NCBI GenBank assembly: GCA_025356475.1 | Contig: JANXSX010000226.1 | Coordinates: forward strand, 1-52,930 | Reading direction: 5' to 3' | From: Isosphaeraceae bacterium | GTDB taxonomy: Bacteria > Planctomycetota > Planctomycetia > Isosphaerales > Isosphaeraceae | Length of the DNA stretch: 52,930 nucleotides | Part shown: piece after piece, positions 1 to 52,930 of the stretch | Numbering within the stretch: the stretch's first letter is position 1 | How the letters are laid out: every line of letters starts with the position of its first letter | Translations under genes and position numbers: made by a program | The notes under the pieces: model-generated | Database searches by the model: none | What the model was told of the DNA's origin: nothing | Seen by the model: only the letters and a program-made list of their open reading frames with translations

Positions 1-339
1 GCGATCCTGATCCCACGTATCACTTGGGTCCGAGGCGATCTCGGCAAGTTCGATCCGGCGGATGGTCTCGCAGCTCTGGCTGTGTTCGATCTTGAGCGAG
101 GCGGAGACCGCCAGATCAAGCTCGAATTCGAGGATTGAGTCCGGAGGAGCGAGGACCCCTCGCCAGTCGGCGAGTCGCGTTTCCTTCTTTGCCTCAAGGT
201 CTTTGGGCAACAGCATTTTGGAGGTCAGGCCGTGGTCGAGTGCATTGCGCCTCGACTGGGCTTTGCCTTCTTCCGTGATCGGACCGCAGCTCTTTTGGGC
301 ATTGCGCCGGTTGGCTTCAATCTGCTTTTCGGTGGCCAT
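1..339 (-). CDS. Planctomycete hypothetical protein, 3' end cut off by window edge
   Basis: An open frame runs from ATG at 339 to base 1 without a stop, giving 113 residues of an incomplete protein. It starts MATEKQIEANRRNAQKS, followed by an EGKAQSRRNALDHGLTS segment. This N-terminus resembles a widespread planctomycete family of unknown function that begins with 'ANRRNAQKSTGP..EGKA.SR.NAL.HGLT'. The part after residue 60 is acidic and probably helical. It has no membrane segment or signal peptide. No function is known to me, and the family assignment is from memory. Because the frame runs off the window, its full length and neighbours cannot be judged. Confidence 0.75.
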   Translation of the reverse strand, partial: MATEKQIEANRRNAQKSCGPITEEGKAQSRRNALDHGLTSKMLLPKDLEAKKETRLADWRGVLAPPDSILEFELDLAVSASLKIEHSQSCETIRRIELAEIASDPSDTWDQDR

Positions 340-506
340 GGGAGGTTCCCTTCCGTTGGGGTTGTGTCCTACGTCCGACAGTCAACGTCGGCCCGCAGAC
401 ACAACCAATACGAAAGAGATACCACACGAATTGATCGCATGCACTGCGTAAACGGAAAATCATCCGCAAAGTGCGTGGTCGGGAGGATCGTAGCATTCAA
501 TCCTGT

Positions 507-524
507 CCCAAGCCCGGTCTTGGG
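507..524 (-). terminator. Small hairpin downstream of ppk1
   Basis: CCCAAG and CTTGGG form a perfect 6-bp stem around a 6-nt loop, 41-58 bases past the ppk1 stop. A second short CACCC/GGGTG pair lies between it and the gene. There is no T-tract, so it is at best a weak or factor-dependent terminator. Confidence 0.25.
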
Positions 525-564
525 CCACCCTTTTACTTCGGGGTGACAATGAGGGATGGGTGGA

Positions 565-2766
565 TTAGTGGATCAGATCGCGCATGCTCAGGACGGGTCC
601 GAGGGACGGAGATCCCGACCGGATTGGGTCGGATTCCGAGAGTTCGCGGGCCATGTTCTGGAACTCGATCTGTGATCGAATGAGCGGTTTCGTGGCACGG
701 ACTCGGGTGTAAGTGCCGTCGGCTTGGAGGAGGTGGGCCTTGACGTTGTCCATGAGGGCGACGCCAAGGATGCCGTCGGTGATCCGATTTTGGAGCCTGG
801 GGTCCTCGATCGGGAACATGATCTCGACCCGTCGACGGAAGTTGCGGGGCATCCAGTCTGCGGAGGCGAGGAAGACCTCGGGCTGATCGTTATTCTGGAA
901 GTAGGAGATCCGCGAGTGTTCTAAGAACTTATCGATGATGGAGATGACACGAATGTTATCGGAGATCCCTGGCACACCGGGCCGAAGGCAACAAATTCCA
1001 CGGACGATCAGATCGATGCGGACCCCCGCTTGCGACGCGGCGTACATTGCTTCGATCGCGCCCGGATCGACCAGCGAGTTCATCTTGGCGATGATTCGGG
1101 CAGGTCGACCGGCAAGGGCATGCTCACGTTCGCGATCGATCATGTGGATGATATGCTCGGCAAGTTTCATCGGCGCGACGTGGAGTCGCTCCCACGAATG
1201 ACCTTGCGAATATCCTGTCAAGAGATTGAAGAGTGCGCTTGCGTCCTCACCGAACTCAGGCCGGCACGTGAATAAGCTCAGGTCGGTATAGATGCGTGCG
1301 GTTGATGGGTTATAGTTCCCGGTGCCGAAGTGAACGTATCGACGGTAGCCGTCTTGTTCACGTCTTACTACGAGCGCGGCTTTGCAATGGGTCTTGAGGC
1401 CAACCATGCCGTAGACAACATGGACACCCGCCTTCTGGAGCATCGTTGCCTTGACGATATTGTTCTCTTCGTCGAGCCGAGCTTGCAGCTCAACGAGTGC
1501 GGTTACCTGCTTACCATTCTCGGCAGCACGAGCAAGCGCGTTGATGATCGGGTTGTCTTCCGCAGTGCGATAAAGGGTTTGTTTGATGGCGAGAACTTGC
1601 GGATCTTCGGCGGCTTGCTCGATAAACTGGATGACTGCGCCAAAGGATTCGTAAGGGTGGTGTACCAGGATATCTTGCTCGCGGATCGCAGTGAAGATGC
1701 TCCCTCGGTTCGAGAGCATGGACGGCATCTGCGGCTCGTAGGGGGTCTCTTTCAGATCGCGAAAGCCTTCGATCTTGCAGAGAGCCACCAGCGCAGTGAG
1801 GTCAACTGGACCACGGACCTTATAGACGTCGCGGTCGTCAAGTTCGAGTGCGGGAGCGGTCTGGAGCTGGGAGAGGAAGTTGTCGTCCGCCAGGTCGGAG
1901 ATCTCAAGTCGAACGGCAGCCCCCTTCTTGCGGAGCCTGAGATTCTCCTGGATTGTTGACAAGAGCGACGTCTTGATGTCGCTCTCTTGAATCGTCAGGT
2001 CGCTATTGCGAGTCACCCGAAAGGCCGCACGGTCGGAGACCTTGAAGCCGCCGAACAACACGTCGAGCCGGGGTCCGATCACTTTTTCGAGCGGAACGAA
2101 CCGCTTCTTGCCATCCCCTTCATCGGGAAGTGGAACGAGCCTGCTGAGTACCGATGGGACTTGCAGGACGGCGAACAAAGAGCGCGGCGGGTCCTGATTG
2201 ACCGTCGCAACCCGAAGGATCAGGTTCAAGCTTTTATTATGAAGATGCGGGAATGGGTGCATCGGGTCAATGGCCAGTGGAGTAAGCACTGGGTAGACCT
2301 GTTTGGTAAAGTAATCATCAAGAAATGCGGATCGCGAAGGTGTTTCGACATCTTCATGATCGCAGACAACGATCCCATGTTTGGCCAGCTCGGGCCGAAG
2401 TTCATCGCGCCAAACATCGTACTGGCGGGCAACGAAATCGCGAGCGAGGTTGGCGATTTCGTTGAGCTGTTCGAGAGGCGACATGCCGTCGGGGGGGAGA
2501 TCCTGCGGTTCGAGGCTATCGTAGAGCTGGGCCTGGAGCCCTGCAACGCGGACCTCGAAGAACTCGTCGAGATTGGAGGCGGAGATCGCCAGGAACCGCA
2601 ACCGCTCTAGGAGTGGAACCGAGGGGTCGCGGGCTTCGGCCAGGACTCGCTCGTTAAAGTTCAGCCACGAGAGTTCGCGATTGATGAAGTTGCTTGGGTC
2701 GGCATGGTGCAGCCGAGCTGGCCCAGGACCTGTCGAGACGCCGTTGAGTGTGGGAGAATTCGCCAT
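565..2766 (-). CDS. ppk1: Polyphosphate kinase 1
   Basis: Reversibly transfers the gamma-phosphate of ATP onto polyphosphate. The 733-residue protein has normal PPK1 length and layout. The N-terminal domain carries NRELSWLNFNERV and SNLDEFFEVR (residues about 28-72), followed by the head domain and the two phospholipase-D-like catalytic domains. His479 in HFGTGNYNPSTARIYTD is the expected phosphorylated histidine. His617 in FLEHSR is the second conserved one. The start ATG at 2766 lies 25 bases after the stop of the upstream nfo gene on the same strand, so the two are probably cotranscribed. No ppx or phosphate-uptake gene is nearby. Confidence 0.96.
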   Translation of the reverse strand: MANSPTLNGVSTGPGPARLHHADPSNFINRELSWLNFNERVLAEARDPSVPLLERLRFLAISASNLDEFFEVRVAGLQAQLYDSLEPQDLPPDGMSPLEQLNEIANLARDFVARQYDVWRDELRPELAKHGIVVCDHEDVETPSRSAFLDDYFTKQVYPVLTPLAIDPMHPFPHLHNKSLNLILRVATVNQDPPRSLFAVLQVPSVLSRLVPLPDEGDGKKRFVPLEKVIGPRLDVLFGGFKVSDRAAFRVTRNSDLTIQESDIKTSLLSTIQENLRLRKKGAAVRLEISDLADDNFLSQLQTAPALELDDRDVYKVRGPVDLTALVALCKIEGFRDLKETPYEPQMPSMLSNRGSIFTAIREQDILVHHPYESFGAVIQFIEQAAEDPQVLAIKQTLYRTAEDNPIINALARAAENGKQVTALVELQARLDEENNIVKATMLQKAGVHVVYGMVGLKTHCKAALVVRREQDGYRRYVHFGTGNYNPSTARIYTDLSLFTCRPEFGEDASALFNLLTGYSQGHSWERLHVAPMKLAEHIIHMIDREREHALAGRPARIIAKMNSLVDPGAIEAMYAASQAGVRIDLIVRGICCLRPGVPGISDNIRVISIIDKFLEHSRISYFQNNDQPEVFLASADWMPRNFRRRVEIMFPIEDPRLQNRITDGILGVALMDNVKAHLLQADGTYTRVRATKPLIRSQIEFQNMARELSESDPIRSGSPSLGPVLSMRDLIH

Positions 2767-2791
2767 CGGAGACCGCGCTGCGAAAGGAGTT

Positions 2792-3661
2792 TTAAGAATT
2801 TAAGAGCCCACGGAGCAGGCCCACGTTCAGGGAGTCGAGGTCGATTCCTGTTGCGTCGTCGAGTCCCTTGGGCGTTTCGAGGATCAGCGGCACCCCATCA
2901 AATCGAGGGTCGTTCACGAGGTGCCCAAACGGCTCAATGCCGATTTTGCCACGCCCAATTCCTGCATGGCGGTCAACACGACTGCCGAGTTCGCGCACGC
3001 TATCGTTGACGTGCCAAACCTTGACGCGATCGAGACCGACCGCATTGTGGAGTTCCTCAATGGTTGCATCGTACTCCGCCGAAGTCCCGATCGGATACCC
3101 TGCGGCGAAAATATGACAGGTGTCACCGCAAATCGCGAGCCGGTCAGGGGCTTGGACGCGATTGATGATTGTTCCGAGATGTTCGAACCGATGCCCGAGG
3201 CAGGTCCCCTGCCCGGCTGTTGTTTCTAGGGCAATGCGTGCCACGATCGTAGGCGTTCGGCGGTGAACCTCGTCGATTCCTGCGGCAATTCGTGTGAGCC
3301 CCGCGTCCTCCCCCTGCCCCATGTGGGCACCTGGATGGGCGACGACGTGGAGGATACCCAGGGCCTCGGCGCGCTGGAGTTCGTCAACCATCGCGTCGAT
3401 CGACTTGTTCCAGAGAACATCATCGGGGCTGGCGAGGTTGATGAGGTAGGAGTTGTGGGAGATGGGGTTCGTGACGTTCGTTTCGGCCAGCGAGGTACGA
3501 AACGCCTGGATGTGCCCTGGCTCTAACCCCTTACCCTTCCACTGGTTATTGTTCTTGGTGAAGAGCTGGACGGTCGCCAGGCCGAGGATGCCTGCTGCGC
3601 GAACGGCTTTGTCATAGCCTCCAGCCATGGAGAGATGGGACCCAAACTGCCGATCCATCAA
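2792..3661 (-). CDS. nfo: Deoxyribonuclease IV (AP endonuclease, EndoIV family)
   Basis: Zn-dependent TIM-barrel endonuclease that cleaves 5' of abasic sites in base-excision repair. All expected metal ligands of the family are visible in order: His in ISHNSYL, His in VAHPGAH, Glu in ALETTAG, Asp and His in CGDTCH, His in VWHVND, Asp and His in DRHAGIG, and Glu in LILETPK. The 289-residue length is typical. The first two codons are both Met, so the start could be either. It is upstream of ppk1 with a 25-bp gap. Pairing of a DNA-repair gene with ppk1 is not a standard operon that I know of. Confidence 0.95.
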   Translation of the reverse strand: MMDRQFGSHLSMAGGYDKAVRAAGILGLATVQLFTKNNNQWKGKGLEPGHIQAFRTSLAETNVTNPISHNSYLINLASPDDVLWNKSIDAMVDELQRAEALGILHVVAHPGAHMGQGEDAGLTRIAAGIDEVHRRTPTIVARIALETTAGQGTCLGHRFEHLGTIINRVQAPDRLAICGDTCHIFAAGYPIGTSAEYDATIEELHNAVGLDRVKVWHVNDSVRELGSRVDRHAGIGRGKIGIEPFGHLVNDPRFDGVPLILETPKGLDDATGIDLDSLNVGLLRGLLNS

Positions 3662-3875
3662 GAACTCCTTGAGCAGCGTCTTGCCGATTGCGCAAGGTCC
3701 GCTTTAAAATCAATTTTGTCAAGTTCGCTTCCGAACCCGATCTCAGGTCCTATGTTTGGTGCGATGAGGATCGAGCGGCGATCGTCTCGGGCTTCTTGCT
3801 CCCAGACAATCGCTGAGCATTCTCACGAGCATCTTCACATCAGGATAGGGGCCGCCAGGATGGGAGAATGACCGC

Positions 3876-4331
3876 ATGGGCTGGATCATCGGCGGAGGAG
3901 TCTTGCCGGCGTGTGTGCTGGCCACCTGGCTCATTTTCCATCGGCCCCTGCGGCTGTTTCTGGAAGAGCTCAATGCGAACGGCGCTCGAGACCTGTTTCG
4001 CATCCGGCGTGAATGGCTGGAAGCTCGGTTTTTGAGCGAGCTCGCCAAGAAAGAACCTCTGCTCGCCCTCCTGTGGGAGGATGGCCACTGGCAAGATGAG
4101 GTTCATTGGGCCCGCGACCGTCGGTCGCGTTGTCTACTGGCGCTGGTCGCGATTACCTTTGAGTCGGGCGAACCTTACCTCGACCCACCGAGGTATTCGA
4201 CCGCCATTTTTGAGTTTCGCAAAGGCCGATGGCAAGCGGAAGGGAAACGGATCGACGAGACCCGCCCCGCCGACGCTTTGATGCGCCACCAAAGGTTCGA
4301 GCCTGTCCTGCCGCCGAGAGGCCGAGCTTGA
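3876..4331 (+). CDS. Hypothetical protein with one N-terminal membrane segment
   Basis: A 151-residue protein. Residues 2-21 form a hydrophobic anchor (WIIGGGVLPACVLATWLIF), followed by a charged cytoplasmic-looking domain rich in Arg, Glu and Trp. The start at 3876 is supported by GGGAG about 10 bases upstream. An FRKGRWQAEGKRID segment near the C-terminus suggests a small beta-containing domain. I do not recognise a family. It is convergent with the NsrR-like gene, with 27 bases between them. Base composition is like its neighbours, and the lack of in-frame stops over 151 codons plus the Shine-Dalgarno support a real gene. Confidence 0.6.
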   Translation: MGWIIGGGVLPACVLATWLIFHRPLRLFLEELNANGARDLFRIRREWLEARFLSELAKKEPLLALLWEDGHWQDEVHWARDRRSRCLLALVAITFESGEPYLDPPRYSTAIFEFRKGRWQAEGKRIDETRPADALMRHQRFEPVLPPRGRA

Positions 4332-4358
4332 AAGTCGAGTGTTTCACAAATCGCAGTC

Positions 4359-4817
4359 TCAATCGCTCGTCGCTCCTCGCTCTGTAGAACCCTGCAATAG
4401 GTTGATCAGCTCTTTTTTTTGGGTCAGCATCTGGTCAAGGCAATACTCATCCAGAACGTGTAGGAAGGCTTGCTGGGCGCGATGCAGCGCTCCCTTTAAG
4501 CCGCAGGCGGGGGCGATTGGGCACGTATTGGTCGCGAGGTCGAAGCACTCGACCAGGTTGAAATTGGGCTCGGTATGACGGATCAACCAGCCCACATTGA
4601 TCTGTGACGGACTCTTGGCGAGTTGCATTCCTCCGCTGCGTCCTCGTTGCGTGTCGACGACCCCGAGCTCGGTCAGCTTTTGAACAACTTTGACCAGGTG
4701 GTGCCTGGAGATCCCGAACGACTGGCTGACCTCGCTGACTGAGACCACCCGCTCGGGATGGCACGCAAGGTAAATGACCAGCCGTAAGCTGTAGTCCGAA
4801 AACTGGGTCAGTTGCAT
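4359..4817 (-). CDS. Rrf2-family transcriptional regulator, NsrR-like
   Basis: DNA-binding regulator of the Rrf2 family, most like the nitric-oxide sensor NsrR. The N-terminal winged helix begins MQLTQFSDYSLRLVIYLA, with the wing motif QRGRSGG at about 58-63. Three cysteines, C91, C99 and C105 in ECFDLATNTCPIAPACGL, match the NsrR-type Fe-S cluster motif. NsrR proteins repress NO-detoxification and Fe-S repair genes, and their cluster is destroyed by NO. No flavohaemoglobin or other obvious target lies next to it, so the regulon is elsewhere or includes only itself. It is monocistronic, with a long gene-free stretch upstream. Confidence 0.88.
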   Translation of the reverse strand: MQLTQFSDYSLRLVIYLACHPERVVSVSEVSQSFGISRHHLVKVVQKLTELGVVDTQRGRSGGMQLAKSPSQINVGWLIRHTEPNFNLVECFDLATNTCPIAPACGLKGALHRAQQAFLHVLDEYCLDQMLTQKKELINLLQGSTERGATSD

Positions 4818-5135
4818 GGAGACCCTTCACAAGATTCTGGCACCATGAACATGCCCGACTGTTGATCGGCTGATCACTCACTTACGATAATATGTATGCG
4901 GAGTGCAAATTTATAGTGGGCTCCGCGATGTCGTGAACGAGGAGGCAGATCAAAACCGCGATACTCGGGGACATGCCGACGGATTTCTCGGTATTCCGCA
5001 GAATCCATTGGACATCGAGTTCTTGGCGGATGAGAACGTATGTCGTCAAACTACTCTCTTATCAACATTCGTGTATCAACTACTGGGAACGACTATGGCA
5101 ACTTTAGAGGACCCACCGGCTCTTAATTTAAGATA
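4818..5135. other. Gene-free stretch upstream of the NsrR-like gene
   Basis: This 318-bp stretch is more AT-rich than its surroundings and must contain the promoter of the NsrR-like gene. A 77-codon frame at 4903-5136 has no recognisable domain or composition and is probably not a gene. I see no clear palindromic operator. Immediately to its right lies the first copy of the 168-bp repeat. Confidence 0.5.
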
Positions 5136-5303
5136 GACGTTTCCGACAAAAGTCCCGAGTGGCAATCTAGGGCGGATAGGGAGAATGCGGACGATCGACT
5201 ACAACTCACTGCCCCCAATGGCTTTACGAGGCCAAGAGTGTCGATTTTCCCATTAATCTTGTCCTATGAATGTGGACAGGCGTTCAATTTTCTCGTTGAC
5301 GTC
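5136..5303 (+). repeat. MITE-like 168-bp element, copy 1
   Basis: It begins GACGTTTCCGACAAAAGTCC and ends in a degraded inverted copy, CTCGTTGACGTC. A second element at 51342-51509 has the same length to the base. It shares a near-identical left 25 bases and matching blocks such as 'TGTGGACA.GCGTTCAATT' near the right end, while the middle has diverged strongly. Flanks AAGATA and AAGAGG share only AAGA, so any target duplication has decayed. It has no coding capacity of its own. It lies in the leader region of the following oxidoreductase gene. Confidence 0.6.
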
Positions 5304-5465
5304 AAGAGGCCGAACGAATTCATGACAATCAGCGGGGGTAGAGGGTTGCGAGTCGAGTCTGAGGAGTGCAGTATGGAGGCTCGCTTCCCTACCTCCTGGG
5401 TCTCGATCATGGGGGAGGAGGTGCCGCCGTGCGATCTATTTGTACTTGCCATCAGGAGTACCGCG

Positions 5466-6971
5466 ATGCATGAACCGCAGTCACTGAGCCGTCGTGGCTT
5501 CTTGCAGACGACAGGCGTCGCCACAGGGGCCATTGCGGCCGCCGGCACGTTCGCCCATCCCGCGATCGGCGCTGTCAAAGGGGCAAACGAGAGGATCAAC
5601 TTTGCGATCATCGGCCCTGGTGGTCGTGCTCAGGCCCACATCAAGATCCTTACCGACATGAAGGCCGAAGGTAAGGCTGTCGACATCGTCGGTGTGGCCG
5701 ATGTTTGGGACGGCAACAAGCAGGTCGGTCGTGGCCTCTACCCTTCGGCGGAAAAGTGCGGTCTCAAGGCGGACGACGCCAACGCCGTTACCAAGGATTA
5801 CCGCAAGCTTCTCGACCGCAAGGATATCGATGCCGTCGTCATCGGCACACCCGACCACTGGCATGCCAAGCAGACGATCGATGCCATGCTCGCCGGCAAA
5901 GACGTCTACTGCGAAAAGCCGATGACGCACACGATCGAAGAAGCTCGCCAGGTCTATGAGACCCAGAAGAAGACCAAGCGCGTGATGACCGTCGGTGTGC
6001 AATCAACTGCCGACCCACGCTGGAAGATGGCCAATGAGCTGATCACAGCCGGCAAAATCGGCCACGTGATGCAGGGCCAGACGAGTTATTATCGCAACAG
6101 TCAGATGGGTCAGTGGCGTTACTATCCGCTTTCCCAGGACATGACTCCCAAAACGGTCGACTGGAAGATGTTCCTCGGCACGGATTTTGGACTTGCACCA
6201 GAGATGCCGTTCGATCGAGCCAAGTACGCCCAGTGGCGCTGTTACTGGGATTTCGGTGGCGGGATGTACACGGATCTTTTCGTCCACCAGCTCACGCACC
6301 TGATCCAGGCGATGGGCGTGAAGTTCCCCCGACGCGTGGTCGGCGGTGGCGGTCTCTACCTTGAATATGATGGTCGTGACGTCCCCGATGTCGCCACGGT
6401 TGTCGCCGATTACGAGGAAGGTGCTCAGGTCTTGATCTCGGCGACGATGTGCAACGATGTTCAGCTCGGCGAGATGATTCGCGGCAGGACCGCCACGATC
6501 AAGTTCGGTGGAAGCCCCAAAGAAGGGTTCAGCGTCGTCCAGCAGAAGATCGATGGCCGTCCCGCCCCTCCCGGAGCCAACGCTGGTGACGGTGGCGATC
6601 GCTTTACTCCCGACCAGCCACGCGACGATACCCGTGCTCTTTGGGAGCACTTCCTCGGCTGCGTCCGCTCCGAGAACCCCGAAACGATGTGTACGCCCGA
6701 GACGGGCTACGCCGCGATCGCGACGGTTAACCTCGGCGTCAAGTCCTACCGGGAAGGCAAAGCCTTCTTCTTTGATCCCAAGACCGGCGCGGTCACCGAT
6801 AAAGATCCAGGTTGGGCGGCCGCATGGGAGAAGCGTTCCAAGGAACGTGGCAAGCCCAACCAGGTCGCCGGCTGGCAGGCCGACTTGACCGGCTCGCTCC
6901 TTGAGCCCAAAGATTACCAGAAGCTGGAAGGCGACTGGGTCAACGGCGTCGATCCGGCCGGGAAGGCCTGA
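5466..6971 (+). CDS. Tat-exported Gfo/Idh/MocA-family oxidoreductase
   Basis: NAD(P)-dependent dehydrogenase of the glucose-fructose oxidoreductase/inositol dehydrogenase family, probably acting on a sugar or sugar derivative outside the cytoplasm. The chosen ATG at 5466 gives 501 residues and places a twin-arginine signal, SRRGFLQ, at residues 8-14, followed by an Ala-rich hydrophobic stretch. The open frame extends 76 codons further upstream, but that part overlaps the 168-bp repeat. The Rossmann motif FAIIGPGGRAQAH follows the signal, and the EKP catalytic-lysine motif appears in DVYCEKPMTH. The C-terminal GFO_IDH_MocA domain is complete. Planctomycetes carry many such paralogues, and the substrate cannot be inferred. 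Confidence 0.9.
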   Translation: MHEPQSLSRRGFLQTTGVATGAIAAAGTFAHPAIGAVKGANERINFAIIGPGGRAQAHIKILTDMKAEGKAVDIVGVADVWDGNKQVGRGLYPSAEKCGLKADDANAVTKDYRKLLDRKDIDAVVIGTPDHWHAKQTIDAMLAGKDVYCEKPMTHTIEEARQVYETQKKTKRVMTVGVQSTADPRWKMANELITAGKIGHVMQGQTSYYRNSQMGQWRYYPLSQDMTPKTVDWKMFLGTDFGLAPEMPFDRAKYAQWRCYWDFGGGMYTDLFVHQLTHLIQAMGVKFPRRVVGGGGLYLEYDGRDVPDVATVVADYEEGAQVLISATMCNDVQLGEMIRGRTATIKFGGSPKEGFSVVQQKIDGRPAPPGANAGDGGDRFTPDQPRDDTRALWEHFLGCVRSENPETMCTPETGYAAIATVNLGVKSYREGKAFFFDPKTGAVTDKDPGWAAAWEKRSKERGKPNQVAGWQADLTGSLLEPKDYQKLEGDWVNGVDPAGKA

Positions 6972-6996
6972 GGCTTCTCAGCTCTTTGACCAATGC

Positions 6997-7035
6997 CGAC
7001 AACGCCTGGGAGAAACCTCCCGGGCGTTGTCGTTT
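6997..7035 (+). terminator. Rho-independent terminator between convergent genes
   Basis: CGACAACGCC pairs perfectly with GGCGTTGTCG, with an inner GGGAG/CTCCC extension, followed by TTT. It lies 25 bases after the oxidoreductase stop and touches the nagA stop codon. It therefore fits the forward gene best and may also serve nagA. Confidence 0.8.
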
Positions 7036-8194
7036 AATCCGCTGAGCTATGTTGACTTGCAGGGTGCCATTCACCGCTCACACATGTCGCAATCAGTTCA
7101 ATTGATGAGCTAAGGCTGGACTCACTTCGACGGAAAAGAACCAGGTCGGCTGGTTGCCCGGGTTCTAGCCTCGGCTCGGCGAACCCTAACAACTTCGCTG
7201 GATTCGTGGTCACAGTCGCAAAAATTCGGGAGTCGAGCCAAGCAAGCCCTCTCTGGAGATTGCTGAGTCCACGGGTCAGGTCCGCATTTGCACCTGCAAG
7301 ATAGGGAGTTCCCGCGACTACGATCTTGCCCGATGGCTCAACCTCCCACTCGCCATATCGTCCCGGTGCGCATCCCGCGAGTGGGCTAAAATCACTGACA
7401 AGGATCGTCCGTTCCCAGCCTTTAACCCGAATCATTGATTGAAGTGTGGATAGGTCCACATGATGAATATCGGCGATAAACGATGCGAAGAGATCATCCA
7501 GGCCGAGTTGACACCAGATTGGGTTCGGGTGGCGAGGAAGTAACTGCGCCACTCCATTCCCCAGATGGGTTGAGAGACGAGCACCAGCCGCATAGGCCAG
7601 TTTATATGTCTCAAGGTCACAACATGCGGTATGACCGAGCGCGATAGTCACTCGGTTGGCAAAGGCTTTCGCGATGAACTCGATGGCACCCCGCCGTTCT
7701 GGGGCCAGCGTCACGAGTCGAATTCGTCCTCCAGACGCCCGCTGAAGCTGTTCAAACTCAAACCAACTTGGGTCACGTACAGCATCCACCGGATGCGCGC
7801 CTCGGTATCCTTCAAGCTCCGAGATTGCAGGCCCCTCAAGATGAATGCCCGCGACAATCCGATTGACGTCCGGATATTGCTCGCAGGCTTGGGCGATCAT
7901 CTCGACACCGTGGATCATCGAACTCTGCGGAGCCGTGATTAAGGTAGGCAAGAGTCTGGCTGTGCCGAGAGCCGCATGTGCCCGGACAATCTCAGCCACC
8001 TGATCAACCGTAATGCTCGAATCGGAGAACGATAGCCCCCATCGGCCGTTCGTCTGGATGTCCCAGAACGCGGGAGCGATGTACGACTCGATGTCAGGCC
8101 GTTCTGAAGGCTCGATCGACTTGACCAAACCCCCGCCGATCGTCATCTTGATCGGCTGGCCCGAATGATAGTGGTAAGCGTGGATTGGGTTCAT
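7034..8194 (-). CDS. nagA: N-acetylglucosamine-6-phosphate deacetylase
   Basis: Amidohydrolase that deacetylates GlcNAc-6-phosphate in amino-sugar recycling. Family motifs are present in order: HLEGPAIS (metal-binding Glu), ALGHTACC (His), STHLGNGVAQ (His; the family usually has HLFNAM) and the catalytic Asp in LVSDFSP. A C-terminal ADLVLFR strand closes the barrel edge domain. The ATG at 8194 gives 386 residues, the usual NagA length. In-frame ATGs at 8257 and 8338 also exist, but the latter would overlap the end of pyrG. The gene follows pyrG on the same strand with a gap of about 100 bp. No nagB or nagE is nearby. Confidence 0.88.
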   Translation of the reverse strand: MNPIHAYHYHSGQPIKMTIGGGLVKSIEPSERPDIESYIAPAFWDIQTNGRWGLSFSDSSITVDQVAEIVRAHAALGTARLLPTLITAPQSSMIHGVEMIAQACEQYPDVNRIVAGIHLEGPAISELEGYRGAHPVDAVRDPSWFEFEQLQRASGGRIRLVTLAPERRGAIEFIAKAFANRVTIALGHTACCDLETYKLAYAAGARLSTHLGNGVAQLLPRHPNPIWCQLGLDDLFASFIADIHHVDLSTLQSMIRVKGWERTILVSDFSPLAGCAPGRYGEWEVEPSGKIVVAGTPYLAGANADLTRGLSNLQRGLAWLDSRIFATVTTNPAKLLGFAEPRLEPGQPADLVLFRRSESSLSSSIELIATCVSGEWHPASQHSSAD

Positions 8195-8297
8195 GTCAGT
8201 TTGTAAGAATGCGATCGAATTGCCTTCCCGGTCTGACTGTGGTCGATCGGTGGCCATACTCGTCCCAAGTCTTCGGGCTCTAGGAACGGTTGACCCG

Positions 8298-9935
8298 CTA
8301 TCGAGCTTCTGGTTCACCCCGTCCAATTGCATTTTCATGGCGAGTCAATGCTGCAGCGACAAAGTCGCGGAACAGCGGATGTGCTTTAGTCGGCTTCGAC
8401 TTGAATTCAGGATGAAACTGCACCGCGAGGAACCAAGGATGACCGGCAAGCTCGACGATCTCGACGAGATTGCCGTCTGGGCTCTGGCCGGTGACGACAT
8501 AGCCACTCGACTCGAACTGTCGGCGGTAGTGGTTATTGAACTCGTAGCGATGGCGGTGCCGTTCATGGATCAGCTCTGAGCCATAAGCACGTTTTGCCAG
8601 ACTTCCTTCTGTCAGGACGCAGGGGTAAGAACCAAGTCGCATCGTGCCCCCGCGCTGGCGGACGTTCGACTGATCCTCCATCAGGGCGATGACCGGGTTC
8701 TGAGTGAGCGTGTCGAACTCGGTGCTGTTCGCATCTTCAAGGCCAAGGATACTCCGCGCATAGTCGATCGAGGCGCACTGCATACCCAGACAGATCCCGA
8801 AGAAGGGGATCTTCTTCTCGCGAGCAAACCGAATTGCTTCGATCTTGCCTTCGATTCCCCGCATCCCAAACCCACCCGGAACGAGAATACCGTCGACACC
8901 TGAGAGGATGGCCGCCGCACCCACCTGGCTGACTTCTTCCGCCTCAACCCTGCGAACTAGGACTCGGGTCTTATGGGCGATCCCGGCATGGTCGAGTGAC
9001 TCATAAACCGATTTGTAGGCATCTCGGAGCTTCATGTACTTCCCGACGACGGCGATGGTGATTTCGTGGTCAGGGTACTTGACCTGATTGACCAACTCCC
9101 GCCAGGCATCGAAGTGGAGAGGGCCTGCCTTGAGCTGGAGTCGCTTGACGATCAACTCATCGAGCCCGTTATTCACCAGACTCAGTGGGACCTCGTAGAT
9201 GGTGAACTCTTTATCACGTTCTTCGATGACATGTCGGCGGTCGATATTGCAAAAAAGGCCGATCTTGTCCCGGTCTTCTGCGCTGATCGCGTGCTCGGTC
9301 CGACAGATCAAAATATCGGGCTGGATACCGATCTGCCGGAGTGCTCCTACCGAATGCTGAGTTGGTTTGGTCTTCAGTTCGGCCGCAGCCTTGAGGTAGG
9401 GAACAAGTGTAAGATGCACATAGAGGCAATTTTCGCGTCCCACGTCGAGTGCGAACTGGCGGATTGCCTCCAAGAATGGGAGACTTTCGATATCACCGAC
9501 GGTGCCACCGACTTCGGTGATAACGACATCGACATCGTCGGTTGCGAGGCTTCGGACCGCAGCCTTAATTTCATCGGTAACGTGCGGAATGACCTGGACG
9601 GTTCGCCCTTCGTAGTAGCTTCCCTCTCGCTCTTTTTGAATGACGGAGAGGTAAATCTTGCCGGTCGTATAGTTACAGTCTCTCGTGAGCGGGGCGTTGG
9701 TAAATCGTTCGTAATGGCCGAGATCCAGGTCAGTCTCGGCACCATCGTCGAGAACGTAGACCTCGCCGTGTTGGTACGGGCTCATCGTCCCGGGGTCAAC
9801 ATTGATGTAGGGATCGAACTTTTGGAGTCGGACACTCAGGCCACGCATCTCCAGAATCATCCCGATCGAGGCACACGTTAGCCCCTTGCCAAGTGAGCTA
9901 ACCACGCCGCCCGTCACGAAAATATGCTTGGCCAT
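8298..9935 (-). CDS. pyrG: CTP synthase
   Basis: Makes CTP from UTP, ATP and glutamine. The ATG at 9935 gives 545 residues, the normal size, and begins [19 protein letters not shown], the conserved synthetase P-loop. The N-terminal synthetase domain contains [20 protein letters not shown]. The C-terminal class I glutamine amidotransferase domain has the nucleophile Cys in GICLGMQ and the His-Glu pair in FHPEF. The open frame continues about 150 codons upstream of this Met, but that part lacks family similarity and is antisense to the next gene's start, so it is excluded. Divergent from the Tat oxidoreductase at 10158. Confidence 0.97.
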
Positions 9936-10157
9936 CACGAATCCCGTCGGCAATGCGGACGTGGCGCGCATGCCCCCACCAAGGACGCGCCGCCGTCGTC
10001 CAAACCAATACATATTGTAGCACGACTCCCTGGAGAGAGGGAGACTGGCGTCGATCTCAGGTTGATCCCCCATTCCCATAGTCACAACTGGGCCTGGTCT
10101 GAAATCGACGGTACAATCGTAGAATGGGAACGACCCTCCCGATCTTGAGGTGGACCG

Positions 10158-11309
10158 ATGCCGCCAGTTGAGGTGAATCGTCGACGTTTCCTCCATGGTG
10201 CTGCTGCCGCCGCTGGGCTTGCTCTCAGCCAGGGCCAGGTCCTTGAAGGGGCGGTCGAGCCCGAACCTCGGGTCGTCAAACTTGGCATTATCGGACTTGG
10301 TAACCGGGGGACGACGCTCGCGCGTACACTGCTCGAGCTTCCCGGCACTCAGATTGTAGCGGTCTGTGATTCCGAGCTCAAACACAGTGTTCGCGCCACG
10401 GGGATCATTGAGAAGGCTGGCGGACGAAGGCCCGATCAGCTCGATCGGATCGACGCTTTGCTCGCTAGGAAGGATATCGAGGCCGTCGCCGTTGCTCTGC
10501 CGTGCGACTTACACGCCGACGTGTACGTCGATGTCCTGCGTTCCGGCAAGCATCTTTATGGAGAGAAGCCGCTGGCACTGTCGCTTCATGAGTGCGACCG
10601 GGTTCTCGATGAAGCTCAAAATCAATCGCAACTTGTGACCCGGGTCGGATTCCAGAGGCGTTGGAATCCCCGCTACGTTGAAGGAGTGGCGCTGGCACGT
10701 CGGGGTGAGATTGGCCGATTGCTCCAGGCCGACTCCGCCTGGATCAGCTCGAACGGGCCGATGCTCGGTCATGGCGGTTGGCTCGGGAGCCGCGAACGGT
10801 CGGGAGACTGGATGGTTGAGCAAGCCGCCCACGTCTGGGATGTGGTCTGCTGGCTGGCTGGCGGTCTACCGGAACAAGCTTTTGGTCGTGGGCGACGCGA
10901 ACTCTTTGCGGGCAATCCGGTAGGTCGCAACGTCACCGATCATTACAGCGTCCAGCTTGACTGGGCGAACGGGTTCTCGACGACATTCTTGCAGAGCTGG
11001 ATTGCACCTTCGGACGACGCATTTACCGGAAATTCACTTCGTGTCATAGGCGAACTTGGTGGCTTGGATCTCGCTGGAGGATCGGTCACCTTTCGTGATC
11101 GGTCCCGACCTCGCCAGCCCCTCCACCCTGGCAACCAGCCTGATACCAAGCTGGCCCTGGCTTCGTTCCTCAAGGCAGTTCGCGACGGTGAGGAGGCCTC
11201 GACATCAATGACAAGTCTCCGTGAGGCTCGAGACGCGACCAAGGTCGGCCTCCTCGTCCGGATGGCCGTTGACGAGAATCGCGTAGTTCGAATCAATGAA
11301 ATCGTTTGA
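10158..11309 (+). CDS. Tat-exported Gfo/Idh/MocA-family oxidoreductase, second paralogue
   Basis: A 383-residue NAD(P)-dependent oxidoreductase. It opens with a twin-arginine signal, [18 protein letters not shown] (residues 7-24). The Rossmann motif [10 protein letters not shown] follows directly, then the EKP motif in [11 protein letters not shown] and a standard C-terminal substrate domain. It is about 120 residues shorter than the paralogue at 5466, so it belongs to a different subfamily. GAGGTGG sits just upstream of the start. Divergent from pyrG and convergent with ygfZ, 18 bp apart with no visible terminator. Substrate unknown. Confidence 0.9.
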
Positions 11310-11327
11310 AGATAATTGGTCCTCGGC

Positions 11328-12296
11328 TCATCGGAACGGCAAGTTACAGACAGTTGCGTTCCTCTCGACCCCTTCGACGTCGAGACTCAGCACGGTGCCC
11401 GGCTGGATATGGGCAATCCGGATGATCCCCAGGCCAACCCCGGTCCCGCGTCCTGGTGAAGTCGCCGCCGAAGTGACGTGCCCGACCGGCTTGCCTTCGA
11501 AACGAAGCGGGCTCCCTAGTAAGGGGACTGCCCCTTGGTCGAAGACAAGCCCTTTGAGAAGCTTATTCACATGGCCCAACGCATCAAGCCGGGCGACGGT
11601 TTCCTGGCCTAAGTAGCATCCCTTTGTGAAGCTGATCGCTTGGAGATCGCGTCCGATCTCTTGTGGTAGGTTCTCGGGGTTGACGTCCCGACCATAGACC
11701 GGTGTCCCTGCCTCAATCCGAAGCGCGTCGAAGGCGGAAAGGTCCCCATCCTCGATTCCCAGGGCGTGGATCTCTCTCAGGACCTCATCTCGGTCTTCGA
11801 TCCGACCAATGAGGGTCAAACCAGGAAGGCCCGCCGGAGCCTCGCGGATAAACCAGACCTGTCGATCGCCAACCAAACCGCGCGTGTGCGAGAGGTCCTT
11901 TTCTGGCAGGTCCCCGATCAGTCCAACCGAGATCTCACTGAGCTTTGGGCCAACGATGTGGAACTCGAAGGTGGACGGACCAACATCCTCGAGCGTCACA
12001 TCGTCAAACACGCCGTACTTCTGAAGATGCGGAAGCACGCCGGCGAGGGCACCTGGATCTGTGCGGACTAGGAGTTGAGGATCGTCTGCCAGGACAGTAA
12101 TGTAGCCGAGTGTTTTGCCTTGAAGATTCGTGATAAACGCTTCGCAGCCTGTTCCTCTGACCATCCGCTTGATGTCGTTGGTTGTCAGATTGTGGAGGAA
12201 CTTGGCCCGATCGGGACCGAGGATTTCGAGTCGTCCCCGATCGGAGCGATTGAACAGAACAATTGAGGTCCTGGCCTGATGGTAGGAATGATTCAT
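11328..12296 (-). CDS. ygfZ: YgfZ/GcvT-family folate-binding protein
   Basis: Folate-dependent protein related to the glycine-cleavage T protein. In other bacteria YgfZ supports assembly or repair of Fe-S enzymes such as MiaB. The signature K-G-C-Y-x-G-Q-E is present as KGCYLGQETVARLD. The N-terminal part has the family-typical LEILGPDRAKFLHNLTTNDI. The ATG at 12296 gives 322 residues, a normal length. Its start overlaps the end of the LarA-like gene by 4 bases (ATGA), indicating translational coupling. The window's lipoyl synthase is an Fe-S enzyme that could benefit from YgfZ, but that link is only inference. Confidence 0.9.
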   Translation of the reverse strand: MNHSYHQARTSIVLFNRSDRGRLEILGPDRAKFLHNLTTNDIKRMVRGTGCEAFITNLQGKTLGYITVLADDPQLLVRTDPGALAGVLPHLQKYGVFDDVTLEDVGPSTFEFHIVGPKLSEISVGLIGDLPEKDLSHTRGLVGDRQVWFIREAPAGLPGLTLIGRIEDRDEVLREIHALGIEDGDLSAFDALRIEAGTPVYGRDVNPENLPQEIGRDLQAISFTKGCYLGQETVARLDALGHVNKLLKGLVFDQGAVPLLGSPLRFEGKPVGHVTSAATSPGRGTGVGLGIIRIAHIQPGTVLSLDVEGVERNATVCNLPFR

Positions 12297-13486
12297 GACT
12301 CGTCCTCCGCAGCGACGGCCCGGGTTCGGTCCGCATGATTCACGACAATGACACTCATGGCAGTGGCGACCAGCCGACGGACCTCCTCTGGCTTTCCGAG
12401 CGGAATCATCGACCAATCTTCAAGAGCCTCAGCCGGCATGTCACTTAGGATGTAGAGGTCGGCCCAGGACCCTACCTTGGCGAGTGAACTCGCGACTTGA
12501 TAGTCCGCGTCGGCCTCTCGCCCTTTGAGGGCATTCACCGCCCGGCGTGGATCACCTGCCTGTGCCAGCCGCTTGAGCGATGGTCCGACCGGCCCTGAAG
12601 CATGCGATATCGCCACGATTTTCCCTCCATGCCGGACCAAGTTCATCCCAGTGAGCAATGCGTCTGCGAGAACCGCGAGCGAGGTCGAAACTCCGGGACT
12701 ACCGACACCCACAACGACGAGGTCTGCCCGTTCCGGCGTCCGAAAGGTCCATGAATCATCAACTAAGCGACAGCCCTCCGCCCGAACAACGGATTCCAGG
12801 CCGGTCACAACCCGACCGATGCCGGTCGTGCCCGCCATCACTCCGATCGCGAACTGGCTACCCAACAGCCAGGCAACTTCACCTGACTCGACCATCGCGG
12901 CATTAGGGACATCGGGATTGGGGGGCAGGTGGTCGGGTTTGGCCAGGAGGGCAAGTTGTGCGGGCGAATCGGCAAGACCGGGGTATAAGGTCGACCAAGG
13001 TCCTCGGAAACCCTGGACTGGGTCGAAACCAAGCGTTCCAATCGGTATCACGCAATCGGCATCAGTCAGGGCTCGATTGAGATAGATTCGCTGTTCAGTT
13101 GAGGTATTGGCCAGATAACCAAGCTGGTCACGGTCACCAGGGTCATGAACGACGAGGGTTGTACCGGCGGGTGCCTGGGCTGGCCCTTCACCGACCTTAA
13201 TTGCATGGATGGATTCGACTCCTGCCGCGAGCAGGATCGCGACAATTTCTCCTAGGACAATCTCTGATCCAGGGAGGTCGGCATCGAAGGGGAGGGCGAT
13301 CCGGTCGCCTGGCACCACCACTTGGCCGAGACCAGGAAATCCTGCGGGAGACTCGAGCGCGCGTCGGACCTCATTCGCAACCTGCTCTGGTGCAATTGGC
13401 TCTGGACCAGACCAATGCGCAGCGAGGCGATCATCTGCGACTTCAAGTTCCAGGAGATCGGAGGCGAAGGAGACCACGAGCTTCAT
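12293..13486 (-). CDS. LarA-like (DUF2088) protein lacking nickel-pincer residues
   Basis: A 397-residue protein with the layout of lactate racemase LarA: an N-terminal DUF2088-type domain with VVHDPGDRDQLGYL (His114), then an IPIGTLGFDPVQGFRGPWS segment aligning with the LarA 'G.iePH..AGFSGG.K' motif. At that motif the cofactor-binding His is Asp155 and the Lys that forms the thioamide is Ser165. The ATGTH histidine is also missing (VGEGPAQ at 98-104). It is therefore unlikely to carry the nickel-pincer nucleotide or racemise lactate. ATG 13486 was chosen because the 34 codons upstream look unlike the family. Coupled by ATGA overlap to ygfZ. No larBCE genes are in view. Confidence 0.7.
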   Translation of the reverse strand: MKLVVSFASDLLELEVADDRLAAHWSGPEPIAPEQVANEVRRALESPAGFPGLGQVVVPGDRIALPFDADLPGSEIVLGEIVAILLAAGVESIHAIKVGEGPAQAPAGTTLVVHDPGDRDQLGYLANTSTEQRIYLNRALTDADCVIPIGTLGFDPVQGFRGPWSTLYPGLADSPAQLALLAKPDHLPPNPDVPNAAMVESGEVAWLLGSQFAIGVMAGTTGIGRVVTGLESVVRAEGCRLVDDSWTFRTPERADLVVVGVGSPGVSTSLAVLADALLTGMNLVRHGGKIVAISHASGPVGPSLKRLAQAGDPRRAVNALKGREADADYQVASSLAKVGSWADLYILSDMPAEALEDWSMIPLGKPEEVRRLVATAMSVIVVNHADRTRAVAAEDES

Positions 13487-13629
13487 ACGTTGTTCCAGAT
13501 AACAATCAGATGCCGTCCCGGACCCTGTGGGGTCAGGTGAGGCGACTTCTCCTGTCTTACTGTACGATTGTGGGGAAAGCGACTTCAAGTCGGGAACCAG
13601 GACGACGCCCCCCGCGTCGAATAGAGACG

Positions 13630-14229
13630 ATGACCGTTAGCGACGACGAACACGAACTTATCAAGGCGTGCCGCGCTGGCAAAATTGACGCGTTTGGAAT
13701 TCTCGTCGCTCGTTATCAGGACCGGCTCTATCCGACAGCACTCCGGTTAACCGGACGGCCTGAAGATGCAGCCGACCTCCTCCAAGACGCGTTCCTACGT
13801 TCCTTCGAGAAGCTCAATACGTTCCACGGAGAGAGTTCGTTTTATACCTGGGTCTATCGGATTACGGTCAATCTCGCGCTTTCTCAACGACGCAAGAAAC
13901 ACGTTGCGGGGCGACAGGCTGGCGAACTCGGCGACCCTGCTGACGAACCGACCCGGAGTGACCCGAGCCGACCCCTGGAGGATTCGGAACGTGACGCACT
14001 TGTGCAGTTGGCTTTGAACGCTCTCGCCCCTGAACATCGCGCAGTCGTTGTGATGAAGGAGTTCGACGGACTTCGCTACGAGGAGATCGCAACGATCCTG
14101 AATCTGCCGATCGGAACCGTTCGCAGTCGTTTACATCGAGCCCGCTCCGAGCTCCGCGAGCGACTCAAAGGCCTGGCAGAATTCGACTTGTCCGCACCCG
14201 AGCGAGCGTCCCGCGAAGATGCAGTCTGA
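13630..14229 (+). CDS. ECF (extracytoplasmic function) RNA polymerase sigma factor
   Basis: A 199-residue sigma-70-family factor. Region 2 (about residues 7-80) contains FGILVARYQDRLYPTALRL and DLLQDAFLRSF. Region 4 (about 125-180) contains LRYEEIATILNLPIGTVRSR, the -35-binding helix-turn-helix. The frame is open for 143 codons upstream of ATG 13630, but that part runs antisense to the LarA-like gene and has no sigma-like sequence. Followed after 66 bp by an anti-sigma gene on the same strand, the usual ECF arrangement. Confidence 0.93.
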   Translation: MTVSDDEHELIKACRAGKIDAFGILVARYQDRLYPTALRLTGRPEDAADLLQDAFLRSFEKLNTFHGESSFYTWVYRITVNLALSQRRKKHVAGRQAGELGDPADEPTRSDPSRPLEDSERDALVQLALNALAPEHRAVVVMKEFDGLRYEEIATILNLPIGTVRSRLHRARSELRERLKGLAEFDLSAPERASREDAV

Positions 14230-14295
14230 GACTTTTTCCAAATCCCGACCGGGAGGCAAGAGGCCCCAACCGGCCCCGACCCAATCGGAGTAATC

Positions 14296-15372
14296 ATGAA
14301 TTCTGAAGATTCCGAGTCCCTGCTCTCCGCCTTCCTCGACGATGAGCTCGCTCAAGAGGAGCGGTCCGACATCGAGCAGGCGATCCTTGCCCGGCCCGAA
14401 CTGGGTCTGGCATTGGAGAATCTCCGGCAGACTCGCGAGTTCGTCGCAGCCTTGCCTCGACCACCCGCACCTGCTGGGCTAGTGACGAGTGTTGGTCGTC
14501 TCTTGAGAATCCGACAGACGACCTATTACCGTCGGCTGAGCTTCTCCCTCGTCGGCGCTTCGATCGCCGCGAGCCTTCTCCTGGCTGTGGCTCTAAGATT
14601 CCCGAGTCCTCAATCCACTGTGCTCGTTCAGATGAATGAGCTGACGGAGAGGCAGAGAAGTGATGAGCCGTCTTCACTCTCGCCTGATCCGGAACCTCTG
14701 CCGATTCAAGTTGTCGAACATCGACCAAGTGCCGGGTCCAGTCCGATGGATGTCGACCAAGAATTAGGCAACATGCAGGAGGAGCGGGATCGGCAACATA
14801 TTCGCTCGCTTATGGAACGGAAGGAAACGCAGCGGGTTCTCATCGTCACCGATGTGCTGAATGGGCCTGCGTCCGATAAGATCGAGAAGCTGATTGCAGA
14901 AAATCCTCGCCATCATTCCAACTTCGGTCGGACCACGGTCAGTCTCGGCATTGTTGTTGATCCTGATTATCCGAGCGAAGCCATCGTCTTTACCGTGATC
15001 ATGACCGACGCCGAGTTATCATTCTTTCGTGATCAAGTCTCCAAAGTCGATCAAGTCACTGCGATTGTCGAGGATTCCCCCCCCGTCGAGGTCACAACAC
15101 AGCTCGCCGAAGTCGGGAGCATCTTGATTCTTCGTGGGACGCCTCCAGCGACGCTTCAACCGCTTGGAGATGCTGGCCAAAAGACTCTCGCCACAAGGAC
15201 TGACGATTTTCCGACCCTCGAACAGCAGCAGAGCGGTCCTCACCCCATGAATCGGCTGAGGCTAAACAATGACCCCCGAGTGCCAGACGGGCCCAAGGAT
15301 CCAAAGCGGTCCTCGCCCGAGCACACCGTCCTCATTTGGGTCACGGCATCTGCGAGACGTGTTGGTTCTTGA
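14296..15372 (+). CDS. Membrane-anchored anti-sigma factor with large extracytoplasmic domain
   Basis: A 358-residue protein. The short N-terminal cytoplasmic domain begins MNSEDSESLLSAFLDDELAQ, typical of anti-sigma factors (LSAFLDDEL), but no His/Cys zinc motif is visible. One transmembrane helix lies at about 82-103 (SFSLVGASIAASLLLAVALR). The rest is outside the membrane. Two segments there (about 190-255 and 260-290) look like alpha/beta modules with the strands VLIVTDVL, SLGIVVD and SILILRG. Presumed to hold the preceding ECF sigma factor at the membrane and release it on an envelope signal. The signal is unknown. Confidence 0.8.
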   Translation: MNSEDSESLLSAFLDDELAQEERSDIEQAILARPELGLALENLRQTREFVAALPRPPAPAGLVTSVGRLLRIRQTTYYRRLSFSLVGASIAASLLLAVALRFPSPQSTVLVQMNELTERQRSDEPSSLSPDPEPLPIQVVEHRPSAGSSPMDVDQELGNMQEERDRQHIRSLMERKETQRVLIVTDVLNGPASDKIEKLIAENPRHHSNFGRTTVSLGIVVDPDYPSEAIVFTVIMTDAELSFFRDQVSKVDQVTAIVEDSPPVEVTTQLAEVGSILILRGTPPATLQPLGDAGQKTLATRTDDFPTLEQQQSGPHPMNRLRLNNDPRVPDGPKDPKRSSPEHTVLIWVTASARRVGS

Positions 15373-15398
15373 ACATGAAGGAATGAATGCTGGAATTC

Positions 15399-15438
15399 AA
15401 CGAGGATAAACCACGGTCAATCGTGGTTTGTCCTCGTT
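15399..15438. terminator. Bidirectional hairpin terminator between anti-sigma gene and sppA
   Basis: A 17-bp stem, AACGAGGATAAACCACG against CGTGGTTTGTCCTCGTT, has a 6-nt loop and one G-T wobble. It lies 27 bases after the anti-sigma stop and 11 bases after the sppA stop on the other strand, so it can serve both convergent genes. No long T-tract follows. Confidence 0.8.
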
Positions 15439-15448
15439 CCCATTCCCC

Positions 15449-16441
15449 TCAGTAGGCGAGATACATCATTACGGGAGTCTGGAGCCGGTCAAGGATTTGT
15501 TCCTGAACCGCTGGAGCCTTAAGCATGCCTGGAAAAAGTGTGTCTGCTAGAGTTGCAGGCTTGGCGTACTGGACCACTCGCGGGGTTTCGAGGCCGAGCT
15601 TGGTCTGCAGGTGAGCAATCGCATCATCAAGGTATCCGACACGATCGACTAGCTTGAGGGCGATCGCTTCGTCGACACTTAGTACTTTTCCATTGGCAAG
15701 CGCTTCTGCAGCTTCAAGGGTTAACTTTCGACCTTGGGCGACGACACGGACAAATCGAGCGTGGGCGACGTCCAGCAACTGCTTCCACCGGGCCCGCTCG
15801 ATATCGCTAATCGTCCTGTACATCGAGCCAGAATCCTTCCACTCACCCGTCGTGATTGTGGCGAAGTCGACACCTAGTTTGTTGAGCAGACCTTCGAGTT
15901 GGGGCAATTCCATCTTCACGCCGATCGAGCCAGTCATTGATGTCGGTTCCGCGAAGATCAGGTCAACCGGGGCTGAGACGTAGTAGCCCCCGGACGCGGC
16001 GATCCCACCAAACGAGGCAATCACGGGCTTGTTAAGAGCTTTGAGGCTGGAGACCTCACGCCAGATCTGGTCTGATCCGCTCACAGTGCCGCCCGGCGAG
16101 TCGACCCGAAGAATCACGCCGAGGACCGATCCATCATCACGTGCCTGGCGAATCTGCTTGAGAATATGCGCGGTGGATGTCTCGTTGATTGCCCCGTGTA
16201 CTTCCACGATCGCGATCTTCGACTTGGTCGGTAGCGTCGATCCGGCGACGTAGCGTTCATCCAGGCGAGTGAGTCCAACCCCCGAACGACCTGCGAACAA
16301 GACCATGTTCAAGAAGACTGAGGCGACGAGTAGCCAAAGGATTGAGCGAGGACGGCGCGGCTCACGATGTTCGATCACCAGGCGCCCGGACGAAGGGACA
16401 GAAGTTGGGGATTGGCGGTCCTCCGATTCGGCGGCGCTCAT
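15449..16441 (-). CDS. sppA: Signal peptide peptidase SppA
   Basis: Membrane-bound Ser/Lys protease of the S49 family that degrades remnant signal peptides. The ATG at 16441 gives 330 residues. Residues 34-50 form the membrane anchor. The S49 core follows, with RVDSPGGTVSGSD, the nucleophile Ser150 in IAASGGYYVSA, TGSIGVK, and a candidate general-base Lys202 in GEWKDSGS. The 52-residue Ser-Lys spacing matches that of short (Bacillus-type) SppA proteins as I recall it. Monocistronic and convergent with the anti-sigma gene. Confidence 0.92.
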   Translation of the reverse strand: MSAAESEDRQSPTSVPSSGRLVIEHREPRRPRSILWLLVASVFLNMVLFAGRSGVGLTRLDERYVAGSTLPTKSKIAIVEVHGAINETSTAHILKQIRQARDDGSVLGVILRVDSPGGTVSGSDQIWREVSSLKALNKPVIASFGGIAASGGYYVSAPVDLIFAEPTSMTGSIGVKMELPQLEGLLNKLGVDFATITTGEWKDSGSMYRTISDIERARWKQLLDVAHARFVRVVAQGRKLTLEAAEALANGKVLSVDEAIALKLVDRVGYLDDAIAHLQTKLGLETPRVVQYAKPATLADTLFPGMLKAPAVQEQILDRLQTPVMMYLAY

Positions 16442-16658
16442 GACACTGGCCTTTGGGAACTTGGAACTTGGGATTCGGGCAGTCGAGCAAAGAATTGTAC
16501 GACCATGACGCCCTCGGCCACAACGTCGAAGCTCAAGCGGCGACCCCAACAAGCGAGATGGTATCGTTTGGTCACTGGGGATATGGCCCTAAGCTAGTCC
16601 GCTCCGTATGATACTGAAGCATATCCCCAAGCTATTCGACGCGGTTGGAAAGAGAGCC

Positions 16659-17618
16659 ATGATCGAGGTTGATCGACTTACCAAGCAATATGGATCGATC
16701 ACGGCTGTCGACCGGCTGGCGTTTACCGTCGGTCGGGGTGAGATCGTCGGGCTCCTTGGCCCCAACGGGGCTGGGAAAACGACGACCATGAGGATGTTGA
16801 CAACCTTCATCCCACCTAGCAGCGGTCGTGCCCGCCTTGCAGGATATGACGTCCTTGATGCTCCGATCGAGGTTCGGCGGCGCGTGGGCTACCTCCCCGA
16901 AAGCGTTCCGCTTTATTTGGAGATGCGAGTTCGCGAGTACCTCACCTATCGAGCGAAACTCCGCGACGTACCAGGCCGGCGGAGGCGAGTCGCGATCGAC
17001 TACGTCCTCAGTCGTTGTGGCATTGAGGACGTTCAGCACCGCATCTTAGGTCAACTCTCAAAGGGCTATCGCCAGCGAGTCGGGCTCGCGGATGCCATGG
17101 TGCACGAGCCTGACATTCTGATTCTCGACGAGCCGACCGCTGGGCTAGATCCCGTCCAAGTCCGCGAGGTTCGTGCCCTGATCCGCGAGCTTGGGGATCG
17201 CCACACGATTATCCTCTCGACACATATCATGACCGAAGTGGAAGCTGTATGTAGTCGGGTGATCATCATCGCTCGGGGTCAGCTTCAAGTCGACGAGTCA
17301 CTCGACCGCCTTCAGTCTGCCCGGACGTTGATGGTCGAAGTTCGTGGCGATGGCGAACCAGCGAAGTCGATCATCCAGTCGGTCAAGGGCGTGGTTCGGG
17401 CCCGGGTCGTGGACCACGACGAGACAACCGTAACTCTTGAAGTCGAGCTCGAGGCGGAGTGCGATCCAGCCGAACAAATTGCCAATCAACTGGTCCGACT
17501 GGGGGTCGGCCTTCGTCGACTCCAGCCCCGTAGATCCTCACTCGAAGACCGATTTATTGAGGCGGTTGGCCAGGCCAATCTTTCCTCCGATCTCGACAAT
17601 AGTTCTGGGGCGGCCTGA
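16659..17618 (+). CDS. ABC transporter ATP-binding protein (GldA/CcmA-like)
   Basis: Nucleotide-binding subunit of an ABC exporter. The ATG at 16659 gives 319 residues. Walker A is GPNGAGKTT, the signature is [14 protein letters not shown], Walker B is ILILDEPT, and the H-loop is STHIM. About 80 residues follow the ATPase core, ending in the GldA-like dimer region ([12 protein letters not shown]). The downstream permease starts 2 bases after its stop, and two further genes follow without gaps. This order (ATPase, permease, GldG-like, DUF4340) is the planctomycete version of the gliding-type GldA-GldF-GldG ABC cluster. Cargo unknown. Confidence 0.93.
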
Positions 17619-17620
17619 TC

Positions 17621-18388
17621 ATGCGACATGTTCCCACCCTGGTGCGCCGCGAACTCGGGGCCTACTTTCTTGGACCAATGGCCTGGCTCATCTTGTTGGG
17701 TTTCCAGGCGATTGCCTGGCTCAACTTCTGGGACCTCGTCGAGGTTCTCGCACGTCCCCAAGTCGGTCTGTCTCAACTCTCCGATCCGATGGTCACCTAC
17801 ATCTCCGGAAGCATGCCCTTCTGGATTGCTATGATGGTCGCCATCCCTGCATTGACGATGCGACTCCTCGCTGAAGAGAAACGCTCGGGGACGATCGAGA
17901 CCCTCTTGACGGTCCCCATCAGCGAGACAGAAGTCGTCACCGCCAAATGGGCTGCAGGCGTGATCATGTATCTCGTCCTTCTGATCCCTTATGCCTTGTA
18001 TTTGCCGTTCTTGTATTACCAGGCTGAGTTCCACTTCGATCTTGGTCCAATCGCCGCCCTCTCGATTGGTTTGACGACCATGGGAATGATGTTCATCTCC
18101 ATTGGGGTCTTCTTTAGCGCTTTGACACGCAACCAGATTGTTGCGGCGATCGGTACCTTCGTCGTCATGTTCTTAATGCTCATGCTGACCTTCCTGGGCT
18201 ATCGATATGTTGCTGGGCGAGGAGCGGTTTGGGCCGAAGCCTTGAAATTTTGCTCAATTCTTTATCAGGCTTATGGATTCGGCGTCGGCCAGCTCGATCT
18301 TCGCGTACTAGCAATGCACCTTTCTGTGGCGATCTTCATGCTCTACCTCGCGGTCAAGGTGCTTCAGTCACGAGAGGATCGTGGATAA
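17621..18388 (+). CDS. ABC-2-type permease (GldF-like)
   Basis: A 255-residue integral membrane protein with about six hydrophobic segments, for example MAWLILLGFQAIAWLNFW near the N-terminus and MFLMLMLTFLGYRY near residue 190. The cytoplasmic EEKRSGTIETLLTVPIS loop is the hallmark of ABC-2 permeases. It starts 2 bases after the ATPase gene and its TAA overlaps the ATG of the next gene by one base. The four genes are thus an operon with translational coupling. Confidence 0.9.
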   Translation: MRHVPTLVRRELGAYFLGPMAWLILLGFQAIAWLNFWDLVEVLARPQVGLSQLSDPMVTYISGSMPFWIAMMVAIPALTMRLLAEEKRSGTIETLLTVPISETEVVTAKWAAGVIMYLVLLIPYALYLPFLYYQAEFHFDLGPIAALSIGLTTMGMMFISIGVFFSALTRNQIVAAIGTFVVMFLMLMLTFLGYRYVAGRGAVWAEALKFCSILYQAYGFGVGQLDLRVLAMHLSVAIFMLYLAVKVLQSREDRG

Positions 18389-20169
18389 TGGGCCTCAACG
18401 ATCTTCTTCACCGTCCCGCCTTCTCCTTTAGCAGCTTTGCGTTGATGGCCGGAGTGATCTTACTCTGGGCAATGCGAACGCCACCCTCATCGTTAGTCGA
18501 TGATGGAGAGATTCCGGATCGCTACCTGCGTGGATTAATCATACGAGCAGTTCTTGGTCTAGTTGCGGTGGTCGCAGGCGCGTACGCTGTGGTCAGTGAT
18601 CATGTCGCGTGGTCAATGCCCCTCTTCGCATCAGGGTTTGGGCTCTGGTTGCGGTTAGTTCGCTCAAACGGACGTCGGCGGCACGAGAGTTCAGGTCTTC
18701 GCCGGATTGTCAACCTGGCCGACTCTGCACTGAATGCCTCGCTATTGGGGGGCATTTTGATCGTAGGAAACCTCCTCGCGTTCAAATACGGTGGGATGCC
18801 CATTGATATGACGCGTGAGCGATCGTTCAGCCTCTCAACCACAACCCTCAAGCAGCTCGCCGAGCTTGACCGACCACTGACCCTGACCGTCTTTCATAAT
18901 CGAGGCTCCCAATCAATCCAGCAACTCGATCGAGTCAACCAACTGCTGGAACTTTACAAATCCGCGAATTCGAAGCTGGTGAAGGTTGAGCTTCTCGACC
19001 GCTTCAACGAGCCCGACCGATACGAGAACCTGACCAAACAGGTCCCAGACGTGGCCCTGATCCCAGACGGAGGGGTCGTGTTCACGTATGGTGAGGGCGA
19101 GTCGCCAGATCGCATGCTTGTCCGTAATAGTGATATGTTCAACCTATCAGCGAGCAGCTCTCGCCCTGTCGGAAACGAATATATTTCCGAGTTTCATGGT
19201 GAAGATGCCATCACGTCGGCACTGATTCGGCTTCGTGAAGGGAAGCGTTCGCTAATCGTCTTTACGACGGGCCACGGCGAGACCTCCGCGAATTCCGACC
19301 CACGGCAACCCGGCGTGGGAATCTTTCGTCACCGGCTGGAGGCAGTCGGCTCAAAGCTTGTCGATATCGACCTGAACGCGAGCCAAATCGACCCTGAGAC
19401 AAAGCTGATCATTATCATAGGTCCCAAGTCTCCATTTCGTCCTGTGGAGTTCGTCAAGCTCAGCGCCGCCCTCGAGAAGAATATTCCGCTACTGGTCTTG
19501 GCCGATGCGAGTGCGAAGTCCGGGCTCGAGGGGTTCTTGAAGAACTATCAAGTTGAGATAGGGGCGGGAGTTGTTGTTGATCCGCGGAGCAATTACGAGG
19601 GACAGTCTCGTTTGGTGATCGCCCAGGTTGGAGGCCCCTTTCGCCACCCGATTGTGGATCCCATTTCAAATCGACGCGTTCTTGTGCCGATGGCAGGACC
19701 GCTCCGTTTGATGGCCCCAGCACCCCAAGTTACGATCCCCTTGAAGGTCGAGACAATTCTCGCAACCGGTTCTGAGTCTTGGGCAGAATCAAATCCGCAG
19801 AGTTTGCCGCCGGTTCTGGATCCCAAGGACGATAGCGCGGGGCCTGTCTTCGTGGGAGTCGCTATCAGCGAGCCAGGTAAAACGGCACGCGATCCTGTAA
19901 AACCGAAACTCGTGGTTTTTTCGTCTCCCTATCTGATCGACAATCCGTTCATTGAGATCGCCCCGACAAATCTCGATCTGGTGATGAACGCAGCGACCTG
20001 GCTGCGTGGTCGACCGGACCTGATCGGCATCACTCCCAAGACGCATGTCGCATTGACACTTTCGGTCAATCCCGGCATGCGGGCTCGTCTAGTGATCGTC
20101 CCCACAATCATGTCCGTCGTCGTCATCATTGGCCTTGGCGTTGGAACCTATCTAGCTCGACGGGTGTAA
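18388..20169 (+). CDS. GldG-like ABC-transporter auxiliary protein
   Basis: A 593-residue protein. The ATG at 18388 overlaps the permease stop by one base. Three hydrophobic segments occupy the first 150 residues or so. A large extracytoplasmic domain follows, starting FSLSTTTLKQLAELDRPLTL, the usual GldG-type opening, and a C-terminal membrane helix (IVPTIMSVVVIIGLGVGTYL) ends the protein. The periplasmic part contains FTTGHGETSANSD, which lies in the domain shared with GldG and IFT52-like proteins. Likely scaffolds or gates the ABC exporter with the DUF4340 protein that follows after 6 bp. Confidence 0.85.
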   Translation: MGLNDLLHRPAFSFSSFALMAGVILLWAMRTPPSSLVDDGEIPDRYLRGLIIRAVLGLVAVVAGAYAVVSDHVAWSMPLFASGFGLWLRLVRSNGRRRHESSGLRRIVNLADSALNASLLGGILIVGNLLAFKYGGMPIDMTRERSFSLSTTTLKQLAELDRPLTLTVFHNRGSQSIQQLDRVNQLLELYKSANSKLVKVELLDRFNEPDRYENLTKQVPDVALIPDGGVVFTYGEGESPDRMLVRNSDMFNLSASSSRPVGNEYISEFHGEDAITSALIRLREGKRSLIVFTTGHGETSANSDPRQPGVGIFRHRLEAVGSKLVDIDLNASQIDPETKLIIIIGPKSPFRPVEFVKLSAALEKNIPLLVLADASAKSGLEGFLKNYQVEIGAGVVVDPRSNYEGQSRLVIAQVGGPFRHPIVDPISNRRVLVPMAGPLRLMAPAPQVTIPLKVETILATGSESWAESNPQSLPPVLDPKDDSAGPVFVGVAISEPGKTARDPVKPKLVVFSSPYLIDNPFIEIAPTNLDLVMNAATWLRGRPDLIGITPKTHVALTLSVNPGMRARLVIVPTIMSVVVIIGLGVGTYLARRV

Positions 20170-20175
20170 TGCGCC

Positions 20176-22539
20176 ATGAAACGGACCTCGACCATTTTTC
20201 TGCTCGTCCTGTTCTTCGGTGGGATCGGACTTGTCTGGTTTGCAGACAATTCGAATCAACTGACTCGTGTCGATCGTATTAAGCTGTCCGATGTTGTCCT
20301 ACCTGAACTCGATAAGGTCAAGGTCCAGGAGATCCGCCAGATTGAAATCACGGGAGGGCCTGATCCGATTCTAATGCAGCGTGGGGAAGGCGGTTCCTGG
20401 CAACTCCTCAAGCCTGTGAAAACGGCCGCGAGCCGGGTCTCTGCTGAGGCGATGGTGACTGGCCTAGGACTCCTCAAGCGACTTCCCATGTCCGGAACTC
20501 TGGATGGCCCCCCTGAGTCATTTGGACTCGATAAGCCCGAACGAACGATCCGACTGTTCGGGGCAGATTCCTCCCAACCACTAGCCAGTCTGGAGCTTGG
20601 TAAGTCGATCAAGGATGGCCGTTATGTTCGACGAGGCTCGGACAAGGCCATCATGATCGTCGACTCGAAACTTGTGGGGCTAGCCGACGCATCGGCGAAG
20701 GCCTGGCGAGAGACGACCCTTTTTCAGGGGTCGACGTTCCAGGTCGAGAAAGTCAAGATAAGTAGGCCCGGCAGGCCACTTGAGCTTGAACACCTCTCCG
20801 GTCGCTGGCGGATGATTCTCCCTTTCCGGGCTCTCGTTGAGGAGAATAAGGCCGAGGCGATTGTTGCCGACCTGCTGAGTATGCGGGTTCCGAACCAGAG
20901 CGGGTACGTCGCCGACGACGTCCGCGATTTTGCGCCTTATGGCCTTGATGCCCCTGCTCTCACAATCGAAATCAAGACTGCCAACAGCCCGACTCAAACC
21001 GTTTACATCGGCAAGCCCGCACCTCGTCGCGAGGGAGCAAAATCGGAAGAATTCTACGCGCGTCGAGGCGACCTGAATGAAGTCATCTTGATCGGAAATG
21101 GAGGATTCAAGCAGCTCGGGACTGACCCCTCAACTTTACGAAGTCTCAAGCTCGCAGACTTCGCCGCTAAGCGGATCGAGTTCCTGCAGATTACCGAAGG
21201 GGGTCACCGTTCACTACTCCAGCGCACGAAAAGTGGTTGGGTCTTTAAAGAGCCAACCGAAGAACCAGCCGAATCCGCAGACATCGAAAAATTCGTGGAA
21301 GCTCTTGTCGAATCGTCGGCATCTCAAGTCCTTGAGCCCGAGAAAGTCGTAGAGCCGAGGCTCGATCCTCCCAGATGGGCGATTGAGGCCTGGACTTCGG
21401 GTCGAGACGGAACCCAAAGGATCGGCAGACCTGAGACCCCTCCCGACCTGGCAATTTACCTGGGTCGTGATGATGCACTTCTAAAGTCGATCTTCGCCCA
21501 GATCCCAGGCGATCCTATGATCCTTGCACTCCCTGATAAAATCCTCGATACGTTGCCCTACGGACATGTGGGATTTCGGAGCCGCAACTTGCTGCGTGAC
21601 GATCCCAAGAAGATCACTCGTCTCACGGTTCGCCGTCCCGATGGAATCTTTATCCTGGATGCAATTCCCGGTAAGACCTCCGCCGACGCAACAAAATGGT
21701 TAATGGTCGCACCGGCATCAGCACCAGGAGACCCGAGCGTCATTGCCAACCTCGTGAATGCGATGGCGACACTTCGTGCGGATCGACTTATCGCCGACCG
21801 TCCTGAGGACGGAGATCGCGAGGGTCTGAACCAGGCCGTCCTCTATGTCACCTGGAGAGTTCGAACGGAAAGTGAGGGGGAGCCGGTCGAGCATCGACTT
21901 CGAGTCGGGGCTCCAGTTCGAGGACAGAAAGACGGTGCCCGCTATGCACGGCTTGATGACCTGCCAACCGTCTTCTCCGTAAGTCAGAACTTCCTCCGAC
22001 TATTCGACCAGGAGCTTCGCGACCGCAGGCCGTTTGGACAAGGCTTTAAGCCGGATCGGGTTGCCAAGCTCGAATTCGACTGGCCGGGACGAGATAAGTC
22101 GCTCTCGTTCGTGCGAGTACCCGATCCCCTTGGGGGCCCAGCCAACTGGAAGCCGGCGGGGGCCGATCCTGGTAGCTTCCCTCTGAGTCGATTGGGTCCG
22201 CTCGTTGCCGAACTCGCAGGCTTACAGACAAATCGCTATGTCCAGTACCTGGGGGAATTCGCCCCCTTCCTCGGCCTGACACCTGCGCGAATGACGATCA
22301 AGATTACGCTCGAATCGCCCAAGAACGAATTTGTTTTAAGTTTTGGGTCGATCTCGCCCGCAACCCCGGACAAACTCGCAGCAACCCTGGAACGAACAGA
22401 GGATGGGTCAGTTTTCCTTCTGCCAGTCGAAGAATGGGGCCCTTTCATCGAAGCACCAACTCTTCCGGGAGATTTGCCTTTCCCAGTATTCAGCTCTGAT
22501 CCTGAGACACCTTCGACGTTCAAGCCAAACGCCAAGTAA
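20176..22539 (+). CDS. DUF4340 domain protein, component of the ABC exporter operon
   Basis: A 787-residue protein with an N-terminal membrane helix (IFLLVLFFGGIGLVWFAD, residues 6-23) and a long extracytoplasmic region. It contains repeated beta-rich modules: segments such as GSWQLLKPVKTAASRVSAEA and SGWVFKEPTEEPAESADIEK follow the DUF4340 pattern 'W.l..P....a....i..l...l'. At least three such units can be seen (about 75-110, 350-390 and 500-540). DUF4340 proteins regularly accompany GldG-like genes. Role unknown, probably part of the extracytoplasmic face of the complex. Last gene of the operon. Confidence 0.85.
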   Translation: MKRTSTIFLLVLFFGGIGLVWFADNSNQLTRVDRIKLSDVVLPELDKVKVQEIRQIEITGGPDPILMQRGEGGSWQLLKPVKTAASRVSAEAMVTGLGLLKRLPMSGTLDGPPESFGLDKPERTIRLFGADSSQPLASLELGKSIKDGRYVRRGSDKAIMIVDSKLVGLADASAKAWRETTLFQGSTFQVEKVKISRPGRPLELEHLSGRWRMILPFRALVEENKAEAIVADLLSMRVPNQSGYVADDVRDFAPYGLDAPALTIEIKTANSPTQTVYIGKPAPRREGAKSEEFYARRGDLNEVILIGNGGFKQLGTDPSTLRSLKLADFAAKRIEFLQITEGGHRSLLQRTKSGWVFKEPTEEPAESADIEKFVEALVESSASQVLEPEKVVEPRLDPPRWAIEAWTSGRDGTQRIGRPETPPDLAIYLGRDDALLKSIFAQIPGDPMILALPDKILDTLPYGHVGFRSRNLLRDDPKKITRLTVRRPDGIFILDAIPGKTSADATKWLMVAPASAPGDPSVIANLVNAMATLRADRLIADRPEDGDREGLNQAVLYVTWRVRTESEGEPVEHRLRVGAPVRGQKDGARYARLDDLPTVFSVSQNFLRLFDQELRDRRPFGQGFKPDRVAKLEFDWPGRDKSLSFVRVPDPLGGPANWKPAGADPGSFPLSRLGPLVAELAGLQTNRYVQYLGEFAPFLGLTPARMTIKITLESPKNEFVLSFGSISPATPDKLAATLERTEDGSVFLLPVEEWGPFIEAPTLPGDLPFPVFSSDPETPSTFKPNAK

Positions 22540-22729
22540 TGGGAATTGGTCGAATTCCGCGTCCCGAACGATGCCTCAGCGAGCGGAGCGCCACACACTC
22601 ACACCTGGAACAGCCAAGACCTGGAGTTGACGGAATCTGGCCGATTCCACCAATCCGGCATGGTCACCAACGTGATGCTATTGCTAGATTAGGGGTTGGG
22701 ATAGGCCAGGGTCCGTCGGGAGAGATTGC

Positions 22730-23302
22730 GTGTTGCGGATTGTCACTTATCCCCATCCAGCCTTGCGTTACGAATCAAAGCCAGTGACTCGGATCGACGA
22801 GGATCTGCGTGCGAAGGTCGCTGAGATGTTCGACCTCATGTACGAAGCTCGAGGGATCGGGCTCGCCGCGAATCAGGCAGCGATCCCCCTCCGCTTCTTC
22901 GTCCTTAACCTGACTGCGGACCCTGACCAGGCCGATCAGGAACAAGTGTTCATTAATCCTGAGATCATCAAGCGTCACTCATCGGTTCAGGAAGAAGAGG
23001 GCTGTTTGAGCTTTCCAGGGCTCTATGGCGACGTGAAACGTGCGAAGAAGATTCGAGTCCGGGCGTATGATCTCAAGGGAGAGCCGATCGAAATCGACGC
23101 GGACGAGTTGTTCAGTCGGGCGATCCAGCACGAGACCGACCACCTTGATGGAAAACTATTCATCGACCTGCTCGCCCCCTCCAAGACCGTGAATGCCAAG
23201 GTCAAGGAGATTGAGTCTGCCTTCCGGGCGGACCAAGCATCCGGGATCTATCCTGACGACGCAACACTCCGCAAGCTCCTCGAAGATGCGGGGCAAGACT
23301 GA
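22730..23302 (+). CDS. def: Peptide deformylase
   Basis: Removes the formyl group from nascent N-terminal formyl-methionine. Starts with GTG at 22730 and has 190 residues. All three family motifs are intact: GIGLAANQ (43-50), EGCLSFPG with metal ligand Cys92, and QHETDHLDG with ligands His134 and His138 and catalytic Glu135. Its stop overlaps the fmt start by one base, so deformylase and formyltransferase are translationally coupled, a common pairing. Confidence 0.96.
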   Translation: MLRIVTYPHPALRYESKPVTRIDEDLRAKVAEMFDLMYEARGIGLAANQAAIPLRFFVLNLTADPDQADQEQVFINPEIIKRHSSVQEEEGCLSFPGLYGDVKRAKKIRVRAYDLKGEPIEIDADELFSRAIQHETDHLDGKLFIDLLAPSKTVNAKVKEIESAFRADQASGIYPDDATLRKLLEDAGQD

Positions 23303-24258
23303 TGTCGGGTCGTTTACGCTTGATGATGCTGGGGACCAAAGGCTTCGCTCTCCCCACTTTTGAGCATCTCATCGACCAGGGACACCAAGTCGTTGCGTTA
23401 GTGACTCAACCTGACAGGCCCCAAGGCAGGAAGCTCGAACTCATCCCTAGTCCAATCAAACTCTCAGCACTTGCTCGGGCTATCCCCGTGGAGCAGCCGG
23501 AGGACGTCAACAGTACCGAAGGGCTCGAGATGGTCCGTTCATACCAGCCCGACCTCCTGGTGACCGCCGCATACGGACAGATCCTTTCCGCCGAGCTCTT
23601 GGGGATCGCTCGTCTCGGTGGCATCAATCTTCACGGATCGATTCTGCCAAAGTATCGTGGTGCCGCTCCGGTCGCCCGCGCGATCCAAAACGGCGAGACC
23701 GAAACAGGGGTCACCGTGATTCGGATGACACCCCGAATCGATGCGGGTGGCATGCTCTCGATCGCTCGGACTCCTATCGAACCTGACGAGACAGCGGGGC
23801 AGGTTGAGGCTCGATTGTCGATCATCGGGGCACCTTTGATCGCCGACGCAATCGAAATGATCATGGCGGGAACCGCCACTTTTTTGCCTCAAGTAAAGGC
23901 AAAAGTGAGCAAGGCACCCAAACTCAGTAAAGATGACGGAGTGATCGGCTGGGCTCAGCCGGCGCAAACGATTCATAACTTGATTCGGGCGATGCAACCT
24001 TGGCCGGCCGCGTCCACGATGGCTCACGGCTCAGAACGATGGATCATCCACAAGTCGTCCGTTGTTGAGGGACACGGGGTCCCGGGTCGAATCATCGAAG
24101 CTAAGGGTGATCGACTGATCGTCGCGGCGGGTTCGGGAGCAATCCAGATCCTATTCGTTCAAATCGTGGGTAAGAAAGTTCTCGCCGCCAAGGATTTTCT
24201 CCTCGGTCATCGAGTCGAAGGTTTGCGACTCGGCGGACCCTGGGATGAGGCACACTGA
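23302..24258 (+). CDS. fmt: Methionyl-tRNA formyltransferase
   Basis: Transfers a formyl group from 10-formyl-tetrahydrofolate to initiator Met-tRNA. The 318-residue protein has the catalytic Asn and His in INLHGSILPKYRGAAP, the Asp in TPRIDAGGML, and the usual C-terminal OB-like domain that starts near WAQPAQTIHNLIRAM. Start ATG at 23302 (TGATG overlap with def). The Hsp70-like gene follows 3 bases after its stop, so def, fmt and the Hsp70-like gene read as one operon. Confidence 0.96.
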   Translation: MSGRLRLMMLGTKGFALPTFEHLIDQGHQVVALVTQPDRPQGRKLELIPSPIKLSALARAIPVEQPEDVNSTEGLEMVRSYQPDLLVTAAYGQILSAELLGIARLGGINLHGSILPKYRGAAPVARAIQNGETETGVTVIRMTPRIDAGGMLSIARTPIEPDETAGQVEARLSIIGAPLIADAIEMIMAGTATFLPQVKAKVSKAPKLSKDDGVIGWAQPAQTIHNLIRAMQPWPAASTMAHGSERWIIHKSSVVEGHGVPGRIIEAKGDRLIVAAGSGAIQILFVQIVGKKVLAAKDFLLGHRVEGLRLGGPWDEAH

Positions 24259-24261
24259 CCG

Positions 24262-27108
24262 ATGGCCCGATCGCGTTATCTCGTCGGAATCGATTTAGGA
24301 ACAACCAACTGCGCCGTGGCGTACGTGGATACCAAGGGGCGTGATCGCCCAACGGCCGATATCCGGCTTTTCGAAGTGCCGCAGCTCGTCGCGCCCGGTG
24401 AGACCAAGCCCCGGCCCATGCTGCCTTCGTTCTTGTACTTACCTGGGCCGCACGAACTCCCGCCAGGATCGGCCAAACTCCCTTGGCGTGACGATTCGGA
24501 TCGGATTGTGGGCGAATTCGCACGAATCCAGGGGGCACGAGTCCCTAGCCACCTCATCAGCAGCGCCAAGAGCTGGCTCTGCCACTCGGGGGTGGATCGA
24601 GAAGCCGCCATTCTTCCTTGGGGAAGTTCGGCAGACACCAAGAAACTCTCACCTGTTGAAGCATCTGCCGATTATCTTAGGCACATTCGCGACGCGTGGA
24701 ACGCCAAGTTCGCGACCCATGACTCAGCGCACCGACTCGAGAACCAAGACGTTGTTCTGACCGTTCCCGCCTCTTTCGATGAGGCTGCTCGTGAGCTCAC
24801 TCTAGCGGCCGCCAAACTTGCTGGTCTGACTTCAATCGTCTTACTTGAAGAGCCTCAAGCTGCGTTCTATTGCTGGATTGTCACCCATCAAGATGGGTGG
24901 CAGCGAGAGGTACGTGCGGGTGAGCTTATTCTCGTTTGTGACATTGGTGGCGGCACGACCGACTTTAGTTTGATTACCGTGATTGAAACACCCACTGGGC
25001 CAGGGTTTAAGCGCGTTGCGGTTGGCGACCACCTCATGCTCGGTGGTGACAATATCGACCTGGCTCTGGCCCACCGCGTCGAAGCCAAACTCGGCGGTCT
25101 CAAGCTCGATGCTGAGCAATGGTCTGCACTTCGGATGGCATGCCGGACTGCAAAGGAGAAGCTACTGGCCGACGTCCCCGCCCAACGCTGGCCGGTTACG
25201 ATCGCGGGCCGAGGCTCCAAACTGATTGGTGGTTCGATCCAGTCGGAATTGACACGAGAGGAAGTCCGGGACGTGGTCATAGAGGGGTTCTTCCCGATCA
25301 CTCCCGGGGAAGAATCAGCGCATCGCGGGACTCGATCCGCACTTCAAGAGTTTGGCCTCCCGTTTGTCGCCGATCCATCCATCCCACGACACATGGCGAC
25401 TTTTCTTCGCCGTCACAAAGTCGACGCAATCGGAGCATCAAGCCATACTCCGGAAACCCAGCCCGCTCGACCAGACGCGATCCTCTTTAATGGGGGGGCC
25501 CTGACCCCGCAGATCGTTCGAGACCGGGTTGTCGAAGTCCTGACATCATGGTCGGCAGGTAGTCCGAATCCCGGCCCACCACGCGTCCTCTCAAACGCCT
25601 CGCTCGATCTGGCGGTCGCCTATGGAGCCGCGTATTACGGGGTCGTACGCCGAGGGGGCGGGATCCGGATTGGCGGTGGGACAGCGCGCTCGTTTTATGT
25701 GGGAGTCCAGGGTCGTCCTGAGGATTCGCCTTGGGTTTGTGTCGTCCCGCGTGACGCCCAAGAAGGGGACGAGATCACCATCGAAGGCCGGGATTTTGAC
25801 CTCTTGATGGGTCAGCCCGCCGCATTTCCGCTGGCTTCCAGCTCGGTTCGCCCCCAAGATAAGCCTGGCGATCTCGTCGCGTCTGATCCCGATTCCATCC
25901 TCGAACTGCCTCCGTTAATCGGGGTGATGAGAGTCGGTCGCAAGGCCAAGTCGGAGCGGGTCCCCGTCCGACTCGCAGCTCGAGTCACCGAGGTCGGCAC
26001 AGTCGAACTCGCGTGTCAGTCTCGCAATGATGAACGGAGTTGGCGGTTGCAGATCCAGCTCCGGGGCGTGACAAACTCGCAGGGTTCCAAGACGATTGTC
26101 GCCAGCGAAGAGGCCGATCGCGTTGTCTTGGAACAATCCGAGATCGAAGCTGCTGCGCACGCGATCCGAGTGGCGTTTGGCCCACCCGCTCCAGCGGTCG
26201 AAGCCGGCCCAACTCGCTTGATCAAGCGTTTGGAAGAGGCCCTTGGGCTTCCTCGACAAGAGTGGCCTCCTTCCGCACTTAGGGCGATGTGGGAACCACT
26301 CCGGGACGTCGTCGAGCGACGTATCGCCAGCCCGCAGGCCGAGTCGCGATGGCTCAACCTGGCCGGCTATTGCCTACGACCGGGTGTCGGGTTTCCGCTC
26401 GACGAAATTCGTCTGAAGGCCCTCTGGCCGCTCTGGCACGGCTGGACACGATACCCCAAAGTGACACAGTGTTGGCTCGATTGGTGGGTCCTCTGGCGAC
26501 GGGTCTCCGCCGGACTCAGCAAGCCTCAACAGGAAGAAATCTACCGAACAGTCAGTGTTCATCTCTTGAATCGAGGCTCAACACCCGTCAAGAAGTTGAA
26601 CCGGTCGAAAATCGAACCACACGAGCTTTCTGAAATGTGGCGATGCGCGGCGAGCCTCGACCGTGTGCCCGCACTCCAACGAGCTGCACTTGGCGACACA
26701 CTCGCGGCAGAACTGAGTAAGCCCGCACTTGGAGGTCATGTCCTGTGGTCACTTGGGCGGCTTGGAGCGCGTGTCCCGTTATACGGACCGGCCAATACGG
26801 TCGTACCTCACGAGAATGCTGAGCGTTGGTGTCGAGGCCTGCTCGCTGCGACTTATCAACCGGGCCGTGAAACCACCGATGCAATCTTTGCATTGGGCCA
26901 GATCGCCCGCGTCTCTGGCGACCGGACTCGTGACCTGGACGAATCGCTACGTACTCAAGTAATTGAAAAACTAGAGGGCTTAGGGGCGGGATCGAGCATC
27001 ATTGAGGGGGTCCGGGCCTTCCGCGAACTCGATGCACCTGGGCAGGCGCAGGCACTTGGAGATGCTTTGCCTATCGGACTGCGGCTCACTTCTGAAGAGG
27101 TCGGCTGA
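24262..27108 (+). CDS. Large Hsp70-like (DnaK-superfamily) protein with C-terminal extension
   Basis: A 948-residue actin/Hsp70-fold ATPase. Phosphate-1 motif VGIDLGTTNCAVAYVD is at about 8-23 and phosphate-2 motif CDIGGGTTDFSL at about 225-237. A glycine-rich adenosine motif occurs later (FNGGALTPQIVR). Canonical DnaK is about 640 residues. Here the classic peptide-binding domain is not recognisable, and residues from about 640 on form a helical, Trp-rich extension that resembles DUF3731. Similar proteins occur in planctomycetes and other bacteria, often encoded beside a second Hsp70-like gene; here there is only one. Function unknown. Located directly after def-fmt, so a role near the ribosome or nascent chain is possible but unproven. 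Confidence 0.85.
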   Translation: MARSRYLVGIDLGTTNCAVAYVDTKGRDRPTADIRLFEVPQLVAPGETKPRPMLPSFLYLPGPHELPPGSAKLPWRDDSDRIVGEFARIQGARVPSHLISSAKSWLCHSGVDREAAILPWGSSADTKKLSPVEASADYLRHIRDAWNAKFATHDSAHRLENQDVVLTVPASFDEAARELTLAAAKLAGLTSIVLLEEPQAAFYCWIVTHQDGWQREVRAGELILVCDIGGGTTDFSLITVIETPTGPGFKRVAVGDHLMLGGDNIDLALAHRVEAKLGGLKLDAEQWSALRMACRTAKEKLLADVPAQRWPVTIAGRGSKLIGGSIQSELTREEVRDVVIEGFFPITPGEESAHRGTRSALQEFGLPFVADPSIPRHMATFLRRHKVDAIGASSHTPETQPARPDAILFNGGALTPQIVRDRVVEVLTSWSAGSPNPGPPRVLSNASLDLAVAYGAAYYGVVRRGGGIRIGGGTARSFYVGVQGRPEDSPWVCVVPRDAQEGDEITIEGRDFDLLMGQPAAFPLASSSVRPQDKPGDLVASDPDSILELPPLIGVMRVGRKAKSERVPVRLAARVTEVGTVELACQSRNDERSWRLQIQLRGVTNSQGSKTIVASEEADRVVLEQSEIEAAAHAIRVAFGPPAPAVEAGPTRLIKRLEEALGLPRQEWPPSALRAMWEPLRDVVERRIASPQAESRWLNLAGYCLRPGVGFPLDEIRLKALWPLWHGWTRYPKVTQCWLDWWVLWRRVSAGLSKPQQEEIYRTVSVHLLNRGSTPVKKLNRSKIEPHELSEMWRCAASLDRVPALQRAALGDTLAAELSKPALGGHVLWSLGRLGARVPLYGPANTVVPHENAERWCRGLLAATYQPGRETTDAIFALGQIARVSGDRTRDLDESLRTQVIEKLEGLGAGSSIIEGVRAFRELDAPGQAQALGDALPIGLRLTSEEVG

Positions 27109-28422
27109 TCACTTTGATGACTGCTGTGACGCAGATTCCACCCACTTACTGATGTCGTCCAAGACGCGAACATCGACGCTCCCCGCGACTTCATAGTCTT
27201 TAGGGACAGCCTTCACCTTGCCAGTATGGAATAAGTGATTGAGATCCGCATAGCTGTGGAACTCAGCGTGTTTCTGCCCTTCAAGAGCGGACCGGAAGGC
27301 ATTGAAATCCTCATCGATGACCTGGTAGTCCCTTCCTCCCTGAAGTACCAAGATTCTCAGATCCGTAAGACTCGACGCGGTCCTTGCAGGTGTCAGACCC
27401 ATCCACGATTTCCAGTAGGGGGCACCGATCCCCAACACTTTCTCGTCCGGCCCGAGCAAACCTGCTTTGATCTTGGCGAGGCCGGGTTTAAGGTCAACTA
27501 GAATTTTCTCGATCGCCTCCGCCTGGGCGGGATCCGCCGTTGAGACGTATTTGAACTGATCGAGCAGGATCTCATCAGGGGTACGATTGGCAGCAGCCAT
27601 CAAGACGATTCCGGCAAGCTTGCCGTCGAGCTTTGCAATCTGGGGTGCGCAACTTCCGCCCAGACTATGGCCTAGGAGATAAACACGTGTCGCGTCGAGG
27701 TCCGGCTGGTTCCGCGCCCATGCGATTGCCGCGAGTGCATCGTCGATGACTTCCTCATTCAGAGTCAGTTGATCAGCCGCCTTGACCAACTTTTCTTTGT
27801 GAACCAAGGTCCGCTTGTCATAGCGAATCACAGCGATCCCCTTGCCTGCCAACCCTTGGGCGAGATCGCGGAAGGGTGCGTTCGGACCGATCTTCTCGTC
27901 ACGATCCTGCGGGCCAGACCCATGGACAAGAATGATCACAGGAGGTTTCGAGGGCATATTTGGAACTGCCAATGTTCCTCCCAGCGGCCATCCGACCGCC
28001 CCAATCTCGATCTCTCGCTCATGAAACCGCTTGGGATCAATATAGCTTGGTGTGACAGTCACTTCGCTCTTGGGTGCTTCCGGTGGTACGAAGAAGAGGC
28101 CTGCCACCTTACTTGTCGCATCGACAACAACCTTGCCATCAAGTTCGGTCTTCTCGAACTTGCACAGGAGCAGGACAGCGGTAAAGCCGGCCACTTTCGA
28201 CTCCCGAGGCTTGCCGACGGAATTGAGTTTGCCAACCTGTCCGTCGAGCGTTTTCCAGAGCGCGGTAAGCTTATCCAACGGAAGCGCCTTCTGCATGGCT
28301 TCGTCATGCATCGCTGCCGCTTGTTCAAATTTGCCTTCGCGACAGTGTTGCAGATACGTCGAAGCAACCTCGCCAGGCGTGGCAGTACAAACAAGACAAC
28401 TCAAAATCCAAGCCATCCCCAT
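27109..28422 (-). CDS. Exported alpha/beta hydrolase with N-terminal DUF3887-like domain
   Basis: A 437-residue enzyme. A hydrophobic N-terminus (MAWILSCLVCTATPGEVA) suggests export. Residues about 20-120 resemble the DUF3887 (DUF3887/SnoaL-like) fold: YLQHCREGKFEQAAAMHDEA and WKTLDGQVGKLNSVGKP. The hydrolase domain has the oxyanion HGSGPQDRDE, the nucleophile motif GHSLGGS, an Asp in LQGGRDYQV and a His in DLNHLFHTG. DUF3887-hydrolase fusions of this type are often annotated as peptidases or esterases. The stop codon abuts the stop of the Hsp70-like gene (TGATCA), so the convergent genes have no spacer or terminator. Confidence 0.82.
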   Translation of the reverse strand: MGMAWILSCLVCTATPGEVASTYLQHCREGKFEQAAAMHDEAMQKALPLDKLTALWKTLDGQVGKLNSVGKPRESKVAGFTAVLLLCKFEKTELDGKVVVDATSKVAGLFFVPPEAPKSEVTVTPSYIDPKRFHEREIEIGAVGWPLGGTLAVPNMPSKPPVIILVHGSGPQDRDEKIGPNAPFRDLAQGLAGKGIAVIRYDKRTLVHKEKLVKAADQLTLNEEVIDDALAAIAWARNQPDLDATRVYLLGHSLGGSCAPQIAKLDGKLAGIVLMAAANRTPDEILLDQFKYVSTADPAQAEAIEKILVDLKPGLAKIKAGLLGPDEKVLGIGAPYWKSWMGLTPARTASSLTDLRILVLQGGRDYQVIDEDFNAFRSALEGQKHAEFHSYADLNHLFHTGKVKAVPKDYEVAGSVDVRVLDDISKWVESASQQSSK

Positions 28423-28582
28423 CGGACATTCTCCACAAATCTGCGTTTCGACACGCGTCTAATTTGACACTGGTCGAATTGTCGGTTTCCTGACGACCGT
28501 TGTCAATACCCAAGATCAGAGCAACCCCGTTCGTTCTTAATAACCAACGGAGTTCGCAAAAGCCTCACTACGTTATCTGAGC

Positions 28583-30619
28583 TTACTTGGGACTCGAAAC
28601 CGCAAGCCGGTCCCTACCCCCATCGCCGATGGTGACAGGAATCTTAAAGATCACGCTCTTGGGAACACAAACACCGTTATTTCCGCTCTTGCAGACGACG
28701 TACTCGACGCCGATTGTTATCGTGAAGGCCTGTTTATCGACGACTGCTCTGGCGAGTGGGACGCGGATTGCCAGTACGTCGGTCGCTTTGGGAATCTGCT
28801 CTCCGCCTGGTGAAAGCTCGGTGCTCAGGAGCCCTTCCTTGTCCGGAGTCGAAACGAGGTAGCGGACCGGGAAATCCGGGCTCATCTTGAAGCCCTGGGG
28901 GATGGTGAGAGCAACGTCAAAGGCGAGAGTATTGCCCGGTGCGAGGACTCCGGCGGGAGCTTCGACAACGGTGGCGTTTCGGAACGACGGAGGCTGAACA
29001 ACTCGGGAGGGCGACGACAAACTGGCGAGATTTAAGGTCGTGACCCCCTTCGACTCGAGATCCACAATCCGAATCGCATGGTTGTTGGTATCGGCGACGT
29101 ACAGCTTGCCATTGGCGATACTCAGGCCGCCGGGCTCATCAAATTGGGCAGGATCGTCGCGACTACCAGCCTCGCGAGTCCCGAGAAAGGTTTTCACTTC
29201 ACGTGTTTCGGGCGTGCAGATCTTGATTTTATTGTTATAACTATCAGCGATGTAGAGATTATCCTCACCGAAGGCCAGCCCAAGGCAATGCTGAAGTCGG
29301 ACTGCGGGGCCTTTACCGTCGATATCGTTAAACTCGAACAACCCCATCCCCACGATGGTCTCAACTCGGTTTCCGGCGGCAAGCGAAACCGAACGAACGC
29401 CGGAAACCTCGCTATCGGCGACGAACAGGTGCTTTCCATCCGTGGCCAGTCCGCTCGGCTGAGCAAATGCTGCTGTGGTCGGCGTACCATCAATGATATC
29501 TTCACGTCCAGAACCAGCCCACACGACAATCTCGCCAGTCTCCAGGTCATACTTCCAGAGCTGGTGGGGGCCGGCCATCGCCACCGCAAGGCTCTTTGTT
29601 CCAGGCAAAAGCATGAGGTCCCAGGGACTGTTCAGCCCCGTCGTCTTGCCCGGCCCTCCCCCTTCGCGACGTTGCGATTGCTTACCGGTTCCAGCCGCAG
29701 TGAGGACCCTCTTAGCGCTCAAGTCGATCGCTCGGATTGCGTGGTTCTCGGTATCGGCCACATACAGGATGCCATTGACGAGACACATCCCCTGCTGACG
29801 GTTGAAGGTGGAAGTCTGGTAGGCCCCATCACTGAATCCCTCTTGACCACTGCCAATGACGTCGATCACTTCACCCTTCAGACTCGTAACGACAATGCGA
29901 TTGTGACCTGTATCTGAAATGAAAAGACGTTTACCTTTGGCATCCGCCAAGATCTTACCCGGAAATAGCAGCGGGCTGTTGTGAGGCTGATCCTTCTCGG
30001 GCTTGAAAGTCAGCGGGGTCAGATTCAGTTCTTTTTTGGACTCGTGAATGGTGATCAAATCGCTAATCGCCTTGTCGAGCACTGCGTAGTTCCCCTCGCC
30101 GCTGGCGTGCCCTCGATAGTTTCCATTCGCGTCGATTAGGACCAGAGTCGGCCAAGAGGTCACTCCGAACGTCCTCCAGATGACTTGATTGGCATCGTTC
30201 ACAACGGGGTGCTGGATTCGATACTCTTTGACCTTCTTGCGAATGTTCGCGGTATCCTTCTCTGCGTCGAACTTAGCAGTGTGGACACCAATTACCACGA
30301 GTTCGTTTTGATACTTCTCTTCGAGTTTAGCGAGGTCGGGCAGAACGTGGTGACAATTGATACAACAATAGGTCCAAAAGTCGAGCAGGACGATTTTCCC
30401 TTTGAGGTCTTCGAGATGGATCGGACCTGCAGTATTGATCCATGCAATACCCCCTTCTAGCGACAATTTGGGCTCTTGTGGCAATGTCGCCTCTCCGTGG
30501 AAGATACCCGCTTCGATCGCTTCATCCGTCGCGAGTGATCCTCCCCCCATCCCCATCAAGCCTGCCAGGGCCAAGCACAGAATGCGGATCCGATCCTTCA
30601 GGGCTTGTACTCGCGTCAT
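28583..30619 (-). CDS. Exported thioredoxin-like / NHL-repeat / DsbD-like domain protein (NHLRC2-like)
   Basis: A 678-residue protein with a signal peptide (LCLALAGLMGMGG). A TlpA-like thioredoxin domain follows (about 60-200) with active site Cys86-Ile-Asn-Cys89, preceded by WTYC. A six-bladed NHL beta-propeller spans about 215-530; repeats read 'KLYVADTNNHAIRIVDL' and close variants. The C-terminal beta domain (about 560-670) carries VCKSGNNGVCVPKS, a cysteine pair like the N-terminal domain of DsbD. This order matches NHLRC2-type proteins. Probable periplasmic thiol-disulfide function, with the propeller as a binding platform. Monocistronic. Confidence 0.85.
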   Translation of the reverse strand: MTRVQALKDRIRILCLALAGLMGMGGGSLATDEAIEAGIFHGEATLPQEPKLSLEGGIAWINTAGPIHLEDLKGKIVLLDFWTYCCINCHHVLPDLAKLEEKYQNELVVIGVHTAKFDAEKDTANIRKKVKEYRIQHPVVNDANQVIWRTFGVTSWPTLVLIDANGNYRGHASGEGNYAVLDKAISDLITIHESKKELNLTPLTFKPEKDQPHNSPLLFPGKILADAKGKRLFISDTGHNRIVVTSLKGEVIDVIGSGQEGFSDGAYQTSTFNRQQGMCLVNGILYVADTENHAIRAIDLSAKRVLTAAGTGKQSQRREGGGPGKTTGLNSPWDLMLLPGTKSLAVAMAGPHQLWKYDLETGEIVVWAGSGREDIIDGTPTTAAFAQPSGLATDGKHLFVADSEVSGVRSVSLAAGNRVETIVGMGLFEFNDIDGKGPAVRLQHCLGLAFGEDNLYIADSYNNKIKICTPETREVKTFLGTREAGSRDDPAQFDEPGGLSIANGKLYVADTNNHAIRIVDLESKGVTTLNLASLSSPSRVVQPPSFRNATVVEAPAGVLAPGNTLAFDVALTIPQGFKMSPDFPVRYLVSTPDKEGLLSTELSPGGEQIPKATDVLAIRVPLARAVVDKQAFTITIGVEYVVCKSGNNGVCVPKSVIFKIPVTIGDGGRDRLAVSSPK

Positions 30620-30917
30620 CTCGCCTCCTCGTTAGGTCAATGAACAGACCGACTCAATCCGTCTACTAAGCTTGATTGTAGTCGGTCGAGGAAAGCTTCG
30701 GTACTTAAATCCTCCATCACGCGACCGCCGATGTCCGGCTCCGACTCATGTCAAGCCGCAGTTTGAGCGCTGGAGTGAGCGAACGTGGATCTGCATGTTC
30801 TGGTCGTTCGGGAAGGTCCCGGCTATGATAGTTTCAGGCTTCTGATCGGTAACGGTTTGAGGCCAATCGGTAACCGTCTCCTTCAAAATGCCGGCAAGTA
30901 CGAACGCGAAATGAGAC

Positions 30918-31829
30918 ATGGCTATGCTGACACAACGCTCGCTGATTGGTTCATTCGTCCTATTCCTTGTTTCGGCAGTCGTCTCCTCAGGCCAAGAAGT
31001 CAAGAAGCCGGCCGACAAGGTCGAATTTGAGGTTCAAGCCTTCCGTGACATCGTCTACTTCGACGGCAAGGATGCCGACCCCGAGAAGCACAAGCTCGAC
31101 CTTTTCGTGCCCAAAGACCTTAAGAACTTCCCGGTCCTATTCTTCATCCATGGTGGAGCCTGGACCTCGGGAGACCGCAAATTGTATGGCAGTGTCGGGC
31201 GGGTCTTTGCCAAGAATGGGATCGGCACCGTCGTGATCAGCTATCGCCTTTCCCCCAAAGTCCAACACCCGGCCCATATTCAGGACGTTGCGCGTGCCTT
31301 CGCATGGACACACAAGAACATAGGCACTTACGGAGGTCGTGCTGATCAGATTTTCGTAACAGGTCAATCCGCCGGTGGCCACCTTGCTGCGCTCTTGGCG
31401 ACCGACGAAACGTACCTGAAGGCCCATCAGCTCTCGATCAAGCAGATCAAGGCTGTGATGCCCATCAGCGGTGTCTACCAGATTCGCCCGGGATTCATGG
31501 AAAAAGTCATGGGCGACGATCCAATGATCGCCCAGAACGCATCTCCCACACGTCATGTAAGCGGTCAGGAACCGCCATTTCTGATCCTCTATGCCGACGG
31601 TGATTTCCGAGGCTGCGGTAAGATGTCAGAAGAGCTGGATGCGTGCCTGCGAGATAAGAAAGTCGATTCAACTTGCGTCGAGATCAAGGACCGCAACCAC
31701 ATCTCGATCATGTTCCGACTGATGCTGTCGGATACCGATTCCACAACTCTGGCGATGCGTGACTTCATTGTAAAGCATACGATTCAAACAGAACAGAAGG
31801 CCGAAATTCAGGGCACTTCCCCCAAATGA
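30918..31829 (+). CDS. Secreted alpha/beta hydrolase (esterase/lipase-like)
   Basis: A 303-residue enzyme with a signal peptide (LIGSFVLFLVSAVVSSGQE). The oxyanion motif is FIHGGAWTSGDR, the nucleophile motif is GQSAGGHLA, the acid is in YADGDFRG and the His in KDRNHISIM. These place it in the alpha/beta hydrolase-3 (HGGAW, hormone-sensitive-lipase-like) group. Natural substrate unknown. The last 22 bases overlap the end of the convergent hydrolase gene at 31808. Confidence 0.87.
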   Translation: MAMLTQRSLIGSFVLFLVSAVVSSGQEVKKPADKVEFEVQAFRDIVYFDGKDADPEKHKLDLFVPKDLKNFPVLFFIHGGAWTSGDRKLYGSVGRVFAKNGIGTVVISYRLSPKVQHPAHIQDVARAFAWTHKNIGTYGGRADQIFVTGQSAGGHLAALLATDETYLKAHQLSIKQIKAVMPISGVYQIRPGFMEKVMGDDPMIAQNASPTRHVSGQEPPFLILYADGDFRGCGKMSEELDACLRDKKVDSTCVEIKDRNHISIMFRLMLSDTDSTTLAMRDFIVKHTIQTEQKAEIQGTSPK

Positions 31830-32731
31830 GGTCGGAGATTCTTGTGGAAGAATTGGTCGACAGCCGCCACATAATTGATGGGGTACGATCGATAGGCCTC
31901 GACATGCTCAACCCCCGGCAGCGTAACTGTCCGGCAGTTCTTACCGGCGGCCGTTGCGATCCTCCTCGCCTGTCGGACTGGGACGATCGAATCGGCCTCC
32001 CCATGTATCACGAGCAAGGGCCGATCGCCCCAGTAATTGGCGGCCTGGATAGGAATTAGGTCATCGGTCCGAACACCAAAACAGAGTCGAGCTGCGAGTA
32101 GGATTCCCGGGTTAAACAGCTTGGGGAGGCCACTATGGGCGCTGAGCTGAGTATTGAGCAACTCCGGGAGGCTACCATAAGGGCTATCAATCACAGCCGC
32201 AGTAATTGCAGGATTACGGGCTGCTTCGAATAGCAGTGTCGAGGCTCCCATCGAGTTCCCGAGCCAGCCGATCTGATCAGGGTCGAACCCTTCTCGTCGA
32301 GCCCACGTCAAGACAGCGCGCAGATCACTTCGTTCTCGACGACCCATGGTGACCCGCGAGGGGTCGCTGAGCCCATGACCACGCAAGTCAAAGAGTAAAA
32401 CGTCATACCCAAGAGCATGCAAGTCACGAGCTTGACCAGCCATTTCATCCCGATTCGCCCACAGGCCATGAACCATCACCAAGAGGTGATGTCGCTGAGG
32501 TGTCGGACAGTACCACCCACGGATGACCAGCCCGTCCTCGGTGCGAGCTGACCAAGGGAGTGCCCCTGTACTGATCTGTTCCGGCAACCAGTGGATCGCA
32601 CGATTATGTGCCCGGGTCAGCTCGTGCGCGGAGTAGAGCGAGATTCCGGCGTAAACGCCCGGAATCAGGATCAAAAGAACGCCAATCAAGCAGAATATTA
32701 GGCGTCGCCTTCGTGAGAGCCAGGACTTCAT
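31808..32731 (-). CDS. Membrane-anchored alpha/beta hydrolase
   Basis: The ATG at 32731 gives 307 residues and is preceded by GGAG about 10 bases upstream. An in-frame ATG at 32782 would add 17 residues. The protein starts with a basic stretch and a hydrophobic anchor (LIFCLIGVLLILIPGVYAG). The hydrolase domain has MVHGLWANRDEM, the nucleophile motif GNSMGAST, the acid in HGEADSIVP and the His in PGVEHVEAY. This is the serine aminopeptidase / BAAT-like type often called 'alpha/beta hydrolase, YqkD-like'. Substrate unknown. Confidence 0.83.
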   Translation of the reverse strand: MKSWLSRRRRLIFCLIGVLLILIPGVYAGISLYSAHELTRAHNRAIHWLPEQISTGALPWSARTEDGLVIRGWYCPTPQRHHLLVMVHGLWANRDEMAGQARDLHALGYDVLLFDLRGHGLSDPSRVTMGRRERSDLRAVLTWARREGFDPDQIGWLGNSMGASTLLFEAARNPAITAAVIDSPYGSLPELLNTQLSAHSGLPKLFNPGILLAARLCFGVRTDDLIPIQAANYWGDRPLLVIHGEADSIVPVRQARRIATAAGKNCRTVTLPGVEHVEAYRSYPINYVAAVDQFFHKNLRPHLGEVP

Positions 32732-33000
32732 ATACAGGCACTCCGTAGTCGCCAAGAGCGGCGATTGAGGTGTGGAGGCCAATTCGTGGTAGTTGCAGCC
32801 TAAAAGAAATCGACCGAGCCGACAATCGCAGTTCTTCTAACGTCTATCGGCTCGCAGACCTTGTTGAGCATTGTCAAATTTCAAGACGGAGCCCAGTTCG
32901 CAGTATTTTGGGAGTCTCTTGGTCAGCGAAACGGTCGCTTGGCTTTCACTGCCGTAGCTAGCCGATTGCCCAACACAAAAATAACCGGTACATTTCGAGT

Positions 33001-35877
33001 ATGATAAATCTCAGTTGGAATGAAGTTCGAGATCGCGCAATCGCCTTCTCCCGCAAATTCGCCGATGAGTCCAGCGAAGCCGCTGGGAAACAGACTTTCT
33101 GGAACGAGTTCTTTTATGTCTTCGGCAAAGAACGTCGCACCGTCGCAACGTTCGAGGTCCCGGTAAAGAATCTCAAAGGCAAATATAACTATATCGATCT
33201 CCTCTGGCGCGGCACACTGCTCGTAGAACATAAGAGTGCCGAGAAGTCGCTCGCCAGTGCTGAGTCTCAGGCATTTGACTACATCCAAGACTTGATTCGC
33301 GAAGGCCGAAATGAAGAAGTTCCTCGGTTCGTCATACTCTCGGACTTTTCGCGATTTGCTCTGTATGACCTCGAGCCCGAGGTACAGAACGACCTATCGA
33401 TATTCGCTGGCATCCACTACAGTGTGACCACCTTCTCGTTGGTGGAATTGCCAAAGTTCATCCGTCACTTCGCATTCATCAAGGGTGAGCGGACGCTTCG
33501 GATCCTTCCGGAAGACCCTGCCAATGAAAAAGCTTACGATCGCATGTGCAAGCTCCACGATGAGCTGATGCGAGGGGGCTTTACCGGGACAGACTTGGAG
33601 AAACTGCTAGTTCGTCTTCTCTTCTGTCTCTTCGCAGAGGATACCAACGTCTTTGAGCCGAACGCCTTTGTTGCGTTCCTTCGCGACCACACCCGAGAGG
33701 ACGGTTCCGACCTGGGGGCAAGACTCAACGAACTTTTCCATGTTCTGAACACGCCAATCGACCGTCGCTCACCGTCACTTAACGAAGCCATCGCCATTTT
33801 CCCGTACGTCAACGGTCGCCTCTTCGCCGACCCGCTTGGGTTCGCATCCTTTACCAAAGCAATGCGAGACCGCCTTCTCAACGCCGCCGATTTCCAGTGG
33901 GCTCGGATCTCCCCGGCGGTCTTTGGTAGCCTTTTCCAGGGCATCATGGAAGACTCAGCGCGTCGCCAGCAAGGGGCGCACTACACATCGGAACGCGATA
34001 TCCTTAAGGTCATCCACTCCCTCTTCCTCAACGACCTGCGGGCCGAATTCGACACGATCCGGTCCGACAAGTCGAAACGACGCAGTGGCCGCCTGCAAGC
34101 CTTTCACGACCACCTCCGGACACTCCGCTTCCTCGATCCCGCCTGCGGTTGTGGGAATTTCCTGGTTCTCGCCTATCGCGAGTTGCGGCTTTTGGAATTC
34201 GACGTCCTTCATGAACGTCACCCCACTGGTCAGCAAGTCTTCGACGTCCGACATCTCGTCCAAGTCGATGTCGATCAATTCCACGGCATCGAACTCGACG
34301 AATGGCCTGTTCGAATCGCCGAAGTCGCAATGTGGCTGATGGATCACCAGATGAACCAGCGCGTCTCCGACACGTTTGGCCATACGTTTGAACGCCTTCC
34401 CCTGCGGACCAGCCCGCACATCGTTCAGGGGAATGCGCTACGGCTCGATTGGCGTGAAGTCCTCTCGCCTCGAGAAGCTATGTTTGTGCTTGGGAATCCA
34501 CCGTTTGTAGGGAAGAAAGAGCAAAGCGCCGAGCAAAAAGCCGATCTCGCCTCAGTCTGGGGTCATACTAAAAACAGTGCTTCACTGGATTTCGTTACCT
34601 GTTGGTATCGGATCGCTGCTCGATATATTCAAGGGACTGAAATTCGGGTCGCATTCGTCTCGACCAACAGCATTTGCCAAGGAGAGCAGGTCAGTATCTT
34701 ATGGAACGCGTTACTCCAGGAATTTCGCATTAAGCTTCAGTTTGCACACGGTACGTTTGTATGGGAGAGCGAAGCTCGTGGTAAGGCCCACGTCCATTGC
34801 GTGATCATTGGCTTCGGCATGGAGGACATTCTCAACAAAGTGATCTTTGATTACGAGTCGGATTTAAAGACACCTACCGCCACCTCAGTGCGAAGCATCT
34901 CGCCATATCTGATTGAGGGGAAAGACCTTACAATTCCAACTAGGGAGGTACGAATATCTGATGCGGCTCCTGAAATGATGAAGGGGAGCGAAGTCACAGA
35001 CAAAGGTCATTTACTTCTTTCAGATAGTGAGCGTGATTCTCTACTTGCCGAGTGCAAGGAGATGACTCCTTTTTTGAAACCTTTTACCGGTGGTGATGAG
35101 TTTATTAACGGTACCTCGCGGTGGTGTTTGTGGCTAGAGAATGCTCCGCCAGAAATAATTCGTCGAAGTCCGACCACGCTCGCTCGGCTCGAGCAAGTAC
35201 GGGAGTTCCGCTCCAGAAGTCCCAAAGCACGGACCGTCCAACTCGCAAGTAGCCCTGGGCAGTTTGGTGAGATGAGACAGCCGACGACCCCCTACCTTCT
35301 TGTACCCAAGGTCTCATCAGAACGTCGCCAGTATCTTCCCATCGGATTTCTCGAGGCAAGCACGATTGCAAGCGGAAGTGCATTGATAGTGCCGAGTGCG
35401 AGCATTTATCACTTCGGCATTCTTCAATCGCGGATGCACATGGCTTGGATGCGTCGCATTTGCGGTCGCATGAAAAGCGACTACCAATATTCGGTTGGAA
35501 TCGTCTACAACAACTTCCCCTGGCCCACTAAGATTGACCCGAAGCGTCACTCCACAGTGACCGCCGCCGCCGAATCCGTCCTTGAGGCCCGTTCGACCTT
35601 TCTTCCACCGAATGGAAAATCCACCCTGGCTGATCTCTACGATCCGCTGGCGATGCCCGCTGCGCTCGTCCAGGCGCATTCCGCTCTTGACCGAGCTGTG
35701 GACCGTTGCTACCGCCGCGAGCCTTTCAAGACTGACCGTGAACGAGTCGAGCACCTTTTCAGCCTCTACGAGGCCCTCACCACACCGCTCCTACCACTCA
35801 GTCCAGAACTCGGAAAACGAGGTCGAAAGAAATCGCCGCATAGCCAGTCGGACCCTGCGGGAGACACACGCAAATAA
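33001..35877 (+). CDS. Type IIL (MmeI-like) restriction-modification enzyme
   Basis: Single-chain endonuclease/adenine-N6 methyltransferase of 958 residues. The N-terminal nuclease domain has a PD-(D/E)xK site: Asp66 in NYIDLLW and Glu77-His-Lys79 in LLVEHKSA. A helical linker follows. The methyltransferase domain has SAM motif I, DPACGCGNFLVLAYRE (about 377-392), and catalytic motif IV, LGNPPFVG (about 494-502). A C-terminal target-recognition domain completes the protein. In this family one polypeptide cuts and methylates, so no separate methylase is expected. The stretch around 34860-35500, which encodes much of the recognition domain, looks more AT-rich than the rest. Confidence 0.92.
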   Translation: MINLSWNEVRDRAIAFSRKFADESSEAAGKQTFWNEFFYVFGKERRTVATFEVPVKNLKGKYNYIDLLWRGTLLVEHKSAEKSLASAESQAFDYIQDLIREGRNEEVPRFVILSDFSRFALYDLEPEVQNDLSIFAGIHYSVTTFSLVELPKFIRHFAFIKGERTLRILPEDPANEKAYDRMCKLHDELMRGGFTGTDLEKLLVRLLFCLFAEDTNVFEPNAFVAFLRDHTREDGSDLGARLNELFHVLNTPIDRRSPSLNEAIAIFPYVNGRLFADPLGFASFTKAMRDRLLNAADFQWARISPAVFGSLFQGIMEDSARRQQGAHYTSERDILKVIHSLFLNDLRAEFDTIRSDKSKRRSGRLQAFHDHLRTLRFLDPACGCGNFLVLAYRELRLLEFDVLHERHPTGQQVFDVRHLVQVDVDQFHGIELDEWPVRIAEVAMWLMDHQMNQRVSDTFGHTFERLPLRTSPHIVQGNALRLDWREVLSPREAMFVLGNPPFVGKKEQSAEQKADLASVWGHTKNSASLDFVTCWYRIAARYIQGTEIRVAFVSTNSICQGEQVSILWNALLQEFRIKLQFAHGTFVWESEARGKAHVHCVIIGFGMEDILNKVIFDYESDLKTPTATSVRSISPYLIEGKDLTIPTREVRISDAAPEMMKGSEVTDKGHLLLSDSERDSLLAECKEMTPFLKPFTGGDEFINGTSRWCLWLENAPPEIIRRSPTTLARLEQVREFRSRSPKARTVQLASSPGQFGEMRQPTTPYLLVPKVSSERRQYLPIGFLEASTIASGSALIVPSASIYHFGILQSRMHMAWMRRICGRMKSDYQYSVGIVYNNFPWPTKIDPKRHSTVTAAAESVLEARSTFLPPNGKSTLADLYDPLAMPAALVQAHSALDRAVDRCYRREPFKTDRERVEHLFSLYEALTTPLLPLSPELGKRGRKKSPHSQSDPAGDTRK

Positions 35878-36051
35878 GAAGTCATCACGCGTTTATTCGT
35901 AAGCATGGGCAGACTCGTTAATCCCGAGGCATCGGTTGGCGACCTCGCAAGACCAGGTCGGGCAAAATGATTGATGGCTAGAATTTGAGACATCCTCCAA
36001 CCAATCGCCGTTCATCGATATGATAGAACGCGACGACTCTAAGAGAAACTG

Positions 36052-37074
36052 ATGAAAAACGTCGGCATCGGAATCGTCGGAATCGGTTTTATGGGCATGA
36101 TCCACTATTTGGCCGCTCAGAGCGTCAAGGGCGGCAAGATCGTTGCTTTATGCAGTCGAGACCCGAAAAAACTGGCGGGTGATTGGACGGGCATCCAAGG
36201 CAACTTTGGTCCTCGAGGGTCGCAGATGGACCTCTCCGGGCTTAATTGTCACCCCAACTTCGGCGATATGCTGGCTGATCCTGCTGTCGACCTCGTGGAC
36301 ATTTGTGTGCCGAACGACGGGCACGCTAAGCTCGCGATCCAGGCGCTCGAGGCCGGTAAACACGTGTTGGTCGAGAAGCCAATCGCCCTGACAACGGCAG
36401 ATGCAGATGCCATGGTGGCGGCGGCGAAGGCAGCGGACAAGCTCTTGATGGTCGCCCATGTACTACCGTTCTTCCCAGAATTCGCGTTCGCCCATGAGGT
36501 TGTGGCTTCAGGCCGGTACGGAAAGCTCCTGGCAGCGCACCTACTCAGGGTGATCTCGAAGCCGGATTGGTCGAGCGGCATCGCCGATTCCGATCGATCG
36601 GGAGGCCCAGCGATCGACCTTCACATTCACGATACCCATTTCGTGGGACTGGTCTGCGGAGTACCGAAGGGAGTCTTCTCGCGGGGGGTCATCGACCATG
36701 AGGCCGTGGTGCATTTGAGCACACAGTACCTCTATGACGATCCCAACCTGACCGTGACCGCAGTCTCGGGAGCACTCAGCCAGGCGGGGCGACCATTCGC
36801 TCACGGGTTCGAGTTCTATCTGGAAAAGGCGACTATCGTCCTCGAATCCTCCAAGCTGTCGGTTATTTTGCCCGACGGTTCGGTCGAGCGACCGGAGCTT
36901 GGTTCGGGTGATCCGGTGGAAGCCTTCACACGTGAGCTGACGGTTGCTGTCGAAGCTGTTACGACCGGCATCCCTGCCGCTCGACTCTCCGGCGACCTCG
37001 CTCGTCAGGCACTCGTTCTCTGCCACGCCGAAATCGAGAGCGTGAAAACCGGTCAGATTACAGTTACGCTCTGA
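36052..37074 (+). CDS. Cytosolic Gfo/Idh/MocA-family oxidoreductase
   Basis: A 340-residue NAD(P)-dependent oxidoreductase without a Tat signal. The Rossmann motif GIGIVGIGFMGMIHY starts at residue 4. The EKP motif occurs in VLVEKPIALTTADAD, and the substrate-side His pair in DLHIHDTHFVG (about 188-198). Compared with the two exported paralogues in this window, the architecture is closer to inositol or sugar-phosphate dehydrogenase-like members. Substrate unknown. Convergent with the following small gene, six bases apart. Confidence 0.9.
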   Translation: MKNVGIGIVGIGFMGMIHYLAAQSVKGGKIVALCSRDPKKLAGDWTGIQGNFGPRGSQMDLSGLNCHPNFGDMLADPAVDLVDICVPNDGHAKLAIQALEAGKHVLVEKPIALTTADADAMVAAAKAADKLLMVAHVLPFFPEFAFAHEVVASGRYGKLLAAHLLRVISKPDWSSGIADSDRSGGPAIDLHIHDTHFVGLVCGVPKGVFSRGVIDHEAVVHLSTQYLYDDPNLTVTAVSGALSQAGRPFAHGFEFYLEKATIVLESSKLSVILPDGSVERPELGSGDPVEAFTRELTVAVEAVTTGIPAARLSGDLARQALVLCHAEIESVKTGQITVTL

Positions 37075-37080
37075 CCTGGA

Positions 37081-37386
37081 TCAGGATGACTTCTCAGAAG
37101 GCTCGACTTCCCCGAGTACAGCCTTGATTCGGAGGAATTCGGCCTCATCCATCTGACCTGCATAATAAGCACGCTCGAGCTGGGCGAGACGTGCTTGCGG
37201 CGAGTCGGGGGGACCCAGCTCCTCCTTCTCCTCACGTTGAAGTTCGAGGTAGCGGAAAAGGATGACGAATGCCCCGATCGCCGTCACAATCAGGGCGAAC
37301 AGACTCAGAAACGGTGCAGCCGAGCGTAACAGTATCACGGGGAGTCGTCCTGAACGACTGGTTTGTGTGGAGGCGGAAACGCTCAT
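37081..37386 (-). CDS. Small membrane protein with SHOCT-like C-terminal domain
   Basis: ATG 37386 gives 101 residues; a longer start at 37464 is possible. One membrane helix (FLSLFALIVTAIGAFVILF) is followed by a charged linker. The C-terminal ARLAQLERAYYAGQMDEAE segment looks like a SHOCT domain (short amphipathic helices with a 'L.kL..l...G.It..EFe..K..LL' pattern). SHOCT domains are often oligomerisation modules. No function can be assigned. Confidence 0.65.
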   Translation of the reverse strand: MSVSASTQTSRSGRLPVILLRSAAPFLSLFALIVTAIGAFVILFRYLELQREEKEELGPPDSPQARLAQLERAYYAGQMDEAEFLRIKAVLGEVEPSEKSS

Positions 37387-37575
37387 CTTCAGGATATTGT
37401 ACGAATCCGTATCGACCGGTCCATCATCGACTTGACGATTTTTTCGGCATAATCCGAAAGCCATCGCTTGCCGAGCAGAACGCCCACGGTATGATTAGAG
37501 ATTAGTGGAGGGTTCCTCCGATACGACCTTCGTCTCGGTTGGTAGTCTTACAAGCTCGTTGGGAGCACCCAAGCC

Positions 37576-38121
37576 ATGCGTCGAATGATGTTGGGGCTGG
37601 CGGTCGTCGCGGTTGGTTCTTGGATGGCGAGCGATTGCCATGCACAACTCAACGGAAACAACTTGGGCTTGGTTCCCACCGACCCAATCCAGTTCTACTA
37701 CGGCTTTTACCTCCCCAGGCAGGCGGCCCAGGCCATGCAGCCTGGCCCCGAAGCCACGATCAATGCGGTAACTGCCGATCGGCAAAGTTACGCGGCAACG
37801 AACCGTGGCACCTTGTTTGACCCAATTTCACCTTTCAGTCTCGAGAGCGATCCGTTCGGTGGTACCGGTCCCAATGGCGCTGGTCGCCGTGGATCAGCCA
37901 CGGTTCGCTCCAGGAGTGGGACGCCAACGACCCATGTTTTGGGATCGGGACCGACTGGTTACTACAACCGGGCCGTCAACTATTACCCATCGATCCGCGT
38001 TAGCCGGGGCGCGAATAAGAATGTGGCTGTGACGAAGGCAAGTCGGGGCGTTCAAGGAATGCCAAACATGGGTGGCGGCGGGATGGGTGGTGGATTTGGA
38101 GGCGGCTTCGGCCCCCGATAA
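37576..38121 (+). CDS. Secreted hypothetical protein with Gly-rich tail
   Basis: 181 residues. A cleavable signal peptide (MMLGLAVVAVGSWMASDCHA) is followed by a Gln/Asn/Pro-rich region (PTDPIQFYYGFYLPRQAA), a low-complexity Ser/Thr/Gly section and a tail of GGGGMGGGFGGGFG. Such tails are common in planctomycete envelope proteins. It contains no enzymatic motif. I do not recognise the family. Confidence 0.65.
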   Translation: MRRMMLGLAVVAVGSWMASDCHAQLNGNNLGLVPTDPIQFYYGFYLPRQAAQAMQPGPEATINAVTADRQSYAATNRGTLFDPISPFSLESDPFGGTGPNGAGRRGSATVRSRSGTPTTHVLGSGPTGYYNRAVNYYPSIRVSRGANKNVAVTKASRGVQGMPNMGGGGMGGGFGGGFGPR

Positions 38122-38229
38122 TCCTTCATAGCGGGTATGGCGAGATGGATGGTTCCCTCTGAGGGACCTCCAGCTCGCTAACTCTTCATCATTCTTAAAG
38201 TAGAGATCGCGACGGAGTTGCTCTCACCA

Positions 38230-38751
38230 ATGGCCGCTGAGCAGCAACGATTATCACCGGCGGAGAGAGGCAACTTAGTTGCCTACTTGGATGGCGAGTT
38301 GCCCGAGAACGAGACTCGCGCGATCTCAACCAAGTTGACTCAGTCGAGTACGGCTCGTCGCGAGATGGAAATCCTCGAAAAGACGTGGGCGCTACTCGAC
38401 CACTTGCCCCAGACCAAAGCGAGCGAGCACCTCACCGAACGAACCTTGACCCAGGTTCAGAATATTTCCGAAGCCGAGGATCAACGGGCTCATTCGGCAC
38501 TATCAAGTCTTCGGAAGCTCCTTTCCGTCGTCGTCGCGATAGCCCTCTGTGGCGGCTTCTTCGTCGCAGGTTCAGTGATCGCACAGCACCTAATTCCGAA
38601 TCCAACATCTCGGCTGGCCCGGGATTTGTCGATTGCGGAACACCTCGACGAATACCGTGCGGTCGGGTCGTTCGAGTTTCTGAAACAGCTTGAGAACTCA
38701 CCCCGGTTTCTCAAAGAAACCGATCCCACGACGAATTCGAGCCGACCATGA
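38230..38751 (+). CDS. Orphan anti-sigma-factor-like membrane protein
   Basis: ATG 38230 gives 173 residues; a TTG at 38218 is also in frame. The N-terminal segment ERGNLVAYLDGELPENETRA is the typical anti-sigma opening ('L.aYLDGEL...E...'), but the zinc-finger Cys and His residues are absent. One membrane helix (LSVVVAIALCGGFFVAGSVIA, about 97-117) separates it from a short outer tail. No sigma gene is adjacent. It overlaps the next gene by 4 bases (ATGA), so the two are translationally coupled. Confidence 0.65.
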   Translation: MAAEQQRLSPAERGNLVAYLDGELPENETRAISTKLTQSSTARREMEILEKTWALLDHLPQTKASEHLTERTLTQVQNISEAEDQRAHSALSSLRKLLSVVVAIALCGGFFVAGSVIAQHLIPNPTSRLARDLSIAEHLDEYRAVGSFEFLKQLENSPRFLKETDPTTNSSRP

Positions 38752-39740
38752 TCCGCCGACCTCTCTGGTCTGGAAGCGTAGCGACTCTACTACTGCTCGT
38801 GATCGCGGGGGCGGATGGACGGGTCGCGGTATCTAACTCCGATGTGTTGAAGGCGATGCCCCAAGAGCGACGACTCGCCCTGCGCGACAAACTTGAACAG
38901 TTTGAGAAGTTGAGCGCCGATGAACGCGAAGCCATTCGAATTCTTGATGCAGAGTTACAGAAGCGGCCGATCGAGGAGCAGCACCGATACCTTGCAGTCG
39001 CAAGACGCTATCACCTGGCGCTTAACAGTTTGACTCCCGAGCAACGTGAAACGGTCCTATCGTCCCCCGATGCAACGAGGATTGACCAACTCCTCAAGTT
39101 GACAACTCCGGCCAAGGCGATTCGAGGTGGTGCCCGTCAACCTGTGGTGGAACTCGACTCCACTGATTTTGTGACGAGCCCTCCTTATGAGTTCGCACAT
39201 CAGATCCGGTTCTGGATCGGTCTCACTGCGTCTGAACAGGCGGAGATCAACAAACTTGCCGTAGGCCAACGGTTTGAGAGGGTTCGGAACATGATCAAGC
39301 GACGGAACGATCCTGCACTTCCTCCGAGCCCAGCCGTAGTCGCCAGAGTCACGGATCGTCAAAACCGCCTCGCCCAGATCCAGAAGAAGTTTGCAGCTTT
39401 GCCTAAGAATCAAGTTCGGGTCCAGGCCCGGTTCAAAGACGCGATGCTCTTGGCCGAGATGGATACCCCTAAGGTCACTCCGGCGGATCTCGCTCGATTT
39501 GAGGCTGCCATTCCCTCCTGGCTCGGGGAATCACTTGACCCGCTCCCTCCCGAGAGCCTTCGAAGGCGTCTCGAAATCCTCTATCGGATTGCCTACCCTC
39601 CTGGAACCGAGATGCCCAAAGCCGCGCCTCCGGCACCGACGAAAGGTGCTCCCACAAAGTCCTCACCCAATCTCGAAAGTCGTGCCAATCCAGTTCGAAG
39701 CCCGCTTGCTTGTGAGGACGCCAGGGTTGAACGAGCGTGA
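38748..39740 (+). CDS. Secreted DUF3106-like hypothetical protein
   Basis: 330 residues with a signal peptide (WSGSVATLLLLVIAGADG). The segments KAMPQERRLALRDKLEQFEK and LSADEREAIRILD look like the DUF3106 / heavy-metal-resistance type helices ('LP...R..l...l..f..L...eR..l'). The rest is Arg- and Pro-rich and helical. Coupled to the upstream anti-sigma-like gene, so the pair may form an envelope-sensing unit. Its 3' end overlaps the probable ribD start by 14 bases. Confidence 0.6.
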   Translation: MIRRPLWSGSVATLLLLVIAGADGRVAVSNSDVLKAMPQERRLALRDKLEQFEKLSADEREAIRILDAELQKRPIEEQHRYLAVARRYHLALNSLTPEQRETVLSSPDATRIDQLLKLTTPAKAIRGGARQPVVELDSTDFVTSPPYEFAHQIRFWIGLTASEQAEINKLAVGQRFERVRNMIKRRNDPALPPSPAVVARVTDRQNRLAQIQKKFAALPKNQVRVQARFKDAMLLAEMDTPKVTPADLARFEAAIPSWLGESLDPLPPESLRRRLEILYRIAYPPGTEMPKAAPPAPTKGAPTKSSPNLESRANPVRSPLACEDARVERA

Positions 39741-40839
39741 CGCTTTCTGGATGCGCAGGGCAATCGCCGAAGCCTGGCGTGGTCAGGGGGCGGTCGAGCC
39801 CAACCCCATGGTTGGGGCTGTCATCGTTCGTGACGACCAGCTTATTTCTTATGGATATCATAGATCCTTCGGTGGTCCGCATGCCGAAGCGAATGCGATC
39901 GCCAGCACGCCCAAGCTGCTCTGCGGGGCGACGATTTACGTCACTTTGGAACCATGTTGCCATTTTGGTAAGACGCCTCCCTGCACTCAGGCCCTCATCT
40001 CTGCGGGCATCAGTCGAATCGTGGTAGCCCAGAGTGACCCGTTCCCCAAGGTCGCGGGCGGGGGTATTGCCCAACTCCGCGAGGCTGGGCTCGATGTTGA
40101 AATCGGTGTTGAGGCGAAGTTAGCCCGCGAACTCAATGCTCCGTACTTGAAACGGATCCATACCGGGAAGCCTTATGTGACGGCGAAATGGGCGATGACG
40201 CTTGACGGCAAGATCGCCACCGCCACAAGAAACAGCCAGTGGATCTCATCGCCCGGCTCGCGTGCAAGAGTGCATGAACTCCGAGGCAGGATGGACGGAA
40301 TCCTTGTGGGGATCGGAACAGCGATTGCTGATGACTCGAGCCTCACTGCCCGCCCTGCCGGGCCCCGCACTCCTGTCCGGATCATCCTCGACCCCTCCTG
40401 CAAGCTTCCTCCTCATAGCAGACTCGCACAAACAGCTTACGAAACGCCCGTCTGGATAGTCGTGAATCAACGAGCCGCCGAGGCTTCAATCAACACGCTC
40501 GAACAGCTCGGTTGTGAAATCATTCGAATGGAATCAAAGGAGAGAATTGATGTGACACCCCTAATGAATCGATTAGGGGAGCGAGGCTTAACGAACCTCC
40601 TGGTCGAAGGGGGAGGGCAGGTCCTGGGAGCTTTCCTTGATGCGGGTGAAGTGGACGCAATCGATGCCTTCATCGCCCCGATCATTGAGGGGGGAAATCA
40701 CGCTGGGGGCCCCTTCCTTGGTCGAGGACAAACCCGAATGGCCGACGCGATTCGTTTGGGAGACCTTCATATTGAGACGGTTGAAGGCGATGTCCGAGTC
40801 CGTGGAATCCTACCGGCCCCGTGGCGTCAAATCGGCTGA
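39727..40839 (+). CDS. ribD: Bifunctional riboflavin deaminase/reductase RibD
   Basis: Deaminates and reduces the pyrimidine intermediate of riboflavin synthesis. The N-terminal deaminase domain carries the zinc motifs HAEANAIA and LEPCCHFGKTPPC. The C-terminal reductase domain starts near KPYVTAKWAMTLDGKIATA and includes LLVEGGGQVLGAF. The TTG at 39727 was chosen because it yields NERDAFWMRRAI, the usual N-terminal layout, and has GAGG 9 bases upstream; 370 residues is the normal length. GTG 39712 and ATG 39751 are alternatives. No ribE/ribB/ribH nearby, and no FMN riboswitch was seen. Confidence 0.92.
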   Translation: MNERDAFWMRRAIAEAWRGQGAVEPNPMVGAVIVRDDQLISYGYHRSFGGPHAEANAIASTPKLLCGATIYVTLEPCCHFGKTPPCTQALISAGISRIVVAQSDPFPKVAGGGIAQLREAGLDVEIGVEAKLARELNAPYLKRIHTGKPYVTAKWAMTLDGKIATATRNSQWISSPGSRARVHELRGRMDGILVGIGTAIADDSSLTARPAGPRTPVRIILDPSCKLPPHSRLAQTAYETPVWIVVNQRAAEASINTLEQLGCEIIRMESKERIDVTPLMNRLGERGLTNLLVEGGGQVLGAFLDAGEVDAIDAFIAPIIEGGNHAGGPFLGRGQTRMADAIRLGDLHIETVEGDVRVRGILPAPWRQIG

Positions 40840-40923
40840 GCTTGACCGGGCATAACGAGTGATGGTAGCGTGGAATTAGGACGCGAGCCCGCTTTTTTAC
40901 GGGATGACTCGCTTGAAGTGGTG

Positions 40924-41667
40924 ATGGATGCCGGCCTCGGAGGCCCACGCCCGGTGCGGGACTCTCGACACGAATCACCGAATCCGGTCGAGAAGCTGGC
41001 TCCCAAGGCGGTGGTTGGCCGGGTGAGTTTGTACCTTCGTCAGTTGGAAGCCTTCCGGGCTCAGGGACAGGTAACGATCTCCAGCAATCAGATCGGCACC
41101 GCGCTTGGGATCAACGACGCCCAGGTCCGCAAAGACCTCGCGTTCTTCGGCCAGTTCGGTCATCCAGGCGTCGGCTACCGGATTGATGAGCTTCTAACCG
41201 CCCTTAGGCGCATCCTCGGAATCGACCGAGACTGGCCAATGGCGCTCATTGGCTTAGGCAATCTTGGCAGAGCTTTATTGAAGTATCGCGGCTTCGGCGA
41301 TCGTGGATTCAATATCGCCGCTCTCTTCGACAACGATCAAACCAAGGTAGGGATGCGTTTTAACGATCTGGTCGTCCATCCCCTAGACGATCTCCCTAAA
41401 GTTATTGCTGACAAGAACATCTGTCTCGCGATTTTGACTGTACCTGCCGAAGCCGCACAGCGTGTTGCCGATCAGGTTGTCGCTTGCGGGATCTTAGGAA
41501 TTCTCAACTTTGCACCGATGCCATTGAACCTGCCCCCAACTGTGGGTGTCGTCGCTGTTGATCTCAGCGTGCAGCTTGAACACCTCGCATACAAAGTCCT
41601 GAATACCCAAGGGGGGATTTCCTACCTGGGGTCGACTTTCCGGGATGAGCACGACTCGTTAGAATAG
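40924..41667 (+). CDS. rex: Redox-sensing transcriptional repressor Rex
   Basis: Repressor that senses the NADH/NAD+ ratio. The N-terminal winged-helix domain contains TISSNQIGTALGINDAQVRK and FFGQFGHPGVGY. The Rossmann NADH-binding domain has MALIGLGNLGRALL, and the C-terminal swapped helix lies near QLEHLAYKVLN. ATG 40924 gives 247 residues; GTG 40870 would add 18. The N-terminal 30 residues or so before VGRVSLYLRQLEAF are an extension that is variable in this family. Located between ribD and tRNA-Gln. Target genes are not evident in the window. Confidence 0.93.
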   Translation: MDAGLGGPRPVRDSRHESPNPVEKLAPKAVVGRVSLYLRQLEAFRAQGQVTISSNQIGTALGINDAQVRKDLAFFGQFGHPGVGYRIDELLTALRRILGIDRDWPMALIGLGNLGRALLKYRGFGDRGFNIAALFDNDQTKVGMRFNDLVVHPLDDLPKVIADKNICLAILTVPAEAAQRVADQVVACGILGILNFAPMPLNLPPTVGVVAVDLSVQLEHLAYKVLNTQGGISYLGSTFRDEHDSLE

Positions 41668-41675
41668 AGTTTCAT

Positions 41676-41746
41676 TACCCGGTGGTGAAATGGTATCACG
41701 ACAGGTTTTGGTCCTGTCTTTCTAGGTTCGAATCCTAGCCGGGTAG
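41676..41746 (+). tRNA. tRNA-Gln (anticodon UUG)
   Basis: A full cloverleaf can be drawn. The acceptor stem TACCCGG pairs with CCGGGTA, the anticodon stem ACAGG/CCTGT encloses TTTTGGT with anticodon TTG, and the T-arm reads CTAGGTTCGAATCCTAG. U1-A72 at the acceptor end is a glutamine identity feature. CCA is not encoded. Confidence 0.95.
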
Positions 41747-41806
41747 CTTGAAGGAAGTCGCTCCTGAGATTTCGCACTCTGGAGCCCCGTCAAATAAGGA
41801 AGTCGT

Positions 41807-42058
41807 ATGGATTCGCCAGAATTCCTGCGTCCGATCTGCCTTGTCCTCGCGGCCTTAACGATCATCGCGGGTGGACTCGGAATGATGGTGAGCTTTCTCA
41901 TCATGGGTTCCGGCACTTCGGCTGAGGTCACGTCTGGCGCATCAGGATTCCTTGCCGGAGCGATTCTCATTACCGGCGGAGTGGTCTCTATGACGATACT
42001 TACGACCCGGCAAGCACCATTGGGGGCGACAAAGAACAATTTCTCCGAGATTTCCTGA
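41807..42058 (+). CDS. Small two-helix membrane protein
   Basis: 83 residues with two hydrophobic segments, ICLVLAALTIIAGGLGMMVS and GASGFLAGAILITGGVVSMT, and a short polar tail. AAGGAAG lies 6-12 bases before the ATG, a good ribosome-binding site. No family recognised. It lies 60 bases after the tRNA-Gln gene and could be cotranscribed with it. Confidence 0.6.
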   Translation: MDSPEFLRPICLVLAALTIIAGGLGMMVSFLIMGSGTSAEVTSGASGFLAGAILITGGVVSMTILTTRQAPLGATKNNFSEIS

Positions 42059-42069
42059 GTTCCAGAGGC

Positions 42070-42112
42070 TTTTGAGGGGAAATTCTTCCCGAACAGCGAG
42101 CACCCCCTCAAG
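42070..42112 (+). terminator. Imperfect inverted repeat downstream of the small membrane protein gene
   Basis: TTGAGGGG and CCCCTCAA pair around a 24-base loop, 12 bases after the stop at 42058. The loop is long and no T-tract follows, so this is only a possible terminator. Confidence 0.3.
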
Positions 42113-42269
42113 AATTCGTCGGAACACTCGGGTAGGGCAATACACTTCAGGGACGATGGAGGGTGTTCATGAAGAAGTCGATGATCAATCTGAAGATTAT
42201 TGATTTATCTATGATATTTCGTCATGAGTTTTCTCAGAACAGGATTTCGGCGGCCATTGGCGAAGCAGC

Positions 42270-43010
42270 CTAATTCGCAGCCAATCTCGCCGTTTTTTGT
42301 TCCGACCGACGATAGTACATCGTCAAAAATAGAAGAGCGCCAATCGACGCCCCTCCCAAGCTCGCAGGCTCCGGAACGACGGAGAACGTATTCGTGATCT
42401 CACTGAGCTGGGCCGTACTCTGGGCTCCATTACCACGGACGCCGGTTGTCAAAGTCCCAGTGTTCACCACGCTGAGAGTCAAGGGATTATTGTTGAATAA
42501 CACGGATTGATTGTTCTGACTGGTGACTGCACCGCCATTGTCTTTATTCGAGAACACGTTCAATGTCTCGTTGCGTCCTGTGAACGTTTCAGTCAAATCA
42601 GAACCTGTATTGATATCAACAGCAAGTCCCGAGAACGCCAGCCCTGCTCCACTGATGCCTCCGCCAGCCGCCACCGTGTAGCTGATCGTGACCTTCTGAG
42701 TGATTGCCAGTGCGGTCGTCAGCGAGAGAAACGGGTTGAAACTAAAGGTCAAGCCTCCTGCCACGACCGTCACGTCGATCGTTGCCGCCGTGGGAGGCGT
42801 GAAAATCACATTGGCTGGCGGGTTCGCTGGGTCGTTCGCTACCGATGCGTTCGTGAACGTAAATGTCAACTTGCCCGAAGTGATCACACCACCATCGTTG
42901 TCGATGATATTCTGAATCGAACCAGCTCGACACTCTGAAAGCCCGATCCCAAGGCACAATCCAAGTGTCAGAAGTGCCCCAACCACCCGAGTGTGATGAC
43001 GTTCTCTCAT
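42270..43010 (-). CDS. PEP-CTERM sorting-domain protein
   Basis: ATG 43010 is supported by AAGGAGA about 7 bases upstream and gives 246 residues. It has an N-terminal signal peptide (VVGALLTLGLCLGIGLSECRAG), a Thr/Asn/Ser-rich beta-strand-rich body and the C-terminal sorting signal VVPEPASLGG followed by a hydrophobic helix and RRSEQK. Such proteins are processed by an exosortase at the membrane, which is not encoded in this window. Probably an envelope or extracellular-matrix component of unknown function. Confidence 0.88.
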   Translation of the reverse strand: MRERHHTRVVGALLTLGLCLGIGLSECRAGSIQNIIDNDGGVITSGKLTFTFTNASVANDPANPPANVIFTPPTAATIDVTVVAGGLTFSFNPFLSLTTALAITQKVTISYTVAAGGGISGAGLAFSGLAVDINTGSDLTETFTGRNETLNVFSNKDNGGAVTSQNNQSVLFNNNPLTLSVVNTGTLTTGVRGNGAQSTAQLSEITNTFSVVPEPASLGGASIGALLFLTMYYRRSEQKTARLAAN

Positions 43011-43222
43011 GGAAGTCTCCTTGTATATCAAGATGGATTAAGCAGGGACCGAGTTCCCACAACAAGATTGATTAGACCGACCGGCCAAGGTTTGGTCAAG
43101 CAGGACGTGTTCAGGGGGAACTACGCCTCGTGACTTAACAATGTCGCACAGACGGGAACGTCAGTTACTCAGATACTAACCAGACATGATCGGTTAACCC
43201 GGCGGCCATCGCTGGGCTTCGC

Positions 43223-44151
43223 TTACTTCTGCAAGGTGCGTTCATCCTCCTTGATTCCCAGCGTCCGCACCGGCCAGCAGAAGTTATGGACGCACATTAT
43301 TAAATATGTAAACGCTTCGTGATATCGCCAGGCCTTGCTGAACCGATATGTCTTGCGAGCCTTGCAGGCGTTGCGATGCCGGTCCGTCCCGTTCTGACGC
43401 TCGACGAAAGACGTGTTGATCGCTCGACTCGCACGCGACGTTTTCAATGCCGCTACGACTTGAGCCTTCTCGCGAGTCTTCTCCACCACAGCATAAATCA
43501 AGCCTTGGGGAGCGACCTTGAACGGGGACTTGGGACGACCTCGTTTGCCGGTTCGCGGTGGTGATCAGATTCATCAATCGACCCTCGGTGCGACGCTGGA
43601 AGTCCTCAACTCACCGCCACGATGTTCTTGGCCGTTCGCTCACCGGGCACAACACTCACGATCAGCCGACTCTCAGCATCGATCGCAACGTGGTCCCAGG
43701 TGTCGCCCTTGCGATCATCGGCGGGGTTGGTATCGTGGCAGTTCTTCTCTTTCTTGGCCACAAAAGACCACCTCTCGTCGAACTGGACCTCACGCGTCTG
43801 GAGGGGAAAGCTCGACCAGTTCGTCGTGGAGGTCTCGGGCGTGTTCCCCAGCAATTCGGCTCAAGCGGCCAACCGTGTTGCGGTTCACCTTGCAGAGCCG
43901 TCCCGTCTAGCGGACACCGCACCCTTCAGCGATATGTTCCAGGACCGATTCGATCTTCTCCGGCGGCAGTCGGGAGTCGAACAAGGGTGTCCCTTTTCGC
44001 TCAGAGAATCGGGTCTTACAAGTGCGGCATCGGAGCATGCGTCGGGAGTTGGTCGGGCCGTAAAGCTGGTCATCGTCAGATTTCCCTTGCCTCGCTGACC
44101 ATAGTCAAGACAATGGGAATTCTGGCAGGAGAACCGCGAAAGATCGTCCAT
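43223..44151 (-). pseudogene. Decayed IS1-family-type transposase
   Basis: Reading from ATG 44151, a zinc-ribbon start DDLSRFSCQNSHCLDYGQRG breaks and continues in another frame as DDDQLYGPTNSRRMLRCRTC. That frame runs to a TAG where a Gln codon would be expected, and a further shift precedes VQFDERWSFVAKKEKNC, which carries a DDE-type Asp. Another break separates it from the C-terminal part, INTSFVERQNGTDRHRNACK, ending at 43223. At least one stop and two or three frameshifts make it non-functional. Fragment order is that of planctomycete IS1-type transposases. Clear terminal inverted repeats could not be found. Confidence 0.8.
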
Positions 44152-44291
44152 AGTGCGGTCTCCGACACGTATCCTCAAGGGGGAGCGAGACTTCCATCCT
44201 ATCCAAAAGGGATACACCAAAAGACCACAGAACTGCAATACTGTTAGGCCACGAGCAAATTTCTCGTATCACATGGACTTGGATTCGACAA

Positions 44292-44327
44292 CGCTCTCGG
44301 CCTTCGACTCGTCGAAGGCCGAGAGCG
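44292..44327 (-). terminator. Strong hairpin downstream of leuCD
   Basis: A perfect 16-bp stem (CGCTCTCGGCCTTCGA with TCGAAGGCCGAGAGCG) has a CTCG loop, 111 bases past the leuD stop. No T-tract follows on either strand. Probably a transcript end or processing hairpin for leuCD, or a repetitive extragenic palindrome. Confidence 0.55.
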
Positions 44328-44437
44328 AGATTCAAAACAAGTGGACATACCACGAGGTGTGTCGATGCGCGGTTTAACTGTCCTGACTCACCTCGCGGAA
44401 GGTCTAACCAGCGAAGTCGCCCGGCGCGTGCTCTACC

Positions 44438-45094
44438 TCAAACCGACAAGCCCGCCCAGACTGGGGCGCTCTGCTCGTACCTGGTGATTGCATGGTCGTT
44501 CAGAAGGGTCTCGGCAATGGCGTCGAGCCCTTTGAGGATCCGTTCACGGTTCCCCTCGGGAACGTCGAACGCGAACTCGATATCGCTGTTACCGTGCAGC
44601 GTGACTCGCTTACGAAGGAGGTCGATCGTGATCTCGGTCGGCCCAGTGCGCACGGCGGTCGCAATTGTCTCCCAATCGGCCTCGGGAAGTTCGATCGGTA
44701 AGAGGCCGTTGTTGAGGGCATTTCCTTCGAAGATGTCGGCGAATCCATCATCTTTGCCCGGGGCAATCACAGCACGATAGCCTGCCTGCGCAACTGCCCA
44801 GACCGCATGCTCACGACTCGATCCACACCCGAAGTTGCGACCGACGATCAAGATCGTCGCATCCTGATTTGCCGACGCGTTGAGGGGGAAATCAGATGCA
44901 AGTTCCCCATGGCTTTCAGGATGATCGGGGTCGGGAGCTCCACCTGGGACGTATCGCTTATCGGCAAATAGCAGGGGTCCATAGCCGGTGCGTTCGATCC
45001 GTTTGAGGTAGCGAGCGGGGATGATCAAGTCGGTGTTAACGTCCGACCAATCGAGCAGGGCCGCTCTGCCTCGATACGTGAGGAATGCTTCCAT
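44438..45094 (-). CDS. leuD: 3-isopropylmalate dehydratase small subunit
   Basis: Small subunit of isopropylmalate isomerase in leucine synthesis. The 218-residue protein has the swivelling-domain motifs NTDLIIPARYLKRI and GRNFGCGSSREHAVWA. It follows leuC with a 4-base gap on the same strand, so the two subunits are made together. The C-terminal 15 residues or so are variable in the family. The other leucine genes (leuA, leuB) are not in the window. Confidence 0.95.
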   Translation of the reverse strand: MEAFLTYRGRAALLDWSDVNTDLIIPARYLKRIERTGYGPLLFADKRYVPGGAPDPDHPESHGELASDFPLNASANQDATILIVGRNFGCGSSREHAVWAVAQAGYRAVIAPGKDDGFADIFEGNALNNGLLPIELPEADWETIATAVRTGPTEITIDLLRKRVTLHGNSDIEFAFDVPEGNRERILKGLDAIAETLLNDHAITRYEQSAPVWAGLSV

Positions 45095-45098
45095 CGGG

Positions 45099-46520
45099 TC
45101 AGACTCCTTGGCTCAAAAGGGTGCGAACATCGGTAAACTTGCCTGTCACGGCTGCTGCGGCTGCCATCGCAGCGCTGACCAGATGGGTCCGACCGCCCGG
45201 CCCTTGGCGACCCTCGAAATTTCGGTTACTCGTACTGGCGGAACGCTGGCCAGGAGTCAACTTATCTGGATTCATTGCCAGACACATACTACAACCCGCT
45301 TGCCTCCACTCGGCCCCAGCCTCCGTAAAGACCCGGTCGAGCCCTTCGGCAATCGCCTGCTCGCGGACCGGCTCGCTGCCAGGAACGATCAGGGCCCGGA
45401 CACCCGCCGCGACCTTGCGACCACGGAAGACCTGCGCCGCTGAACGAAGATCTTCAATTCGGCCATTCGTACAGGATCCGATGAAGACGATGTCGATGGG
45501 TATCTCGCTGATGGGAGTGCCCGGTGTCAACCCCATGTATTCGAGTGATCTCCGAGCATCCTCGCGACTGGTAAAAGGGACCTGATCAGGCTCGGGAATG
45601 CGCCCGGTCACATCCACGGTCATCGCAGGATTCGTGCCCCAAGTTACTTGAGGTACGAGTGAGGATGCATCGATCGTCACAATTCGATCAAACGCGGAAG
45701 GATCGTCGGTCTGAAGTAGCTTCCAGTCGGCAAGTGCCGACTCCAGGGCGGCCCCCGTGGGAGCAAACGGTCGCTTTGTCGCAGTAATATACTGGATCGT
45801 GGTGTCGTCCGGAGCGATCAAACCAGCCCGGGCTCCGGCCTCGATCGACATGTTGCAGACCGTCATCCGTCCTTCCATCGACATCGCGGAAATCGCCGGT
45901 CCGTAGTACTCCAGAACGTGCCCGGTCGCGCCTCCGGTGCCGATCGCACGAATCACGGCAAGAATGATATCCTTGGGTTCGAGCCCAGCGGGGAGCTTGC
46001 CCTTGACCTCAATCCCGAGTGCCTTGGGGGTCTTCCCCTGCCAGAGGGTCTGGGTCGCCAGGACATGCTCGACCTCGCTGGTACCGATCCCGAATGCGAG
46101 CGAACCGAACGCGCCATGTGTGCTCGTGTGACTATCACCGCAGACAATAGTCAGGCCAGGAAGAGTCAAGCCAAGCTCAGGGCCGATGACGTGAACGATT
46201 CCCTGGCGACCGCTCCCCATGTCGTACAAGGTGACGCCAAACTCTTTGGCGTTCGTGCGAAGAGCCTCGACCTGACGCTTCGACATGGGCTCGCGAATGT
46301 CGAGTTGATTCTCGGTCGGCACGTTGTGGTCAAGTGTGGCGAACGTTAACTCAGGGCGGCGAACCTTCCGACCGCTGAGCCGGAGCCCCTCGAATGCCTG
46401 GGGGCTCGTGACCTCATGGACGAGGTGTCGATCAATATAGAGGAGGGTCGCGTCCTCAGTGACGGTCACAACGTGACGTTTCCAGACCTTATGAAACAAC
46501 GTATCAGGGGCGGAAGGCAT
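45099..46520 (-). CDS. leuC: 3-isopropylmalate dehydratase large subunit
   Basis: Aconitase-family Fe-S enzyme. ATG 46520 gives 473 residues, matching usual LeuC length; the longer frame upstream adds 23 residues without similarity. It begins with the conserved [12 protein letters not shown]. [4Fe-4S] ligands are Cys350 in GSCTNG and Cys410 and Cys413 in AGCSMC. The substrate region [15 protein letters not shown] is intact. GAGGAG lies just upstream of the start. Divergent from the secreted protein at 46728. Confidence 0.96.
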
Positions 46521-46727
46521 CCCTCGACTCCTCAGAATTCGGCACTTCAGGCATTCAGGGCGGTGAGCCGCCTCGCAACGCTCAGCCACACCCTCTGACC
46601 ATACAGGATACCAAATGTCCCCTGCGGGTTCACGCCCTGCAAGCCGCCTTGACCCATCGTTGGGCCTCCGCTAGTGTACGCAAGTCCCCAATGGGATCCC
46701 CCTTCTCTCTTCTTCAAGGAGTCGTAA

Positions 46728-47252
46728 ATGGCCAAATTCGCGCGCCTTTGGTTCGCATCTCTCGGCATTCTTGGTCTCTGCATGGTCGCCCCAGTTCATG
46801 CCCAAGATGCAAAGCCAGGCTTAGAAGCCAAGGCGGCCTTTGAGGTCCTGAAGTCGCTGGCCGGCGAGTGGAAAGGAGTTGAAAAAGATGGTCATACGCC
46901 CCAGATCAACTATCGCGTCATCTCCGGAGGTAGCGTTGTGATGGAGACCTATTTCCCGGGGACCGACCACGAAATGGTCTCAATGTACCACCTGGAAGGC
47001 GATGAACTCCGAGCGATCCACTACTGTGCCGCTCGCAACCAACCCCATATCAAGCTCGACAAGAAGGCATCGACTAAGGACAAGCTGGTCTTCATGTTCG
47101 ACGGCGGCACGAACTTCGATCCTGCCAAGGACATGCACATGCATTCCGGTTGGATTTCGATCAAGAACAAAGATCACGTCGAAGCCGAGTGGGACGGCCA
47201 CATGGAGGGCAAGAAATTGCACACCGAGAAATTTGACCTGAAGCGATCTTGA
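46728..47252 (+). CDS. Secreted DUF1579/lipocalin-like hypothetical protein
   Basis: 174 residues with a signal peptide (LWFASLGILGLCMVAPVHAQ). The mature part has KSLAGEWKGVEKDG near the start and a run of beta strands, ending WDGHMEGKKLHTEKFDLKRS. This resembles small secreted lipocalin-like or DUF1579-type proteins ('L.GeW.G..'). No catalytic residues. AAGGAG is 5 bases before the ATG. Convergent with lipA. Confidence 0.65.
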   Translation: MAKFARLWFASLGILGLCMVAPVHAQDAKPGLEAKAAFEVLKSLAGEWKGVEKDGHTPQINYRVISGGSVVMETYFPGTDHEMVSMYHLEGDELRAIHYCAARNQPHIKLDKKASTKDKLVFMFDGGTNFDPAKDMHMHSGWISIKNKDHVEAEWDGHMEGKKLHTEKFDLKRS

Positions 47253-47277
47253 TCGAAAGTCTCGGGTAGAAGAGCCG

Positions 47278-48210
47278 TTATGCGTCGACGTGGTGGCTCG
47301 CCATCTCATCGGCGTGGTAACTCGAACGAACGAACGGACCGCTCGCGACTTCGAGGAATCCGAGTCCTCTGGCAATCCGACCGAGTTCGTCGAACTCTGA
47401 GGGTGGTAAGTAACGCTGAACGGCCAGATGCTTGGGTGAGGGTTGCAAATACTGGCCCAGTGTTAGGAAGTCGCAGCCTACTGCGCGAAGATCCGCCAAA
47501 GTATCGATGATCTCCTCGGTCGTCTCGCCCAGCCCAAGCATCAGGCCACTCTTCGTGCGTATGCCACCGCCGAGCTGCTTGGCAAGTTCGAGAACCTTGA
47601 GGCTAATCGCATACTGACTTTTTCGACGGACATACTGCTGGAGCCGGGCCACCGTCTCCATATTGTGATTGAAGACCTCCGGGCGGGCTGAGAGCACAAT
47701 CCGGATCGATTCGGGATCGCCTTCGAAGTCCGGCGTAAGCACCTCGATCGTCGCGCCAGTTCGGAGCCGGACCGCCTCCACACACTTTTTGAAGTGGTCG
47801 GCACCACCATCGGCAAGGTCATCTCGGGTCACGGAAGTAATTACGACATGCTTGAGCCCTAATCGGAAGCAGGCTTCCGCCAGGCGATCAGGCTCGTCGA
47901 GAGCGACCTCCTCAGGCTTGCCCCGCTTGACCGCACAGAAGCCACAAGGGCGAGTGCAGGTCTCACCCAGAATCATGAACGTAGCAGTTCGCCGGGTCCA
48001 GCACTCCGAACGATTCGGGCACTTGCCACTCTCACAGATGGTCTCAAGACCGAGTTCAGCGACCAAGCTCTTGGTGAAATATGTCCCCCCCGCCTCCGGA
48101 AGCGGTCGCTTGAGCCATTCCGGCAACCGGCGTCTCGGTGCGGACACGACATCTTCCGAGGACAAGATAGGCAAGCTGGGGGCATTATCCAAGACTGGGA
48201 GCGTAGACAT
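47278..48210 (-). CDS. lipA: Lipoyl synthase
   Basis: Radical-SAM enzyme that inserts two sulfur atoms into octanoyl groups on E2 and H proteins. The 310-residue protein has the auxiliary cluster ligands Cys59, Cys64 and Cys70 (ICESGKCPNRSEC) and the radical-SAM motif Cys85-x3-Cys89-x2-Cys92 (ETCTRPCGFC). The C-terminal RSSYHADE contains the conserved Ser near the auxiliary cluster. Its start overlaps the end of the lipB-like gene by 26 bases, so they are coupled. All residues needed for activity appear to be present. Confidence 0.96.
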   Translation of the reverse strand: MSTLPVLDNAPSLPILSSEDVVSAPRRRLPEWLKRPLPEAGGTYFTKSLVAELGLETICESGKCPNRSECWTRRTATFMILGETCTRPCGFCAVKRGKPEEVALDEPDRLAEACFRLGLKHVVITSVTRDDLADGGADHFKKCVEAVRLRTGATIEVLTPDFEGDPESIRIVLSARPEVFNHNMETVARLQQYVRRKSQYAISLKVLELAKQLGGGIRTKSGLMLGLGETTEEIIDTLADLRAVGCDFLTLGQYLQPSPKHLAVQRYLPPSEFDELGRIARGLGFLEVASGPFVRSSYHADEMASHHVDA

Positions 48211-48925
48211 GTGCCCTCGGCTTCCGCCGGATTAGCGGATGATCGGTATAGAGATGATGCTGTTCCACGCCAAATCTTAGCTCGATGTGACGGATCAGGG
48301 ATTCTCGGACCTTCGCCATCGGGGTCGGCCTCTGTCTCCAGGCTTCCATCGAGGTTTGGCGGAGTGAGTGGCCAGCCGAGCCTGGCTCATTGAGGACGAG
48401 GTCGAACGGATCGAGGTAAGTTGCCACATTCAACGTTCCTCCATGATAGGCAATCCAGCGATTCACGGCCACACCCAGCGAGGCCACTCGCGACGGTCCG
48501 AGGTACACTCCAGAAACCTCAGTGCCCACATGTCCCCGAAGTTCAAACTCGCCCAGAAGATCGACGAGTGCGCCCGAAAGTCGATCGAGATACAAACGGA
48601 GATTTAGTGTTTGGGGGTTGAGCCCGAGCACGAGATAGAACGAAAGCTGACCGGGAAGATGGAGCACACAGCCCCCTCCTCGGTTCACCCACCGGACTGG
48701 CAAGCCCCACGACTTCAATTGATCATCGTCGGGTCGGATATGGGCCCGGCTGCCGACTCGACCCACACTGATGGTTGGTGGATGTTCGCACAGGATCAGC
48801 GCCGCACCGCCCTGTTCGGTAAGGTCGTAGACGAGCCTTCGCTGGAGACGAAGCGCCTCTTCAAGTTCTATGATCCCAAGGAGATAGACTTCCAGATGGG
48901 TCGAAGGCGGAGGAGTCGAAATCAC
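48185..48925 (-). CDS. lipB: LipB-like octanoyltransferase lacking catalytic Cys and Lys
   Basis: 246 residues of the LipB fold, which normally moves octanoate from ACP onto lipoyl domains through an acyl-Cys intermediate. Aligned by eye to E. coli LipB, His89 (RGGGCVLHLPGQL) and the YHG motif (160-162) are kept. The catalytic Lys is Arg146 (GPSRVASLG) and the nucleophile Cys is Pro181 (LNEPGSAG instead of INPCGYAG), with no gap needed. The only nearby cysteine is Cys86 in RGGGC. Either the protein uses another nucleophile or it is a non-catalytic relative. Same strand and order as DHH gene-lipB-lipA. Assignment to the family is firm, activity is doubtful. Confidence 0.85.
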   Translation of the reverse strand: MISTPPPSTHLEVYLLGIIELEEALRLQRRLVYDLTEQGGAALILCEHPPTISVGRVGSRAHIRPDDDQLKSWGLPVRWVNRGGGCVLHLPGQLSFYLVLGLNPQTLNLRLYLDRLSGALVDLLGEFELRGHVGTEVSGVYLGPSRVASLGVAVNRWIAYHGGTLNVATYLDPFDLVLNEPGSAGHSLRQTSMEAWRQRPTPMAKVRESLIRHIELRFGVEQHHLYTDHPLIRRKPRAHVYAPSLG

Positions 48926-49050
48926 AACCTAAGCCCTCGCTCCGATGCCTGCACAGGCGTCCTTCAGTTCTGCCAGATCCATGAAATGATGGTACACCTC
49001 CAACCCAATTTGGGACAGGTCGGAATGACCATTTGAGAAGCCATCTGATG

Positions 49051-50118
49051 TTAGAGCGAGGGGAGCATGGGAGATGCTTCCAGGAGCCGACGCCCCTGAT
49101 CCCGTGGGATGCCTAACTCATCAAGGAGCCGCTGACGGATGGTTTTCAGAAGGGGGTCGATGGTCTCTGGGCGTTCGTTGGGGATTGGGATTGCCCCACC
49201 AGCCCGTTTGTCGTGGCCACCGGCGGTCCCTAGGCCTTCGAGGACATCTCGGAGAAGTTCTCCGGCGTGCCCTCCGAGATGGTTCACTCGCATTGAGAGT
49301 TTCAGGACCCCGTCACACAGACCGAGACAGACGACCCACTCTACCTTCTCAAACCGGATGAAGAAGTCTGCCATTTCCGCGATGATATCGGGCTGTGTCA
49401 CGTGCCCGCAGAAGCTGACGATCAAATTTCCATAAACGAAGGCATTTGCCAGCGAATGTTGAACCGTGGCAAAATGACTCTGAGGGAGCTTGGGATTCTT
49501 GATCTGGGCGAGCAGATCCTTGTCGGCGCGAGGGAAGAGCCAGACAAGCGCCCCATCGTCGGTCGGGCCGGCTTCTCTAGGAAACCCGGCAACTTCACTC
49601 TCGATTCCGTAGAGCAGTGCCGTCGCGAGTCGCCCTGTCACAGGCACATTCGATTCCAGAAGGTAGCCCGTCACGATCGTCGAGGTCGCACCCATCTGAG
49701 GCCGGATGTCGCGAAACAAGACCCCTTCCAGTAACCCACCCGTCTCATGGTGGTCGAGAACCACCTGGGGCCTCGCCGCCTCGCTCGCTCTTCTTCCGGT
49801 GTGTGGCTGAGTGTCAACCATCACGACCGCAGTCTCTGGTGTGATGGCGGCCTGATCGACCGGTACCAAATGGATTGGAATCAAGTCGACCATCGCCTGA
49901 TTCTCAGCCCGGGCAATCATCCCATCCATCGTGAGAGTGATCGGCTTGCCCGGCTGTTTGGATTCGATCAGTGCTTTGAGCCCAAGCATACTCGCCAGGG
50001 CGTCCGGGTCCGGGTTGACGTGGGACACGAACACGACCTCGCGAAAGGGCGCAAGGGTCGCGAGAAAACGCTCAGCACGGCCACGACGCTGCGGGTTGGG
50101 CTCGACTTCGACACTCAT
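49051..50118 (-). CDS. DHH-family phosphoesterase (NrnA/pAp-phosphatase-like)
   Basis: 355 residues. DHH domain motifs are VSHVNPDPDALASM (His33, Asp37, Asp39), VVMVDTQP and VLDHHETGG. The DHHA1-type C-terminal motif is GTAGGHDKRAGGAIP. NrnA-like members degrade short oligonucleotides (nanoRNA) or dephosphorylate pAp; membership of this group rather than the c-di-AMP phosphodiesterases is inferred from the stand-alone architecture without membrane or PAS domains. Upstream of lipB on the same strand, with a gap of about 125 bp. Confidence 0.85.
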   Translation of the reverse strand: MSVEVEPNPQRRGRAERFLATLAPFREVVFVSHVNPDPDALASMLGLKALIESKQPGKPITLTMDGMIARAENQAMVDLIPIHLVPVDQAAITPETAVVMVDTQPHTGRRASEAARPQVVLDHHETGGLLEGVLFRDIRPQMGATSTIVTGYLLESNVPVTGRLATALLYGIESEVAGFPREAGPTDDGALVWLFPRADKDLLAQIKNPKLPQSHFATVQHSLANAFVYGNLIVSFCGHVTQPDIIAEMADFFIRFEKVEWVVCLGLCDGVLKLSMRVNHLGGHAGELLRDVLEGLGTAGGHDKRAGGAIPIPNERPETIDPLLKTIRQRLLDELGIPRDQGRRLLEASPMLPSL

Positions 50119-50253
50119 GGATCGTTCCCAACCATGGTCCGAGAGATCCAGGCGAACGAAACGCCAGGTAATCCCCCTTCAGATCCCCTTAGTTTACGAC
50201 ATGAATGGTCTACAGATCTAGAAGTCACGCTTCACTTAGGCAGTCCGCAAGAA

Positions 50254-50555
50254 CTACTCTAACTCGGTTGCGACTGATATGGTGACGCTCCATTTGGGAA
50301 GAGTGGCCGAGCGTTGCAGTCGGGCGGCGATCAGGCCAAAGGCCGCTTTACCGATCGTCACGCCGGTGCTGTAGACCTGGTCAAGGTGATGGACGATCGG
50401 CCTTACGCCACGCCATCGTTTTGGCCCAGGACACGGCGATTTCCACTGTGTTCAACAGCGCACCGTTCCAATGGTTCTCTAGAATGCCCCAGCACCGTTC
50501 CACGGGGTTGTACTTGCTGTGATAGGGCGGATAGTACGTCAGAGGCGAGAAAAAG
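50254..50555 (-). pseudogene. Remnant of an ISAzo13/IS630-type transposase C-terminus
   Basis: Reading from about 50555 downwards, one frame gives SPLTYYPPYHSKYNPVERCW and then LENHWNGALLNTVEIAVSWA, the DDE-superfamily C-terminal half with the last catalytic Glu (NPVER). A base loss then shifts the frame, and the other frame continues VHHLDQVYSTGVTIGKAA to a stop at 50254. The N-terminal two thirds are absent. Non-functional. Confidence 0.8.
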
Positions 50556-50611
50556 GGGACGGGAGGAATAAATAGATTCTATTAAGCCTGCTTGTTCGCT
50601 CCGTCCCCTTT
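50552..50611. repeat. Imperfect inverted repeat
   Basis: AAAGGGGACGGGAG pairs with CTCCGTCCCCTTT, with one bulged base, around about 33 AT-rich bases. It abuts the transposase remnant and may be a relic of a transposon end or a REP-type palindrome. Confidence 0.4.
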
Positions 50612-50664
50612 ATTGTCCATGTGGCTCTTCCTGTTATCCGAGATGCCGACCCGACTTTTTTGCC

Positions 50665-50719
50665 GCCTAACGACCAGGTTCAGTGGCGGTACTCCGTCCG
50701 CTGCAACCGTGGGTTAGGC
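50665..50719 (-). repeat. attC-like recombination site (integron gene-cassette end)
   Basis: Read on the minus strand the 55 bases are GCCTAAC, 4 bases, GGTTGCAGCGG, 11 bases, CCACTGAACC, 5 bases, GTTAGGC. The ends match the attC core rules RYYYAAC and GTTRRRY and pair perfectly. The inner arms pair over about 10 bases, with one unpaired base after GGTT, near the usual extrahelical base of attC L'' arms. The stop codon TAA of the antitoxin lies inside the GCCTAAC core, typical of cassette genes. No integrase or second attC is visible here. Confidence 0.6.
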
Positions 50720-50950
50720 CGGGTTCGCTGTTTGGAGTTCGGGGTGACCACTCAGGTACTCGCGGAGAGCAGCGTTAACAGCGTCTTCGTCCGCGAAAGC
50801 CGCAGACACGTCAGCCGCGAGCCGGACCACGCGTAACCGCTCCTGATAGCGCGCCGCATACTTGCCACGGACAACGCCACGCATCGAGCGGAAGTCATAT
50901 TCCGGCTGAATGTCGTCGCTCGACCCCGGCCCGTCAGGGGAAGTTGCCAT
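50714..50950 (-). CDS. BrnA-like antitoxin of a toxin-antitoxin pair
   Basis: 78 residues from ATG 50950 (80 from the in-frame ATG at 50956). The acidic N-terminus SSDDIQPEYDFRSM is followed by GVVRGKYAARYQERLRVV and a C-terminal DVSAAFADEDAVNAALREYL. This pattern is common in antitoxins encoded downstream of BrnT toxins: a short DNA-binding or toxin-wrapping protein. The start overlaps the toxin gene by 17 bases. Its stop lies inside the attC-like site. Presumed to neutralise the toxin and repress the operon. Confidence 0.75.
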   Translation of the reverse strand: MATSPDGPGSSDDIQPEYDFRSMRGVVRGKYAARYQERLRVVRLAADVSAAFADEDAVNAALREYLSGHPELQTANPA

Positions 50951-51215
50951 CCTCATAGTCCTTTCGTTCTCGCCGAGTCGCTACCCGTGCGCTGATGATG
51001 CGGATCAAATTGTCGCGATCCGTATGAGAGACCACCAGCAGCCGACCGGCGAGCGACGTACCCATCGTCAGGAAACGATCCTCATCGTCGGCATGTTTGG
51101 GATCGTAGCCCGTGACCGAGATCGGATCGCCGAACACCGTCATAGCTTCCGAGAAGGTGACGCCGTGCTTCCGCTCATTCGCTTCGGCTTTGGCATCATC
51201 CCACTCGAAATCCAT
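50934..51215 (-). CDS. brnT: BrnT-family ribonuclease toxin
   Basis: 93 residues from ATG 51215. It begins MDFEWDDAKAEANERKHGVT, the BrnT signature ('F.WD..KA..N..KHGV.F'), followed by DPISVTGYDPKHADDEDRF, LLVVSHTDRDNLIRIISAR and RRERKDYE, all family motifs. BrnT toxins are small RelE-like RNases that stop translation. The toxin gene precedes the antitoxin, as in the known brnTA order. An in-frame ATG at 51233 would add six residues. Confidence 0.88.
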   Translation of the reverse strand: MDFEWDDAKAEANERKHGVTFSEAMTVFGDPISVTGYDPKHADDEDRFLTMGTSLAGRLLVVSHTDRDNLIRIISARVATRRERKDYEDGNFP

Positions 51216-51256
51216 CTTGCCCCTCCGACCCACAGCATACCAGATGAGTTGCTGAG

Positions 51257-51287
51257 CGAGGATAAATGGTGTCCGAGGATAAATGGT
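51257..51287. repeat. 14-bp direct repeat pair
   Basis: CGAGGATAAATGGT occurs at 51257-51270 and 51274-51287, a 17-base period, upstream of brnT on its strand. It might be an operator-like site for the antitoxin or just a small duplication. Confidence 0.4.
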
Positions 51288-51341
51288 CTCAGTTCAATTT
51301 CAGAACTGTCCGGCTCACTTTTTTTGGAATTGCCCGATGTT

Positions 51342-51509
51342 GATGTTTCCGACAAAAGTCCCGAGTGGGAGCTTGAGACAGATGGGAGGCTTGCGGAAAC
51401 CCGCATGTAACGCTTTGCCACAATTAGCGTTAGAACGCGGGAAGCGTCGGTTTTTCCATCAAGCTGCCCCGATCACTGTGGACAAACGTTCAATTCTGTC
51501 GGAAACGTC
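51342..51509 (+). repeat. MITE-like 168-bp element, copy 2
   Basis: Begins GATGTTTCCGACAAAAGTCC and ends TGTCGGAAACGTC, a 13-bp terminal inverted repeat with one mismatch. It is flanked directly by GATGTT on both sides (51336-51341 and 51510-51515), a possible 6-bp target duplication. Equal in length to copy 1 at 5136, with matching ends and a diverged centre. Contains no gene and is too short to encode a transposase. Confidence 0.65.
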
Positions 51510-51631
51510 GATGTTGCTTTGCTTTCTCGAATTACGGTCGGTCTACTGTACGCACGATTCCAGATCGGGTCGTCGAAAACCAAGCGGCAAATCGTTATTG
51601 AGTCCGTCTCGGAGCAATTTACCGCTCATTA

Positions 51632-52641
51632 GAGCGGTTCACGCCTGCATTACGCACGATCCGACTTGTCGGAACCAACCCAGGATGTCCTGAATGGTGA
51701 CTCCACTCAAGGCCTCACCAATTGCGTCGTAGAGATGATCCTTGGCCCGAGCCCCAAGTCGCCGAAGCGCCTCCTTGAACTTTGAGAACATCTCCTCGAT
51801 CGGATTGAAGTCCGGGCTGTACGGCGGCAGCGGCAGCACTCTCGCTCCTGTTCGCTCGATCGCCTCGGTCACTTCCGGCCTCAGGTGCGCCGCCAGGTTG
51901 TCGAAGATCACCACGTCTCCTTTGCGCAATGCCGGCACCAACACTTGCTCCACGTAAGACTGGAAAGTCGCGGCAGTGGTGCCGCCGGGAAATGCCAGTG
52001 GGGCACGAATTCCATTCAGGCCCATCGCCGCGATCACCGTCACCGACTCCCACGATGCCGGGGCCGACGCCTCCACCCGCTCGCCTTTGGGAGCCCGGCC
52101 ATAGGCGGGCGTCATCGCCGTCGTGACACCGGTTTCGTCCACGAAAACAAGCCGCTTGGGCTCGATCGACTCGACCTCTTCGAGGAACAAGCGACGCTCC
52201 TCCTGAACATCCGGCCGGTCCCGCTCGCTGGCGTGCAGGGTCTTCTTCTTGCGAGTGATACCGAGCTTCTCCAACCCTCGCCAGACGATCATGATGCTGC
52301 CGGAGATGCCCAAGTTCTGCCTGTGTTGTTCGAGCGTGGCGTCGGGAGTCTCCTTGACGAGTTTTCGCAAGCGTTCCAAGCCCTCTTGATCGAGGGTCGG
52401 CTCGATCCCGCCGGCGTGCGGCCTGGGGTTGAACGTTCCCGTCTCGCGACGGAGTTGGAGGAGTCGGGTGATGGTCGAGACATTGACAGAGAACCGTGCG
52501 GCGAGTTGGCGGCGAGAGCCTTCGTGGCGATCGATGGCGGCCAGGATACGTTCGCGGAGATCATTCGACAGCGCTTTCATGAGTCGCCTCCTTTCGAAGA
52601 TCTCGTATTCAAATCGTGTGCCAAGCGAAGGTGAACCGCTC
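51632..52641 (-). mobile_element. Intact IS630-family insertion sequence
   Basis: Terminal inverted repeats GAGCGGTTCAC (51632) and GTGAACCGCTC (ending 52641) are perfect. Each is flanked by TA, as expected for IS630 elements, which duplicate a TA target. Total 1010 bp, with one transposase gene filling it. It looks recently inserted because the ends and the gene are undamaged. Confidence 0.88.
51639..52580 (-). CDS. IS630-family transposase
   Basis: 313 residues. The N-terminal helix-turn-helix (RRQLAARFSVNVSTITRLLQ) and a winged second domain precede the DDE catalytic domain. The DDE residues lie in VFVDETGVTTA, VIFDNLAAHL and YSPDFNPIEEMFSKFKE, the usual IS630 spacing. It is complete and could be active. 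Its last codons reach into the left terminal repeat. Confidence 0.95.
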   Translation of the reverse strand: MKALSNDLRERILAAIDRHEGSRRQLAARFSVNVSTITRLLQLRRETGTFNPRPHAGGIEPTLDQEGLERLRKLVKETPDATLEQHRQNLGISGSIMIVWRGLEKLGITRKKKTLHASERDRPDVQEERRLFLEEVESIEPKRLVFVDETGVTTAMTPAYGRAPKGERVEASAPASWESVTVIAAMGLNGIRAPLAFPGGTTAATFQSYVEQVLVPALRKGDVVIFDNLAAHLRPEVTEAIERTGARVLPLPPYSPDFNPIEEMFSKFKEALRRLGARAKDHLYDAIGEALSGVTIQDILGWFRQVGSCVMQA

Positions 52642-52643
52642 TA

Positions 52644-52737
52644 ATACGGACCCCGAAAAATTTCTACCCGAGCTTCCGCTGACTCTCTCGATGAGGCAAG
52701 ATGAGGCGATCCGCTTTTTAGCACGGAGGCCTCATCC
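52644..52737 (+). other. Probable left end of a second insertion sequence
   Basis: Directly after the IS630 element comes ACGGACCCCGAAAAATTTCT and then the upstream region of the next transposase. The stretch probably holds the terminal inverted repeat of that element. The matching right end is outside the window. Confidence 0.4.
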
Positions 52738-52930
52738 ATGTTCGTCGCCGATCACCATACTCTGGAACAACTTCACGAACTCATCCACGCCTTTCCCGAG
52801 AAGCGAGTTTGGCGGCGTGTCCAGAGCGTCGTCCTCGCCAAACAGGGGTGGACCGCCCAGGATATCGCCGATGCCTTGGGATGTTCACTCAAAGCCGTCA
52901 AGAACTGGGTTTCCCAGTACAATTGCGGGG
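52738..52930 (+). CDS. Start of an IS630-superfamily transposase (cut by window edge)
   Basis: 64 codons from ATG 52738 read MFVADHHTLEQLHELIHAFP, then WRRVQSVVLAKQGWTAQDIA and DALGCSLKAVKNWVSQYN, a helix-turn-helix DNA-binding domain of the type that opens IS630-like transposases. The rest lies beyond the window, so integrity cannot be judged. Different in sequence from the neighbouring IS630 transposase. Confidence 0.8.
   Translation, partial: MFVADHHTLEQLHELIHAFPEKRVWRRVQSVVLAKQGWTAQDIADALGCSLKAVKNWVSQYNCG

Follow-up and report, generated by a model that had tools for sequence, protein, structure and literature searches.

A LipB-fold protein encoded beside lipoyl synthase

The window analysed here, a contig of 52,930 nucleotides from an Isosphaeraceae bacterium (JANXSX010000226.1), encodes on its reverse strand a 246-residue protein with a GTG start codon (48185..48925) that has the fold and the model score of the octanoyltransferase LipB and lacks its catalytic Cys/Lys dyad. 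We refer to this dyad-less LipB-fold protein as LipB*. The lipoyl synthase gene lipA (47278..48210, reverse strand; 310 residues; TIGR00510, 358 bits against a cut-off of 310.25) lies directly downstream, and its frame overlaps the 3′ end of the LipB* gene by 26 bases. On the upstream side, 125 bases away on the same strand, an open reading frame with Pfam matches encodes a DHH/DHHA1 phosphoesterase-family protein (49051..50118, reverse strand), which we list as a neighbour of the pair. Further out, all on the reverse strand, the window carries aconitase-family isomerase large and small subunit genes (44438-46589; PF00330 and PF00694), probably leuC and leuD, a BrnT-type toxin gene of a type II toxin–antitoxin system (50934-51233; PF04365, 95.9 bits) and, near the contig end, an IS630-type transposase (51639-52580; PF13358 and PF01710).

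A Pfam profile search finds a single domain in LipB*, the LplA/B catalytic domain PF21948 (101.5 bits, residues 22-214), and the NCBIfam LipB model TIGR00214 scores the protein at 84.6 bits, barely above its cut-off of 83.55; one relative from the same order (L043) scores 67 bits and falls under it. Among solved structures, the AlphaFold2 model of LipB* (pLDDT 91.1, pTM 0.88) most closely matches 2qhs (Z 29.5, rmsd 1.7 over 209 residues), followed by 1w66 (Z 26.0, rmsd 2.2 over 204 residues), and Foldseek likewise ranks these two structures first. The closest named relative, from an Isosphaeraceae bacterium, is 66% identical. The original prediction that this gene encodes a LipB homologue is thus borne out by both domain models and by structure comparison.

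The pairing with lipA extends well beyond the window. Among 92 dyad-less sequences, comprising 42 from the order (the window included) and 50 from other families of the class Planctomycetia, lipA lies directly downstream on the same strand in 89. At these 89 loci the LipA match starts −67 to +188 bases from the point where the LipB* frame ends. The three exceptions are two loci at which LipB* ends at a contig edge (L040 and L220) and one with lipA on another contig (L191, genome G317). This linkage is much stricter than that of sampled ordinary LipB genes, for which a LipA frame was found within the fetched stretch at 6 of 30 loci, these stretches being shorter than most others. Three order genomes without LipB* (G013, G024 and G036) have no real lipA match either; because both genes are absent, the LipB*–lipA operon probably falls in an assembly gap in each.

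LipB* has lost both catalytic residues

We aligned the 92 sequences with 31 ordinary LipB proteins: E. coli LipB, in what we take to be its reference sequence, and 30 loci from other classes of the phylum, a set that leans towards canonical LipB because it consists of the best-scoring TIGR00214 match per genome from 244 phylum genomes. On the presumed E. coli sequence, Arg146 of LipB* (codon 48488..48490, reverse strand) falls on the catalytic Lys135 and Pro181 (codon 48383..48385, reverse strand) falls on the catalytic Cys169. Both columns separate the two sets: the Lys and the Cys are each present in 31 of 31 ordinary LipBs and in 0 of 92 dyad-less sequences, one of which (L368) has a gap at the Cys column. 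Within the order, Arg146 is shared by 41 of the 42 members, with Gln in the other, and Pro181 likewise by 41, with Ala in one. Outside the order (n = 50), the Lys column holds Gln in 25 sequences, Arg in 8 and other residues in 17, and the Cys column holds Asp in 13, Gly in 12, Asn in 9 and others in 16, including the gap.

Alignment with planctomycete relatives, which the original prediction had proposed as a check, therefore upholds its claim that Pro181 and Arg146 replace the catalytic Cys and Lys, neither of which occurs in any of the 92 class sequences. A sequencing error at codons 146 and 181, one of the two ways out that had been foreseen, is countered by the presence of each substitution in 41 of 42 order members. 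Among the 92 sequences we found no shifted dyad with both residues. The placement of residues against E. coli LipB also stood, but the alignment is not ungapped throughout as had been described: LipB* of the window carries one extra residue, Val177, which is absent from 39 of 41 order relatives.

Single residues close to the lost positions do occur. Eight of the 50 class sequences, and none of the 42 order sequences, carry a Cys one residue ahead of the Cys column; seven of these lie in a CDG motif within one clade (L202, L205, L206, L207, L209, L210 and L214), and all eight lack the Lys. In the CDG clade, the off-register Cys may possibly be a nucleophile that was retained or acquired anew. 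Order members lack any Cys up to five residues from position 181 (0 of 42), and three of them (L043 to L045) carry a Lys one residue ahead of the Lys column. The Cys/Lys dyad is the catalytic pair of LipB, and a double mutant is reported to be inactive (PMC9307952).

The gene itself is under constraint. Across 10 order pairs, some sharing members, dN/dS of LipB* ranges from 0.008 to 0.179, much like that of LipA at the same loci (0.027-0.125). In-frame TGA codons in two relatives (G006 and G338) could be taken as signs of a pseudogene, sequencing error or misalignment, an explanation already refuted by the recurrence of the same substitutions in 41 of 42 order genomes, by these dN/dS values and by the other 41 order genomes with LipB*, in which no stop falls within the match. 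Neither error nor pseudogene formation accounts for LipB*. A tree of 106 proteins, unrooted and with a bootstrap that had not fully settled, contains a single 100/100 split between 40 ordinary and 66 dyad-less proteins, which suggests that the dyad was lost once, early, at the root of the class or before it, and did not decay repeatedly.

The acyl pocket of LipB* is retained

The motif RGGGCVLH (residues 82-89; 48659..48682, reverse strand) contains the kept RGG loop, Cys86 and His89. Across the dyad-less set, Arg82, Gly84 and Gly92 are each present in 92 of 92 sequences, Gln93 in 91, His89 in 90, Asn166 and Glu47 in 89 each and His48 in 88. The RGG loop and the pocket His (Arg71 and His78 in E. 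coli) are retained, as had been predicted for His89 and the fold motifs. Because the Cys column varies outside the order and Arg82, Gly92, Gln93 and His89 are almost or fully invariant, the catalytic loop appears to be unconstrained and the pocket constrained. Lipoyl contacts reported for LplA are Trp37, Val44, Arg70, Val77, His79 and His149, matched in E. coli LipB by Val41, Thr48, Arg71, Thr76, His78 and His150 (PMC9307952). By alignment, the equivalents in LipB* are Cys46, Ser53, Arg82, Val87, His89 and His161, of which His161 is the least kept (36 of 42 in the order, 17 of 40 in the class).

Positions 46 and 86 are the only columns at which Cys reaches 20 of the 92 sequences. Cys46 (codon 48788..48790, reverse strand) falls, by our alignment and published equivalences, on the lipoyl-contact position of LplA Trp37 and E. 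coli LipB Val41 (PMC9307952), and LplA Trp37 is described as sitting at the end of the substrate pocket (PMC12157495). This residue is Cys in 85 of 92 dyad-less sequences, a count that draws on whole-protein and profile searches and leaves out loci found with a Cys-containing pattern, against 8 of 31 ordinary LipBs; it is enriched in LipB* and not unique to it. Cys86 (codon 48668..48670, reverse strand) is Cys in 52 of 92 sequences, including 37 of 42 in the order, the other sequences having Ala, Thr, Val, Ser or Leu. In the alignment its counterparts are E. coli Val75 and M. tuberculosis Ile80, at a site whose listed contact neighbours are Thr76/Thr81 and His78/His83 in the E. coli and M. tuberculosis enzymes (PMC9307952); as a strand neighbour of these contact residues, Cys86 should face away from the pocket. 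By homology, Cys46 would occupy a pocket position and Cys86 would not, the side-chain directions being taken from published equivalences and not from model coordinates.

Two further LplA/B-fold proteins accompany LipB*

The source genome encodes three PF21948 proteins, so the search for a second lipB, lipM or lplA that had been suggested with the original prediction yields two LplA/B-fold proteins besides LipB*. Across the order (n = 45), three matches per genome are found in 41 genomes, two in three and one in one. One of the two proteins (L003) carries a Cys followed by a Lys in the pattern that we take, from the Bacillus enzyme, to be the LipM motif. Both residues are present in 46 of 46 order rows, the source protein being counted twice, and in the class set the Cys occurs in 23 of 23 and the Lys in 22 of 23. 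In the source genome its gene follows gcvT, gcvH, gcvPA and gcvPB in a glycine-cleavage operon. We call it LipM-type on the strength of the Cys/Lys pattern and the operon, since no NCBIfam LipM model names it.

The other protein, which we call LplA-like, keeps the Lys in 43 of 43 rows (source protein again counted twice) and has no Cys in the loop that carries the LipM-type Cys; in the class set a Cys occurs elsewhere in 18 of 19. At least 24 of 35 order genomes carry an E2 gene on the contig of the LplA-like gene and no more than 6 kb from it (in G020 on the opposite strand), as judged by comparing match coordinates by eye. In genome G037, of the same family as the window (L363 3776-10417, forward strand), the LplA-like gene is followed by those for 2-oxoglutarate dehydrogenase E1 and E2 and for an E3-type reductase; its product might act as lipoyl relay enzyme or ligase of that complex. 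Near the LplA-like gene of the source genome, none of nine other frames of at least 200 residues within 12.7 kb encodes an E2. The same contig of the source genome (C125) carries SufB-type and ABC ATPase genes, probably for Fe–S cluster assembly (L361 2246-4623, reverse strand), and with them a winged-helix regulator gene (L361 4650-5294), roughly 4-7 kb from the LplA-like gene.

LipB* is widespread in the class Planctomycetia

We surveyed 45 genomes of the order and 148 of the class. LipB* is present in 42 of the 45 order genomes, one copy each, and in 115 of the 148 class genomes, a figure that comes from 117 matches less two ordinary LipBs. The 117 matches comprise 35 from the order and 82 others, of which 52 were read (50 LipB* and the 2 ordinary LipBs) and 30 are assigned to LipB* by score alone. 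The LipM-type protein occurs in 143 of 148 class genomes (144 matches, a few partial, less one cross-match in G311) and the LplA-like protein in 120 of 148 (125 matches less five of another type, three of these read and two, in G348 and G294, judged by score). GcvH is found in all 148, as is E2, strongly in 147 and at E 8.8e-4 in G289.

G300 and G311, the two genomes of the class that encode an ordinary LipB, have no LipM-type protein, LipB* or operon-type LplA-like protein, and carry an LplA-like protein of the other type. In G300 the ordinary LipB is fused in frame to LipA (L265 1705-3336, forward strand). This fusion was at one point considered as support for a partnership of LipB* with LipA and was dropped, the sequence being that of an ordinary LipB with the Lys and a PCG motif. 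Among the 33 class genomes without LipB*, 20 were searched for lipA: 18 have a match over the cut-off, G313 has lipA in two pieces and G024 has none. The presence of lipA in genomes without LipB* indicates that, outside the order, LipA is independent of LipB*.

The three LplA/B-fold proteins also occur in reduced sets. In G353 (100% complete, 220 contigs) LipB* is the sole LplA/B-fold protein found, together with lipA beside it, GcvH and E2; G302 has LipB* and an LplA-like protein and no LipM-type protein; and in G262 and G315 the LipM-type protein is the sole member of the fold. Such sets could be used to tell apart what each of the three proteins does. Taken together, the 148 genomes comprise 92 with both LipB* and an LplA-like protein, 23 with LipB* only, 28 with an LplA-like protein only and 5 with neither, as counted by eye with an LplA-like limit of E ~1e-40. 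Mutual exclusion of the two proteins, suggested by 37 genomes picked partly for having no LipB*, was rejected on these counts, which approximate independence. Of the 23 genomes without any LplA-like match (20 named, with G347, G350 and G353 added as missing from the match list), 21 have LipB*.

Discussion

LipB* shares with the LipBs of E. coli, M. tuberculosis (1W66) and T. thermophilus (2QHS) the fold, the RGG loop, the His, the PGQ motif and a gene beside lipA, but both residues of the Cys/Lys dyad are replaced and, outside the order, the loop of the Cys shows no constraint. Because the two defining residues are absent, we file LipB* as LipB-related and not as a LipB octanoyltransferase. 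LipM octanoyltransferase of the Bacillus subtilis type has superfamily and pathway in common with LipB*, and a LipM-pattern protein is encoded in the LipB* genome, but the Cys that LipM, as we take its motif to be, carries in the loop before the Lys is not conserved in LipB*. LipL and LIPT1 have the same fold (bovine lipoyltransferase 2e5a, Z 21.4), and LipB* would fill the same gap between GcvH and E2; by sequence, however, it belongs to the LipB branch, its gene is tied to lipA, and the NCBIfam LipL model is not among its matches at E up to 1. LplA lipoate ligase shares the superfamily and the lipoate-binding loop, with Cys46 falling on LplA Trp37 (PMC9307952), whereas LipB*, at 246 residues with one Pfam domain, is without the catalytic Lys, and no C-terminal accessory domain was found. 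LipB* moreover usually co-occurs with a LipM-type protein, whereas the combination of LipB and LipM is reported to be very rare (PMC10332631). Fold and family are known, and LipB* is probably something other than the textbook octanoyltransferase named in databases. In the open-licence literature searched, we recognised no description of a LipB without the dyad paired with LipA.

We tentatively favour, as a reading that falls a little short of likely, a scheme in which the LipM-type protein carries out octanoyl transfer and LipB*, as LipA's partner, takes hold of the octanoyl or lipoyl arm. LipB* would be a LipB descendant that has lost Cys/Lys octanoyl transfer, and the separate LipM-type transferase would put octanoyl on the glycine-cleavage H protein. 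Keeping the LipB fold and acyl pocket and made from the same operon as LipA, LipB* would work with LipA by binding the octanoyl- or lipoyl-lysine arm of carrier proteins, and would either present the arm to LipA or take over the finished lipoyl arm. An arm-binding protein for LipA is the simplest reading because the gene is constrained, the dyad is dropped, the pocket is kept and lipA lies directly downstream; the genome also encodes another LplA/B-fold protein, one with the Cys/Lys pattern of LipM. From these observations we infer an absence of acyltransferase activity, binding of the carrier arm and a physical partnership with LipA. In a more specific version, which we regard as improbable though worth stating, LipB* would hold the octanoyl arm with Cys46 at its C6/C8 end and keep or hand over the thiolated arm for LipA.

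Several genomes argue against a role as LipA partner. LipB* of G353 would itself have to perform transfer, since no other LplA/B-fold protein is found there, if none was missed. G302 is without a LipM-type protein, class genomes without LipB* have lipA, G262 and G315 have a LipM-type protein alone, and the eight class sequences in which a Cys precedes the catalytic column by one residue could keep a nucleophile. A non-catalytic partner for LipA, one of the two possibilities raised in the original prediction, is therefore consistent with the downstream lipA in 89 of 92 loci and not proved. The accompanying idea that transfer is done by an LplA-type ligase elsewhere holds in that other members of the fold are present, but the likely transferase is the LipM-type protein and not an LplA ligase.

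The main rival to the LipA-partner reading, rather unlikely in our estimate, is that LipB* has remained an acyl- or amidotransferase but works by an unconventional mechanism; most likely it would move octanoyl or lipoyl from GcvH to E2 lipoyl domains in the manner of LipL or LIPT1. Such relay enzymes are described in Bacillus (LipL) and mitochondria (LIPT1) (PMC7253636); LipL is reported not to occur in all LipM/LipA bacteria, in which unknown amidotransferases may substitute (PMC10332631), and its absence has been called a puzzle (PMC3917532). GcvH in all 148 class genomes and strong E2 matches in 147 would supply donor and acceptor, the acyl pocket is retained, LipB* is present in 21 of the 23 genomes without an LplA-like match and stands alone in G353, and in 8 of 50 class sequences a Cys lies one residue away from the catalytic column. 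Against this, no nucleophile near the carbonyl end is common to the family, only columns 46 and 86 reaching Cys in 20 of 92, and none of the 42 order sequences has a Cys within five residues of position 181. LipB* is linked to lipA, and linkage to E2 belongs instead to the LplA-like protein (24 or more of 35 order genomes, at a distance of up to 6 kb). Nor do the two proteins replace one another (92, 23, 28 and 5 of 148), and G262 and G315 have neither.

The remaining possibilities give LipB* a new nucleophile or no enzymatic role. Cys86 as a relocated nucleophile, the other possibility raised in the original prediction, is exceedingly improbable: it lies close to the conserved His89 in sequence, and 37 of 42 order members have Cys there, but the figure overall is 52 of 92, the residue would point off the acyl pocket at the place of E. 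coli Val75 and it has no conserved Lys partner at the catalytic place. Cys46 is a better-conserved candidate for a new octanoyltransferase nucleophile, at 85 of 92 against 8 of 31 and at a lipoyl-contact position (PMC9307952), and yet is very improbable in that role, as it matches LplA Trp37 at the pocket end, away from the acyl carbonyl (PMC12157495), and is absent from 7 of 92 sequences; its presence in dyad-intact LipBs (8 of 31) suggests that it may be a mere well-fitting pocket residue. We also see a slim chance that LipB* is a regulator, for example an octanoyl or lipoyl sensor tuning LipA or the operon, as a ligand pocket kept without the dyad, a tight operon link and structural matches to biotin-ligase relatives, among them the E. 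coli biotin repressor, might suggest; the single Pfam domain spanning residues 22-214, with no DNA-binding or extra domain, speaks against it.

These findings bear on how lipoyl assembly is read from planctomycete genomes. LipB is listed in one of six planctomycetes in Table 4 of an earlier survey (PMC3917532), and the NCBI LipB model names LipB* octanoyltransferase although the class sequences read, bar the two ordinary ones, lack the dyad. If LipB* has no transferase activity, a LipB/LipA route assigned to Planctomycetia from genome data would be a wrong call, and the route would be that of the LipM-type protein. LipB* is also a testable candidate for the protein that serves LipM/LipA bacteria without LipL, a gap noted in earlier work (PMC10332631, PMC3917532). 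Should the more specific version, with Cys46 at the C6/C8 end of the arm, be true despite its low probability, LipB* would be a former octanoyltransferase that is now a working part of the sulphur-insertion step, and three proteins of one fold would each have one partner: the LipM-type protein with GcvH, the LplA-like protein with 2-oxoglutarate dehydrogenase and LipB* with LipA. A conserved LipA-linked relative that keeps the pocket and has lost the dyad would represent a new organisation of lipoyl assembly.
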